32,218 nucleotides of DNA from Candidatus Aminicenantes bacterium (GTDB lineage: Bacteria > Acidobacteriota > Aminicenantia > Aminicenantales > UBA4085). Positions within the stretch are counted from its first letter, which is position 1, and every line of letters starts with the position of its first letter. The notes under the pieces are model-generated. The model was given only the letters and a program-made list of their open reading frames with translations, ran no database searches and was not told where the DNA came from. Position numbers and translations under genes: made by a program. The stretch covers positions 1-32,218 of the forward strand of contig JAPKZJ010000026.1 in the NCBI GenBank assembly GCA_026393855.1, in the 5' to 3' direction. Positions 1 through 32,218 of the stretch are shown here, in pieces.

Positions 1-2318
1 CTTTTCCAGGGCGGCGTTGTACTCCGCCCAGAGGCACTGGAAGCGCGCCGTTTCGCGCATGGATTCGAAAGCCCGAAGCCAGTAATCGAACCGGGCCTGG
101 GCGCCCGCACCTTGAATGCGGGACCGCAGGGCGGCCAGCTCGTCGACGTAGGCGTACGCCGGAGCGACCGCGGCCCAAGGATTGGGATCGGGCCGGATCC
201 CGCCGGGCCCGTCGGTCCAAGTCACCGGGATGGGCAACCGGCCGTCGAGACCGGCGAAAAGAGCCGCGATCTCCGAGTCGGCGCCGCGGCCGAACTGGTT
301 GCGGGCCCAATCCAGATAGAGGTCGTCTACGGGGAGCGAGCGCGGGGTCTCGGGCCAATCGGCCTCGAAATCGGCGACCCGCGGCCCGCCGCAATTGATC
401 TTTTTGGCAAAGGCGGCGCCGGCTTTCGTCTTGCCTTCGACGACCAGGCCGGCCAGGGATGGGTAGTGGATCCGATCACCGAAGTCCACGACCAGCCGGC
501 CGTCTTCGGCCGTGACATTGCGGAAGACCAGGTCGAGCGGCCGGTACCGGCCTACCCGATCGAAGATATCTACGGCTTCGGCGACTTTTTTGCCCTGGAT
601 CAGGACATCAAAGACGCGCCCTCCCTTGCGGTCGATCTCCGTCTCGCAAAATTTGAGAGTGACGTCATAACGGCCTTCGGGGACGAGAAGGCGATAGCCC
701 GCGACGCGATCGCGGACGTCCGCGTAAACCACGGCCTGACCCTCGGTCGGCATCGTCCCCTGGGGAGCCCGGACATAAACGCCGTTGACCGGGCCGACGA
801 GATCGGCAAAGTTCATCGGCAGGGTATTCCAGCTCTGATCCCAGGCTGCCTTGGCCAGGGCCATGACGTTGGGCGACAGGATCCGCGTCCGCCAGTGGAT
901 GCCGAACAAGCCGTCGCAGCCGAAGCGGCGGGCGTCGACGGCGTCGCGCCGCATCCGGCCGGCCCATAGCTGAGGCGAGGTCAGCGAGGGATCGTCCTCC
1001 ATCCAGGGGATGACCCACTTGGGGCGATCGCCGATGCGGGCGAACGCGGGATCGACCGGGGCTTTGCCCACCTCGCGGTTGATGCAGCTCACCGCGACGG
1101 ATTTGGGCAGGCGCTCGTCGAAGAGCGTCCGCCGGCTGGGGGGGCCGAGCACCCAACCGCAAGTGGCCAACGAAAACGGCGCGGCCACATCCTTGGCCGC
1201 CTGAACGGCCATATCCAGGTCGGTCATGACCGCTTCGATCTCGGTCGGCTTGGCGTCCGACCAAGTCCAGCTTTCGGTCGTCCATAGCCAGTAATAATCG
1301 ACCGGGAACGCGGCCGCCAAGCGGCGGAACATCCCGGCATAGAGCTCGCGGATGACCTCCGGCTTAGCCGCGTCCTTGCCTAGCTTTTTCAAGCGCTCCC
1401 GGACCAGGGCCGGAACCGTAAGCGGCGTCTCGGTCCCGACGCAGGTCCGGATGCCCAGCCCGCGGGCCAGGGTGAAGGCGCCCCGCAGCATCGCGGCCGT
1501 GCGGTTGAAGAGCTCGTTGCTGGCTTCGAGGGAGGACGGCTCGGGCATCAGTCCGAACATGATCTCCGGCCCGAAATCGTCGCGCTCGAAGAGGCCGGAA
1601 GCGCCCAGCCGGAAGCGGCCGGTCGGCTTCGGCCGGTAGCCCCAGTTGTGCGAGCCCTGGTTGGAACGCAGCGTGTTCTGCCAGCTGGCCGGGTAGGCAA
1701 ACGTGACCCGGCCGTCCAGACCCTGGTCCTCCTCCGTGCCGATCCAGACCAATGGCTCGGCGTTGGGGTTCTTCTCGGGGTAGGTGTGCAGCCCGAAGAA
1801 GTTCATCCGCAGCTTGGGCAGCTGGGCGAAGACGGCCTTGTAGTCGTCCTCGTTCCACCAATCCGGTCCCTCGGCGAAATCGTGGAACGGCTGGATGCCC
1901 CGCAGGGCGAACAGGGGGCGAGAGGTCTCATCCACGTCGGGCAGGCGGATGGGCGCCCGCTCGTCGGGCACGACGTCGCCATCCAGATAAAACCGGACGC
2001 CGAACTTCTCGACCAGGGCGTAGGCCGCATACAGGACGCCGGGACCGTCCCCGCCGGCGGCCAGGATATAGGTCCGCTTGCCCTTGTGGAGAGTCTTGAG
2101 ACAGTAGTCCTCCGGCCCCAGCCGGGGAAACTTCTCGGGAACATATCCCTCGAAGCCGGCCGCCGCCGGATCGCCGGGTCCCGGAAGCCGGGCCGCTCCG
2201 CCCGCGACGATGACGCCGTCCGCCTTGACGGCGAAGACGGAGGGGCTTTGGACCGAGGGGCGCAGGCCGCTGCCGTCAGAACGAGGAGGATCGGGACCAG
2301 GGCATTCTTCAGTCTCAT
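1..2318 (-). CDS. Glycosidase-like lipoprotein with malectin domain, partial, frameshifted
   Basis: The start at 2318 follows a strong Shine-Dalgarno (GGGAGGGAG) and encodes a lipoprotein signal peptide ending LTAAAC. About 20 codons in, the reading frame is wrong. The body is open in the -1 frame from about 2245 to the left edge, so the end of the protein is missing. The body starts with a region resembling the N-terminal domain of alpha-glucuronidase-type hydrolases (GDGPGVLYAAYALVEKFG). It continues with a barrel-like region (RMNFFGLHTY, WMEDDPSL, GIHWRTR) and a malectin-like beta domain at about residues 500-630 (KFCETEID, GRVFDVLIQG). By family it would be an exported glycosidase acting on uronic-acid or hexosamine glycans; I cannot name the substrate. 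One extra C in the C4 run at 2257-2260 would join signal and body. Domain class fairly sure, exact family not. Confidence 0.7.
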
Positions 2319-2362
2319 GACGCTCCCTCCCGAGAGTGGATGGGCGGCCTCGGGCCGCGGGG

Positions 2363-3142
2363 CTAACGACGGCGGAGAATATCTTTGAACAGGGCCAGAA
2401 CCCGGTCTTCCAGGGCGGCCTTGAAGCGCAGGACGGAGGCGTCGCGGCCCCCGCCGAGGAAATCGCGGACGAACATCGGCGCGCCGACGCTTATCCGAAT
2501 GGTAAAGGGGACCGGCCAGGGGACCTGGGTGCCGAAGAGCGCCAACGGAGTGACGGGCACGTGCAGGCCTTCCCGCTCCAGCAGATCGTAGGCCACGAAC
2601 GCCGTGCCCCGGCCGAACGGCCAGATGTAAGGATTCGGCGCCCGGGGGTCGACCCGCCCGCGCCCCTGCAGCGAAACGACGGCCCGGCCTCGGCGCATGT
2701 AATCTTCGCAGCGCTCGACCGCCTCGCGCTTGCCGCTGAGCAGGTAGACGGGGATCGTCCCGATGCGGGCGATGTTGGAAGTGATGAAATCGACGACCAG
2801 AAACTTGTACGGGTTGAGGAGGAAGTCCAGCATCAGCCCGGCCCGGCCCATGTGGCGCTTGAGATGTTTGCGGACCAGCGAGGCGAACTCGGACCGGGTG
2901 AAGATCTGGGCGTTGGCGTTGAAGAACAGGGGCCGAACCGCGGTCAGGAACAGGGTCGCCACATCCTTGTAAGAGCCGATGTGGTTGCCGATCATGATGT
3001 TGGGCCCGCGGCGAACGAGGTTGTCGCCGCCGATGACCTCAATCTTCTTGCCGGCCACGCCGATCCGGCAGATGCGCTCGATCTTGGGAAGGAAGCGCCG
3101 GTACTCGGCCTCGTGATCGAAATCCGGGCGCGGGCGTTGCAT
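2363..3142 (-). CDS. PlsC-like lysophospholipid acyltransferase
   Basis: A 259-residue protein with the layout of the glycerolphosphate acyltransferase (PlsC/LPLAT) family, which transfers a fatty acyl group to lysophosphatidate or a related acceptor at the inner membrane. The acceptor motif is NHIGSYKD (H54, D60), a middle motif is LQGRGRVDP, and the late PVTPLALFG block matches family motif IV. The spacing H-x5-D is one residue longer than the usual H-x4-D. There is no clear signal peptide, as expected for a cytoplasmic-face enzyme. It has its own promoter just upstream and sits 44 bases before the glycosidase-like gene on the same strand. Family fairly sure; acceptor lipid unknown. Confidence 0.78.
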   Translation of the reverse strand: MQRPRPDFDHEAEYRRFLPKIERICRIGVAGKKIEVIGGDNLVRRGPNIMIGNHIGSYKDVATLFLTAVRPLFFNANAQIFTRSEFASLVRKHLKRHMGRAGLMLDFLLNPYKFLVVDFITSNIARIGTIPVYLLSGKREAVERCEDYMRRGRAVVSLQGRGRVDPRAPNPYIWPFGRGTAFVAYDLLEREGLHVPVTPLALFGTQVPWPVPFTIRISVGAPMFVRDFLGGGRDASVLRFKAALEDRVLALFKDILRRR

Positions 3143-3163
3143 GGCAGCTTCTAGGTCCAGCCT

Positions 3164-3192
3164 ATTCTAAGCAGAAGCCGCGTTATTGTAAA
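3164..3192 (-). promoter_or_regulatory. Sigma-70-type promoter for the acyltransferase gene
   Basis: On the minus strand TTTACA (3187-3192) and TAGAAT (3164-3169) are separated by exactly 17 bases; each matches five of six consensus positions. The predicted start of transcription is near 3157, giving a leader of about 15 bases with no good Shine-Dalgarno. It lies between the stop of the small CPHC gene and the acyltransferase start. Confidence 0.6.
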
Positions 3193-3200
3193 TCGACACC

Positions 3201-3455
3201 TTATTTTTCGCCCTTTTCCAGGGCCAGATCGAACTTCTCCCTGGCCTTTTTGATCCTCTCCTGCTCCAAGGTGGCCGTGGCCTCGAACTTGGTGGCCATC
3301 CCGTCGCGCTTTTCCTTCTCCTTGGCCAGCAGGTCGTCGAGGGATTCCTTTTTCTTGGCCGGCTTCTCCGTCTTGAGGACTTTGCGGCCCTCCCCATCGA
3401 CCCAGAGCACGGTCCGGCAATGGGGGCAGGTAATCTCGAAAACTTTATCGCTCAT
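3201..3455 (-). CDS. Small CPHC-motif protein with basic coiled-coil tail
   Basis: An 84-residue protein. The start at 3455 (MSDKVFEIT) is preferred over an upstream in-frame alternative because the extra residues look non-coding and a promoter -10 lies just before this ATG. Residues 10-13 are CPHC, half of a zinc-ribbon, followed by VLWVDGEG. The remainder is Lys/Glu-rich and helical, suggesting a coiled coil. With a single CxxC, metal binding would need a dimer or another ligand. I do not recognise a named family. It lies between the repeat element and the acyltransferase on the same strand; its function is unknown. Confidence 0.7.
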   Translation of the reverse strand: MSDKVFEITCPHCRTVLWVDGEGRKVLKTEKPAKKKESLDDLLAKEKEKRDGMATKFEATATLEQERIKKAREKFDLALEKGEK

Positions 3456-3462
3456 ACGCCCC

Positions 3463-3491
3463 AATCTACCAGAACCGGTGGACCGGGGCAA
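3463..3491 (-). promoter_or_regulatory. Putative promoter giving a near-leaderless mRNA
   Basis: Minus-strand TTGCCC (3486-3491), a 17-base spacer ending TGG (extended -10 type) and TAGATT (3463-3468). Only seven bases separate the -10 from the ATG at 3455, so transcription would start essentially at the start codon. Confidence 0.45.
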
Positions 3492-3503
3492 TAAACCCGC
3501 TCG

Positions 3504-3529
3504 ATACCCCGGGCTGAAGCCCGGGGTAT
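3504..3529. repeat. Perfect GC-rich hairpin (11-bp stem, TGAA loop)
   Basis: ATACCCCGGGC and GCCCGGGGTAT flank a TGAA loop. The palindrome lies between AATAAACCC and GTTAATACTGAG, two strings that are almost adjacent in the second repeat copy near 17024-17046. It therefore looks like an insertion into the repeat, of the REP-like palindrome type. It has no following T-run and is a poor terminator candidate. Confidence 0.65.
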
Positions 3530-3536
3530 TAGAAGG

Positions 3537-3602
3537 GTTAATACTGAGCGGCGCTTATGACCCCGATTTAAAAATCGGGCTTTCGGCGCCGCGAACATAC
3601 GC
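3537..3602 (+). repeat. Structured intergenic repeat, copy A
   Basis: This closely resembles 17035-17098: both begin GTTAATACTGAGCGG and end with GCGCCGCGAAC followed by RTAYG. An outer stem GCGGCGC (3548-3554) pairs with GCGCCGC (3586-3592), and an inner stem CCCGATTT (3562-3569) pairs with AAATCGGG (3572-3579). Weaker similarity, including a GGCCGGG/CCCGGCC stem, runs on towards 3628. It lies between two minus-strand genes, so in their mRNA it would be present as the complement. Confidence 0.7.
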
Positions 3603-3628
3603 ATCCGAGGCCGGGAAAGCCCGGCCGC

Positions 3629-4609
<981 letters not shown>

Positions 4610-4712
4610 GGACCGCCGCCATTTCGCCCTCGCCGCAGGCCTTCGAAACGCCCGCGACAAAAGAGGAGACGCTTAGGCGGAGGGATTTTCTCACTCAGCC
4701 GGCAGAAGGCGG

Positions 4713-6242
4713 CTAACGCTTCCCGCCCAGAATCCCGCCTAAGACGCCGCGGATGATCGAGCGGCCGATCTGGCTGCCCATGGATCGGACCGCGCTCTTG
4801 GCCATGGACTCCATCATCGTCTCCCGCGGCCGGCCCGCCGGGCGGGGGGCGCGCGGCGCTTCGTAGGGAGTCTCCGAGGCCGGGGGATATTCGCGCGGCG
4901 TTCTCGCCGGCGCCGGGATCGGTTGGGACGGCAGCGGCGGGGCCGCGGGCGCCGTCCTCTGTTCGGCCCGGGCCCGGAGTACCTCGAAGGCCGATTCGCG
5001 GTCGATGGCCTTCTCATAATGCCCATAGAGGACGGATCCCTGAATGAGACCGCGCCGGATATCGGAAGCGATCGGCCCGATCTGGCTCCAGGGCGGACGG
5101 ATGAAGGCCCGCTCGACGACGCCGGGCTGGCCTTTCTCGTCCAGGAAGGAGACCAGGGCCTCGCCTACGGCCAGCTCCCCGATGGCCTTCTCGGCGTCGA
5201 GCTTGGGGTTGGTCCGCAGGGTTTCGGCCGCAACGCGGACGGCCTTTTGGTCCCGCGGCGTGAAAGCCCGCAGGGCATGCTGGATGCGATTGCCCATCTG
5301 GCCCAGGATGATATCCGGGATGTCGAGCGGGCTCTGGGTGACGAAAAAGACGCCGACGCCCTTGGACCGGATCAGCCGAACGACCTGCTCGATCCGCTGC
5401 AGCAGCGCCTCGGGCGCGTCGGCAAAGAGCAGGTGCGCTTCGTCGAAGAAGAAGACGAGCTTCGGCTTGTCCAGATCCCCCACCTCGGGCAGGCGCTCGT
5501 AAAGCTCGGACAGGAGCCAGAGCAGGAACGTGGCATAGAGCTTGGGCTGAAGCAGCAGCCTGTCGGCAGCGAGAATGTTGACCAGCCCCTTCCCCTGGCG
5601 GTCGGTTTGGAGGAAGTCCTCGATGTCCAGGGCCGGCTCGCCGAAGAGCTTATCCCCGCCCTGCGTCTCGAGATCGAGGAGGGCCCGCTGAATGGCCCCG
5701 ACCGAAGCCGCGGAAACCCGGCCCAGCCGGGCCGAGATATCGGTCGCGTTTTCCGAGACGTGATTCAGCATCTCCCGCAGGTCCTTGACGTCGAGGAGCA
5801 GGAGCCCGTCGTCGTCGGCCACCCGGAAGACCACGTTCAGCACGCCCGCCTGGACCTCATTCAGGTTGAAGATCCGGCTGAGCAGGAGCGGCCCCATCTC
5901 GCTCATCGTCGTCCGGACGGGATGGCCCTGGACGCCGTCGATATCCCACAGCGTCACCGGGCTCGCCTGGAACGGAAAGTTCTTCAGCCCCAGCTTTTTA
6001 AGCCGCTCGTCGACTTTCGGGTTCGCCCCGCCCGGCCGGGAGATCCCGGACAAGTCGCCTTTGACGTCGGCCATGAAGACCGGGACTCCGGCCGCGCTTA
6101 AGCTCTCGGCGAGGACTTGGAGCGAAACGGTTTTGCCCGTGCCGGTGGCTCCCGTGATCAGGCCGTGCCGGTTGGTCATACGGGGGAGCAGATAGAGGTC
6201 CTTGGGGCCTTGGGCGATGAGGAGTCCTTCGCTTGGGTTCAT
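4713..6242 (-). CDS. HerA-like DUF853 ATPase (YjgR-type)
   Basis: A 509-residue P-loop ATPase of the HerA/DUF853 group, related to DNA-translocating helicases; the cellular role is poorly defined. Walker A is GATGTGKT (31-38) and Walker B is [30 protein letters not shown] and the Gly-rich end [11 protein letters not shown] are typical. A Pro-rich linker of about 50 residues precedes the C-terminal basic segment. The start at 6242 (MNPSEG) follows AAAGGA at proper spacing; an in-frame start at 6260 lacks one. It is divergent from the ECF sigma gene across a short promoter region. Confidence 0.88.
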
Positions 6243-6261
6243 GGGGGTTCCTTTCACCATA

Positions 6262-6290
6262 TATATAACCCAACGGGGCGCCGCATGAAA
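6262..6290 (-). promoter_or_regulatory. Promoter for the DUF853 ATPase
   Basis: Minus strand TTTCAT (6285-6290), 17-base spacer, TATATA (6262-6267), then a leader of about 13 bases containing AAAGGA before the ATG at 6242. The -35 match is modest. Confidence 0.5.
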
Positions 6291-6323
6291 GAGGCCGCAC
6301 TCGTCCGGGCGGCATTCCGGCCC

Positions 6324-6353
6324 TTAACTTCCGCGCCGCCGAGGGGGTATACT
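6324..6353 (+). promoter_or_regulatory. Putative promoter for the ECF sigma gene
   Basis: TTAACT (6324-6329), 18-base spacer, TATACT (6348-6353). The -10 ends ten bases before the ATG at 6364, implying a leader of only a few bases. The purine run GAGGGGG at 6341-6347 is too far upstream to be a Shine-Dalgarno. Confidence 0.45.
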
Positions 6354-6363
6354 GCCATATGAA

Positions 6364-6936
6364 ATGGACGAGCAGGAGAACGTCTTGATCGACCGGGTCC
6401 TGGCCGGGGACGCGGCGGCTTTCGAGCCGCTCGTGACGCCGTACCGGGGGGCCCTCCTGGGCCTGGCGGCCCGGATCGTCCGCGATCCTGAAGACGCCAA
6501 GGAAGTCTCGCAGGAGGCGCTGCTTCGCGCCTTCCGCTATCTCCGTAGCTTCGATCGGTCCCTCGGCTTCCGGAACTGGCTCTATCAGATCGCCGTCAAC
6601 ACGGCCCGTTCCTTCCAAAAAAAACGCCTGGAGCGGGACATCGGCTTGGGCTACGCGGCCCCCGATCTCATCGGACGCCGACCGGCCGAGAGCCCCGAGG
6701 CCGGGCACGAGCGGGCCGTTTTCCGGGTCCGGCTGATGGCCTGCTTGGACGGCTTATCCGCCCGCGAGCGCGAAGTTTTCCTGCTGCGCGACATCGAGGA
6801 TCTCAATGTCGAGGAGACGGCCCGGGTCGTCGGCTCATCGGCCATCTCGGTCCGGGTGCATCTCAGCGCCGCCCGCCGCAAGGTCCGGGCCCGCTACCTG
6901 GAGCTCAATCCCCCGACGGACGGGAGCCGGTCATGA
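6364..6936 (+). CDS. ECF-family RNA polymerase sigma factor
   Basis: A 190-residue sigma-70-family extracytoplasmic-function factor that directs RNA polymerase to a specific regulon. Region 2 occupies about residues 20-90 (LAARIVRDPEDAKEVSQEAL, FRNWLYQIAVNTARSF) and region 4 about 115-175 (LSAREREVFLLRDIEDLNVE, then an ISVRVHLSAARRKVR recognition helix). Region 3 is absent, as usual for the class. An in-frame A8 run encodes FQKKR and is intact. The stop overlaps the next gene by four bases (ATGA), so the two are probably translationally coupled, a common arrangement for a sigma factor and its membrane regulator. Confidence 0.92.
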   Translation: MDEQENVLIDRVLAGDAAAFEPLVTPYRGALLGLAARIVRDPEDAKEVSQEALLRAFRYLRSFDRSLGFRNWLYQIAVNTARSFQKKRLERDIGLGYAAPDLIGRRPAESPEAGHERAVFRVRLMACLDGLSAREREVFLLRDIEDLNVEETARVVGSSAISVRVHLSAARRKVRARYLELNPPTDGSRS

Positions 6937-7385
6937 AGCGCCGCGGCCGGATGGAATACGCTGCCGCCCGGCGCGATCTCCGTCATTGGGCCGCCGGCGC
7001 TTTGCGGCCGGAGTGGACCGAGGACGAATGGCGGGAGTTGCTCAGCCGAGCCGTCCGCCAAGCACCGGAGCCCGCCGTTCCCGAACGGGCGGCTCCTCTC
7101 GGACGGCCCGTCTGGGCCGCCGCCGCGATGCTGGCCGCGCTTGTGAGCGGCGCCTTGTTTCTGTCCCTTGGACCGCGGCCGGCCGCCCCGATCCTCCCGG
7201 ACAGCCGGGCCGGCGAGATGCTGCCGGCCGATCCCAAGGCGCTTGTGTCCCCGCTTTTCGCCCCGAATCCGCTCCTCTCGCATCCGCCCGAAAACCCGCC
7301 CGTCTGGATCATGCTTCGTCCCGGGCCGGGGCCGACCGTCTTTTTGTTTCTTCCCCGCCCTTCCGGCCCGTCCAATCGACGCTGA
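6933..7385 (+). CDS. Small single-pass membrane protein, probable anti-sigma factor
   Basis: A 150-residue protein overlapping the ECF sigma gene by four bases. Residues 1-48 are charged and helical, about 49-70 form one hydrophobic segment (VWAAAAMLAALVSGALFLSL), and the rest is Pro-rich and presumably outside the cytoplasmic membrane. No HxxxCxxC zinc anti-sigma motif is visible, so identification rests on position and topology. Membrane anti-sigma factors usually hold the sigma factor through an N-terminal cytoplasmic helix bundle, which would fit here. Its TGA stop directly abuts the stop of the convergent TPR gene. Confidence 0.6.
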   Translation: MKRRGRMEYAAARRDLRHWAAGALRPEWTEDEWRELLSRAVRQAPEPAVPERAAPLGRPVWAAAAMLAALVSGALFLSLGPRPAAPILPDSRAGEMLPADPKALVSPLFAPNPLLSHPPENPPVWIMLRPGPGPTVFLFLPRPSGPSNRR

Positions 7386-9491
7386 TCAGCCCGTGATTCG
7401 TTCCAATATGCGGACCCGCTTGGCAACGTCGCGGTAAGTACCGTTCCAAGTCTGCACCCGGCGGAAATGCCGCAGGGCGTCGACGTTCTCGTTGAGGTCC
7501 TCCAGAATCTCCGCCCGATCGAAAGTCAGGGCGAAGTCTGCATCCGTCCCCTGTCCGGCCCGGCGCAAGGCTTCGTCGATCCAGCGCAGCGCCTCCCAAT
7601 GGTTCTTGCGACGACGAAAGGCCTGGGCGATCAAGGCATAGCAATCGATCGTCCGGGTCGGGTCCTCCGCGGCCAGCTTGAACTCGGCCACGGCTTCGTC
7701 GAGCAGGCCCTGCTCCAGAAAAGCCAGCCCGAGGTTATAGCGGGTCTCGTAGTCGGCTCGATCGAGCTTCCTCTCCACCTGCCGCTGGAACTCGGCCACG
7801 ATCTCGTTCAGATCCTTCTCGATCACGGCCGTCCGGTCCTTGATCTGGCGGAAGGACTCGGCCTCGATGGCCTCCAGCTCCTCCCGAATCTTGGCCGTCA
7901 GGTCGGGATAAACGATCCTGCTCGCCGGGCTCACCGGATTGGCCGCCAGATCCGTCCCGCCGAAGATCTCCTCCAGCGAAACTGTGTCGGATACGATTTT
8001 TTCGGGCAGGGAGAGGGCCGGGGGCGGGGCCCCGGTCCGGCTCCGGCGCTCATCCTCGGCCGCCAGGCGGCTTACGAGGGCGGCCAAATCCTCGGCGCCG
8101 GGCGGCGGCGGCTCGGCCGGCAGGGCGCTCAGCTTGTCCTTGATCCGGGGATCGTCGGGATAGAGGAGGCGGAGGTTTTCCAAAATGCGGTGGGCGTTGC
8201 GGATCAAGCCCTGCTCGACGAAGAGGTCCGCCTTGGTCAGGTTCGTCAGGATGATCTCCCGGTCCTTGGCGGGCCAAGCGGCGGCCCGTTCCGGCAAGTC
8301 CTCGCCGGCCTCCTGGCCCCCCACATCCTTGATCGTCTTCCACTCTTTTTTAAGGGCCCCGTCTTCCGGTCTCAGGTCGAGCAGCTCGCGGACCGTCCGT
8401 CGGCGGATGTCTTCGCGGCCCTGGCGGCGGGCTTCCTCGTTGAGTAGCCGGAGGACCGCTTCCAGATGCTCGATCCGCCCGCCCCGACGAAACACGGAGG
8501 CCAGCTTGTCCAGGCTGGGGAGATGGGAGGGATGGGACAACAGGATGAGCCCGAGCAGACCGGCCGCCCGGTCCTCTTTGGCCCGGTTGAGCAAGGACGC
8601 GACGAGCGGCTCGTAAAGCGTGAAGGCCGCGTCGGGGCGCCCGGAGCGAAGCTCGATGATCCCCATCTTGGCCCGGGCGTCCGCCCGGTCGGGGTCCTCC
8701 TCCAGGAGGCGCTGAAAGACGTCCTTGGCCTTGGCGTCCATCCGCCCTTCCAGGTAGAGATCGCCGAGGAGAGCCACGAGCCCCGGCTGGGGGCCGTGCC
8801 GACGAATGCTCTCCTCGATCAGCTTGACGGCTTCCTCCATCCGCTGGCCCCGCTTCAGCACCCGAGCCAAGTTGGCCAGGGTCCGGGCTTCCCCGTCCTT
8901 GATCCGCAGGGCCTCCCGCAGGACGCGCTCGGCCTCGGCCGCATCGCCGCGGGCGAGATAGACGTCGGCCGTCTCGTTGAGCTCGGCCGCCGCTCGATCG
9001 AACAAGCCCGCCGCGGCCAGAAAGCCCGCCAACCGCAGCCTGGCCTCGACGTCCGAGCGATCCAGCCGGGCCAGCTTCTCGGCCAGGGCGATCCGGTCCT
9101 TGGCGTCGTCGTCGCCCAGGCGATCCAGAGCCCGGGCGTATTCGCCCTTGGCCTCGCCCAAGAAGCCCAGCCGGCTGTAGAGATCGCCCAGCTTGACGAT
9201 GATGGAGGCGTCGGCCGGAGCCAGCTTGTAGATGCGCTTGGCCAGGGCCAGCGCCTGGGGGTAGGAGCCGTGCGCCTCCAACGCCTCGACGTTGGCCCGG
9301 AAGACACGGACGGCGCGCTCTTCGCGCCCGAGCTGGACGCAGAGATCGCCGATGATGTTGCGGATGGGGATATCCTGGGCCGTGCCGTCCAGGATCTTTT
9401 CGTACTCGGTGACCGCTTCGCCCAACCGGCCGGCCTTGACCAGGCGCTCCGCGGCCTCGGCCGGTCGGGGGTGGTCGCTCTTGCCGTTCAT
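7386..9491 (-). CDS. Tetratricopeptide-repeat protein
   Basis: A 701-residue protein of repeated helical pairs with TPR features (AGRLGEAVTEYEKIL, LYSRLGFLGEAKGEYARAL, YNLGLAFLEQGLLDEAVAEF). Repeats fill roughly residues 10-440 and 580-700. Between them is a Pro-rich linker (PAEPPPPG) and a charged segment likely to be a coiled coil (about 525-580). No signal peptide or membrane span is seen, so it is probably a cytoplasmic scaffold. It overlaps rnhB by four bases and is the last gene of the rpsP operon. The partner is unknown. Confidence 0.85.
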   Translation of the reverse strand: MNGKSDHPRPAEAAERLVKAGRLGEAVTEYEKILDGTAQDIPIRNIIGDLCVQLGREERAVRVFRANVEALEAHGSYPQALALAKRIYKLAPADASIIVKLGDLYSRLGFLGEAKGEYARALDRLGDDDAKDRIALAEKLARLDRSDVEARLRLAGFLAAAGLFDRAAAELNETADVYLARGDAAEAERVLREALRIKDGEARTLANLARVLKRGQRMEEAVKLIEESIRRHGPQPGLVALLGDLYLEGRMDAKAKDVFQRLLEEDPDRADARAKMGIIELRSGRPDAAFTLYEPLVASLLNRAKEDRAAGLLGLILLSHPSHLPSLDKLASVFRRGGRIEHLEAVLRLLNEEARRQGREDIRRRTVRELLDLRPEDGALKKEWKTIKDVGGQEAGEDLPERAAAWPAKDREIILTNLTKADLFVEQGLIRNAHRILENLRLLYPDDPRIKDKLSALPAEPPPPGAEDLAALVSRLAAEDERRSRTGAPPPALSLPEKIVSDTVSLEEIFGGTDLAANPVSPASRIVYPDLTAKIREELEAIEAESFRQIKDRTAVIEKDLNEIVAEFQRQVERKLDRADYETRYNLGLAFLEQGLLDEAVAEFKLAAEDPTRTIDCYALIAQAFRRRKNHWEALRWIDEALRRAGQGTDADFALTFDRAEILEDLNENVDALRHFRRVQTWNGTYRDVAKRVRILERITG

Positions 9492-10117
9492 TCGAACAAC
9501 GTCCGCTCCGATTGTAGTGTAAAGCTCCGGCGGTGAAAAGGGGTCGGGCCGAGGAGGTCCAGGGCCCGGTAATGGTCAGCCGTGCCGTAGCCCTTGTGCC
9601 GGGCCAGGCCGTAGCCGGAATAGAGGCGGCCGCAGAAGACGAGCAGGGCGTCGCGCAGGACCTTGGCCACAATCGAGGCGGCCGCAATCGAGGTCGAGAT
9701 CCGGTCGCCCTGCGGAACGGCGCGCTGGGGAAAACCGGCCTCCCGGAGCGGAACGCCGTCGACCAGAACCAGGTCGGGCCGGATGGGAAGCGCGGCCACG
9801 GCCCGCCGCATGGCGGCGTGCGAGGCATGGAAGACGTTGAGGCGGTCGACTTCGCCGCTGGGGCTGACGCCGATGCCCACTGCGGCCGCGGCGACGATGC
9901 GGCGGACAAGGATCGAGCGGGCTTTCGGCGACAGGCGCTTGGAGTCGTCGGTCCGGGCCAACCAGTCGGGGGGCTCGGCCAGGATCAGAGCGAGAGGGAA
10001 GACGACGGCCGCGGCCACGACCGGGCCGCACAGCGCACCGCGGCCGACTTCGTCCACACCGGCCATGATCCGGCGGCCGTCGCCGGCGCCGGATCGCTCC
10101 AGGGAGAAGTCCGCCAC
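9488..10117 (-). CDS. rnhB: Ribonuclease HII
   Basis: A 209-residue RNase HII, which cleaves the RNA strand of RNA-DNA hybrids and starts removal of single ribonucleotides from DNA. The catalytic start GVDEVGRG lies near residue 20; DSKRLSP, a VLVDGVPL segment holding another acidic residue, and STSIAAASIVAKVLRD are characteristic. The C-terminal YGLARHKGYGT block is intact. It follows rplS by 25 bases, the order found in many bacteria (trmD-rplS-rnhB), and overlaps the TPR gene (ATGA), so the two are coupled. Confidence 0.96.
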   Translation of the reverse strand: MADFSLERSGAGDGRRIMAGVDEVGRGALCGPVVAAAVVFPLALILAEPPDWLARTDDSKRLSPKARSILVRRIVAAAAVGIGVSPSGEVDRLNVFHASHAAMRRAVAALPIRPDLVLVDGVPLREAGFPQRAVPQGDRISTSIAAASIVAKVLRDALLVFCGRLYSGYGLARHKGYGTADHYRALDLLGPTPFHRRSFTLQSERTLFE

Positions 10118-10142
10118 GGCAGGATCGTCCGCGGCGGCCGGG

Positions 10143-10487
10143 TCAGCGCTGGTCGCCGCGCAGGCGGGCCGCCTTGCCCTTGAGGGCCCGCAAGTAATAG
10201 AGCTTGGCCCGGCGGACTTTGGTCTGGCGGACGACCTCGATCTTCTTGATCGACCGGGAGTGCATCGGAAAGATGCGCTCGACTCCCACGCCGAAGGAGA
10301 TCTTGCGGACGGTGAAGGAGGAGTTCATCCCGGCGCCGCGCATGGCAATGATGTCGCCGAGGAAGATCTGGACCCGTTCCTTGTCGCCTTCCTTGATCAG
10401 GACGTGGACCTTGACGGTGTCCCCGACGGCGAAGGGGGTGAGGTCCTTCCGCATATACTTCTCTTCGACCATCTGCATCGTGTTCAT
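10143..10487 (-). CDS. rplS: Ribosomal protein L19
   Basis: A 114-residue L19 of the large ribosomal subunit, located at the interface with the 30S subunit. [35 protein letters not shown] and a C-terminal [19 protein letters not shown] are diagnostic. It overlaps the end of trmD by four bases (ATGA), with AAAGGAAC as ribosome-binding site inside trmD. Confidence 0.98.
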
Positions 10488-11221
10488 GTTTCGTTCCTTT
10501 CCTTGCGGCCGGGGGCCAGAATATGTCGTTCTTCGGTCGTCAGGGGTTGGCGCGTCAGGAGGTCGGGACGGCGGCGGGCCGTCTTCTCCAGCGCTTTCCG
10601 CCGACGCCAGGTCTCGATTTTCTTATGATCGCCGGAGAACAGGACGGCGGGGACGGAGTGCCCGCGGAAAGTCCGGGGCCGGGTGTAATGCGGGAAATCC
10701 AGCCGGCTCCCGATGAACGAATCGTGCCGGACCGAAGCCGCCTTGCCGACGACCCCGGGCACGAAGCGCGACACCGAGTCCACCACGGCCATGGCCGGAA
10801 TCTCGCCCCCGGTCAGGACATAGTCGCCGATGGAGATCTCCTCCGTGGCCAAGTGCTCGCCGACGCGCTCGTCGACACCTTCGTACCGTCCGCAGATCAG
10901 GACGATCTGGTCCCGGGCGGCCATCTCCTCGGCCAGGCGGCCGTCGAAGGTCCGGCCCTGGGGCGAGAGGAGGTAGATGGGTGTCGCGGCCGAGGTGCGA
11001 ACGGCCTCGACGGCGGCGAAAAGGGGCTCGGGCTTGAAGACCATCCCTTCCTCGCCGCCGAACGGCCGGTCGTCGACCTGGCGGTGCTTGTCCGTCGTAT
11101 AGTCGCGCAAATCGTGCACCTTGACCTCGATCAGCCCTTTCTGGATCGCTTTCCGGACGACTCCCTCGGAGAAAACGCCCGAAAACATCTCGGGGAAGAT
11201 CGTGATTATATCAAATCTCAT
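10484..11221 (-). CDS. trmD: tRNA (guanine-37-N1)-methyltransferase
   Basis: A 245-residue SPOUT-class enzyme that uses S-adenosylmethionine to methylate G37 next to the anticodon, preventing +1 frameshifting. The trefoil-knot cofactor site is visible ([29 protein letters not shown]). [15 protein letters not shown] and the [10 protein letters not shown] block are family features. It starts inside the end of rimM (11-base overlap). Confidence 0.98.
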
Positions 11222-11719
11222 TCAAGTCCCATAGGCCGTCCGGCGGATCGATCACGATCCGCTTGGCGGCGGTTTCGATCACCGGGCAAACGGCGGAGGC
11301 CAGGGGCACCAAGGCCTCGCGGCCGTCGGCCCGCTGGACGACGAGGACGGCCGCGCCGCCGGCTTCCATGACCTCGGCAACGACGCCCCAGGCCTCGCCG
11401 CCGGAGGTCGCCACCCGGCAACCGACCAGGTCGGCGATATAGTGGCGGTCGGCCGCCGGGCTCGGCATGGCTTCTTCGGGGACGACGATCTCACAGCCGG
11501 CCAGGGCTTCAGCCTGCCCGATCGAGTCCACCCCGCGAAGCTTGAGAACCGAGCCTCCCGGCCGTTGGGTCAGGGATTCGACCCGGTATTCCCGGTCGAT
11601 CCCCCGGCGCCTCAGGAAAACGGCAAAAAAAAAGCCTCGGGCAGGTTCGTCTCGTCCAGGCGGATCTTCAGCTCGCCCGCCCGCCCCTGGCTGCGCAGAA
11701 CCGCCCCGATGATCTTCAA
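11211..11719 (-). CDS. rimM: Ribosome maturation factor RimM, interrupted by a -1 frameshift at T9
   Basis: RimM binds S19 and helps assemble the 30S head. The N-terminal domain starts at a TTG (11719; KIIGAVLRSQGRAGELKIRL), one base after khpA and preceded by AAAGG. The C-terminal PRC-barrel (DRHYIADLVGCRV, GREALVPL, DPPDGLWDL) is in another frame. The shift falls at nine consecutive T on the coding strand (11625-11633). The zero frame stops at TGA 11612-11614 after 35 codons. One added T gives a continuous protein of about 169 residues, the normal RimM length. In the zero frame the run ends T TTT TTG, a legitimate -1 slippery heptamer. Either a base is missing in the assembly, or expression needs slippage, or the gene is broken. 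Identity is secure; status is not. Confidence 0.88.
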
Positions 11720-11720
11720 A

Positions 11721-11957
11721 TCAGCCTTTCTCGATGATCTCGAGGTTGAAACGGCGCTTGGTCTTCATGCCCGCCGCGCCCAGGATGATGCGGATGGCCC
11801 GGGCGGTCCGGCCCTGCTTGCCGATGACCTTGCCGAGGTCCTCGGGAGCCACCTTCAGCTCGAGGATGGTCGTCTGCTCGCCGTCGAGAATGGAAACGGC
11901 GACTTTCTCGGGCTGATCGACGAGAGCTTTGGCGATAAGTTCGACGAGCTCCTTCAC
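11721..11957 (-). CDS. khpA: KH-domain RNA-binding protein KhpA
   Basis: A 78-residue single KH domain with the RNA-binding loop [13 protein letters not shown]. KhpA-type proteins bind RNA, often with KhpB, and affect cell division and envelope gene expression. The start is a GTG placed four bases after a perfect AGGAGGT. Position between rpsP and rimM is the classic one. Confidence 0.95.
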
Positions 11958-11985
11958 GGTGACCTCCTAAGGGTGCGAAACGGAA

Positions 11986-12237
11986 TTAGGCTTTTTTAGC
12001 CTTCTTCAGGGCTTTCGTCAGGAGGGACTGGACGGTCTCGGAGGGCTTGGCGCCCTTGGCGATCCAGGCCTGGGCCTTGGCCACGTCGATCTTCACTTCG
12101 GCCGGTTCGGTCGTCGGATTATAGGTTCCGATATACTCCTTGGCCCTGCTCTCGCGGGGCCGCTCGGAGTCCACCACCACGATCCGATAGGCGGGCCGGT
12201 TCTTGGAGCCGATACGAGTCAAACGCATAGACATCAT
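11986..12237 (-). CDS. rpsP: Ribosomal protein S16
   Basis: An 83-residue S16 of the small subunit. RLTRIGSKNRPAYRIVVVDS and the YIGTYNP motif are diagnostic. Three possible ATG starts are close together (12237, 12234 and 12228); family alignment favours 12228 (MRLTRIG), whereas the leader does not clearly choose. It is the first gene of the operon rpsP-khpA-rimM-trmD-rplS-rnhB-TPR and has a strong upstream promoter. Confidence 0.96.
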   Translation of the reverse strand: MMSMRLTRIGSKNRPAYRIVVVDSERPRESRAKEYIGTYNPTTEPAEVKIDVAKAQAWIAKGAKPSETVQSLLTKALKKAKKA

Positions 12238-12272
12238 GGGTAGTTAATCCATTCAATTGAAATAGGTTAGAG

Positions 12273-12301
12273 ATAATAGCGAAAAACGCCTCTCAAGTCA
12301 A
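12273..12301 (-). promoter_or_regulatory. Strong promoter of the rpsP operon
   Basis: Minus strand TTGACT (12296-12301), a 17-base spacer and TATTAT (12273-12278), each one base from consensus. An eight-T tract just upstream (12304-12311) could act as an UP element. Predicted transcription start is near 12266, with a leader of about 30 bases. Confidence 0.75.
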
Positions 12302-12303
12302 CG

Positions 12304-12326
12304 AAAAAAAAGGTCTTCTGAAGCCT
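12304..12326 (-). terminator. Possible weak intrinsic terminator (orphan)
   Basis: On the minus strand AAGGCTT, a short loop, AAGACCTT and a T8 tail. The stem is short with a bulge. No minus-strand gene lies directly upstream today, so it may be a relic of an earlier neighbour or simply an AT-rich upstream promoter element. Confidence 0.25.
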
Positions 12327-12364
12327 TGCGATCGCCAATATTTTCAGGCAGATAGAGCGGCGCT

Positions 12365-12391
12365 TTGACATTCCCGGGCCGAATTGATAAT
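12365..12391 (+). promoter_or_regulatory. Putative promoter for the SSS transporter, leaderless layout
   Basis: TTGACA (12365-12370), a short 15-base spacer and GATAAT (12386-12391). The GTG start at 12400 is eight bases after the -10, and no Shine-Dalgarno is present. Confidence 0.5.
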
Positions 12392-12399
12392 TTGGCCGG

Positions 12400-14133
12400 G
12401 TGGGAATTGCCGATTGGATCGTTCTGGCCGCCCTGTGCCTGCTCTCTCTGGGCGTGGGCCTGTTTTTCACCCGCCGGGCCGGCCGCGACGGAGCCTCCGG
12501 CTATTTCACCGGCAACCGCAGCCTCCCCTGGTGGGCCATCGGGCTGTCCAACACCGCCACTTATCAATCCGGCAACGGCGGCTTCATCATGCTCATCCTG
12601 GTCTTTGGGCTGGCGGGCAATTGGATGTGGTGGGCCTCCTGGGTCGTCTGGATGCCTCTCGTGGCCGTCGTCTGGGCCGGGATGTGGCGGCGGATGGGTG
12701 TCGTCACGACGGCCGAGCTCATCACCCTCCGCTACGGCGGGCGGCCGGCCGTCATCGCCCGTCGGCTTTACGCCTTCCTGCTGTTCGCCTACGCGATCAT
12801 CATCATCGCCTACATCACGGGGTTCTTCGCCAAGACGGTGGCCCCGCTTCTGCCGCTTTCCGAGATTCAGATCCTACTTCTCTTCGGCGGGGTAACGGCC
12901 TTGTACACCGTCTTCGGCGGCCTGGCCGGCGTCGTGTTCACCGACGTCGTCCAGTTCGGCATCCTACTCGCAGGGAGCCTGGCCTTCTTCTTCCTGACCG
13001 TGCCGCAGCATGGCGGCTGGGCGGCCGTCATCGACCGGGTCCGGATGATCCGGCCCGCCGGCCTGCAACAGATTCCTCCGACGCCGCTCATCCCGGCCCT
13101 GACCCTGGCCATGCTGGTGGTGCAGGGGCTTTTCTACGCCGGCTCGCCCACCGCCGGCGAGGGCATGACCGCCCAGCGGTTCATGGGCGCCAAGAACGAG
13201 AAGCACGCCATCGGCGGCCAGCTCTTCAACTCCTTTCTGGCCTTATCGCTGCGGACCATCCCCCTCATCGGGCTGGGAGTCGTCGCACTATCGCTCTTCT
13301 GGACCAAGGACTTGGTCGGCCAGGTCGGCCCCGTCCCGGCGGGCGCGAAGCTGTTGGCCGATCCGGCCCATGCCTGGGGCGAGCTCATCCGAGCCACTCG
13401 CCTGCCGGCCGGATTCATCGGCGTCCTGGTGGCTTCGGAAGCCGCCGCCTTCATGTCGACGCTGAGCTCGCTCATCAACTGGGGCTCGAGCCTGGTCATC
13501 AACGATTTCTACCGGCCGCAGCGCCCTGCCGATCCACCGCGCCGGCAGGTATTGGTCAGCCGAATGACGACCCTGGTCCTTTTCGTCGTGGCCGCAGTCG
13601 TGGCCGTCCTGTTCGTCGAGGGCATGGTCAGCTGGTTCCTGTTCATCAATTCGGTCATGGTCGTCTTCATCCTGCCGCTGTCGTGGTTTCGCTTCTTCTG
13701 GTGGCGGTTCAACGTCTGGGGCGAGATCGCGGCCATCGTCTTGGGCTTGCCCTTATCCGTCCTGCTCTGGTTCGGCCTGGGCTTCCAGCACAAGCCCTTC
13801 TGGCAGGGGACGGGCCTGCTGTTTCTGGTCAGCCTCGTCGTGCTGATCGGAGTGACCCTGCTCACGCCCGCCGAGAAGACGGAGACGCTGGTCGCCTTCT
13901 ACGAGCGCTGCCGCCCGCCGGGGCGTTGGAAAGGCATCCGCGAAAAAGCCCGGGAGGGCACGATCGCGCCGAAAACGGGCCGGCTCGTCGCCGACGGCTT
14001 GATCGGGATCGGCGCCTGCCTCGGCCTGGTCGTGGCGACCAATGCCGTGTTCGCGGGATCCTGGGGCTTGCTCGCCGCAGGCGCGGCGGGCGCGGGCCTG
14101 TTCGGCGCGGCCTTGATCCGGCGGGTTCTTTAA
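12400..14133 (+). CDS. Sodium:solute symporter (SSS family)
   Basis: A 577-residue integral membrane transporter of the sodium/solute symporter family, which couples sodium entry to uptake of sugars, sialic acids, amino acids or vitamins. About 14 hydrophobic spans are visible. The N-terminal pattern YFTGNRSLPWWAIGLSN and the central GGLAGVVFTDVVQF and SAINW-like segment (STLSSLINWGSSL) are family signatures. The GTG start at 12400 follows a promoter directly. The next gene, an exported GH84-ARH fusion, begins 50 bases later on the same strand, so the substrate is plausibly a sugar freed by it; this is inference. Confidence 0.88.
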   Translation: MGIADWIVLAALCLLSLGVGLFFTRRAGRDGASGYFTGNRSLPWWAIGLSNTATYQSGNGGFIMLILVFGLAGNWMWWASWVVWMPLVAVVWAGMWRRMGVVTTAELITLRYGGRPAVIARRLYAFLLFAYAIIIIAYITGFFAKTVAPLLPLSEIQILLLFGGVTALYTVFGGLAGVVFTDVVQFGILLAGSLAFFFLTVPQHGGWAAVIDRVRMIRPAGLQQIPPTPLIPALTLAMLVVQGLFYAGSPTAGEGMTAQRFMGAKNEKHAIGGQLFNSFLALSLRTIPLIGLGVVALSLFWTKDLVGQVGPVPAGAKLLADPAHAWGELIRATRLPAGFIGVLVASEAAAFMSTLSSLINWGSSLVINDFYRPQRPADPPRRQVLVSRMTTLVLFVVAAVVAVLFVEGMVSWFLFINSVMVVFILPLSWFRFFWWRFNVWGEIAAIVLGLPLSVLLWFGLGFQHKPFWQGTGLLFLVSLVVLIGVTLLTPAEKTETLVAFYERCRPPGRWKGIREKAREGTIAPKTGRLVADGLIGIGACLGLVVATNAVFAGSWGLLAAGAAGAGLFGAALIRRVL

Positions 14134-14182
14134 AGGCGACAGGGGGAATCCGGCGGCCGCGAGCGCGGCCTGGAGGAGAGCG

Positions 14183-17002
14183 ATGCGAAAAATAACCATA
14201 ACGGCGGTCCTCGTCATTCTGGTTGTCGGCGCCCTCGTCGTCGTCGCGGGCGTCAACGCGGCGATCCCCGCGCCTTTGGCGGCGGCGGCAAAAATTCAGG
14301 CCGCCCCCGTCGCGGTCCCCTATCGGGTGACCATTCCGGAAAACCCCCTGCCGTTCCCGACTCCGCTTCCCGCGGGGCAGGCCGAGCCGCGGTTCAAGAT
14401 CCGGGGCACGAAGGGCTGGGCCTGGAGCTTCGATCAATATCTGGCCGAGATTCCGACCCTGCGGCAGGGCCGGATGAATTTTCTGATGAGCTGCTACACC
14501 AGCGTCTTCAGCGACCGAGAGAAGCTCGTGAACCGCTGGCGAGAGCCGTTTTCGGAGGAAACGAAGCGGGGCCTGGCCGCCGTCGCCCAAGCCTGTCGCG
14601 ACAACGGGATCACCTTTTGCTTCTCCTTCCATCCGGCGCTTTTCACCGACAGCCCCCTGCGTCTGGACAGCGCCGAAGACTTCGAGATTCTTTGGTCCCG
14701 CTTCGCCTGGGTCCAAGGCCTGGGCGTGCGCTGGTTCAGCCTGTCGTATGACGACATCGACGTCAAGGGCAAGACGCCGGCCGAGCTCGGAGCGGGCCAT
14801 GCCGGCTTGGCCGACAAGCTCGGGCAGAGGCTCCGGGTCAAGGATCCGGGAGCGCAGCTGATCTTCTGCCCGACGTATTATTGGGGCCGGGGCGACGCCG
14901 GCGACGCCAAGGCCTACCTCGAAGCCCTCGGCCGAAGCCTCGACCCGGATATTTTTCTGTTCTGGACGGGAGACGCGGTCGTCACCCCGCGCATCACCCG
15001 GGCGGCGGCCGAATCGTTTAAAAAGGCGGTCCGCCACAAGCTTATCCTCTGGGACAACTACCCGGTCAACGACCGAACCGGGGCCCTGCACCTCGGCCCG
15101 CTTGTCGGCCGCGATCCCGACCTGGACGAAGTCGTGGACGGGTACATGGCCAACCCGCTTTCCCCTCAGAACGAGATCAACCGCATCCCGCTCCTGACCT
15201 GCGCTGATTACGCATACAACCCGCGGGCCTATGATCCCGCCCGCTCCATCGGGCAGGCCGTCGCCCTGCAGGATCCATCGCCCGCGCGCCGCCAGACGCT
15301 GGCCGACTTGGTCGGCATCTACCCGGGGAATCTTCTTTCGGGCAGCAGCTCCACGGCTTACAACTGCGCCGTTGAAACGATGGCGGCCCGCCTGAAAGGG
15401 CCTGGCGGCTCGGACGCCGGAGCGTCCTTTCTGGCTTCGGTCAAGGACGTCGCGCACCGGCTGGAGGTAGAATTCCCGGGCCGCTATGCCGAAACGAAAA
15501 AGACGATCGCCGCCCACATCGGCCTGATGAGGAAGATGACGGTGCCGCCCGCCGGGAAGACGGTCTCGCTTTCCAAGGCCGCCCTCCTGGACAAGATCCG
15601 CGGCGGCTGGGCCGGTCAGACGATCGGCTGCACCTACGGCGGCCCGACCGAGTTCCGCTACCAGGGGACGTTCATCCCCGACGGCCAGCCGATCCCTTGG
15701 GACGACGGGGCCATGGCCCGGGCTTTCCGCGACTCGCCCGGCCTTTACGACGACGTCTACATGGACCTGACCTTCGTCAAGGTCCTGGACAAGGAGGGGC
15801 TCGGGGCCAAGGCCGAGGCCTTCGCCAAAGCTTTCGCCGAAGCGCCTTACCCCCTTTGGCACGCCAACCAGATGGCCCGCTCCAACATCCTGCGCGGCCT
15901 GCTGCCACCGCGCTCCGGCCATTGGCTGGACAATCCCCACGCCGACGACATCGACTTCCAGATCGAGGCGGATTTCGCCGGCCTGATGGCGCCCGGCCTG
16001 CCCAACGCAGCGGCGGAGATCTGCGACCGGGTCGGCCACATCATGAATTACGGCGACGGCTGGTACGGCGGGGTCTATATCGCCGAGATGCTGGCGCTGG
16101 CCTTCGGCGAGACGGACATCCCGACGATCGCCGAGAAAGCCCTGCGGGCCATCCCGGCCCAGAGCGATTTCGCTCGGGCCATGCGCGACGTGATCGCGGG
16201 CTGGCGCGAGAACCCGGCGGACTGGCGGGCGAACTGGTTCAAGATCCAGCGCCGCTACGGCGACGAGGTCGGATGCCCCGAAGGCGTCTTCTCTCCCTTC
16301 GACATCGACGCCAAGATCAACGCGGCCTGGGTCCTGATCGGCCTTCTCTACGGCGGGGGCGATTTCGGCCGGACGCTGGACATCGCCGCCCGCTGCGGCG
16401 ACGACTCCGATTGCAACCCGGCCTCGGCCGGCGGGATCCTTGGGGTCCTCTACGGGCTGAGCGGCATCCCTGATCGATGGAAAGCCGGGCTGGCCGCGGT
16501 CGAGGACATCGCCTTCCCCTACGTCGGGATTTCCCTCCGCCAGGCGGCCGACATGTCCTTCCGGCAGGCCCTGGCCATGGTGGCGAAGGCCGGCGGGCGG
16601 ACCGACGGGGATGCCGTATCGATCTCGACCCAGGAGCCCACCGAAGTGCCGCTCGAGATTTCGTTCGCCGGCTTGCGGCCCCTCGAGCGCCGCCCGATCA
16701 ACCGCGATCTGCGGGCGGAGTACGCCTTCGAGTTCGCGGGGAAGGGATTCGCCGTGAACGGCGGGACCCGGATCGGCGAGGCGGGGCCGGCGGAATTGCG
16801 GGTCGAAGTCTGGATCGACGAGAAGCGGCGGGAAACAGCCGTCCTGCCGACGAACGACCATGACCGCCGGGACACACCGTTTTGGGCCTACGATCTCGCG
16901 GATGGCCGCCATACGGTCCGGCTCGTCCTGATCAATCCGGCCGAGAAGGCAAGCGTTCGGCTGGACAGCCTGATCGTCTATGGCGCGGCGGATCGCCGTT
17001 GA
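14183..17002 (+). CDS. Exported fusion: GH84-like hexosaminidase plus ADP-ribosylglycohydrolase-like domain
   Basis: A 939-residue protein with an N-terminal hydrophobic signal or anchor (residues 5-27). Residues about 70-350 resemble GH84 beta-N-acetylglucosaminidases (KLVNRWREPF; an FSLSYDDID strand with the candidate catalytic pair D190-D191). From about 460 to 790 it matches the ADP-ribosylglycohydrolase fold (KIRGGWAGQTIGCTYGG, LYDDVYMD with D523-D524, CGDDSDCNPASAGG with D740, D741 and D743), the acidic residues expected to hold metal. A beta-rich C-terminal domain (826-939) looks like a carbohydrate-binding module. The start follows GGAGGAG, itself after a GGCCGC/GCGGCC hairpin at 14155-14170. 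Export makes ADP-ribose an unlikely substrate, so the second domain may cleave another glycoside. Domain calls are by motif only. Confidence 0.8.
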   Translation: MRKITITAVLVILVVGALVVVAGVNAAIPAPLAAAAKIQAAPVAVPYRVTIPENPLPFPTPLPAGQAEPRFKIRGTKGWAWSFDQYLAEIPTLRQGRMNFLMSCYTSVFSDREKLVNRWREPFSEETKRGLAAVAQACRDNGITFCFSFHPALFTDSPLRLDSAEDFEILWSRFAWVQGLGVRWFSLSYDDIDVKGKTPAELGAGHAGLADKLGQRLRVKDPGAQLIFCPTYYWGRGDAGDAKAYLEALGRSLDPDIFLFWTGDAVVTPRITRAAAESFKKAVRHKLILWDNYPVNDRTGALHLGPLVGRDPDLDEVVDGYMANPLSPQNEINRIPLLTCADYAYNPRAYDPARSIGQAVALQDPSPARRQTLADLVGIYPGNLLSGSSSTAYNCAVETMAARLKGPGGSDAGASFLASVKDVAHRLEVEFPGRYAETKKTIAAHIGLMRKMTVPPAGKTVSLSKAALLDKIRGGWAGQTIGCTYGGPTEFRYQGTFIPDGQPIPWDDGAMARAFRDSPGLYDDVYMDLTFVKVLDKEGLGAKAEAFAKAFAEAPYPLWHANQMARSNILRGLLPPRSGHWLDNPHADDIDFQIEADFAGLMAPGLPNAAAEICDRVGHIMNYGDGWYGGVYIAEMLALAFGETDIPTIAEKALRAIPAQSDFARAMRDVIAGWRENPADWRANWFKIQRRYGDEVGCPEGVFSPFDIDAKINAAWVLIGLLYGGGDFGRTLDIAARCGDDSDCNPASAGGILGVLYGLSGIPDRWKAGLAAVEDIAFPYVGISLRQAADMSFRQALAMVAKAGGRTDGDAVSISTQEPTEVPLEISFAGLRPLERRPINRDLRAEYAFEFAGKGFAVNGGTRIGEAGPAELRVEVWIDEKRRETAVLPTNDHDRRDTPFWAYDLADGRHTVRLVLINPAEKASVRLDSLIVYGAADRR

Positions 17003-17034
17003 CCGGGGCGCGGACGTGGAACATAATAAACCCT

Positions 17035-17098
17035 GTTAATACTGAGCGGTGCGTATTACCCCGGTTTAAAATCGGGGTTTCAGCGCCGCGAACGTATG
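17035..17098 (+). repeat. Structured intergenic repeat, copy B
   Basis: Second copy of the element at 3537-3602. Outer stem GCGGTGC (17046-17052) pairs with GCGCCGC (17083-17089) using one G-U pair; inner stem CCCCGGTTT (17059-17067) pairs with AAATCGGGG (17069-17077), again with one G-U pair. The 36-base hairpin insertion of copy A is absent. Similarity continues weakly to the ATG of the CoA-binding gene at 17125, so here the element forms that gene's leader. Confidence 0.7.
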
Positions 17099-17124
17099 AG
17101 CGCGCAGCCGGAAAACGACCGCCC

Positions 17125-17535
17125 ATGACGACGACCGACGCCATCGATGAAATCCTTGGGAGCCGCGTCTTCGCCGTCGTCGGCGCTTCGCGCGACGGGC
17201 GCAAGTACGGTTCCATCGTCTTCGCCGACCTCCTGGACAAGGGCTACCGGGCTTATCCGGTCAATCCCCATGCATCCGAGATCCTGGGCCGCCGCGCCTA
17301 CCCGACGATCGCCTCCCTTCCCGCCGACGTCGAAGCCCTGGTCCTGGTGATGCCGCCGGTGCGATCCGAACAGGCCGTCCAAGAGGCCCTGGCCGCGGGC
17401 ATCCGCCGCGTCTGGATGCAGCCGGGAGCGGAGTCGGCGGCCGCCGTCGCGTTCTGCGCCGGGAACGGCATCACCGTCGTCAGCGGAGTCTGCCTGATGA
17501 TGCAGGCCCTCAAAGCGGATTGCGGTCAAGGCTAG
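17125..17535 (+). CDS. CoA-binding domain protein (YccU-like)
   Basis: A 136-residue Rossmann-type domain protein. The start at 17125 is chosen because the family signature begins soon after it (SRVFAVVGASRDGRKYGS); the open frame upstream only runs through the repeat. GYRAYPVNP, a glycine-rich nucleotide loop and the WMQPGAES block match the CoA-binding/succinyl-CoA synthetase-alpha-like family. The ligand is probably CoA or a nucleotide; the physiological role is unknown. It is followed closely by the GATase-like gene. Confidence 0.85.
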   Translation: MTTTDAIDEILGSRVFAVVGASRDGRKYGSIVFADLLDKGYRAYPVNPHASEILGRRAYPTIASLPADVEALVLVMPPVRSEQAVQEALAAGIRRVWMQPGAESAAAVAFCAGNGITVVSGVCLMMQALKADCGQG

Positions 17536-17549
17536 AAAGGAGCACAAAC

Positions 17550-18356
17550 ATGGCCAAGGTCTATTATGTCGGCGATTGGGCAGTGATGACGGGACCGGTC
17601 TTCGCCGAGACGCCGTTCTTCCATTCCCCGAAGGGCCTGGACATCTTTAATTACGGCGTCTGGCTGAAGGATGCCCTGGAGTCGACGGGCGAGCACCAGG
17701 TCGCTTCCATCCCGAGCTGGGACTTCTATAATCGATTGGGGCCCGGCGACTACGAGAAGATCCTGGACGAATATGACGTCTTCATCTTCAGCGACGTGGA
17801 CGCCAAGCTCTTCCAACTGGCCCCCAATTTCTTCGATCGCTCCAAGTTCGGCCGCAAGCCGCTCGTTTTCCCCGACCGCCTGCGGTTGACTCTGGAAGCG
17901 GTCAAAGCCGGCAAGGGGCTGATGCTTCTGGGCGGCTGGTATTCCTTCAACGGGGAGCTGGGCAAGGGCGGCTGGGGGCGCACGCTCCTCAAGAATCTCC
18001 TGCCGGTCCGCTGCCTGGACTACGAGGACCTAGTCGAATCGACGGAGGGCTATGCGCCGTTGGCGACGCCGGCCGGACGGACGTTCTTCCGGGGAATCAA
18101 CCTGGGCTCGATGCCGCCGCTCCTGGGGTATAACAAGACCGTTCCGATCAAAGACGGCCGCGTCCTGCTCAAAGTCAAGGAGACGGGCGACCCGTTGGTA
18201 GCCGTCCGGGAATTCGGCCAGGGCCGCGTCCTGGCCTACACGTCGGACCCCGCCCCCCACTGGGGCTGCAACTTCGTCTATTGGGACGGCTATCCGGCTT
18301 TCTGGCTGACCTGCCTCGACTACGTGATCAAGGCCGGTCCCAAGCGCTGGGTGTGA
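17550..18356 (+). CDS. Glutamine-amidotransferase-like protein (DUF1355/PF07090 type)
   Basis: A 268-residue cytoplasmic protein starting at ATG 17550 behind AAAGGAG. The fold appears to be the flavodoxin-like class-I GATase type: YYVGDWAVMTGP at the start, YDVFIFSDVDA, GKGLMLLGGWYSF where a catalytic nucleophile elbow would lie (no Cys there), and the ending GRVLAYTSDPAPHWG typical of PF07090. Lack of a nucleophilic Cys suggests a non-amidotransferase role. Its stop overlaps the next start by one base (TGATG). Confidence 0.75.
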   Translation: MAKVYYVGDWAVMTGPVFAETPFFHSPKGLDIFNYGVWLKDALESTGEHQVASIPSWDFYNRLGPGDYEKILDEYDVFIFSDVDAKLFQLAPNFFDRSKFGRKPLVFPDRLRLTLEAVKAGKGLMLLGGWYSFNGELGKGGWGRTLLKNLLPVRCLDYEDLVESTEGYAPLATPAGRTFFRGINLGSMPPLLGYNKTVPIKDGRVLLKVKETGDPLVAVREFGQGRVLAYTSDPAPHWGCNFVYWDGYPAFWLTCLDYVIKAGPKRWV

Positions 18357-19627
18357 TGCCACGCGAAAAAGACTCCTTGCTCTGCGGCTATGGCGAAGCG
18401 GTGATCACCCCGCCCCAAGGTGTCGATCTTTGCGGCTACGGCTTCTATCTGAACCGCAAGGCGAAGCGCGTCCGGGACGACTTAAAATCCCGGGTTCTTT
18501 ATCTGCGCCGCGGAAACACGGGCACGGTCATCGTCGCCTGCGACCTCATCGGCCTGACGGTGGAGTTGTCGGACGCGATCCGCGAAGCGATCGCGAAGAA
18601 CATCGGCCTGCCGCGCGCGTCGGTCCTGCTGACTTGCACCCACACCCATTCGGGACCGGCCGTCCATCCGATGCCGGGGCTGGGAGACGCCGCACCCGGA
18701 TTCGCAGACAAGCTGCGCACAATCGTCGTCGACACAGCCGCAGCGGCCGAGCGCGACGTCCGGCCGGCGGCCGCGGCCTGGGCCTTCGAAATGATCGAGC
18801 CGATCGGCTATAACCGCCGGACCGGCGACTTCCGGGACATCGACCCGCTCTTGAAGACGATCGTCTTCGACCGCGGCGTCGACCGGATCCATCTCTGGAG
18901 CTACGCCTGCCACGCCGTCGTCCTGGGCCCGGGGCCGGAGATCTCGGCCGATTGGCCCGGCGCGGCGGCGGCCGCCCTCGAAGCCCGCGGCCGACGGGGC
19001 GTGTTCCTGCAGGGTTTCTGCGGCGACGTCGACCCGGTCACCCAAGCCGCCCATTGGGGGGAAGGGACCAGGGAGGATCTCGAGCTTTATGGCGAGATCA
19101 TCGCCGGCCGGCTGGTCAGGGCGGAAAGCCGGGCCGTCGCGCTGAAAGCGGCGACCGTGAAGGCGGACGAAATCCGGGTCGCCCTCCCGCTGCAGGTTTA
19201 TAGCGCCGCGCGCATCGGCCTGTTCGCCGCATCGTTCGCCAAACGCTATGATCGTTTCCCGGGTGCGGCCCGGTTTGCCCGGGAATGGGAAGTCCGGGCC
19301 TTGGCCGAACGGGCGGACATGCGGCGGGATCCCCGCCTCTTAGGCATCCCCGGGCAAGCCCTGGCCATCGGTTCCGTCAAGATCGCTGCCCTGCCGGGGG
19401 AAATCTTCGCCGGTTATGCCGCCGCTTGGCGCCGCGCGTCCGATCCGATCATGCCCGTCGGCTTCGCCAACGGCGTCGTGGGGTACATCCCCACGTCCGA
19501 GGCCTACGACGATCCCTCTGACTATGCGGCTTGGTGCGCGCCGATGATCTATGGCGTCTTTCCGTTCCGGCCGGATGCCGGGGCGATCCTGTTGAAACGA
19601 GTCCGGGCGCTGCTGAGCAACTTATAA
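18356..19627 (+). CDS. Neutral-ceramidase-like hydrolase, cytoplasmic
   Basis: A 423-residue protein resembling the N-terminal domain of neutral/alkaline non-lysosomal ceramidases: GYGEAVITPPQGVDLCGYG, TCTHTHSGPAVHP (candidate zinc ligands), SADWPGAAAAALEARG and QGFCGDVDP. True ceramidases are secreted and cleave the amide bond of ceramide; this one has no signal peptide and lacks the C-terminal domain, so it may hydrolyse another amide or ester. The start overlaps the GATase-like stop by one base, implying coupling. It ends inside the left arm of a long inverted repeat. Confidence 0.78.
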   Translation: MPREKDSLLCGYGEAVITPPQGVDLCGYGFYLNRKAKRVRDDLKSRVLYLRRGNTGTVIVACDLIGLTVELSDAIREAIAKNIGLPRASVLLTCTHTHSGPAVHPMPGLGDAAPGFADKLRTIVVDTAAAAERDVRPAAAAWAFEMIEPIGYNRRTGDFRDIDPLLKTIVFDRGVDRIHLWSYACHAVVLGPGPEISADWPGAAAAALEARGRRGVFLQGFCGDVDPVTQAAHWGEGTREDLELYGEIIAGRLVRAESRAVALKAATVKADEIRVALPLQVYSAARIGLFAASFAKRYDRFPGAARFAREWEVRALAERADMRRDPRLLGIPGQALAIGSVKIAALPGEIFAGYAAAWRRASDPIMPVGFANGVVGYIPTSEAYDDPSDYAAWCAPMIYGVFPFRPDAGAILLKRVRALLSNL

Positions 19628-19757
19628 AAGATTCTTCTCCTATCTTCGGGAAACATCGGCGGTTCGGGGTATCGGCCCGGCGGCTTCGCGATTTCGCCAT
19701 TGGCCGACACCCCCGTCCGCGTTCATTTCCCGGAGATAGGAGCTGATCCTTTTAAAA
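19621..19757. terminator. Long imperfect inverted repeat, probable bidirectional terminator
   Basis: Left arm 19621-19677 and right arm 19702-19757 are similar in reverse complement over about 56 bases. The best block is 17 bases with one mismatch (19637-19653 against 19726-19742). The arms begin near the stop of the ceramidase-like gene and end just before that of the convergent DUF4434 gene. T-rich segments follow the stem on both strands (CCCTTTTTAT on plus, TCTTTTAT on minus). Confidence 0.65.
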
Positions 19758-19763
19758 CCCTTT

Positions 19764-21998
19764 TTATCGACGGGCCTGGATCGATAAAGCCAGGGCTTCA
19801 TACGGCCGTAGCTTCCGGCGGATCGAAGCCAGCTCCTTCCCCGTCATCGTCCGGCTCATTCCGGTCAGCAGGTCGGTCAGCTCATAGGAACGGTCGGGCT
19901 TCAGAAAGCGCGGGTGCAAATCCAGATCGACGAGGCCAGGCCCCGGGTTGGTCGCCGCCAGCGCGGCAGCGTCCCGGTTCCCGGATTGAGCGATATCCAT
20001 GACTTCCGCGACGCCATCCCAATCAAAAGGCCTCATTTTCCCAGAACGGGCCAGGGCGAAATCGATGATATCGAGCAGGAGGGCAGGCGCTTTCGCGGCG
20101 GCATCCTTCAGGCTCAACGAACAGGTCACGACCGCCCCCAGCCCGAAAGTGTTGACCAGAACCGCAGCCCCGCCGTCATCGAAGACGACGGCGGCATGCG
20201 CGGTTGTCGGAGTCCAGGCGGATGCCTGAAGCCCCGCCAGCGCGAACCCGCGGCCCGCGGGCGCATGTCCGCCCGCGGCGACTGCCGCCAAGGCCGGTTC
20301 GCGGATGATCAGGTGTGACCGTGGGGCCGACGCCCCCTCTTTTCCTCCGACCAGCGCCTCGCGGTCGAACAGATCGCCGTAGGGGATCGCCGGCCCGAAC
20401 AGGATCGCGGTCCCGCCCTTCTCGACGAAGGCCTTGAGCAGGGCGCTGTCGGTGTCCTGCATACCGGAAATGTCGGCCAGGATGAGCACGGTCTTTCGCG
20501 CCAGCCAGCCGTTCATCTGCGCCTCGTTCCGGCCGTAGGGATAAAAAGGCAGGATCTCCTCGCCGCGGGGCGGGATAAACGGCTCGATGTCGGCCGCGAG
20601 GCCGACCGTCCGCAGGGCGTCCAGGGCGGGGACGATCGAAGCCGACCAGCGATCGGTCCACCAGTCGCTGTAGGGAATGTAGAGCGTCACGTCCCCCGGC
20701 CATACGGCCGCCTTCCCCGCCGCGGCCCGATAAAACCGCAGCCCTTTCTCGACCGCGGCTCCCGTCTCAAGCGCGGCCGGGTTGGTCCGGCCCATGCGGT
20801 AAACATTGGTATGCCAGGTGAAGAGCGTGATCCCGTCCGGGCCGGCCGAAGTCGAGGCGCTGGCGATCTGATCGAAGGCGTCCGCCGGAGTGGCCAAATA
20901 ATCGCCGCCGTAACGGCGCTCGAGATAGCCAAAGAGCTCTACGTGCGAGAGTGCGATCTTGCCGGCGGCGCGCATGGCCCCGGCTGAAAGGGCCGCGAAA
21001 TCGCGCGTCCGCCGGACCGGGAAATTCTTGCGGTTATCCGGCCGATAGGAGGCCTCGAAAGCACCCTGGTAGATCGAAATGTCCAGGCTGTCGATCGCCG
21101 CCAAGTACCCGGCCAGGAGCGGATCGTCCAGATAAGGCGCGCAGGCGGAATACAGCCCCCGATCGAGGGCCTTGACGGCATCGGAAAACTCGCGGACGTG
21201 GGCGGCGAAATAAGTGCCGCTCCCCTCCTGATAGTCGTAGAACCCGAAGAGAGAGGGGTGGCTCCCGTAAAGCGACCACATCTCCCGCATGACTTCGCGC
21301 TGGCTGGCCCACCGCTCGGCCCCCGGCAGCAAGCGGGTCATATCCCAGACGACCGAGAGCAGAACGGGCATCCCGAGCCGATCGGCCAGCTCCAGGGTCT
21401 TGCCGACGCGGTCTTCGGGCGAACCGGCCGCCGCGGCCTTGGCGCAATAGGCGGACGGATACCAGGCCTTACCGTTGATATTGTCGTGAACGACAACCAG
21501 ATTGCCGCCGATAGCTTTGAAGCCGTGCATATAGCGCTCGACGTCCCCGCCCGGATCGGCTCCGTCGACGGCGCTGGTGATGAAAAAGTCGCCCACGGCG
21601 CGGCCCACGAGCCAAGCCGCCTTGCCCGCCGTCCGACCGGGCCCGGCGGCGACGGACGCCGTAACGACATAGAAGCCTTCGGGCGCGTCCGCCGGGAGAT
21701 CGACGACGGAGGTCCATTCACCGGCCCGGGAAGGATCCCGTCGGGCATCCAGCATCCGGGTCCCCCGCCCGGGCGTCAGAAGCTCGACCTTCAAATCGCG
21801 ATCCGCGGACGCGAGCCCGATTTTGATCCGGACCTCGACGCGATCCCCAGGCGCCGCCCGGCGGCCCCCCACGGAGGCCTCGATCTTGATCTTTTTCGCC
21901 TCGCCGGGGCGGGGCCGATCGGCCCGGCAGGCAGGCATGAGGAAGGCGGCGAGAACGATGACAGCGCAAAGGATGCGGGATCGGACAGCTGACGTCAT
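19764..21998 (-). CDS. DUF4434 glycosidase-like lipoprotein
   Basis: A 744-residue precursor with a signal peptide ending LMPAC (lipoprotein-type Cys at 24). A beta-sandwich region with VEVRIKIGLASADRDLKV (about 35-130) precedes a barrel resembling DUF4434 putative glycoside hydrolases (GGNLVVVHDNINGKAWYPS, DRLGMPVLLSVVWDM, FGFYDYQEGSG, DSLDISIYQG). The C-terminal half has a GATase-like fold as in beta-galactosidase trimerisation domains (VLILADISGMQ, FVEKGGTAILFGP). The start at 21998 follows GGGAGGT. It is tandem with ffh (68 bases) but convergent with the SSS cassette; probably a surface or periplasmic glycan enzyme. Confidence 0.78.
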   Translation of the reverse strand: MTSAVRSRILCAVIVLAAFLMPACRADRPRPGEAKKIKIEASVGGRRAAPGDRVEVRIKIGLASADRDLKVELLTPGRGTRMLDARRDPSRAGEWTSVVDLPADAPEGFYVVTASVAAGPGRTAGKAAWLVGRAVGDFFITSAVDGADPGGDVERYMHGFKAIGGNLVVVHDNINGKAWYPSAYCAKAAAAGSPEDRVGKTLELADRLGMPVLLSVVWDMTRLLPGAERWASQREVMREMWSLYGSHPSLFGFYDYQEGSGTYFAAHVREFSDAVKALDRGLYSACAPYLDDPLLAGYLAAIDSLDISIYQGAFEASYRPDNRKNFPVRRTRDFAALSAGAMRAAGKIALSHVELFGYLERRYGGDYLATPADAFDQIASASTSAGPDGITLFTWHTNVYRMGRTNPAALETGAAVEKGLRFYRAAAGKAAVWPGDVTLYIPYSDWWTDRWSASIVPALDALRTVGLAADIEPFIPPRGEEILPFYPYGRNEAQMNGWLARKTVLILADISGMQDTDSALLKAFVEKGGTAILFGPAIPYGDLFDREALVGGKEGASAPRSHLIIREPALAAVAAGGHAPAGRGFALAGLQASAWTPTTAHAAVVFDDGGAAVLVNTFGLGAVVTCSLSLKDAAAKAPALLLDIIDFALARSGKMRPFDWDGVAEVMDIAQSGNRDAAALAATNPGPGLVDLDLHPRFLKPDRSYELTDLLTGMSRTMTGKELASIRRKLRPYEALALSIQARR

Positions 21999-22066
21999 GG
22001 CGACCTCCCGGCCCGGGCGGGCCAGGTCCGATTCTATCCGAGGAGCGGCGGCGAGGCCAGGCCGGC

Positions 22067-23389
<1,323 letters not shown>

Positions 23390-23421
23390 GGCGGTGGCTC
23401 GCGGGGGCGCCGGAGGTGAGC

Positions 23422-24069
23422 CTACTTCTTGAAGCTCAGGACGAGGCCGCCTGAGGAACCGGACTCAACCCGCGTCTCCAGGTCGGTCCGGGCGGCCATG
23501 AAGTCCCAGTATTCGCGAGTCCAGCCACGGCCTCGGCCGAAGATGTTGTGGACGGCAATGCAGCCGCCCTTGGCCAGCTTAGGCAGGAGGTCCTTGGCGT
23601 ACTGGAGGTTCCACTCTTTGTCCGCGTCCAGAAAGACGAAGTCGAACGGCCCGACGAGCTTGGGCACGATCCCGTGGGCGTCGCCGAGGCGGGCCTCGAT
23701 CCGGTCGGCCAGACCGGCGGCCTTGAAGTTCTGGACAGCCTCGCCGTGGCGGTCGGCGTCGATCTCGATGGTGATCAGGCGGCCATTGGTCTTGCTCAGG
23801 GCCCAGGCGATCCAAGTTCCCGAGTGGCCGGTGGAGGTCCCAACCTCGAGAGCCCGCTTATAGCCTTTCTCGACGATCAGGTCGAACAGGATCTTGCCGT
23901 CGGCGGAAGGGATGTTCAGATCGTGCCAGCGGCCGTCCCGCTGGTCCAGGAAAGCGCGAACTTTGGCGTCCAGATCTTGCGGCGAACGAGCCGGGGCCGC
24001 GGCCAGGGCCAAGGCGGCGAGAAGCAGCGCGGCCAAGGCCGGATGGAAGGCGAATCGTCGTTGGGTCAT
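23422..24069 (-). CDS. Class I methyltransferase with signal peptide
   Basis: A 215-residue protein that is a class I SAM-dependent O-methyltransferase by motif: ALEVGTSTGHSG (motif I), ITIEIDADRHG (motif II) and FDFVFLDADKEWNL. Its first 28 residues form a good Sec signal (LAALLLAALALAAAPARS), which is odd because SAM is not expected outside the cytoplasm. Either the segment is an uncleaved anchor facing the cytoplasm, or the exported enzyme does something else. It lies just upstream of ffh on the same strand. Confidence 0.82.
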   Translation of the reverse strand: MTQRRFAFHPALAALLLAALALAAAPARSPQDLDAKVRAFLDQRDGRWHDLNIPSADGKILFDLIVEKGYKRALEVGTSTGHSGTWIAWALSKTNGRLITIEIDADRHGEAVQNFKAAGLADRIEARLGDAHGIVPKLVGPFDFVFLDADKEWNLQYAKDLLPKLAKGGCIAVHNIFGRGRGWTREYWDFMAARTDLETRVESGSSGGLVLSFKK

Positions 24070-24103
24070 GATACCGTTCTCTTTTTCTCCGGAAACGCCT
24101 CCT

Positions 24104-24132
24104 ATTATAGATGGAAGCGCCCGAAAAACGAA
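24104..24132 (-). promoter_or_regulatory. Promoter for the methyltransferase-ffh unit
   Basis: Minus-strand TATAAT (24104-24109) at perfect consensus, with a weak TTCGTT (24127-24132) 17 bases upstream. The predicted leader is about 28 bases. It is divergent from the protease promoter only a few bases away. Confidence 0.5.
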
Positions 24133-24144
24133 CCCCCTCGCAGA

Positions 24145-24173
24145 TTGTGCCCGCGGGCGGGAATTGCTAGACT
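24145..24173 (+). promoter_or_regulatory. Putative promoter for the M6 protease, leaderless layout
   Basis: TTGTGC (24145-24150), 17-base spacer ending TGC (extended -10) and TAGACT (24168-24173). The ATG at 24180 is six bases after the -10, so transcription should begin at the start codon itself; no Shine-Dalgarno exists. Confidence 0.5.
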
Positions 24174-24179
24174 GGCCTC

Positions 24180-25883
24180 ATGCACGGCAAGAAGATCCCC
24201 CTGCTTCTCCTGTTCGCCTGCGCGATCCCGGCCCTGGCGCTCGAACCGCCGACCCGGGCCGAGCACGATCAATACCTGCGCGACGGGAGCCTTGCCCAGC
24301 GCCTGGCCAACGCCCGCGCCTTCGGCAACCATCTCGTCGACCCGGCTCTTGTTTGGGACCTGCGGGTTCGACTGGAGCGGGCCGCCCTGGGTCTGCCGGA
24401 GGGCCCGCTGGGAGCGCTCGGCCTGCCCAGCGGCCGGCGCGGCGGGCTGCCGGCGAAGGGCAGCGTCAAGGTTTTCGCCCTGCTGATCGATTTCTCCGAC
24501 TTCCCCGCCGTCAATTCCGTTTCCACGATCGCCTCCAAGCTGTTCGGCGACGGAGACACCGGCTACCCTTACGAAAGCCTGCGCAACTACTACCGCCGGG
24601 CCTCCTACAACATGCTCGAGATCGGCGGCTCGGTCCTCGGCTGGTACAGGCCGTCCTATACCCGGACTTCCATGCCGCAGACCACCTCCGCCCGGGAGGC
24701 GCTGATCAAGGAGGCTTTGCTCCATTTCGACGCCCAGGGCCACGACTTCTCCAAGTACGACAACGACGGCAACGGGACCATCGATTATTTCGTCGTCGTC
24801 TGGGCCGGGCCGAACAACGGTTGGAGCAATTTCTGGTGGGGCTACCAGACCAGCTTCTCCGACCAGACCTTCCAGCTGGACGGCAAGCGGTTCTATGCCG
24901 CCAAGTATTCCTGGCAATGGGAATCCCGTTACTGGCCGGGGGCTTACGATCAGATCGTGGTCATGCATGAGACCGGCCACGCCCTGGGCCTGCCCGATTA
25001 CTACGACTACGACGCCACCGTCGGGCCGGGCGGGGGGCTGGGCGGGTTCGACATGATGGACGCCAACCGCGGCGACCACAACTGTTTCAGCAAAATGCTG
25101 TTGGATTGGATCTCCCCGCAAGCCTTCGTCTATGGGACGCGCGGCTTTGCCCTGGGAGCGTCCGGCGGCGGGCAGGACGCGCTGATCCTGATGCCGGAGT
25201 CCTCCGCATCCCAGCCGTTCGATGAATTCTTCATGGTCCAGAACCGGACCCGGGCCGCCAACGACGCGACCCTGCCGGGAGACGGGCTGATCGTCTGGCA
25301 CGTCGACGCCCGGCTGAACACGGCCGGAACGAACTTCCGCTACGACAATTCCTACACCGACCACAAGCTCGTCCGGCTGATGGAGGCCGACGGGCTGGAG
25401 CAGATCGAGCGGGGGTACGCCGCGGGAGCCGCCGATTACTACACCGCCGGCCGGACGCTGTCGCCGCTGACCACACCCAACTGTAGCCGCTACGACGGGA
25501 CCTCGCCCGGCCTGACGCTCAGCTCCATCGGCGCCGCCGGCCCGGTCATGGCCTTCGCCGCCGACATCCATTACACCCTCTTTCCGCCGGCCGGGGCCTC
25601 GCTGACCAGGCTTCAGAGCGACTTCATCTTCTTCATCGAATACATCAACAAGCTCGCCTGGGCCAACGACGCCCGGAACCGGACCCGGATCGAGAGCTAC
25701 CGAATCTACAAAAAGCCCAAGGGCGCGGGGGACGAAGCTTATGTCCTCCTGGCCGAGATCGCGGCCGAAGCCTCCCCCGTCTACGAACACAGGGGGCTGA
25801 AAAAGGACGAGGCCTACGCCTACCGAATCATCGCCATCGATGCCAACGGCGTCGAGAGCACCGGGGCGGAGGTGATCCAGTGA
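24180..25883 (+). CDS. Exported M6-family metalloprotease with FN3-like tail
   Basis: A 567-residue zinc protease of the M6 (immune-inhibitor A-like) family. A signal peptide (residues 1-20, ending IPALA) is followed by VKVFALLIDFSDFP and the zinc site HETGH (263-267) continuing ALGLPDYYDYD. The catalytic domain continues with GGFDMMDAN and the conserved FMVQNR and DGLIVWHVD segments. A fibronectin-III-like domain fills about residues 475-567. M6 enzymes cleave extracellular proteins, often host or environmental ones. It starts an operon with the beta-barrel and PLD genes (four-base overlap with the next gene). Confidence 0.93.
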   Translation: MHGKKIPLLLLFACAIPALALEPPTRAEHDQYLRDGSLAQRLANARAFGNHLVDPALVWDLRVRLERAALGLPEGPLGALGLPSGRRGGLPAKGSVKVFALLIDFSDFPAVNSVSTIASKLFGDGDTGYPYESLRNYYRRASYNMLEIGGSVLGWYRPSYTRTSMPQTTSAREALIKEALLHFDAQGHDFSKYDNDGNGTIDYFVVVWAGPNNGWSNFWWGYQTSFSDQTFQLDGKRFYAAKYSWQWESRYWPGAYDQIVVMHETGHALGLPDYYDYDATVGPGGGLGGFDMMDANRGDHNCFSKMLLDWISPQAFVYGTRGFALGASGGGQDALILMPESSASQPFDEFFMVQNRTRAANDATLPGDGLIVWHVDARLNTAGTNFRYDNSYTDHKLVRLMEADGLEQIERGYAAGAADYYTAGRTLSPLTTPNCSRYDGTSPGLTLSSIGAAGPVMAFAADIHYTLFPPAGASLTRLQSDFIFFIEYINKLAWANDARNRTRIESYRIYKKPKGAGDEAYVLLAEIAAEASPVYEHRGLKKDEAYAYRIIAIDANGVESTGAEVIQ

Positions 25884-26482
25884 GCCGCCGGTCCTGGGGC
25901 CGGGCGGCGGCGCGAATGGCCGCGGCGGCTCTGGCTTGGGCCGCCGTCCTGGCCGGCCCGGTGTCCGCCCTGACGTTGCGGCTCGACGGAAACGCGGTCT
26001 GGCGAAATCAGAACGACGCCAAGATCCGGCAAACCTACGGCAGCGGCGTCGCCGTCACGGCCGGGTTCGATCTCGTCTTCCGTTCCGGCTGGGAAGCCGG
26101 TCTTCGGTTCGAATCGGCCGCTTCCCGCGCCGGGATGCTCGGCCTATCGGCATCCGCGGCCGAGTTCGGGCTATGGGGCTTGGACGCCACGATCGGCCGG
26201 GAGATCCGCCTGGGGGCGGCCGGCTTCTATGCGCGCGGCGGTATCGGGCTCTATCACTACAAACAGACCGTGGACTACGCCTACGTCCAGGACCACAGAG
26301 TCAACCGATTCGCTCCCGCGGGCGTCATCGCCGTCGGAATCCGATTCTACCCGTGGCGCTTCCTGTTCCTGTCCGCGGACGCGAAGTACGTCGTTCTCCC
26401 CGTCAAGCCGTACGGCCAGGCCGTCGATCTCGGCGGCATCCGGCTGGGCGGCGGCCTGGGCTTCATCTTCGGCCGACGATAA
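25880..26482 (+). CDS. Small outer-membrane beta-barrel-like protein
   Basis: A 200-residue precursor; the GTG start overlaps the protease stop (GTGA). A signal peptide (about 1-30, ending GPVSALT) is followed by alternating hydrophobic beta strands and repeated AGFDLVFRSGWEAGLRF-style pairs, ending GGGLGFIFGRR, consistent with an eight-stranded OmpA/OmpX-like barrel. Membership of a named family is not clear. It sits between an exported protease and a lipoprotein. Confidence 0.72.
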   Translation: MSRRSWGRAAARMAAAALAWAAVLAGPVSALTLRLDGNAVWRNQNDAKIRQTYGSGVAVTAGFDLVFRSGWEAGLRFESAASRAGMLGLSASAAEFGLWGLDATIGREIRLGAAGFYARGGIGLYHYKQTVDYAYVQDHRVNRFAPAGVIAVGIRFYPWRFLFLSADAKYVVLPVKPYGQAVDLGGIRLGGGLGFIFGRR

Positions 26483-26541
26483 GGGGAGCCGAGCGCACGG
26501 CCCGGGCCGGACCGAAGCCCGCCGACACGGAGGTCATCAAG

Positions 26542-27792
26542 ATGAAGAACAAGAAGAAAAGGCGGCCGATCCGGTTTCGCCTCGCATCCCTCGCGCTGAT
26601 CGCGGCCGCGTCCGCCTGTTTTCACCCTCGCCCCCCGACAGTTGACGCCATCGAGCTCGTGGAGAGCGTCCCGGTCGAGACCGGCCTCGACAACGCCGAT
26701 CTGCGCAACACCGCGGACGTGTGGTGCGAGATGATCCGCTCGGCCCGCGAAACGATAGAGATGGGGCAGTTCTACTATGCCCACCGGCCGGGAGAGACGC
26801 TCGACCGGGTGATCCTCGAGCTGGCGGCCGCGGCCCGCCGCGGCGTCCCTATCCGCTGTTTAGCGGACAGCCGGATGTCCGCCACCTACCCGATCCTGTT
26901 GGATGCGCTGCGTCATATGCCCGGCGTCTCCGTGCGCCTCATCGATTTCGCCGCCCTGGCCGGCGGGACGCACCACGCGAAATACATCATCGTCGACGGC
27001 GAAACGGTTTTCATCGGCAGTCCAAATTTCGACTGGCGGTCGCTGACCCACATTCACGAGTTGGGACTGAGGATCCGCGATCGGCGTCTGGCTGCGGTCT
27101 ACCGGCGCATCTTCGAGATGGATTGGCGGCTGGCGGGAGGGCAGTCGCGCGAAAGCGTCCTCGGCGAGCTGGCGGCCAAGGTCGAGCCCGCATTCGAGGT
27201 GTCGTCGAAAAGGTATGGGCGCGTTTCCCTGCAGCCGACCGCCAGTCCAATGTCCCTGATTCCGGATCCGTCGCTATGGGATGAAACCCGAATCGGCCGG
27301 CTTTTAAGCGAAGCCCGGCGCGAGATCTGTCTGCAGTTTCTCTCCTATTCGCCGGTCGGCCGGGATTCGTCGCCTTATGTAGCTTTGGACGGCGCCTTGC
27401 GGCGCGCCGCCGGCCGCGGCGTCCGCGTCCGGCTCTTAGTGGCGGATTGGCAAAAGGGCACCCCGGCGGAGAGAGCTTTGAAGGATCTGGCCGCGGTGCC
27501 GAATATCGAAGTCCGGTTCAGCGTCATCCCCGAATGGTCCGGCGGCTACATCCCCTATGCCCGCGTCGAGCACTGCAAGTTCGTTCTGGTAGACGGCGGG
27601 AAGTTCTGGCTGGGAACCAGCAACGGGGAGAAAAGCTATTTCCATGATTCACGGAACCTAGGGCTGATCGTCGACAGCGCGCCGATGGCGCAGCGGCTGC
27701 GACGCGTCTTCTATAAAAGCTGGGACGGCGGGACCGCTGAGGCGGTCGATCCGGCAAGAACCTACTCTCCCCGTCGGCACGGGGAGGAATGA
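26542..27792 (+). CDS. Phospholipase-D-like lipoprotein
   Basis: A 416-residue protein starting at ATG 26542, seven bases after GGAGGT. A basic N-terminus leads into a hydrophobic signal ending AAASAC (lipoprotein-type). Two HKD motifs are intact: H145-x-K147-x4-D152 and H344-x-K346-x4-D351, each followed by an IGSPN or LGTSN block. This fits the phospholipase D / cardiolipin synthase superfamily, acting on phosphodiesters outside the cytoplasm. The C-terminus (YSPRRHGEE) runs through a palindrome, so the last residues may derive from a repeat. Substrate unknown. Confidence 0.87.
   Translation: MKNKKKRRPIRFRLASLALIAAASACFHPRPPTVDAIELVESVPVETGLDNADLRNTADVWCEMIRSARETIEMGQFYYAHRPGETLDRVILELAAAARRGVPIRCLADSRMSATYPILLDALRHMPGVSVRLIDFAALAGGTHHAKYIIVDGETVFIGSPNFDWRSLTHIHELGLRIRDRRLAAVYRRIFEMDWRLAGGQSRESVLGELAAKVEPAFEVSSKRYGRVSLQPTASPMSLIPDPSLWDETRIGRLLSEARREICLQFLSYSPVGRDSSPYVALDGALRRAAGRGVRVRLLVADWQKGTPAERALKDLAAVPNIEVRFSVIPEWSGGYIPYARVEHCKFVLVDGGKFWLGTSNGEKSYFHDSRNLGLIVDSAPMAQRLRRVFYKSWDGGTAEAVDPARTYSPRRHGEE
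27767..27786. repeat. Hairpin overlapping the end of the PLD gene
   Basis: CTCCCCG and CGGGGAG form a seven-base-pair stem with a six-base loop. The hairpin encodes the last residues of the PLD-like protein. No T-run follows on plus, so it is not a typical intrinsic terminator; a small REP-like palindrome is possible. Confidence 0.5.
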
Positions 27793-27833
27793 AAAATATT
27801 GGGATGGCCTATACGGCCCCGCGTTTCTTAGGC

Positions 27834-27839
27834 TATAAT
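27834..27839 (+). promoter_or_regulatory. TATAAT -10 upstream of the mutase operon
   Basis: Perfect TATAAT thirteen bases before the ATG at 27853; no convincing -35 at 16-18 bases and no Shine-Dalgarno. The transcript would have a leader of about seven bases. Confidence 0.4.
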
Positions 27840-27852
27840 TCTTTCTAAGCCC

Positions 27853-29199
27853 ATGAAACTTCTCAAGATCGGCATTTCCGGCGTCCGCGGCATCGTGGGC
27901 GAGTCGCTGACCCCCAAAACGGTCATGGATTTCGCCGCCGCCTTCGGCGCCTTCGCCGAAGGCCGCCCGCTCGTCCTGGGCCGCGACACCCGGATCCACG
28001 GCCCGATGCTGCGGTCCGCCTGCGCGGCAGCCCTTCTCTCGGCCGGATGCGACGTCATCGATCTGGGGGTCTGCCCGACGCCCATCCTGCAGCACGCGGT
28101 GCGCGGCCTGGGGGCCGGCGGCGGAGTCTCGATCACGGCCGGCCATAACGACATCCAGTGGAACGCCCTGACTTTCATCAACGCCGAGGGGACTTATCTC
28201 AATCCCTTTCAGGGCACCGAAGTTCTGGACATCTATCACGTCGGCCGCTTCCGCAACACCGATACCGACGGGCTGGGCGCGCTGTCCCAAGCCGCAGGGC
28301 CGATCGAGGCCTATTTCCAGGCCCTGGGCCGGTTCCTGGATATCGACGCCGTCCGCCGGGCCCGCTTCAAAGTCGTCATCGACGCCTGCTCGGGGGCCGG
28401 GGCGCCGTTTCTGAAAGCCTTCGCCGACCGGCTCGGCTTCGATCTCATCCCGATCAACGACGAGCCCAACGGGTTCTTCCCGCATGATCCCGAGCCGAGG
28501 CCGCGCAACGCCCAGCAAGCCGTGTCCGTCCTTAAAGCCATCGGGGCGGACGCCGGATTCCTGCTGAACAGCGACGTCAGCCGGGTCTCGCTCGTCAGCG
28601 AGACCGGCGAGAGCCTGTCGGAGGAATTCACGTTCCCGCTCGTCGCCGAAGCCGTCCTGGCCCGGCGGCCGGGGCCGATCATCACGAGCTACTCTACCTC
28701 CCGGATGATCGAGGACGTCGCCGGGCGGCGCTGCCCTCTCCTGCGAACCAAGGTCGGCCAGTCCCACCTCATCCATGCCGCCCTGCAGGAGGAGGCCATC
28801 CTGGCCGGCGAGGGGAGCGGCGGGGTGGCGGCCTTGGATTTCCAGCCCGCCTTCGACGGCTTCCTGACCATGGGCCTTGTTTTGGAGACTCTGGCCAAGA
28901 CCGGCCTGCGGCTGTCGGCGCTGGTCGGGGCCTTGCCCCGCTATCACATCGTCAAGGAAAAGATCTATTGTCCGCCCGCCCGCATCCACGGGGTCATGGC
29001 CGAGATCAAGGCCTTGTTCGGGCCGAAGGCCGTCGACACGGGCGACGGCGTCCGGGTCGAGGACAAGACCGGCTGGGCCCAGGTCCGGGCCTCCTCGACC
29101 GAACCCATGGTCCGAGTCATCGCCGAGGACCGCGACCGCGACAAGGCCCGCGCCCGGGCCGACGAAATTCTGAACGACCTCGAGCTGATGGTACGATGA
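27853..29199 (+). CDS. Phosphohexomutase-family pseudoenzyme
   Basis: A 448-residue protein of the phosphomannomutase/phosphoglucosamine mutase family (ISGVRGIVGESLTPKT). Normal enzymes carry a phosphoserine in TASHNP and bind magnesium through DGDADR. Here the serine loop reads TAGHND with Gly97 in place of Ser, and the metal loop reads NSDVSR (239-244), losing two of three Asp. The sugar loop GEGSGG (319-324) and the phosphate-binding RASSTEP (412-418) are kept, so ligand binding is likely retained without mutase activity. The gene overlaps its active-looking paralogue by four bases (ATGA). A regulatory subunit or sugar-phosphate sensor is possible. Confidence 0.85.
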   Translation: MKLLKIGISGVRGIVGESLTPKTVMDFAAAFGAFAEGRPLVLGRDTRIHGPMLRSACAAALLSAGCDVIDLGVCPTPILQHAVRGLGAGGGVSITAGHNDIQWNALTFINAEGTYLNPFQGTEVLDIYHVGRFRNTDTDGLGALSQAAGPIEAYFQALGRFLDIDAVRRARFKVVIDACSGAGAPFLKAFADRLGFDLIPINDEPNGFFPHDPEPRPRNAQQAVSVLKAIGADAGFLLNSDVSRVSLVSETGESLSEEFTFPLVAEAVLARRPGPIITSYSTSRMIEDVAGRRCPLLRTKVGQSHLIHAALQEEAILAGEGSGGVAALDFQPAFDGFLTMGLVLETLAKTGLRLSALVGALPRYHIVKEKIYCPPARIHGVMAEIKALFGPKAVDTGDGVRVEDKTGWAQVRASSTEPMVRVIAEDRDRDKARARADEILNDLELMVR

Positions 29200-30569
29200 A
29201 GAGCAAGACGACCCTCAAGATCTCGATCTCCGGCGCCCGGGGCATCGTCGGCGACAGCCTGACGCCCCAGCTCGCGGCGGCCCTGGCCCAGGCCTTCGGC
29301 ACCTACGTCGGCGGCGGACCCGTCCTCGTCGGCCGCGACGCCCGCCGCTCGGGGATCATGCTCAGCGAGGCCGTTTCCGCCGGCCTCCTGGCCGTCGGCT
29401 GCCGGCCGGTCGACGTGGGCATCTGCGCCATTCCCTCCTTCCTCTTCCTGACCAAGGACCAGCGGGCCGCAGGCGGCATCGCCGTGACCGCCAGCCACAA
29501 CCCCAAGGAATGGAACGGGCTCAAGTTCATCAGCCGCGACGGGCTCTACCTGACGCCGCGACAGACCGAGGAATACCTTGATATCTACCACCAAGGCGAG
29601 TTCGCCCTGGCCCCGGCCGAGCGCCACCGCGTCCCCTCCCATTTGGACGACGCTTCGGATCCGCACCTGCGGCGCATCCTGTCGCGATTCGACACGGCCG
29701 TCGTTCGCCGCCGCCGCCTGCGGGTGGCCCTGGACTGCAACAACGGGGCCGGGGCTCTGCTCGGCCCCCGCCTCCTCGAGGCCTTCGGCTGCGAGGTTGT
29801 GCCTCTCTATACCGACCCGAACGGCGAATTCGCCCACGAATCCGAGCCCACGCCCGAAAACATCACGGCCGTCTGCCGGGCCGTCCGGGAGTCCAAGGCC
29901 GACGTCGGGTTCGTGCAGGACGCCGACGCCGATCGGCTGGCCGTGGTCAACGAACGCGGCGAGCCGCTGGGCGAGGAACTGACCTTGGCCCTGGCCGTCC
30001 GCCATGTCCTGGGCAAGCGGAAGGGCTCCGTGGTCTGCAACCTGTCCAGCTCGCGCCTGATCGACGACCTGGCCGCCGAGCGCGGGGTCAAGGTCTTCCG
30101 GACCCGGATCGGCGAGATCAACGTGGTCGAAAAGCTTCTATCCGCCCGGCCGCGGGCCGTCATCGGCGGCGAGGGCAACGGCGGGGTCATCGATCCCTCC
30201 GTCCATCCCTGCCGCGACAGCTTCACGGCCATGGCCCTGATCCTGGAATCGATGGCCGAGACCCGGCGCAAGGTCTCGGACTTGCAGCATAGCCTGCCCC
30301 GATACTTCATGCTCAAGGACCGCATCAGCGGATCGGCCGAACAGGCCCACCGCCTCATCGGGCGGCTCAAGAAGCACTACCAGGCGAAGGGACGGATCGA
30401 CCTGACCGACGGCTTGAAGGTCGACTTCCCGGATCATTGGATCCACGTCCGGCCGTCCAACACCGAGCCTATCATCCGCGTCCTGGCCGAAGCCAGGACG
30501 CGGGCCAAAGCCGCGGCCGCCCTGGACGCCTTGAAAGACGCCATCGCGGCCGCCCTCAAGTCAGCCTGA
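29196..30569 (+). CDS. Phosphoglucosamine mutase/phosphomannomutase-like enzyme
   Basis: A 457-residue phosphohexomutase with all catalytic features: the phosphoserine loop TASHNP (S100), the metal loop DADADR (242-247), the sugar loop GEGNGG, and the C-terminal phosphate site RPSNTEP. Reactions of the family move phosphate between C1 and C6 of hexoses or hexosamines; GlmM-type conversion of glucosamine-6-P to glucosamine-1-P fits the adjacent nagA, but the sequence alone does not exclude mannose or glucose. It starts at the ATGA overlap with the degenerate paralogue and precedes nagA by 46 bases. Confidence 0.9.
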   Translation: MKSKTTLKISISGARGIVGDSLTPQLAAALAQAFGTYVGGGPVLVGRDARRSGIMLSEAVSAGLLAVGCRPVDVGICAIPSFLFLTKDQRAAGGIAVTASHNPKEWNGLKFISRDGLYLTPRQTEEYLDIYHQGEFALAPAERHRVPSHLDDASDPHLRRILSRFDTAVVRRRRLRVALDCNNGAGALLGPRLLEAFGCEVVPLYTDPNGEFAHESEPTPENITAVCRAVRESKADVGFVQDADADRLAVVNERGEPLGEELTLALAVRHVLGKRKGSVVCNLSSSRLIDDLAAERGVKVFRTRIGEINVVEKLLSARPRAVIGGEGNGGVIDPSVHPCRDSFTAMALILESMAETRRKVSDLQHSLPRYFMLKDRISGSAEQAHRLIGRLKKHYQAKGRIDLTDGLKVDFPDHWIHVRPSNTEPIIRVLAEARTRAKAAAALDALKDAIAAALKSA

Positions 30570-30615
30570 GCGTCGCGCGAGCCGAAGGCGCCCGGGCCTA
30601 GAAAGGAGTTTGCCC

Positions 30616-31962
30616 ATGCCTCGAACCAAGACGACCAAGACCGCCGGGAAGGCCAAAGCCGGGCCCAAAGCCAAGAGCCGGGCGCCGCGCGGAACCAAGC
30701 GCGCCGCGGCCGCCAACCCCGTCGGCCGCCCCCCCGCCGCATTCACCCTGATCCGGGCCGGCGCCGTTCTGACGCCGGGAGCCTCGATCCCCGACGGCGC
30801 CGTCCTGGCCCGCGGCAAGCGCATCGTGGCGGTCGGTTCCTATAAAAAGATGGGCGCGCTGGTGCGCCGCCTCCATAACCGATCGCGGCGATTCGTCCTG
30901 GAAGTCCACGACCGGCGCGGCCTGATCGCGGTTCCGGGATTCATCGACGTCCACCAGCACGGCGGCGGAGGGGCCGATTACATGGACGCCGGGACCGATG
31001 CGGTCCGGACCATCCTTCGGACCCACGCCCGGGAGGGCACAACCTCGGTCCTCCCGACCTTGATGACAGCCTCAAAGAAGGCCGTTGAAAAGGCCGCCCG
31101 GACGATCGACCAGGTTCGCCGGGAATCCAGGCGCGGCCGTGACAAGATCGCGGCGGGCGCGCTGCCGGAGATCCTCGGCCTCCACCTGGAAGGCCCGCAC
31201 ATCGCGGCCGAGAAACGAGGCGCCCAGCCCCTGGCGAACATCCGCCGCTTCGATCCCGATGCGATCCGGGCCCTGGGCAAGGCCATCAAGACCCCCATCC
31301 GCATCGTCACCCTGGCGCCCGAGCTCAAAGGCGCGGAAACCTTCATTCGGTTTCTCGGCGGCCGCGGCATCATCGCCTCGGCCGGCCATTCGGCCGCGAC
31401 CTTCGAAGAGGCGCTGCGAGGATTCGAGGCCGGCGTCCGCCACGGCACCCATCTTTACAACGCTATGAGCGGGTTCGGCCACCGTGAGCCGGGATTGGCG
31501 GGCGCCCTGCTGCTGAACGACGAGGCTTCGGTCGAGCTGATCGCCGACGGGCACCACCTCCACCCGGGCACGATCTTTCTAACCCTGGCGGCCAAGCCGC
31601 CGGACAAAGTTCTTCTTGTCACCGACGCAACCCGGCCGGCGGGCATCGACAAGGCGCCCCTGCGAACCAAAGAAGGGAAGCTCTTCGGAAGCACGTTGAC
31701 CCTTCTTCAAGCCGTCCGCAACGTCATCCGCTGGAGCGGCTGGCCGCTGGCCGACGTCCTGCCCCTCGTCACGACCAACCCCGCCCGACTGCTGGGCCTG
31801 GAGAAGAAGAAAGGAGCCCTGGCTAAGGGCTGCGACGCCGACGTCGTCCTCCTGGACTCGGCGCTTCGGGTCCACGACGTTTTTGTCGGGGGAAAGGCCG
31901 TTTTCCCCGTCGAATCGCGCCGGAAAGGAAAAGCCGCTCCCGCCAAAATAAGAAAGATATAA
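30616..31962 (+). CDS. nagA: N-acetylglucosamine-6-phosphate deacetylase with basic tails
   Basis: A 448-residue amidohydrolase that removes acetate from GlcNAc-6-P to give glucosamine-6-P. Family motifs are clear: DVHQHGGGGADYMD, HLEGPHIAAEKRGAQ, SAGHSAATFEEA, THLYNAMSGFGHREPG and VTDATRPAG, containing the metal and catalytic residues. The ATG at 30616 follows AAAGGAG. Unlike typical NagA, the first ~43 residues are a Lys/Arg/Ala/Pro-rich disordered tail, and the C-terminus is also basic (RRKGKAAPAKIRKI). The reaction product feeds the mutase encoded upstream, so the three genes probably form one amino-sugar unit. Confidence 0.93.
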   Translation: MPRTKTTKTAGKAKAGPKAKSRAPRGTKRAAAANPVGRPPAAFTLIRAGAVLTPGASIPDGAVLARGKRIVAVGSYKKMGALVRRLHNRSRRFVLEVHDRRGLIAVPGFIDVHQHGGGGADYMDAGTDAVRTILRTHAREGTTSVLPTLMTASKKAVEKAARTIDQVRRESRRGRDKIAAGALPEILGLHLEGPHIAAEKRGAQPLANIRRFDPDAIRALGKAIKTPIRIVTLAPELKGAETFIRFLGGRGIIASAGHSAATFEEALRGFEAGVRHGTHLYNAMSGFGHREPGLAGALLLNDEASVELIADGHHLHPGTIFLTLAAKPPDKVLLVTDATRPAGIDKAPLRTKEGKLFGSTLTLLQAVRNVIRWSGWPLADVLPLVTTNPARLLGLEKKKGALAKGCDADVVLLDSALRVHDVFVGGKAVFPVESRRKGKAAPAKIRKI

Positions 31963-32058
31963 CTTATTGACCATGTCGATGAGCTCTTCCGGACGGGCCG
32001 AGTGACCAGGACTTCCCCCAATAAATAGGCCGGGAACGGTCTAAGTTGTTATATTTCC

Positions 32059-32117
32059 CGGGATTAGTCTGGACACGAATCTGGAAATCAAAATTGGGGG
32101 TACTTTTCGGGATTAGT
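32059..32117 (+). repeat. Ten-base direct repeat in the right-edge intergenic region
   Basis: CGGGATTAGT occurs at 32059-32068 and 32108-32117, 49 bases apart on the same strand. The region 31963-32189 holds no gene and is more AT-rich than its surroundings. Repeats of this sort could be binding sites at an insertion-sequence end, but no terminal repeat can be confirmed inside the window. Confidence 0.45.
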
Positions 32118-32127
32118 GAAATAAAAT

Positions 32128-32187
32128 GGGGTCTCTCCGAGCCGAGCCCGAAGGCCGGCTCACGGTTGCAACGCCTGAGGAGACCCC
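32128..32187 (+). promoter_or_regulatory. Hairpin masking a Shine-Dalgarno
   Basis: GGGGTCTC (32128-32135) pairs with GAGACCCC (32180-32187), with an inner GAGCCG/CGGCTC stem. The far arm overlaps GAGGAG (32177-32182), the ribosome-binding site for the ATG at 32190. Transcripts reading in from nagA would therefore be poorly translated, a device known from some IS transposase genes (IS10, IS50). Confidence 0.5.
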
Positions 32188-32189
32188 GC

Positions 32190-32218
32190 ATGCATTATGC
32201 CAAAACGGCTCTAAAAAT
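32190..32218 (+). CDS. Start of an unidentified gene, cut by the window edge
   Basis: Nine codons only (MHYAKTALK) after a strong GAGGAG at seven-base spacing. Too short to identify. The masked ribosome-binding site and upstream repeats hint at a transposase, but this is a guess. Confidence 0.4.

Follow-up and report, generated by a model that had tools for sequence, protein, structure and literature searches.

The DNA analyzed here, called the window, is a stretch of 32,218 nt from an Aminicenantes metagenome-assembled genome (MAG) of 3.68 Mb in 144 contigs. It carries two tandem genes, P0001 and P0002, followed by a gene encoding NagA (Table 1). P0001 and P0002 share 37% identity over 424 residues and are paralogues in the archaeal-type phosphohexomutase/GlmM family; both contain all four PGM_PMM Pfam domains (PF02878/02879/02880/00408). 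An earlier, sequence-only reading of this DNA had reported the two open reading frames and their ATGA overlap, and its coordinates were exact. A candidate -10 hexamer precedes P0001 with no -35 match, and a consensus promoter scan did not list it. No Shine-Dalgarno sequence is visible before the P0001 start codon, and the P0001 transcript is possibly near-leaderless if the hexamer is the -10 element. No Rfam elements or tRNAs were found in the window. An M6-family metalloprotease-like gene lies upstream of the mutase pair (window 24180-25883); in several f1 genomes, homologues are found close to the pair (cluster c25), and the copy at L058 is named by TIGR03296.

Table 1. Features of the tandem mutase locus (positions in the window).
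Feature	Position	Strand	Evidence
Candidate -10 hexamer TATAAT	27834..27839	+	13 bases 5' of P0001 start; direct reading of sequence
P0001, predicted catalytically dead phosphohexomutase paralogue, 448 aa	27853..29199	+	ORF and translation; four PGM_PMM domains; orthologues with fixed GHN/NSD motifs in 37/59 related genomes
Former phosphoserine loop T95-A-G97-H-N-D100, Ser to Gly at 97	28135..28152	+	Alignment: G in 45/45 class A homologues, S in 59/59 partners
Former metal loop N239-S-D-V-S243-R244 (DxDxDR to NxDxSR)	28567..28584	+	N239 44/45, S243 40/45 (else G), D241 and R244 45/45
Q303, in place of the Glu conserved in active partners	28759..28761	+	Q in 42/45 class A, E in 58/58 active sequences
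Sugar-binding loop G319-E-G-S-G323, retained	28807..28821	+	E320 44/45, S322 45/45
Phosphate-binding loop R412-A-S-S-T-E-P418, retained	29086..29106	+	R412, S414, T416, E417 44/44
ATGA overlap of P0002 start and P0001 stop	29196..29199	+	Read from sequence
P0002, intact archaeal-type GlmM/phosphohexomutase, 457 aa	29196..30569	+	TIGR03990 481 bits (cut-off 439); catalytic residues intact
NagA, N-acetylglucosamine-6-phosphate deacetylase (P0003)	30616..31962	+	TIGR00221 272.8 bits (cut-off 225.65)

The active site of this superfamily is formed by four loops, which are a phosphoserine loop, a metal loop with three Asp, a sugar loop with Glu and Ser, and a phosphate loop (PMC6443537). P0002 has the full catalytic set (S100, H101, K110, D242/D244/D246, R247, E307, and E326), as the sequence-only reading had claimed. 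In P0001, the T-x-S-H-N-P phosphoserine and D-x-D-x-D-R metal motifs are absent; TAGHND and NSDVSR, reported earlier in their place, were seen in both translation and alignment. Loss of the serine and the metal loop had been recognized correctly, but two further replacements had been overlooked: T107 stands where P0002 has the conserved Lys (K110), and Q303 where P0002 has the conserved Glu (E307). P0001 shows neither a substitute nucleophile at this loop position nor an intact metal loop, either of which would have counted against the sequence-only reading. Judged from the alignment, the replacement pattern at Gly97 is far beyond chance. The position of the lost Lys has no fixed new residue among class A homologues (T, N, L, A, I; classes are described below). 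The retained residues of P0001 are R12, H98, N99, D241, R244, E320, S322, R412, S414, T416, and E417, including those of the sugar loop and the RxSxTEP motif that had been described as kept. P0001 is thus predicted neither to be phosphorylated at the usual serine nor to hold the catalytic metal normally, and we infer that it has no mutase chemistry.

The rebuilt metal-loop region of P0001 (residues 239-256, window 28567-28620) carries the conserved serines S240, S243, S246, and S256. Within class A, conservation of N239, S240, D241, S243, R244, S246, and S256 is 89-100%, and S240 is invariant in alignment A1. From its residues, this region looks as if it has been switched from cation to anion binding.

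The AlphaFold model of P0001 is confident (pLDDT 91.6, pTM 0.92), has four domains, and matches the Thermococcus kodakarensis enzyme 9du5 with a TM score of 0.89, so its fold is complete. The closest solved structures to both proteins are the Pyrococcus 1wqa and Thermococcus 9du5 phosphohexomutases. With the Arch_GlmM equivalog model TIGR03990, P0002 scores 481.2 bits and P0001 396.3 bits, above and below the cut-off of 439, respectively. Both fail the bacterial GlmM model TIGR01455 (157.7 bits for P0001 and 200.2 bits for P0002, cut-off 447.55). A separate canonical GlmM is encoded in the same genome (C84, TIGR01455 476 bits), and 53 of the 59 genomes in our order-level sample have a GlmM above that cut-off. 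The possibility that the pair is the sole GlmM of the cell was therefore ruled out, and the pair is an addition rather than the essential peptidoglycan enzyme. Three more mutase-family genes (C34, C70, and C84) were noted in this genome; one is ManB-like of the TGSHNP type, and C84 is the canonical GlmM.

Whether adjacent dead/active pairs recur in related genomes had been raised as a check on the sequence-only reading, and they do. Homologues of P0001 (first genes) were found in 37 of 59 genomes in the order sample, and the remaining 22 have neither gene. In all 37, the homologue of P0002 (second gene) adjoins the first gene or runs off the same contig end. A phylum-wide draw gave matches in 35 of 396 Acidobacteriota genomes, and the pair was present in two MAGs among the 149 genomes of an Armatimonadota set. 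No first gene was seen without a second gene in the order sample, the phylum draw, or the Armatimonadota; the dead paralogue is always accompanied by an active one, as in prozyme-type systems. In the other Acidobacteriota classes, the genes are adjacent except in G332, the only unlinked case, where they lie on different contigs (L129 and L130) in different neighborhoods. The first gene is upstream in every linked locus, and a 4-base overlap occurs in 21 of 39 loci compared. One genome (G285) has the whole pair twice (L113 and L114). In Planctomycetota, 74 of 294 genomes match; two have the pair and 72 have a single gene. The single genes inspected (eight plus four others) keep SHN and a DxDxDR-type loop.

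Some loci are irregular. The dead gene has a frameshift in G001 (L052:2798-4397) and an in-frame TAA in G018 (L065:1321-2901), which reflect either assembly error or recent loss, the two being indistinguishable here. At L117:1093-2535 (G160), the second gene appears to be damaged, with MASDHP in place of TASHNP and GSGGNGG in place of GGEGNGG, and the first gene keeps its Ser; this is either a reversal of roles or poor assembly.

First genes fall into three classes in a tree built with the motif columns removed; the class C copies from Planctomycetota and the second Armatimonadota copy lie outside the tree and were classed by motif. Class A (Aminicenantia and Armatimonadota copies) has GHN with NSDxSR, class B (other Acidobacteriota) has GHN with D-x-D/E-x-E-R and T-E-S, and class C (other Acidobacteriota and two Planctomycetota MAGs) retains SHN with N-x-D-x-D-R. 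The partner genes fall into matching groups. Features common to classes A and C are Asn in place of the first Asp, Tyr154, Ser256, Ser322, and, at 334, an aromatic residue that is mostly Phe. This suggests an initial change in the metal loop, followed in class A by loss of the serine. A tree constrained to unite classes A and B is worse by 19 log-likelihood units (AU p = 0.057); two origins of the Ser to Gly change are thus favored over a single origin, short of proof. A single clade of all first genes is not rejected (p = 0.49) but not demonstrated either, and the position of the root is not settled. Lineages have disabled the first copy differently, indicating that loss of catalysis was repeated or stepwise.

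Selection on the dead gene was compared with that on its partner. Mean column identity is 62% in the dead family and in the active family. In nine close comparisons (NG86), dN/dS of the dead gene was 0.06-0.15 in eight and 0.35 in the outlying one (L081/L084), and partners ranged from 0.03 to 0.17. For the window genes and their nearest relatives, dN/dS was 0.10 for P0001 and 0.16 for P0002. A comparison of this kind had been proposed with the sequence-only reading, and the dead gene proved low and comparable to its partner; by these estimates, dead and active genes are under equal purifying selection. Only eight columns are fixed differently between class A dead proteins and active proteins. 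Four of these are catalytic (S/G, D/N, D/S, and E/Q), and the others are mostly in or beside the metal and sugar loops. Distances among dead and active proteins correlate (r = 0.93), and the correlation is 0.90 after regression on the separate GlmM from the same 20 genomes, with none of 2000 permutations as high. Linkage accounts for part of this mirrored-tree signal.

Gene neighborhoods support a role of the pair in amino-sugar metabolism. NagA or NagB genes occur at 20 of 37 order-level loci, at both Armatimonadota loci, and at L111 and L112, in addition to the NagA gene in the window. The NagA-like neighbors are 28-80% identical to the window NagA, and the NagB neighbors score above the TIGR00502 cut-off. 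Gene order in Armatimonadota is first gene-active gene-NagB-NagA in one locus and first gene-active gene-NagB in the other. Directly 3' of the pair at L111:6990-8837 and L112:6331-8205, NagB (GlcN-6-P deaminase) is fused to a GHMP-family sugar kinase, and a GHMP kinase lies beside the pair at L113. Immediately upstream of five of the first six class C pairs detected (L115, L117, L122, L123, and L127) is an APH-family kinase with no NCBIfam name, a candidate sugar 1-kinase. Two single-gene planctomycete homologues were also noted, one (L150) adjoining a NagA-like gene and the other (L151) near a gene with a GlmS-like N-terminus by sequence reading. A route drawn from known pathways, HexNAc to HexNAc-1-P, HexNAc-6-P, HexN-6-P, and fructose-6-P by kinase, mutase, NagA, and NagB, is plausible for the pair. 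The hexosamine-phosphate context proposed from the sequence is supported by these NagA, NagB, and sugar kinase genes next door. Ten f6 loci have no nag genes nearby; they carry instead an M20-type amidohydrolase and a large protein that reads as GH38-like but has no NCBIfam hit. The substrate may therefore differ between loci.

The sequences show an intact pair of paralogues in which one has lost its catalytic residues in a fixed way and has retained its ligand loops; they also show selection, co-occurrence, co-evolution, and an amino-sugar gene context. Together, these observations make a regulatory or heteromeric partner, as first suggested, the best-supported reading of P0001. We think it probable that P0001 is a pseudo-mutase kept as a dead, ligand-binding regulatory partner subunit of the active mutase P0002, and that in Acidobacteriota the dead copy is probably a non-catalytic partner subunit controlling amino-sugar metabolism. 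The earlier argument that chemistry was lost selectively with ligand sites kept, rather than by decay, finds strong support in the recurrence, dN/dS, fixed replacements, co-occurrence, and mirrored trees. Complex formation, the identity of the ligand, and the direction of regulation are what we infer beyond these observations. In such a mechanism, P0002 would convert an amino-sugar phosphate, probably that of GlcNAc/GlcN, between its 1- and 6-phosphate forms and feed NagA and NagB. P0001, with the same fold and the phosphate- and sugar-holding residues kept but mutase chemistry apparently lost, would most likely join P0002, encoded on the same coupled message, in a hetero-oligomer like the archaeal homotetramers, and its ligand site may tune the activity, stability, or specificity of P0002. 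The active site in this superfamily lies within one subunit; therefore, P0001 cannot complete the P0002 site. The relative from T. kodakarensis (9du5) is a tetramer arranged as a dimer of dimers (PMC11940775). A dead, ligand-binding subunit in a tetramer of this type is the simplest account of the obligate pairing, coupled translation, co-evolution, and conserved pocket.

Several observations weigh against this partner model. Co-inheritance and mirrored trees would be expected from physical linkage by itself. In 72 of the 74 positive Planctomycetota genomes, the active homologue is single and has no partner, which indicates that the chemistry does not depend on one. The ten f6 loci without nag genes keep the substrate assignment from being uniform, and the dead gene is interrupted in two MAGs (G001 and G018).

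Other explanations of P0001 were weighed against the partner model. A role for P0001 as a stand-alone sensor or binding protein for hexosamine phosphate, acting on a target other than P0002 in the manner of GlmM-CdaA, is unlikely. The retained phosphate and sugar loops, the surrounding amino-sugar genes, and the GlmM-CdaA complexes solved for related folds (7olh and 9g69) would suit such a sensor, but P0001 is never found alone, the active paralogue being present even in G332, where the genes are unlinked, and no recurrent candidate target or fused output domain lies beside the pair. Another catalytic activity (e.g., phosphatase or isomerase-like) with a rebuilt, serine-rich metal loop is distinctly unlikely. 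The nucleophile Ser, the conserved Lys, two of the three metal Asp, and the conserved Glu are all gone, with no conserved new residue at the Lys position; conservation of the altered loop is the feature such an activity would explain.

A hetero-oligomer in which P0001 is structural only, serving stability or assembly with an irrelevant ligand pocket, is very unlikely. Points in its favor are the dimer-of-dimers assembly of archaeal relatives, in which helices 2 and 3 and loops 1 and 5 make the contacts (PMC11940775), and PGM5, which is reported as a structural pseudo-mutase (PMC5570346); however, nothing would then keep the residues of the phosphate and sugar loops from drifting, yet they are invariant or nearly so. 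That P0001 is a decaying duplicate under relaxed selection has almost no probability. The two interrupted copies and the single dN/dS of 0.35 point that way, but dN/dS is low elsewhere, conservation equals that of the active partner, and the new motif is invariant across classes and into another phylum; low dN/dS together with the fixed catalytic replacements rules decay out. A more specific form of the partner model can also be considered, with low probability. The P0001 pocket, once a phosphoserine/Mg2+ site, may have been rebuilt into an anion site that binds the sugar-1,6-bisphosphate intermediate and holds, senses, or returns it, re-priming the active subunit; the pair would then be a two-subunit mutase with its own cofactor keeper. 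This would follow from the loss of acidic and phosphorylated groups through the S to G, D to N, D to S, and E to Q changes, the added hydroxyls of S240, S243, S246, and S256, and the retained Arg.

HexNAc salvage through anomeric kinases uses NahK/LnpB-type APH kinases, NagA, and NagB. Kinase, mutase, NagA, and NagB genes cluster in these pathways much as they do around the pair; to our knowledge, the described pathways include no two-gene mutase with a dead subunit. Archaeal-type GlmM/PMM/PGM enzymes (TIGR03990; 1wqa, 9du5, and 2f7l) are nearest to P0001 and P0002 in sequence and fold. Their catalytic set is complete, and 9du5 forms a homotetramer (PMC11940775), whereas P0001 lacks the set and falls below the TIGR03990 cut-off. 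The dead copy in another genome (G005) scores 443.4 bits, above that cut-off of 439, and automatic annotation can thus mislabel non-enzymes as "phosphoglucosamine mutase." Bacterial GlmM (TIGR01455) has the same fold and probable substrate class, and its CdaA complexes (7olh and 9g69) show that a mutase can act by protein contact; it differs in being encoded separately in the same genome (C84), and both P0001 and P0002 are below the TIGR01455 cut-off.

Pseudoenzyme partners have been shown for few enzymes, and the documented examples compared here are eukaryotic. PGM5/aciculin, a vertebrate phosphoglucomutase reported to have no enzyme activity (PMC5570346), belongs to the same superfamily as P0001. 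It is PGM1-type, 567 aa long, and confined to vertebrates, with a structural role in muscle and no operon with an active mutase. The trypanosomatid prozymes are the model for how P0001 might act. These dead paralogues (AdoMetDC/prozyme, PMC5201418; DHSc/DHSp, PMC3663545) activate their partners on complex formation and, like P0001, are retained as partners of an active enzyme; they belong to unrelated eukaryotic enzymes whose complex and activation rest on experiment, while P0001 and P0002 are known from sequence alone. The pair is a widespread bacterial case within an ancient carbohydrate enzyme family, and if the heteromer is real, it would be an unrecognized control point in the amino-sugar flux of Acidobacteriota. 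With three differently disabled partners beside an intact enzyme, the order in which catalysis is lost as the partnership persists becomes readable and testable. No description of such a pseudo-mutase pair was found in the open-access literature. A pseudoenzyme with an active paralogue is known as a kind; its occurrence in this superfamily, the operon context, the phylum-wide spread, and the three disabled versions appear to be new.
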